Positions 1-12,480 of a DNA stretch of 12,480 bases are shown here, one piece after another. Every line of letters begins with the position of its first letter. The stretch's first letter is position 1. A program made the position numbers and the translations under genes. The stretch is from an uncultured Ruminococcus sp. (GTDB lineage Bacteria; Bacillota; Clostridia; Oscillospirales; Ruminococcaceae), in assembly GCA_945876155.1 (NCBI GenBank), contig CAMCMW010000014.1, forward strand, positions 1 through 12,480, read 5' to 3'. The notes under the pieces were generated by a model that was given only the letters and a program-made list of their open reading frames with translations, was not told where the DNA came from and did no database searches.

Positions 1-798
1 AATGATGAGCTGAACCCTGTTTTCTTAAATATCGGAAAAGACGGTTCAATCTCTCTCAGACATCAGGGAATTATAGAATTTCCAATGTCAGCAGTAAGTG
101 AAATATACCTTAAAAATATCCTCAGAAGTGATTACGCAAAACTGTTTATTGATGATGATGTTATTGAAAAACTGAATGAACACCTGAACAATACCCCGGA
201 CTTTGACTTTTCTCAGATTTTTCATTTCTGCGGTGCATTATCCGGTGATACTCCGGACGGCAATTTTATCAGTAAATTCAGAACTTTAAGGCAGGCTATA
301 CACAATAAATCCACCGTTTCATTCAGCAATACCACAAGAACGGAAAAAGTCTTTGAAAACCAGAAAGCAATCCCTACTAAAATTGAGTTTTCCGTTATGA
401 CAAGAAAATTTTACGTTTCAATGTGGGGCTGTGAAAACAATCGTCCTTTTAAGTGCGTTTTAAACTAATTGTATGACATTAAAATAATCGGGGAAAACAA
501 TGATTTTGACTATGAACAGATAATTTCATATATGCAGGACAAGCGCAATGCCGAACCAATTGTTATGAATGTTACAGACAAGTATAAAAACAATGCGATT
601 GAAAGAGCTGAACTGATATTTTCAATATATGAGCATGAAAACCAGACTAATAAGGACGGAAGTTATACAATTAAAATATGGTATTACTCTTATGACGAAA
701 TGGAAATCATTAACAATATAATGTCGTTCGGTCCAGCTATAAAGGTTCTTTCTCCGGAATCTGTTATTGACAAAATCAAAGAACGAATATTTTTTTGA
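1..798 (+). pseudogene. WYL-domain transcriptional regulator, 5'-truncated by the window and broken by an in-frame stop
   Basis: The reading frame is open from the first base, so the gene starts outside the window. It runs to TAA at 466-468 and continues in the same frame to TGA at 796-798. The two halves read as one WYL protein. The WYL core lies before the stop (AIHNKSTVSF, then PTKIEF and RKFYVSMWGCENNRPFKCVLN shortly before it), and LYDIKIIG continues it directly after the stop. The second half ends with the typical WYL C-terminal extension (EIINNIMSFGPAIKVLSPES, then IDKIKERI). The stop sits where the family has an ordinary residue just before the last WYL strand, so a single change from CAA, AAA or GAA would explain it. 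The downstream half has a possible TTG start at 469 but no ribosome binding site. WYL proteins are ligand-sensing regulators often found beside CRISPR-Cas loci. A sequencing error or two separate polypeptides remain possible. Confidence 0.8.
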
Positions 799-817
799 TA
801 AAAAAACAATAAAATTG

Positions 818-846
818 TTGACAATGATAGAGAAATATGCTATAAT
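818..846 (+). promoter_or_regulatory. Promoter of CRISPR array 1
   Basis: The -35 TTGACA (818-823) and -10 TATAAT (841-846) are both perfect consensus with a 17-base spacer. A TGC just before the -10 gives an extended -10. It starts 19 bases after the WYL stop and points into the array. The same promoter layout recurs in the leader of array 2, which supports its role in pre-crRNA transcription. Confidence 0.9.
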
Positions 847-987
847 GTTTTTGGGTTCAAAGCAATAAAGAAATGTGAAATCTATGTGAAAATTTCTGAA
901 ATTTGGTTACACAAAGATTACAAACAACACATTTCAAAAAATCAGCCCCGTAGGTACGGGCTCAAAAGTTACAAATTAAATTTTGCT
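847..987 (+). promoter_or_regulatory. Leader of CRISPR array 1
   Basis: AT-rich leader between the promoter and the first repeat. It shares with the array 2 leader the 16-base block AAAGCAATAAAGAAAT (859-874) and the last bases TTTTGCT directly before the repeat. Between these blocks it carries roughly 90 bases that the array 2 leader lacks. The extra part contains a short GC-rich hairpin at 944-962 (AGCC and CGT arms, a bulged C, AGGT loop) and repeated TTACA-type words. No ORF is evident. Confidence 0.75.
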
Positions 988-1158
988 CTGTATACCACCT
1001 TGACACCGTAAGGTGATTGACACGTCACGGCATCTGATTCGATATATTTAACAGTCTGTATACCACCTTGACACCGTAAGGTGATTGACACTTATCAGTT
1101 TTGATAATTGACCTTATCGAACCTGTATACCACCCTGACACCGTAAGATGATTTAACA
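988..1158 (+). CRISPR. CRISPR array 1: three 36-base repeats, two spacers, transcribed rightward
   Basis: Repeats lie at 988-1023, 1056-1091 and 1123-1158. Spacers are 1024-1055 (32 bases) and 1092-1122 (31 bases). The repeat begins CTGTATACCACC, has TGACACCGTAAGG in the middle and ends GTGATTGACAC. Its core CACC-GTAA-GGTG can form a 4-bp stem. The third repeat is degenerate at its 3' end (AGATGATTTAACA), as expected for the leader-distal repeat, so the leader is on the left. By the usual 8-base type III rule the crRNA 5' tag would be ATTGACAC. The two leader-proximal repeats share a T at repeat position 13 where the last repeat and all of array 2 have C. Confidence 0.97.
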
Positions 1159-1163
1159 AAAAC

Positions 1164-1192
1164 ACAGCACATTTTTTGTGCTGTATTTTTTT
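1164..1192 (+). terminator. Intrinsic terminator after array 1
   Basis: Stem ACAGCAC (1164-1170) pairs with GTGCTGT (1178-1184) across a loop ATTTTTT, followed by A and a run of seven T (1186-1192). It sits five bases past the last repeat, so it separates array 1 transcription from the cas operon promoter just downstream. Confidence 0.85.
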
Positions 1193-1203
1193 GACTAAAA
1201 GTA

Positions 1204-1232
1204 TTGATTTTAGACAAATTGTGTGGTATAAT
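1204..1232 (+). promoter_or_regulatory. Promoter of the cas10-led operon
   Basis: TTGATT (1204-1209), a 17-base spacer and TATAAT (1227-1232), with TGG before the -10 (extended -10). It lies downstream of the array 1 terminator and about 50 bases before the cas10 start, leaving a leader of roughly 45 bases. This implies that the effector operon is transcribed independently of array 1. Confidence 0.8.
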
Positions 1233-1283
1233 GATAGCATTAAATGTCGATAATAACAAGAAAACTGATTGAGGAGTTAGTTT

Positions 1284-2774
1284 ATGGAAACTAAAAAAGT
1301 CCTTGCAAAATATGATATACGAGGTATTCAGGCATTCGTTTTCCGTACAAACAAGCTGAAAGAAATAAGAGCTGTTCAGAATCTGCCGGAAAAAATCGTA
1401 TTTGACGCTCTTTTAAATGCCGCCGGAAAATACTTTAATGCTGATATTAAGGGAAACGAACTGAAAAATAACGGCATTCAAGTCCTTGACAAAGCAGGCG
1501 GAAATGCTTTTGTTATCTTTGATAATATAGAACTGTACCGCAGTATAAGCCGTTTTATGGCATTTGATATACTAGAAAAAACTTACAGCTTAAAACTCCT
1601 CTATACTTTTGTTGAGTGTACCGGAGATTTTTACAGCGATTATACCATGCTCAACGACAAGCTGGGAAAACTTAAATCAGAAATGCCCGAAGTCTGCCAT
1701 ATCGGTGCATTTCCTGTCTGTCGTCAGGACGATGTTACAGGTTTCCCCATAGCAGGCAAAATTAAAGAGCACGGCAAAACTTCCTTTATAACTGAAGAAT
1801 CCGCACTCAAAAGAACTTATGCTGAAAAAAGTGGTCAGAAAATTGATGACTTCATTCTTGAAAAAGGCGTTGACAGCCATATTGCCGTAATACATATCGA
1901 CGGAAATAATATGGGCAACAGAATTAACGATATAATCAGGAAAATGTCCTATTACAACGCAGCTGAGGAATTCAGGAAAATAAAAGTCCGTGACAGCTTT
2001 GCAGAAGTATGTCGAGAAATGGAAACCGTGACCGAAAGCTTCAGAAATTCAGATAAAAACACAGGCAATAAAAATAATCCTATAATTCATGCAGTAATTC
2101 AGGCAGGTGACGATATCACGTATATCACCCGTGCCGATATCGCTTTGTCATTCACAAAAATTTTCCTTGAAAAAGTTTCAGAAAAATATATGTACGGCTC
2201 TGACGACAAATACCTTATAAGTGCCTGTGCAGGTATTGCATTCTGCAACAGCCACTTTCCTTTTTCAGACGCTTATGCTCTTGCTGAAAATTGCTGTGCA
2301 GCTGCAAAAAGACGTGCAAAAAATAACAAAGCACAGGACGGTTATATCGGAAACTGGATAGATTTTGAAATATGCACTCACATAAAGAATGTAGATTTGC
2401 AGCAAAGCCGTGAAAAGTACGGAAAAGTTGACAATACCGAATTGAATTTACGCCCTTACTGTGTAAAACATCCTAAGTATCATAATGCAGATTACGATTT
2501 TGAAGAAAAATTTGAAAAATATCTTCGTTTCCTTATCAATCCTCAAAAATCCAATGAATTGTACCTTAACCGCAGCAGGGCAAAGGAACTGAGAAATGCA
2601 TACTCTGACGGCAGAAATGCAGTGAAAATATTTGAACAGGCGGCAAAATCAAGAGATTACTCTGTGCCGGAATTATATTCAGAAACGGACGGAGTTCAGA
2701 AGGCTTCCTTATATGATGCAATAGAAATAATGGATTTGTATACAGACATTTCAACAGCGGAGGCAGTAAAATGA
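1284..2774 (+). CDS. cas10: Cas10 large subunit without HD domain (III-D-like)
   Basis: Cas10 is the signature subunit of type III effector complexes and, on target RNA binding, makes cyclic oligoadenylates from ATP through its Palm domains. This 496-residue protein begins directly with a Palm-type segment (KYDIRGIQAFVF from about residue 8), so the N-terminal HD nuclease of most Cas10 proteins is absent, and it is much shorter than typical Cas10. The second Palm shows HIDGNNMG with D206 and the cyclase motif as AGDD (274-277) instead of GGDD. Both aspartates (276, 277) are kept, so cyclase activity is plausible and HD-dependent DNA cutting is not. The start is set by GAGGAG at 1271-1276, seven bases before ATG. 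The stop overlaps the next start as ATGA, indicating translational coupling. Lack of HD is a known trait of subtype III-D. Confidence 0.9.
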   Translation: METKKVLAKYDIRGIQAFVFRTNKLKEIRAVQNLPEKIVFDALLNAAGKYFNADIKGNELKNNGIQVLDKAGGNAFVIFDNIELYRSISRFMAFDILEKTYSLKLLYTFVECTGDFYSDYTMLNDKLGKLKSEMPEVCHIGAFPVCRQDDVTGFPIAGKIKEHGKTSFITEESALKRTYAEKSGQKIDDFILEKGVDSHIAVIHIDGNNMGNRINDIIRKMSYYNAAEEFRKIKVRDSFAEVCREMETVTESFRNSDKNTGNKNNPIIHAVIQAGDDITYITRADIALSFTKIFLEKVSEKYMYGSDDKYLISACAGIAFCNSHFPFSDAYALAENCCAAAKRRAKNNKAQDGYIGNWIDFEICTHIKNVDLQQSREKYGKVDNTELNLRPYCVKHPKYHNADYDFEEKFEKYLRFLINPQKSNELYLNRSRAKELRNAYSDGRNAVKIFEQAAKSRDYSVPELYSETDGVQKASLYDAIEIMDLYTDISTAEAVK

Positions 2775-4777
2775 GCTATTTTAAAATTGAACTTCTCAGC
2801 GACTTGTGTGCTTCAAATGGCGAAAGTTTTGGTAGTGTTATTGATACTGACATTGCGTTTGATTCTTTCGGACTGCCTGTTATCAAAGGTAAAAGTCTTA
2901 AAGGCTGCCTTCGTGAATGTGCAGAGGAATTATACGACCTCGGACTTGCGGACAGTACGTTTATTGACGAAGTATTCGGCGTAAAAGGAAATACCAGTTC
3001 AGGCAATCTGATGATTCAGGACGCTCACCCTGCAAATTACAGCGAGCTTATAAAGGACATTTCAGAAAATGCGCTGCTGCATGAAAATGTAATGAACTGC
3101 TATACGTATACGAGAGGTCAGACAAGCATCAATGATGACGGCGTTGCAAAAGACGGTTCATTAAGAACTATAAGAGTACTTGGAAAAAATCATACATTTA
3201 TCTGCGAATATTCCTTAGACGAAAAATACAGAAACAGTTTTTACAAATGTCTTACTCTTCTCAGACATATAGGTCTGAACCGTACAAGAGGTTTAGGTGA
3301 GATAAAATGTACTCCTTTAAATGATGCTGATTTTTTAAAGTCTGACAGTCAAAAAAGCAGTAATAATATTTCTGATTATGATTATCTTGAATATACATTT
3401 GAAACTATATCTCCTCTTATCAGTTCCGACAGTAATGAAAACACAGACTATATTCCCGGTTCAGCAATGATGGGACTTTGCTTTAACAAAATCGGAAACA
3501 ACACAATGAAAGACTGGCTTAATGATGAACTTGTCTTTACAAATGCCTATATAAGTGACAATGAAAAGGCGTTTTATCCCAATCCTGCATTTATGGCAAA
3601 GCAAAAGGAAGCTGCTTTTAACAGTGAAAACAAAATGCCGGTATATATTTTTGATACTGAAAAATGCAATAATGCCACTCCGCCTGCACTTCCTGTAAAA
3701 GGCATGAATATTTCAGCAGATACAGATTTCAGAACTGTTTCTTCAATATCTGTACGTCATGAAATAAACTATCATCACCAGCAGTCGCAGAATAATCCGG
3801 GAATAATTGACGGAGAAAATTTCTATCAGCTTTCTTCGATATCCTCAGGACAAAAATTCAGAGGAAAAATATACGGCAGCAAACAGCAGCTTTCTGAAAT
3901 AAAAAAAGCTTTTTCTGAAACTGAATATGTCAATATCGGCTATTACAGGTCTGGAGGATATGGAAAATGCAGACTGGAAATAATCGAAAAATGTGATACA
4001 CAACAGACTATCTCGGACTGCCTTGCCGTATGGCTCCACTCATCTGTTGTTATGTATGACGATAACGGTATGCCTTGTGCGAAACCGGAAGTATTCGTAA
4101 AATACTTCAATAGTCTCCTTCGTCACAGCAAAACAGACGCTCACATCACCGGCATAACACATAAGTATCTGAAGTATGCAAATGCCGGAGGATATAATGT
4201 TACATGGGGAATGAACAAAAGTGTTTTTCAGACTTATGCAGGCGGAACAGTTTTTGTACTGAAGCTTTCAGAAAAAATTGATCTTAACCTGTTAAAACAC
4301 AAAATGCTCGGCGAAAGAACTTCGGAGGGTTACGGAGAATTTCAGATTTTTGATTATAATGACATTATAAAAAATGAAAATCCAGTAGTTTCAAAAGTGT
4401 CATTTATACCGTCTGTTCAGCAAGTTTATGAATACAGTAACGAATACAGCTGGAAACTGCCGTCTGACATAATTGGACAAAATAAAAAAATAACTGAAGT
4501 ACAGCTTATTGCAATTGAAAAAGCAAGTGACAAGCAATTCAAAATCAATCCTGCACAGGTCGGAAGACTTCTTCTCATGCTTAAAGAAAGCAATAGTTAC
4601 AGCGATTTTCTGAAAAGCATTGATAATATCAAAGATAATAATCGTAAGGAAGCGGCTAAAAAGATCGTTCAGCTGCCTGATGGTGTAAATGATGATATGT
4701 ACAAGGAATATTTCAGGCTATTGCTTACACTAAAAAAATATGATCTCAGAAAGGAAGAAAAAGCTGATGCAAAATAA
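2771..4777 (+). CDS. csx10: Cas7-Cas5(Csx10)-Cas11-like fusion, type III-D backbone subunit
   Basis: A 668-residue fusion of effector parts. Residues 1 to about 195 form a Cas7/Csm3-like RAMP domain: candidate catalytic aspartates D25/D27, then VIKGKSLKGCLRE near 37-49 and the glycine-rich RGLGE at 173-177. Residues about 205-560 match Csx10, the Cas5 of III-D: IPGSAMMG (228-235), FTNAY, the RSGGYG loop (393-398) and GERTSEGYG (514-522). The last about 100 residues are rich in charged helices without RAMP motifs, suggesting a Cas11-like small subunit. No separate small-subunit gene exists in the operon. This Cas7-Cas5-Cas11 order is what I recall for the III-Dv complex of Synechocystis. GGAGG at 2759-2763 lies seven bases before the ATG, which overlaps the cas10 stop. 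The Cas7 and Csx10 parts are well supported; the Cas11 assignment is inferred from position and length. Confidence 0.85.
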   Translation: MSYFKIELLSDLCASNGESFGSVIDTDIAFDSFGLPVIKGKSLKGCLRECAEELYDLGLADSTFIDEVFGVKGNTSSGNLMIQDAHPANYSELIKDISENALLHENVMNCYTYTRGQTSINDDGVAKDGSLRTIRVLGKNHTFICEYSLDEKYRNSFYKCLTLLRHIGLNRTRGLGEIKCTPLNDADFLKSDSQKSSNNISDYDYLEYTFETISPLISSDSNENTDYIPGSAMMGLCFNKIGNNTMKDWLNDELVFTNAYISDNEKAFYPNPAFMAKQKEAAFNSENKMPVYIFDTEKCNNATPPALPVKGMNISADTDFRTVSSISVRHEINYHHQQSQNNPGIIDGENFYQLSSISSGQKFRGKIYGSKQQLSEIKKAFSETEYVNIGYYRSGGYGKCRLEIIEKCDTQQTISDCLAVWLHSSVVMYDDNGMPCAKPEVFVKYFNSLLRHSKTDAHITGITHKYLKYANAGGYNVTWGMNKSVFQTYAGGTVFVLKLSEKIDLNLLKHKMLGERTSEGYGEFQIFDYNDIIKNENPVVSKVSFIPSVQQVYEYSNEYSWKLPSDIIGQNKKITEVQLIAIEKASDKQFKINPAQVGRLLLMLKESNSYSDFLKSIDNIKDNNRKEAAKKIVQLPDGVNDDMYKEYFRLLLTLKKYDLRKEEKADAK

Positions 4778-6056
4778 TCGAATTAAAATAAAAAGCAGAC
4801 AGTTTTATGAAGTTCCTCTGGTTCTTTCCTCTCCTTTAAGTATTTCATCAGGAACTGTTAACAGCACCGACCATGATGTAATGAGATCACCTGACGGAAC
4901 GCCTTTTATTCCCGGTTCATCTGTTGCCGGTGCATTCAGAGATTACATAACAGGGAATGTCAGAATTTCTGCCGCCGAAAAACTGTTTGGGTACACCCGC
5001 GGCGAAACTGACAGTTCAATGAGCAGAATATTTATTTCAGATATTTCATTTGAAAATGCTGTCGTTTCTGTTCGTGACGGTATTGAACTCAGCGAATACA
5101 AAGTTACTCAGAACAACGCCAAATATGATTACGAAATTATTGAAACAGGTGCAGAGGGCGTTTTAAAAATTGAAGTTGTTCTTTATGATTCGGACAGTGA
5201 ACTGGATATCGATTCTGTCAATGATATTGTAAAGTGCTTTATTTCATCTGTTCACAACGGCTTTATACGTTTCGGCTTTAAAAAGAACCGAGGACTTGGT
5301 CAGTTTCATCTGAAAAATGTAGACAATACTCTTTATTACAGATACAAGGAATTTGATTTTTCCTGCGGCTGTGCTGATGAGTATCTGCATTTTCTGACAG
5401 AACCAGAATATGAAACTGTAACATTTCAGCCGGAACAATATGCTGAGAACGAAAATCAGATTATGTTCAATATTACTTTAAAGCTTTCAGGCGGAATAAG
5501 CATCAGAACATATTCAGCCAAACCGGAAGAACCTGATTTTGCCCATATAACCACTCATGACGGAACAGCTGTTATACCTGGTTCAAGCTGGAACGGTGCA
5601 ATAAGGGCAAGAGCATTTGACATTCTCAAATATGACCTTGATTGCCGTAAGCTGGTTAAAGAACTTGAAAAGATATGGGGAATTGCTGACAATCAGTTTA
5701 TTGCTTCACAGATAATTTTCTCTGAAAGCAGGATAAAAAATAATACCTGCATGCTTCAGATGACACGAAACAAAATCAACCGTTTTGACTCTTCAACTGT
5801 TGATTCAGCATTATACACAGAACAAACCTGTATAGGCGGTGAAACAAATCTTGAAATTATTATAAAAAACAAACAGGAAAATTTATGGGTGGCTGGTCTG
5901 ATACTCCTTGTTATCCGTGATATTGAGAATGGTCTGCTTGCAGTCGGTGGTCAGACAGCTGTCGGAAGAGGGATATTCTGCGGTAATTCAGATATAAATT
6001 ATAAGGAATATACGGATGCACTTAAAGAAAAAATGAACGAGGTGAAATGCTCGTGA
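4767..6056 (+). CDS. Double Cas7 (Cas7-2x) RAMP protein
   Basis: 429 residues with two consecutive Cas7/Csm3-like RAMP domains, so one polypeptide supplies two crRNA-backbone subunits. Domain 1 (about 5-210) has a DHDV acidic loop (D35/D37), FIPGSSVAGAFRD (IPGSS at 48-52) and the RGLGQ loop (175-179). Domain 2 (about 225-420) has PDFAH (D257), VIPGSSWNGAIR (IPGSS at 270-274) and VGGQTAVGRG (393-402). The acidic residues before each IPGSS are the likely target-RNA-cutting positions, by analogy with Csm3. An in-frame ATG at 4740 is possible, but the one at 4767 is preferred because AAGGAAG (4751-4757) is placed correctly for it and it overlaps the upstream gene by only 11 bases. This matches the Cas7-2x subunit of III-Dv-type complexes. 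Confidence 0.87.
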   Translation: MQNNRIKIKSRQFYEVPLVLSSPLSISSGTVNSTDHDVMRSPDGTPFIPGSSVAGAFRDYITGNVRISAAEKLFGYTRGETDSSMSRIFISDISFENAVVSVRDGIELSEYKVTQNNAKYDYEIIETGAEGVLKIEVVLYDSDSELDIDSVNDIVKCFISSVHNGFIRFGFKKNRGLGQFHLKNVDNTLYYRYKEFDFSCGCADEYLHFLTEPEYETVTFQPEQYAENENQIMFNITLKLSGGISIRTYSAKPEEPDFAHITTHDGTAVIPGSSWNGAIRARAFDILKYDLDCRKLVKELEKIWGIADNQFIASQIIFSESRIKNNTCMLQMTRNKINRFDSSTVDSALYTEQTCIGGETNLEIIIKNKQENLWVAGLILLVIRDIENGLLAVGGQTAVGRGIFCGNSDINYKEYTDALKEKMNEVKCS

Positions 6057-6526
6057 ATATCAGCAGTTTAAAAAAAATTTCAATGGCATGCAAAAATGGT
6101 TATGTTCTGGCTGTTTACCGTACTGGTGTTGAATTCGGTGAATGGAATGGTGAATTCCCGTGGTCAGGTCACGAAAATGATGAACTGCCTGAACTTCATA
6201 TTTTCAATGAAAATTCTGAATACCGTGCAGTTTATTCATACGCTGAAAAAGCTTACATTGAAAAAATTCTGGATAATGATTTGTCCGGAAACTTTACAGA
6301 CGACAAAATGCTTTTACTTGGCGAAGAATTTGTTTCTTCGGGTGCAGGCAGTCTGACAGTAAAGGAAAAAGGAAGAAAAGTAACTTTTCATCTGAACAAA
6401 GACAAGTGCGATTTTGATAAAGGAATTTATCTTAATGTGCGCAATTATTATGAGTATGATGAAAATGATCTGATATATCTGTCCGGATATCGTCTTACAG
6501 GAATCTCAGTCGGGGAGGAAGAATAA
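6053..6526 (+). CDS. csx19: Csx19-like protein of the III-D effector
   Basis: A 157-residue acidic soluble protein. The C-terminal half fits the Csx19 family (TIGR03984), a small subunit specific to III-D complexes: LLLGEEF near the middle, then GAGSLTVKEKGRKVTFHL and finally LNVRNYYEYDENDLIYLSGY followed by RLTGI. The N-terminal segment (YVLAVYRTGVEFGEW) also resembles that family. Identification rests on remembered family patterns and on the neighbours. GTG at 6053 is chosen as start because GAGGTG (6039-6044) is eight bases upstream and GTGA overlaps the previous stop by four bases. The alternative ATG at 6047 is only two bases from that ribosome binding site and would add two residues. 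Its exact role in the complex is not evident from sequence. Confidence 0.7.
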   Translation: MNISSLKKISMACKNGYVLAVYRTGVEFGEWNGEFPWSGHENDELPELHIFNENSEYRAVYSYAEKAYIEKILDNDLSGNFTDDKMLLLGEEFVSSGAGSLTVKEKGRKVTFHLNKDKCDFDKGIYLNVRNYYEYDENDLIYLSGYRLTGISVGEEE

Positions 6527-6527
6527 A

Positions 6528-8471
6528 ATGATTGACACAAAAAAGTCTGAGTACAAAGACTATCATGAAAAAAAAACAGATGTAACTTTTCTGAATCCTT
6601 ATAACTTTATTCCTCTTCCTCACAAAATAAAAAGAACTGCCTCTGTTGAAAAAGGCAGTCTTACAGGCGTAATTGAATGCACACTTGTACCCATAACAGA
6701 TTTTTTTATTCCTAATACAAGTGCTGAATGTACCGCAAACAGTCCTCACGGAAATACTGTACGGGATTTTTTTTCATATAATCAATTAGTCAGCGGTTAT
6801 AATATCTCAGAACATGACGGTCCTGAAAAGCCTGTTATTCCCGGAAGCGAACTGCGTGGAATGATAAGAAGTATGTATGAGGCGTTTACCAATTCCTGCT
6901 TGTCGTGCATGGATACTGACAAACCACTTTCTTCACGTTCATCTGACGCTAAACAACCCGGATTACTTGAATATATTAACGGGAAATGGGTTATTTTTCA
7001 AGCTGGGAAGCACAAAGTCAGTCATGACTTATTCAAAAAGCATACAGACAGCAGTAAAACAAATTATATTGAATATCATGGCAAAAAATATTATAATGGT
7101 GACAAGGTGAATTTTAATTCCCATATACATGAATCTTATAATCAGAAAATTAAAAAAACAATCAAATCGAGTATTGCAGATGATATTTCCGACTATGGCA
7201 GAAAAAGCGGTTATCTTGTAATAGGCGGTGAAATAGGAAACAAGAAAAATGAATTCATTTTTGTAAAAGAAAAGAAAACGGATATTTCTGACATAGTGAT
7301 TTCAAACGCAATAAATGGCTACAACAGTTCACTTAAAGACTTTTATCAGAACGAAAAGGTAAACCGTTCAGGAAAATCACTGCATACTGGAAAGGAAATC
7401 ACTCCTGCTGCCGGGGCTGTATATCCGGTATGGTATGAACAAATCGGCGATAAGTTATATCTTTCTCCGGCATGCATCGGACGCAATGTTTATAACAATA
7501 CTCTGGACAGCCTTGCCGGCAAACACAAATGCTGCGAATCAAAAGAAGATATATGCGAGGCGTGTGCATTGTTCGGACTGCTTGGTGAAACGTCAGGCAG
7601 ACTGCGTTTCTCTGACGCTGTTTTTTCATCAGAGGACGCTCCTCTGTATCAGGAAGTTGTAACCTTAAAAGAACTTTCATCCCCAAAGATTACAAGTATG
7701 GAAATGTATACTCACAGCAGAATAAGCCCGGAGTTCTGGACTTATGATTACTACAAAGAAAACAAGCGTAAGATATATTTTAAAAACGATGAGCTTGAAT
7801 TAAACGGACGAAAGTTCTATTATCATCACCCTGAATGCAAAGGCAAAAATTACTATAAATATGTATGTCAGCAGAGCAATGAGCAAAATAATGATTATGA
7901 AAGACTTGTGACTGTTCGTCCATTAAAAGGAGATGAAAAAAACACATTCAGATTCAGAGTGTTTTTTGAACATATTACAGAGACTGAACTTGAAAAGCTT
8001 TTATGCGTAATCTCCCTCTGGGGCAACGATTCAGAGCATTATTATAAGCTTGGAATGGGAAAGCCTATTGGACTTGGAAGTGTTAAAGTCAGAGTAAATG
8101 ATGTTAAGCTGAGAAGTATTTGCCCTGACTATGATAAAATATATGATTTCAGTTCAACAAAAAAATATGAGGAATATTATTCTGGTTGTAACGATGAAAC
8201 AATAAAGAAGTTATTTGAAACAGATAACGCTGTTTTTGATCAACTCAAAAATATGACCGATTTCAGATACGCCGAAAAGCTGAAAAGCCATGGAAAAATC
8301 AACGATTGTATATCATCAGTACACTACCCCACTGCTTTTGATGGACCCGAGGGCTTTAAATGGTTCACAAACAATCGTAAAATCGGCGGCAAGTATGAAC
8401 AGGTCCTTGGCACAGACGGTGTTTTGAAGAAAAATTCTGCTCCTAAAAAGAAAAACTTTAAAAAACGGTAA
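6528..8471 (+). CDS. Long Cas7-type RAMP protein with insertion (TIGR03986-like)
   Basis: 647 residues with the hallmarks of the TIGR03986 RAMP family: NPYNFIPLP at 23-31, VIPGSELRGMIRSMYEA with IPGSELRG at 104-111, NSCLSC (122-127), a cysteine cluster CC-x6-C-x2-C (C335, C336, C343, C346) leading into ALFG, and the glycine-rich LGMGKPIGLG (508-517). Between about 130 and 320 lies a poorly conserved, lysine-rich stretch, the likely insertion that splits the Cas7 fold and gives the Cas7-insertion subunit in III-Dv. The cysteines probably bind zinc. The last residues are strongly basic (APKKKNFKKR), fitting RNA contact. The gene follows csx19 by one base, with GGGGAGGA at 6512-6519 giving a strong start. 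It is the last gene of the operon, and its 3' end overlaps the convergent cas6 by 14 bases. With the two genes before it, the locus encodes four Cas7 domains. Confidence 0.87.
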   Translation: MIDTKKSEYKDYHEKKTDVTFLNPYNFIPLPHKIKRTASVEKGSLTGVIECTLVPITDFFIPNTSAECTANSPHGNTVRDFFSYNQLVSGYNISEHDGPEKPVIPGSELRGMIRSMYEAFTNSCLSCMDTDKPLSSRSSDAKQPGLLEYINGKWVIFQAGKHKVSHDLFKKHTDSSKTNYIEYHGKKYYNGDKVNFNSHIHESYNQKIKKTIKSSIADDISDYGRKSGYLVIGGEIGNKKNEFIFVKEKKTDISDIVISNAINGYNSSLKDFYQNEKVNRSGKSLHTGKEITPAAGAVYPVWYEQIGDKLYLSPACIGRNVYNNTLDSLAGKHKCCESKEDICEACALFGLLGETSGRLRFSDAVFSSEDAPLYQEVVTLKELSSPKITSMEMYTHSRISPEFWTYDYYKENKRKIYFKNDELELNGRKFYYHHPECKGKNYYKYVCQQSNEQNNDYERLVTVRPLKGDEKNTFRFRVFFEHITETELEKLLCVISLWGNDSEHYYKLGMGKPIGLGSVKVRVNDVKLRSICPDYDKIYDFSSTKKYEEYYSGCNDETIKKLFETDNAVFDQLKNMTDFRYAEKLKSHGKINDCISSVHYPTAFDGPEGFKWFTNNRKIGGKYEQVLGTDGVLKKNSAPKKKNFKKR

Positions 8472-9177
8472 CTACAAAACCGCCCATTCCCTGGGTCGTT
8501 TTTCCGCCGACTCCTGAATAAACAGAATACTGAAATATTTGTTTCAGCAAATCAGACTGTTCTCTTTTTTCAGGCAATTTAACTGAGTAACTGCCGCACA
8601 TTCCGTAATATTTATATCCTGTGATGTAATGAACACAGCTTTCAAGACTGTAATTTATTATTCTGCATTCATTCCATGCCTTAATAAATTCTTCATTGCT
8701 GACAGAAAGATTTTCAAAGCAGTTCAGCTTGCATATTGCCGAATAAAAATATTTTTCGGGAGTCGGAGGGTTTTGATATCTTCCGGCCGAGCGAACTGTT
8801 GCAGGTGTTAAGAATTTAAGTCTCAGTTTATCGCCGTTGATACTTTCCGCAAGATCTTCAGATTGTATCGGATGACTTTCAGAAACATTGGTCTGAACTA
8901 TCTTTGAGCCGCCGTAAATTTTTATTTTCTTAAGTGATGCAAGCTTGTCAATCAGTATTCCGGCTTCATCATTGAGAGATGATATCCTGAGCAGCAGCTC
9001 TCCCGGCTGTGTCGGGACGCAGTACAGCGAAAACGGGTGATACAGTGAACTATGCATTTTATCTGCTATATCCTTACTTATATTGTGCATAAGCGCACCG
9101 TGAATTTTTACTGATGGGTCAGACTGTAGACTGGAAAAGTCTTCGTACTGGTATAATATATCGGCATATCTTAACAT
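8458..9177 (-). CDS. cas6: Cas6 pre-crRNA endoribonuclease
   Basis: Cas6 cuts the repeat RNA of pre-crRNA to make mature crRNAs and would serve both arrays here, since their repeats are nearly identical. The 239-residue length fits the family. The N-terminal ferredoxin-like half contains KIHGALMHNI, with H26 and H31 as candidate catalytic histidines; this cannot be settled by eye. The second half has LKFLTPATVRSAGRYQNPP and the C-terminal glycine-rich loop GVGGKTTQGMGG (222-233), a Cas6 hallmark used in repeat RNA binding. The start is supported by GGAGG (complement of 9187-9191), nine bases upstream. Unusually, the gene runs opposite to the effector operon, has its own promoter, and overlaps the 3' end of the last effector gene with no terminator between them, so the two transcripts must overlap. 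Confidence 0.92.
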   Translation of the reverse strand: MLRYADILYQYEDFSSLQSDPSVKIHGALMHNISKDIADKMHSSLYHPFSLYCVPTQPGELLLRISSLNDEAGILIDKLASLKKIKIYGGSKIVQTNVSESHPIQSEDLAESINGDKLRLKFLTPATVRSAGRYQNPPTPEKYFYSAICKLNCFENLSVSNEEFIKAWNECRIINYSLESCVHYITGYKYYGMCGSYSVKLPEKREQSDLLKQIFQYSVYSGVGGKTTQGMGGFVVTVF

Positions 9178-9208
9178 TGATGCTTTCCTCCGGAGAATAT
9201 TTTATAAA

Positions 9209-9237
9209 ATTATACCATAAATCATTTTTTATGTAAA
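9209..9237 (-). promoter_or_regulatory. Promoter of cas6
   Basis: Read on the minus strand: -35 TTTACA (complement of 9232-9237), a 17-base spacer and -10 TATAAT (complement of 9209-9214), preceded by TGG as an extended -10. It sits about 30 bases upstream of the cas6 start, in the 79-base gap between the divergent cas6 and CARF-HEPN genes. I see no equally good rightward promoter in this gap. Confidence 0.8.
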
Positions 9238-9256
9238 GTTTTGAAAGGAATTTTAA

Positions 9257-10777
9257 ATGAATAATAACGGGAAAAAAATATGTTTCTTTTTTACTCCTCC
9301 AACAATTAATGAATATTCTTATACCAGAGGTAATGGGAAAAATGATGAAAAAATTAAAGAAACAGATAAAAAATACTATTTCGGAAACACTGACCAGGAA
9401 GAAGTTGGCAGCGGATTTGTTCATTATACAACTGCTGTTGCCTGTGCTGCAAATAAAAAATATGGTATAACACATTATCTTGGTGCATATGATAAAAAAG
9501 AAGTTATATCAGACATTGAAAATGATTTGAAAGATAAAAGTCATGCAGAGAATATCTGCTGGGCAGAATATAATGAAAATATGAACTCCGATGAGATACT
9601 CAAAAGCATATTCTCAAATATTGATCTCTCGGACTGCAGTGAAATCATTATTGCAATTAACAGCGGTATCAGAAACAATGTAATGTTCTTTTCCGTTATC
9701 TCACAGATCATGAGTTACAGAGGTATTAACATCAGACTCCTTTATGTAAAACCAAAGTCAAATGACAACAACGAACATATTATTGATGTAACTGAACAGA
9801 ACAAATACTTCGATGTTCTCAGAGCTGTTGAACTTTTCACTGAAACCGGTAATCCAAAAAAACTGAAAGAACAATATAAAGATGAAAAAGAACTTGATGC
9901 ACTGTTTGACTACATGGACAGGTTTTACAAAAGTATTCAGGTGTGCAGACCGGTAAATAACAGTGAAAACAGCAACATAAGCGTTCTGGACATATACGAT
10001 AATATGATAAAAGAAATCGACAGGCTGATACAGAACAGCGAAAATGCTGATATTCCGGTTATAATGCAGTTCCTTTTGCCTGAAATAAAGAAACGTTTTG
10101 CTCCTGACGATAACAAGGATTCTTTCCTGCAAATCTTTGAATGGTGCCAGAACAACGGCATGATAACCATTGCGTTCTTTATCCTTGACGCTGAAATAAC
10201 AAGGTATATTCAGAATAAAAAGCTGCTTGATGTTAATTATCCGAAATCCAGGCAAAAGTTCCCTTCCCCATACAACAATTGGTCTAACGATTATTCAGGA
10301 AAGGGTTCAGCAAGCGATTTGTCGATTTTAATACAGTATAGTATAAGATATATGAGCTTTAACATTAAGCGTAATATAAATGAAAGCAAAAAAAGCGTCC
10401 TTAATAAATTCGGAATCAAATTTTCTGATGAGGCACTTACAATTATAATGATTCACGAGTTGATTCGCCGTACAAGAAACAGCATGGCTCACTCAGATTT
10501 GTTCACTGGTATTCTCGGAACTGACGATTACTGCGCACTTACAACTCTTACGAACAAATATCGCAATGAGATAAAAACCGTTAATCTTTATCCTGAAAAT
10601 AAATCTGATATAATCAAAGTATCCAAAAACGGAGAAACTATTAATTCAGTATTAATAAAAAAAGGCACGGAAATTACTATTACTCAGGAAAATGCCTATG
10701 AAAAGTATGAAAGTCTGCTTAAATGCATACTTAATGACCTGAAAAAAGCTGCAAACCAGAAAAGGGATAACACTTAA
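9257..10777 (+). CDS. CARF-HEPN ribonuclease (Csx1/Csm6-like), cyclic oligoadenylate effector
   Basis: A 506-residue accessory effector of type III CRISPR. Family members bind cyclic oligoadenylate made by Cas10 through the CARF domain and then degrade RNA with the HEPN domain. The N-terminal about 190 residues look like a CARF Rossmann fold: KKICFFFTPP as first strand, GITHYLGAY, and EIIIAINSGIRNNVMFFSVI with the ligand-type loop SGIRNN at 136-141, followed by INIRLLYV. The C-terminal helical part has RRTRNSMAH, an Rx4H HEPN active site with R407 and H412 intact, so the nuclease is predicted active. No membrane segment is seen. AAGGAA lies six bases before the ATG, and the stop shares one base with the next start (TAATG). 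Which named family it belongs to (Csx1, Csm6 or another TM1812-like group) cannot be fixed by eye. Confidence 0.85.
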   Translation: MNNNGKKICFFFTPPTINEYSYTRGNGKNDEKIKETDKKYYFGNTDQEEVGSGFVHYTTAVACAANKKYGITHYLGAYDKKEVISDIENDLKDKSHAENICWAEYNENMNSDEILKSIFSNIDLSDCSEIIIAINSGIRNNVMFFSVISQIMSYRGINIRLLYVKPKSNDNNEHIIDVTEQNKYFDVLRAVELFTETGNPKKLKEQYKDEKELDALFDYMDRFYKSIQVCRPVNNSENSNISVLDIYDNMIKEIDRLIQNSENADIPVIMQFLLPEIKKRFAPDDNKDSFLQIFEWCQNNGMITIAFFILDAEITRYIQNKKLLDVNYPKSRQKFPSPYNNWSNDYSGKGSASDLSILIQYSIRYMSFNIKRNINESKKSVLNKFGIKFSDEALTIIMIHELIRRTRNSMAHSDLFTGILGTDDYCALTTLTNKYRNEIKTVNLYPENKSDIIKVSKNGETINSVLIKKGTEITITQENAYEKYESLLKCILNDLKKAANQKRDNT

Positions 10778-11598
10778 TGAAAATATATACCCAAGGCTAT
10801 ACCCATGCCGGAAAATTCCATGCTGATGATGTTTTTTCAACGGCACTGCTTAAACTATTAAATCCGGATTTCAAAGTCAGACGTGTCAACAAGCTGCCGG
10901 AAAATCCGGACGGAATCGTTTACGATATAGGCGGCGGGAAATTTGACCACCACCAGACCGATTCTCCGGTAAGAGATAACGGTATTCCCTATGCGGCTTT
11001 TGGTCTTTTATGGAAAGAGTACGGCGCATACATCATGGAAAGTGAAGAAAGCGCTTTACAGTTTGACCAGAAGTTCGTTTCTGCAATAGATTATGCAGAT
11101 AATACTGGTGAATACGATTCACTTTCAGCTGCTGTTTCGTCTTTTGTTCCGCCATGGAACAGCAGTGAAAGTATTGACAGTGCATTTGAAAAAGCTGTTG
11201 ATTTCGCTTTCAATATCCTTGACCGGCTTATTCAGAAAAGCAAGGCTGCCAGGCTTGCCGATGAACTTGTAATGAACGCTTACAAGGATAGTGTTAATAA
11301 TATTGTGATACTGAATCAGTATATGCCGTGGGAAAAGGTTCTTACCGATACTGACGCTGTTTTTGTTATATACCCCTCGCTGAGGGGCGGTTATAATATC
11401 CAGGGTGTTCCTGTTGAACACGGCAGCAATATTGTAAAAAAACCTTTTCCTCCTGAATGGTGCGGCAGAGAGGACAGCGAAATTGTTCTGGCAAGCGGTA
11501 TAGACGGTCTGAGGTTCTGCCACAAAAACGGTTTCCTCGCCTCGGCTGAAACTCTTGATTCAGCAATAAAAGCTGCTGAATTTGCAATTAATCTATAA
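10777..11598 (+). CDS. MYG1/UPF0160 family metal-dependent phosphoesterase (DHH-like)
   Basis: 273 residues matching the MYG1 (UPF0160) family throughout. The N-terminal metal motif is THAGKFHADDV (9-19), with H10, H15, D17 and D18. YDIGGGKFDHHQ (49-60) carries the DHH triad D57-H58-H59. IDYADN, with D105, supplies a further ligand, PPWN follows, and the C-terminal FPPEWCG is a family signature. Eukaryotic MYG1 is a 3'-5' RNA exonuclease, and related DHH enzymes hydrolyse short RNAs and cyclic dinucleotides. Bacterial members are little studied. Here it is joined to the CARF-HEPN gene by a one-base TAATG overlap, with a ribosome binding site (AAAAGGGA, about 10760-10768) inside that gene, so the two are co-translated. 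The family is common outside CRISPR, so it might be a housekeeping gene captured here. A role in removing cyclic oligoadenylate or trimming RNA fragments is inference only. Confidence 0.88.
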   Translation: MKIYTQGYTHAGKFHADDVFSTALLKLLNPDFKVRRVNKLPENPDGIVYDIGGGKFDHHQTDSPVRDNGIPYAAFGLLWKEYGAYIMESEESALQFDQKFVSAIDYADNTGEYDSLSAAVSSFVPPWNSSESIDSAFEKAVDFAFNILDRLIQKSKAARLADELVMNAYKDSVNNIVILNQYMPWEKVLTDTDAVFVIYPSLRGGYNIQGVPVEHGSNIVKKPFPPEWCGREDSEIVLASGIDGLRFCHKNGFLASAETLDSAIKAAEFAINL

Positions 11599-11616
11599 AA
11601 CTTAATATAAAAAATC

Positions 11617-11649
11617 AACCCGAAATCATTGCGATTTCGGGTTATTTTT
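11617..11649. terminator. Bidirectional intrinsic terminator between the MYG1 gene and array 2
   Basis: A perfect 11-bp stem, AACCCGAAATC (11617-11627) with GATTTCGGGTT (11633-11643), closes a 5-base loop. It is followed by A and five T on the + strand and flanked by six A at 11609-11614, which give a T-run on the minus strand. It can stop both the rightward CARF-HEPN/MYG1 transcript and the leftward array 2 transcript, which converge here. Confidence 0.92.
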
Positions 11650-11652
11650 GTT

Positions 11653-12030
11653 GTCACAATCACCTTACGGTGTCAGGGTGGTATACAGGGGCATCATTAA
11701 GGATATGGAAATTGAACTCGGTGTCAATCACCTTACGGTGTCAGGGTGGTATACAGAGCTGAAATTGATACAAATGTAGGACTAATCTAGTGTCGATCAC
11801 CTTACGGTGTCAGGGTGGTATACAGCAACAATTCTAAAACAATGAAATTAAGAAATTCGTGTCGATCACCTTATGGTGTCAGGGTGGTATACAGTTAGTC
11901 CGATTTGAATCTAGCAGGACTTAATGTGTCAATCACCTTGCGGTGTCAGGGTAGTGTACAGAAAATGGGAAGATGGCATGAACATCCGATGAGTGTGTCA
12001 ATCACCTTACGGTGTCAGGGTGGTATACAG
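11653..12030 (-). CRISPR. CRISPR array 2: six 36-base repeats, five spacers, transcribed leftward
   Basis: Repeats lie at 11653-11688, 11721-11756, 11790-11825, 11859-11894, 11926-11961 and 11995-12030. Spacers are 32, 33, 33, 31 and 33 bases. On the minus strand the repeat equals that of array 1, with CCACCCTG in place of CCACCTTG. The leftmost repeat is degenerate at its outer end (starts GTCACAATC, not GTGTCAATC), marking it as leader-distal, and the promoter-bearing leader is on the right. Several internal repeats carry changes: GTGTCGATC in the third and fourth, TTATGG in the fourth, and three substitutions in the fifth (TTGCGG, GTAGTGTACAG). Confidence 0.97.
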
Positions 12031-12107
12031 AGCAAAACATACTTTTTAGATTTCTTTATTGCTTTATACCATGAAATTATTTTATCATATTTTTCTGCCA
12101 TTGTCAA
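12031..12107 (-). promoter_or_regulatory. Leader and promoter of CRISPR array 2
   Basis: On the minus strand: TTGACA (complement of 12102-12107), a 17-base spacer, and TAAAAT (complement of 12079-12084) preceded by TGA, then a short leader ending TTTTGCT right at the first repeat. The beginning (TTGACAATG, then AGAAAAATATG) and the block AAAGCAATAAAGAAAT (complement of 12050-12065) align with the array 1 leader. This shows that the two leaders share an origin and fixes the transcription direction. Confidence 0.88.
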
Positions 12108-12128
12108 TACTTTTATGCACTTTTTGTC

Positions 12129-12157
12129 GTGAGTTTCTGCGCCTTTTGTATTATAAT
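12129..12157 (+). promoter_or_regulatory. Promoter of mini-ORF cassette 1
   Basis: A -35-like GTGAGT (12129-12134) keeps the TGA core of the consensus, and lies 17 bases before a perfect TATAAT (12152-12157). The GTGA is also the right arm of the conserved CAC-N8-GTGA element. This promoter points away from the leftward array 2 promoter, with the two -35 regions only about 20 bases apart. Confidence 0.6.
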
Positions 12158-12185
12158 TAGATTGTAATCACGAGGAGGTGGGTTT

Positions 12186-12245
12186 ATGAGACTTTCAACT
12201 GCTCTTAAGGTTGCGGCTTTGGTTGCAAGGGTTTTTGGCAAGTGA
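12186..12245 (+). CDS. Mini-ORF 1, 19-residue cationic amphipathic peptide
   Basis: Reads MRLSTALKVAALVARVFGK and stops at TGA (12243-12245). GGAGG at 12174-12178 is seven bases before the ATG and a consensus -10 lies about 30 bases upstream, so expression is well supported for so short a frame. The peptide has three basic residues (R2, K8, R15) plus a C-terminal lysine, spaced among aliphatic residues, and could form an amphipathic helix. It has no signal peptide. A membrane-active toxin, signalling peptide or leader peptide are all possible. I do not recognise it. Confidence 0.5.
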   Translation: MRLSTALKVAALVARVFGK

Positions 12246-12266
12246 TGTTTTTCTTCACTTTTTGTC

Positions 12267-12295
12267 GTGAGTTTTTTCCGCTTATGCTTTATAAT
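12267..12295 (+). promoter_or_regulatory. Promoter of mini-ORF cassette 2
   Basis: GTGAGT (12267-12272), 17 bases, TATAAT (12290-12295). The spacing is the same as in cassettes 1 and 3. Overlapping its -35 is TCAC-N8-GTGA (12255-12270), a candidate operator. Confidence 0.6.
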
Positions 12296-12321
12296 ATGAT
12301 TATCACATGGAGGTGATTGTT

Positions 12322-12369
12322 ATGAGTATGAGTATTACTTCTGTTACCAGGCGTTATCATCATCTTTGA
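12322..12369 (+). CDS. Mini-ORF 2, 15-residue peptide
   Basis: Reads MSMSITSVTRRYHHL and stops at TGA (12367-12369). The ribosome binding site GGAGGTGAT (from 12309) is complementary to the 16S rRNA tail over nine bases, eight bases from GGAGG to the ATG. The peptide is polar and basic at its C-terminus and does not resemble mini-ORF 1. The frame alone is too short to prove coding; the support comes from its position in the conserved cassette. Confidence 0.45.
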   Translation: MSMSITSVTRRYHHL

Positions 12370-12387
12370 TTTTCTTCACTTTTTGTC

Positions 12388-12416
12388 GTGAGTTTTTCCA
12401 CGTTATCCGTTATAAT
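12388..12416 (+). promoter_or_regulatory. Promoter of mini-ORF cassette 3
   Basis: GTGAGT (12388-12393), 17 bases, TATAAT (12411-12416), with the same TCAC-N8-GTGA element over the -35 (12376-12391). A downstream ATCAC-N6-GTGAT pair (12423-12438) surrounds the ribosome binding site GGGGG, as in cassette 2. Confidence 0.6.
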
Positions 12417-12441
12417 TATGTTATCACAAGGGGGTGATTCC

Positions 12442-12480
12442 ATGAACATTTTCGGTGCTCTTAGTATCGCCAGTGCGGTT
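12442..12480 (+). CDS. Mini-ORF 3, cut by the window end
   Basis: Begins MNIFGALSIASAV and is still open at the last base, so its length is unknown. It has a ribosome binding site (GGGGGTGAT from 12430) and sits in the third cassette. The visible part is hydrophobic and small-residue rich, closer in character to mini-ORF 1 than to mini-ORF 2. It may be another tiny peptide or the start of a longer gene. Confidence 0.5.
   Translation, partial: MNIFGALSIASAV

Follow-up and report, generated by a model that had tools for sequence, protein, structure and literature searches.

A cut tandem array of putative micropeptide genes beside a type III-D CRISPR-Cas locus in an uncultured Ruminococcus

Why should near-identical promoters be repeated in front of very short and mutually unlike open reading frames at the edge of a CRISPR-Cas locus? 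The window, i.e. the whole stretch of DNA analysed here, is an entire contig (C14; 12 480 bases) of a draft Ruminococcus genome (G000; 436 contigs, 76.94% complete), and it holds a type III-D CRISPR-Cas locus. The type III-D genes (1284..10777), which form the context of the units in question, encode Cas10 (1284-2774), Cas5/Cas7-type RAMPs (2771-4777, 4740-6056 and 6528-8471), Csx19 (6047-6526), Cas6 on the minus strand (8458-9177) and a CARF protein of the Csx1/Csm6 type (9257-10777). The gene of an MYG1-type (UPF0160) protein (10777-11598) separates the CARF effector gene from CRISPR array 2. The latter consists of six repeats (11653..12033) and, judging from its leader promoter on the minus strand (TTGACA-17-TAAAAT, 12079..12107), is presumably transcribed leftwards, i.e. 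divergently from the peptide units.

The first of these units abuts the array 2 promoter, as already pointed out in the preliminary description of this DNA and borne out here. All three units lie on the plus strand and open with exact copies of one 19-base block, CACTTTTTGTCGTGAGTTT (12118..12136, 12256..12274 and 12377..12395), and in each of them the -10 element TATAAT (12152..12157, 12290..12295 and 12411..12416) follows at exactly 34 bases from the block start; identity and offset were confirmed at all coordinates. Given a 17-base spacer, the block contains a weak -35 element (GTGAGT), and the box CACTTTTTGTC lies immediately upstream of it. The peptides had been reported to comprise 19, 15 and at least 13 residues, and the corresponding micro-ORFs are indeed found at 12186..12245 (MRLSTALKVAALVARVFGK, 19 codons), 12322..12369 (MSMSITSVTRRYHHL, 15 codons) and 12442..12480 (MNIFGALSIASAV..., 13 codons up to the contig end). 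Since the right window edge is the contig end and falls within unit 3, the array is cut, not finished. Two statements of the preliminary description hold in part. A Shine-Dalgarno (SD) sequence is present in all three units (e.g. AGGAGGTG at 12173..12180 in unit 1), but it is not uniformly strong: the running match to the ideal SD AAGGAGGTGATC is 8 bases in unit 1 and 9 in unit 2, and at only 6 bases that of unit 3 is the weakest. Likewise, the peptides are unlike one another within the window but not genome-wide, as unit 1 has one paralogue (MPVSTALKVAYVAAKVLGL) and unit 3 two complete 28-aa paralogues (MNIFGGLSIVSAVVTCIGAIAE...) on another contig, C132; the unit 3 ORF has one further homologue in a genome of another genus (G336).

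It is also on C132 (minus strand, 5191-5230) that a fourth block with its TATAAT is located, the only other exact copy in the genome, and thus the block does occur outside the window. Three of the four copies had been specified beforehand in the preliminary description; the fourth was retrieved by exact matching, and plain BLAST recovered the same place. Across the four copies the block is identical at 19/19 positions, whereas the 15 bases from block to TATAAT agree at only 7-10 of 15; the conserved thing is therefore the block and not the entire promoter copy. Copies of the block core with one mismatch number ten in this genome, compared to six for the control, and none of them adjoins an array. 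Read on its minus strand, C132 begins 23 bases 5' of the ATG start codon of a complete gene of the unit 3 type; it carries seven micro-ORFs beyond the three of the window, in the order MNIFGGLSIVSAVVTCIGAIAEVICNDD, MLKCLFCPRFLCCCSGDRC, MPVSTALKVAYVAAKVLGL, block, MNIFGGLSIVSAVVTCIGAIAEAVSDND, MVRPLRYPSNPILRNIIVF, MILSVVRNPFDSRRRFPFVVY and MFKNVLAVAGLAVTVIGTFLEIRREHF; a 117-nt pair with 93% identity marks a duplication within it. The last micro-ORF is followed by a palindrome, then by a 17-base inverted repeat with a T run, and then by three CRISPR repeats of the window's type. From its sequence we read the inverted repeat with its T run as terminator-like and as the putative end of the array; our terminator scan did not list it, its 13-base loop being above the limit of the scan. 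Inside the arrays, three such scans gave 1, 2 and 2 sites, with 0.4, 0.9 and 0.6 expected. The palindrome between the last micro-ORF and the terminator-like repeat is long and imperfect (L005 4730-4787; 21-base arms, 90%).

Both contigs break off within one and the same repeated gene, and their CRISPR arrays are alike and equally oriented; C14 and C132 are therefore probably neighbours split by the assembler. In total, the array thus comprises at least 10 short ORFs of constrained length over two contigs of one genome. Assuming the adjacency, C132 also speaks against the alternative that the units are promoter remnants in front of one larger gene beyond the window, for what it shows is further micro-ORFs and a terminator-like repeat instead of such a gene. 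The leader promoter of CRISPR array 3 (TTGACA-17-TATAAT, C132 4472-4500, plus strand) and that of array 2 both oppose the peptide direction, so that the peptide array starts divergently from leader 2 while its end faces array 3, from which the terminator-like repeat separates it. As to the leaders themselves, leaders 2 and 3 (window 12102-12125; L005 4454-4477) share AAAAAGTGCATAAAA(G/A)TATTGACA, including the bases that abut the peptide block; leader 1 (TTGACA at 818) is without the upstream part of this shared sequence.

Are such short frames coding at all? Within 1143 bases of C14 and C132 there are 10 SD+ATG sites, compared to a mean of 0.13 and a maximum of 5 in 5000 Markov simulations. 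The length of the frames is a fair test as well, since a random frame that starts with an ATG would have a similar mean length (∼19 codons). For this we used the 18 complete ORFs of both array-bearing genomes minus three paralogous copies. The 15 remaining, non-redundant ORFs all have 15-29 codons, with a coefficient of variation of 0.22 (0.93 in simulated sequences), and equally narrow lengths occurred in 0 of 4000 simulations; by this measure the frames look coding. The paralogues differ mainly by changes of amino acids: five nonsynonymous and one synonymous codon separate the two unit-3-type copies B2 and B3, and eight nonsynonymous and four synonymous codons (the stop codon among the latter) separate unit 1 from its paralogue. 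The peptides thus drift apart under control DNA that is kept, as the preliminary description had stated. Its proposal that micropeptide genes form a multi-copy family, with control elements conserved and products not, is thus supported by sequence, through the copies on C132 as well as the array of G336. ORFs of 15-29 codons are at or under the usual gene-calling cut-off, and arrays of this kind therefore tend to escape annotation.

The G336 array emerged from a search of 396 genomes of the family for two perfect tandem SDs around a micro-ORF, a pattern which matched only the array described above and G336; it catches some unit pairs only, and other arrays may be missed. In G336 (L035 6200-7290), nine micro-ORFs with SDs lie within 1090 bases, with a simulated mean of 0.44 and a maximum of 6. 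The head of this array reads CACTTTTTGTCATGA-N19-TATAAT, with 0 mismatches to the promoter pattern and with the same 34-base offset; over its first 15 bases the block thus has a counterpart without mismatch to the pattern in another genus too. A second, weaker promoter copy (CACTTTCTGACAGGA) has TAGAAT at 34 bases, and a 91-nt pair with 98% identity indicates duplication here as well. Between the two arrays, the unit-3-type peptide B (MNIFGGLSIVSAVVTC.GAIAE) is homologous to the G336 peptide MTAKTLIGMASAVVTCAGAIADILLDSKR (local score 57, reached in 0 of 20 000 shuffles), this being the best of the 72 cross-genome pairs compared. Apart from peptide B no cross-genome pair survives these 72 comparisons (the next best pair tested further, MFKN..., has p 0.008). 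In an 11-codon core common to peptide B and its G336 homologue, six of the eight base differences are at third positions; the core was picked for its likeness, and the count is thus supporting only. A search of 297 family genomes with peptide B listed, beyond the peptide's own copies, two weak matches in longer frames (E 0.04 and 0.07), which were dropped; G336, which may not have been part of the 297, is absent from the list.

Allowing up to two mismatches, the promoter pattern occurs in 14 of the 396 genomes, with zero-mismatch sites only in G000 and G336. The 12 other genomes have one site each, and we treated these as chance, as none is near three or more clustered micro-ORFs and a reversed control pattern gave seven hits. 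In a set of 61 genomes the exact promoter pattern was found in the own genome only, and in none of the 10 other genomes of the genus. With arrays in only two genomes, and with the pattern missing from these 10 relatives, the array is rare and patchy. An order-wide search matched 2 of 389 genomes, i.e. the own genome and G658, and the latter match (L149) lacks a micro-ORF cluster. In phages, plasmids and IMG/VR we found no match to the array DNA, the promoter pattern, a peptide or the WYL gene discussed below, short queries making this search insensitive. A looser tandem-SD pattern matched 28 viral stretches, and at least three SD micro-ORFs are present in five of them (L121, L128, L133, L140 and L143). 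The frames overlap or stem from repeats in all of these but L143, which has three separate SD micro-ORFs encoding unlike peptides. The viral contig L127 carries two tandem SD micro-ORFs on its minus strand (4409-4518), whose 34- and 35-aa products are hydrophobic with charged tails. Rfam gave nothing at gathering score in the window, L035 and L080, and a laxer run on C132 gave sub-threshold hits only.

With respect to their chemistry the peptides form a mixed set, which comprises cationic (up to +5; MRLSTALKVAALVARVFGK has a charge of +4 and MSTRFILRSAVTAVRIAARFLR of +5), anionic, hydrophobic, Cys-rich and Arg/Pro-rich members. Mean hydrophobicity spans -0.14 to 0.50 in 17 peptides, and helical amphipathicity exceeds that of shuffled sequences (p<0.05) in only three of the 17, so that an activity on membranes can be put forward only as a conjecture. 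The mixture itself argues for a cocktail rather than for one signal or one toxin. Searches of Pfam (seven peptides) as well as PHROGs and NCBIfam (six each) gave nothing better than E 0.15, and the two peptides compared with solved structures had no match.

What might control such an array? The candidate is a gene for a WYL-type regulator at the other end of the window (1..798, plus strand), 11.3 kb from the peptide array, whose 5' part lies off the contig and which is broken by an in-frame TAA (466-468). Its WCX domain scores 23.7 bits (cut-off 23.9), and both parts of the broken gene match a WYL protein of G336 (34% and 33% identity). In G336 a convergent pair of WYL-type genes adjoins the array, followed by two DEAD-box helicases of 1063 and at least 1037 aa (L035 7260-15999). 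The helicases have their best PADLOC scores to Hachiman HamB models, one of them also to BREX helicases, and their nearest NCBIfam model is Hel308, far under its cut-off; WYL pair and helicases together are a possible undescribed defence operon. A search of 377 family genomes, in which 53 gave at least one WYL hit, ranked the WYL gene of the window first among the non-self matches of the WYL gene that adjoins the G336 array (9.2e-37, the next being 4.2e-21), a link made by one rank, with a chance of about 1 in 52. Apart from G000 and G336 there are 53 WYL places; in the 40 whose flanks we inspected, a few of them truncated at contig ends, we found no case of three or more clustered micro-ORFs, and five carry a micro-ORF pair. 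Rank and cluster-free flanks together suggest that the array accompanies a single WYL lineage, as it does in both of two cases, and not WYL genes generally. Outside the arrays the box has only three-mismatch hits in the window and L035, and none on C132; the WYL protein would be the one to bind it. WYL proteins are known to adjoin CRISPR and other defence genes (PMC4012209), and in one defence island the repressor is BrxR (PMC9122601). The two array-bearing genomes resemble such loci in having WYL genes close to defence-type genes; in contrast to them, a micropeptide array is present here, which the portions of these two papers at hand do not describe. A link to defence, for which type III-D CRISPR in the window and the kinship of the WYL genes in the two genomes speak, is no more than suggestive.

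Several known systems combine short peptides or toxic small genes in ways that resemble this arrangement. The location of the array between CRISPR arrays recalls CreTA, where potentially toxic small genes likewise adjoin CRISPR arrays, and where by analogy a crRNA-like guide from the adjoining array would repress the peptides. The leader-proximal spacer of array 2 (11964-11985) matches the SD/start region of the unit-3 type at 17 of 22 positions, in an orientation fit for pairing with the mRNA; this best match sits at the start codon, not at the promoter. Comparing nine spacers in both orientations with the peptide DNA gives a best p of 0.010 in 18 tests, however, which is not significant after correction, and the scanned parts of the G336 contig show no CRISPR-like array among their largest repeat families. 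CreTA, as far as the accounts at hand go, also combines type I effectors with RNA toxins, and we regard this explanation as the least credible of all. A cluster of leaderless bacteriocins or of peptides like phenol-soluble modulins, by contrast, would share the membrane step with a cocktail of the kind proposed here and differ in purpose: the unprocessed peptides would leave the cell and permeabilise neighbours. Tandem ORFs each with its own SD and without leader peptides, several of them short and cationic (among them MRLSTALKVAALVARVFGK and MSTRFILRSAVTAVRIAARFLR), fit this well. Peptides within one leaderless bacteriocin set resemble each other, whereas those of one array here are mostly unlike, and several are anionic, Cys-rich or Arg/Pro-rich. 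Sets such as aureocin A70 and garvicin KS also have likenesses in their several leaderless peptides in tandem, but comprise three or four short cationic peptides, which in aureocin A70 are of ∼30 aa, and are accompanied by genes for secretion and immunity (PMC6131525, in the portion at hand); the present array has repeated promoters and ten or more peptides of 15-28 aa, mostly unlike one another. ORF lists and Pfam searches of selected neighbours (window, C132 and L035) revealed no recognisable transporter or immunity gene beside either array, which weighs against a classical bacteriocin, as does the lack of any match in solved structures for the two peptides compared and of any hit in the family databases beyond the value given above. 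We consider a bacteriocin doubtful, though a serious contender.

The preliminary description had instead thought of tandem type I toxins or of signal peptides, and neither kinship found support. Type I toxins (Ldr, Ibs, Fst) are tiny, sometimes hydrophobic, multi-copy peptides restrained by antisense RNAs, the typical toxin being a hydrophobic peptide of fewer than 60 aa with a transmembrane helix, and sizes of 15-29 aa, hydrophobic members like MFKNVLAVAGLAVTVIGTFLEIRREHF and MNIFGGLSIVSAVV..., and a small SD hairpin (AUCAC/GUGAU, 4-5 bp) predicted in some leaders would fit such a family; IbsC is a toxin of 19 aa (PMC8309996). Many of the peptides are not hydrophobic, however, and a consensus scan saw no antisense promoter in the window units or G336 and no more than chance would give on C132, namely two weak ones; the scan also misses the weak -35 peptide promoters of this genome and so counts for little. 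Furthermore, a structured leader of the toxin mRNA is a trait of type I systems, and Ldr or Ibs copies resemble one another; here the predicted leaders are short (∼20 bases from the -10), fold no more stably than shuffled sequences (z of 0.0 to 0.4 for four longer folds and of 0.1 to 0.55 for three short ones), and the copies are mostly unlike. A type I system is accordingly improbable. Signals of the SHP/Phr kind, destined for a cytoplasmic receptor, would be short as well, and ∼0.4 kb past the last C132 micro-ORF, with CRISPR array 3 in between, lies the gene of a protein of 504 aa whose N-terminus has a putative HTH. This protein shows no Pfam domain above cut-off, though, is a single copy in its genome and missing from the other 10 genomes of the genus, and a relative with 50% identity (L014) has no micro-ORF cluster around it. 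No cognate receptor was thus found, this one candidate not travelling with the peptide genes, and signalling is more improbable still. As a cognate regulator of the array the protein was rejected as it travels with a hydantoinase-like cluster: the gene (L005 2907-4421; 40 homologues at E up to 1e-3) lies beside genes which we named cysteine-hydrolase-like and hydantoinase-like, the same neighbours recur in L014, and the protein is possibly the regulator of these hydrolase-like neighbours. One neighbouring gene has its nearest named relative in a Ruminococcus sp. genome (74% identity). Finally, decayed promoter and SD copies without peptide function would be in line with the similar mean length that random ORFs have and with the mainly nonsynonymous differences between copies within the genome (five against one for B2 and B3), but not with the narrow lengths seen in no simulation, the mostly third-position changes of peptide B across genera, or a block conserved next to drifting spacers. 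Mere decay thus seems very improbable.

The reading we prefer, with a confidence that is evenly poised, is that the micropeptide genes of the window are the 5' part of a longer tandem array, cut by the contig end, which is built to be expressed and whose promoter-gated cocktail of peptides would act on membranes. The elements legible in the array are sigma-A-type promoters with perfect -10 and, in this genome, poor -35 elements, the conserved box and the SDs. A DNA-binding factor at the box, for which the WYL-type regulator is the best candidate, would switch several promoters together; translation would then release a mixed set of short peptides, of which several are hydrophobic or carry a strong charge, and which may act as peptides on membranes and harm either the producing cell within a defence response or its neighbours. 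The array itself would grow through tandem duplication and divergence of the peptides, with the promoter box held constant. Near-identical promoters, strong SDs and mostly different peptides, together with the matching row in G336 beside defence-type genes, make this look like a real yet undescribed family of expressed micropeptides, and the array would be a variant of a tandem multi-peptide gene cluster; none of the best literature matches listed describes micropeptide arrays of this kind in the portions at hand.

A bolder version of this reading, which we consider unlikely, is that of a new defence module: on infection, unlike micropeptides that are encoded next to type III-D CRISPR-Cas or helicase defence genes and controlled by a WYL protein would be switched on jointly via the shared box and disable cell or phage, their repertoire being diversified by tandem duplication. 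A distinct defence-linked system thus has a minority chance. It was the promoter box and the SD rhythm that made the array findable across genera. If its peptides act in defence or competition, the array would be a compact arsenal of evolvable peptides next to CRISPR, and the box would offer a direct handle for locating the regulator of the array.
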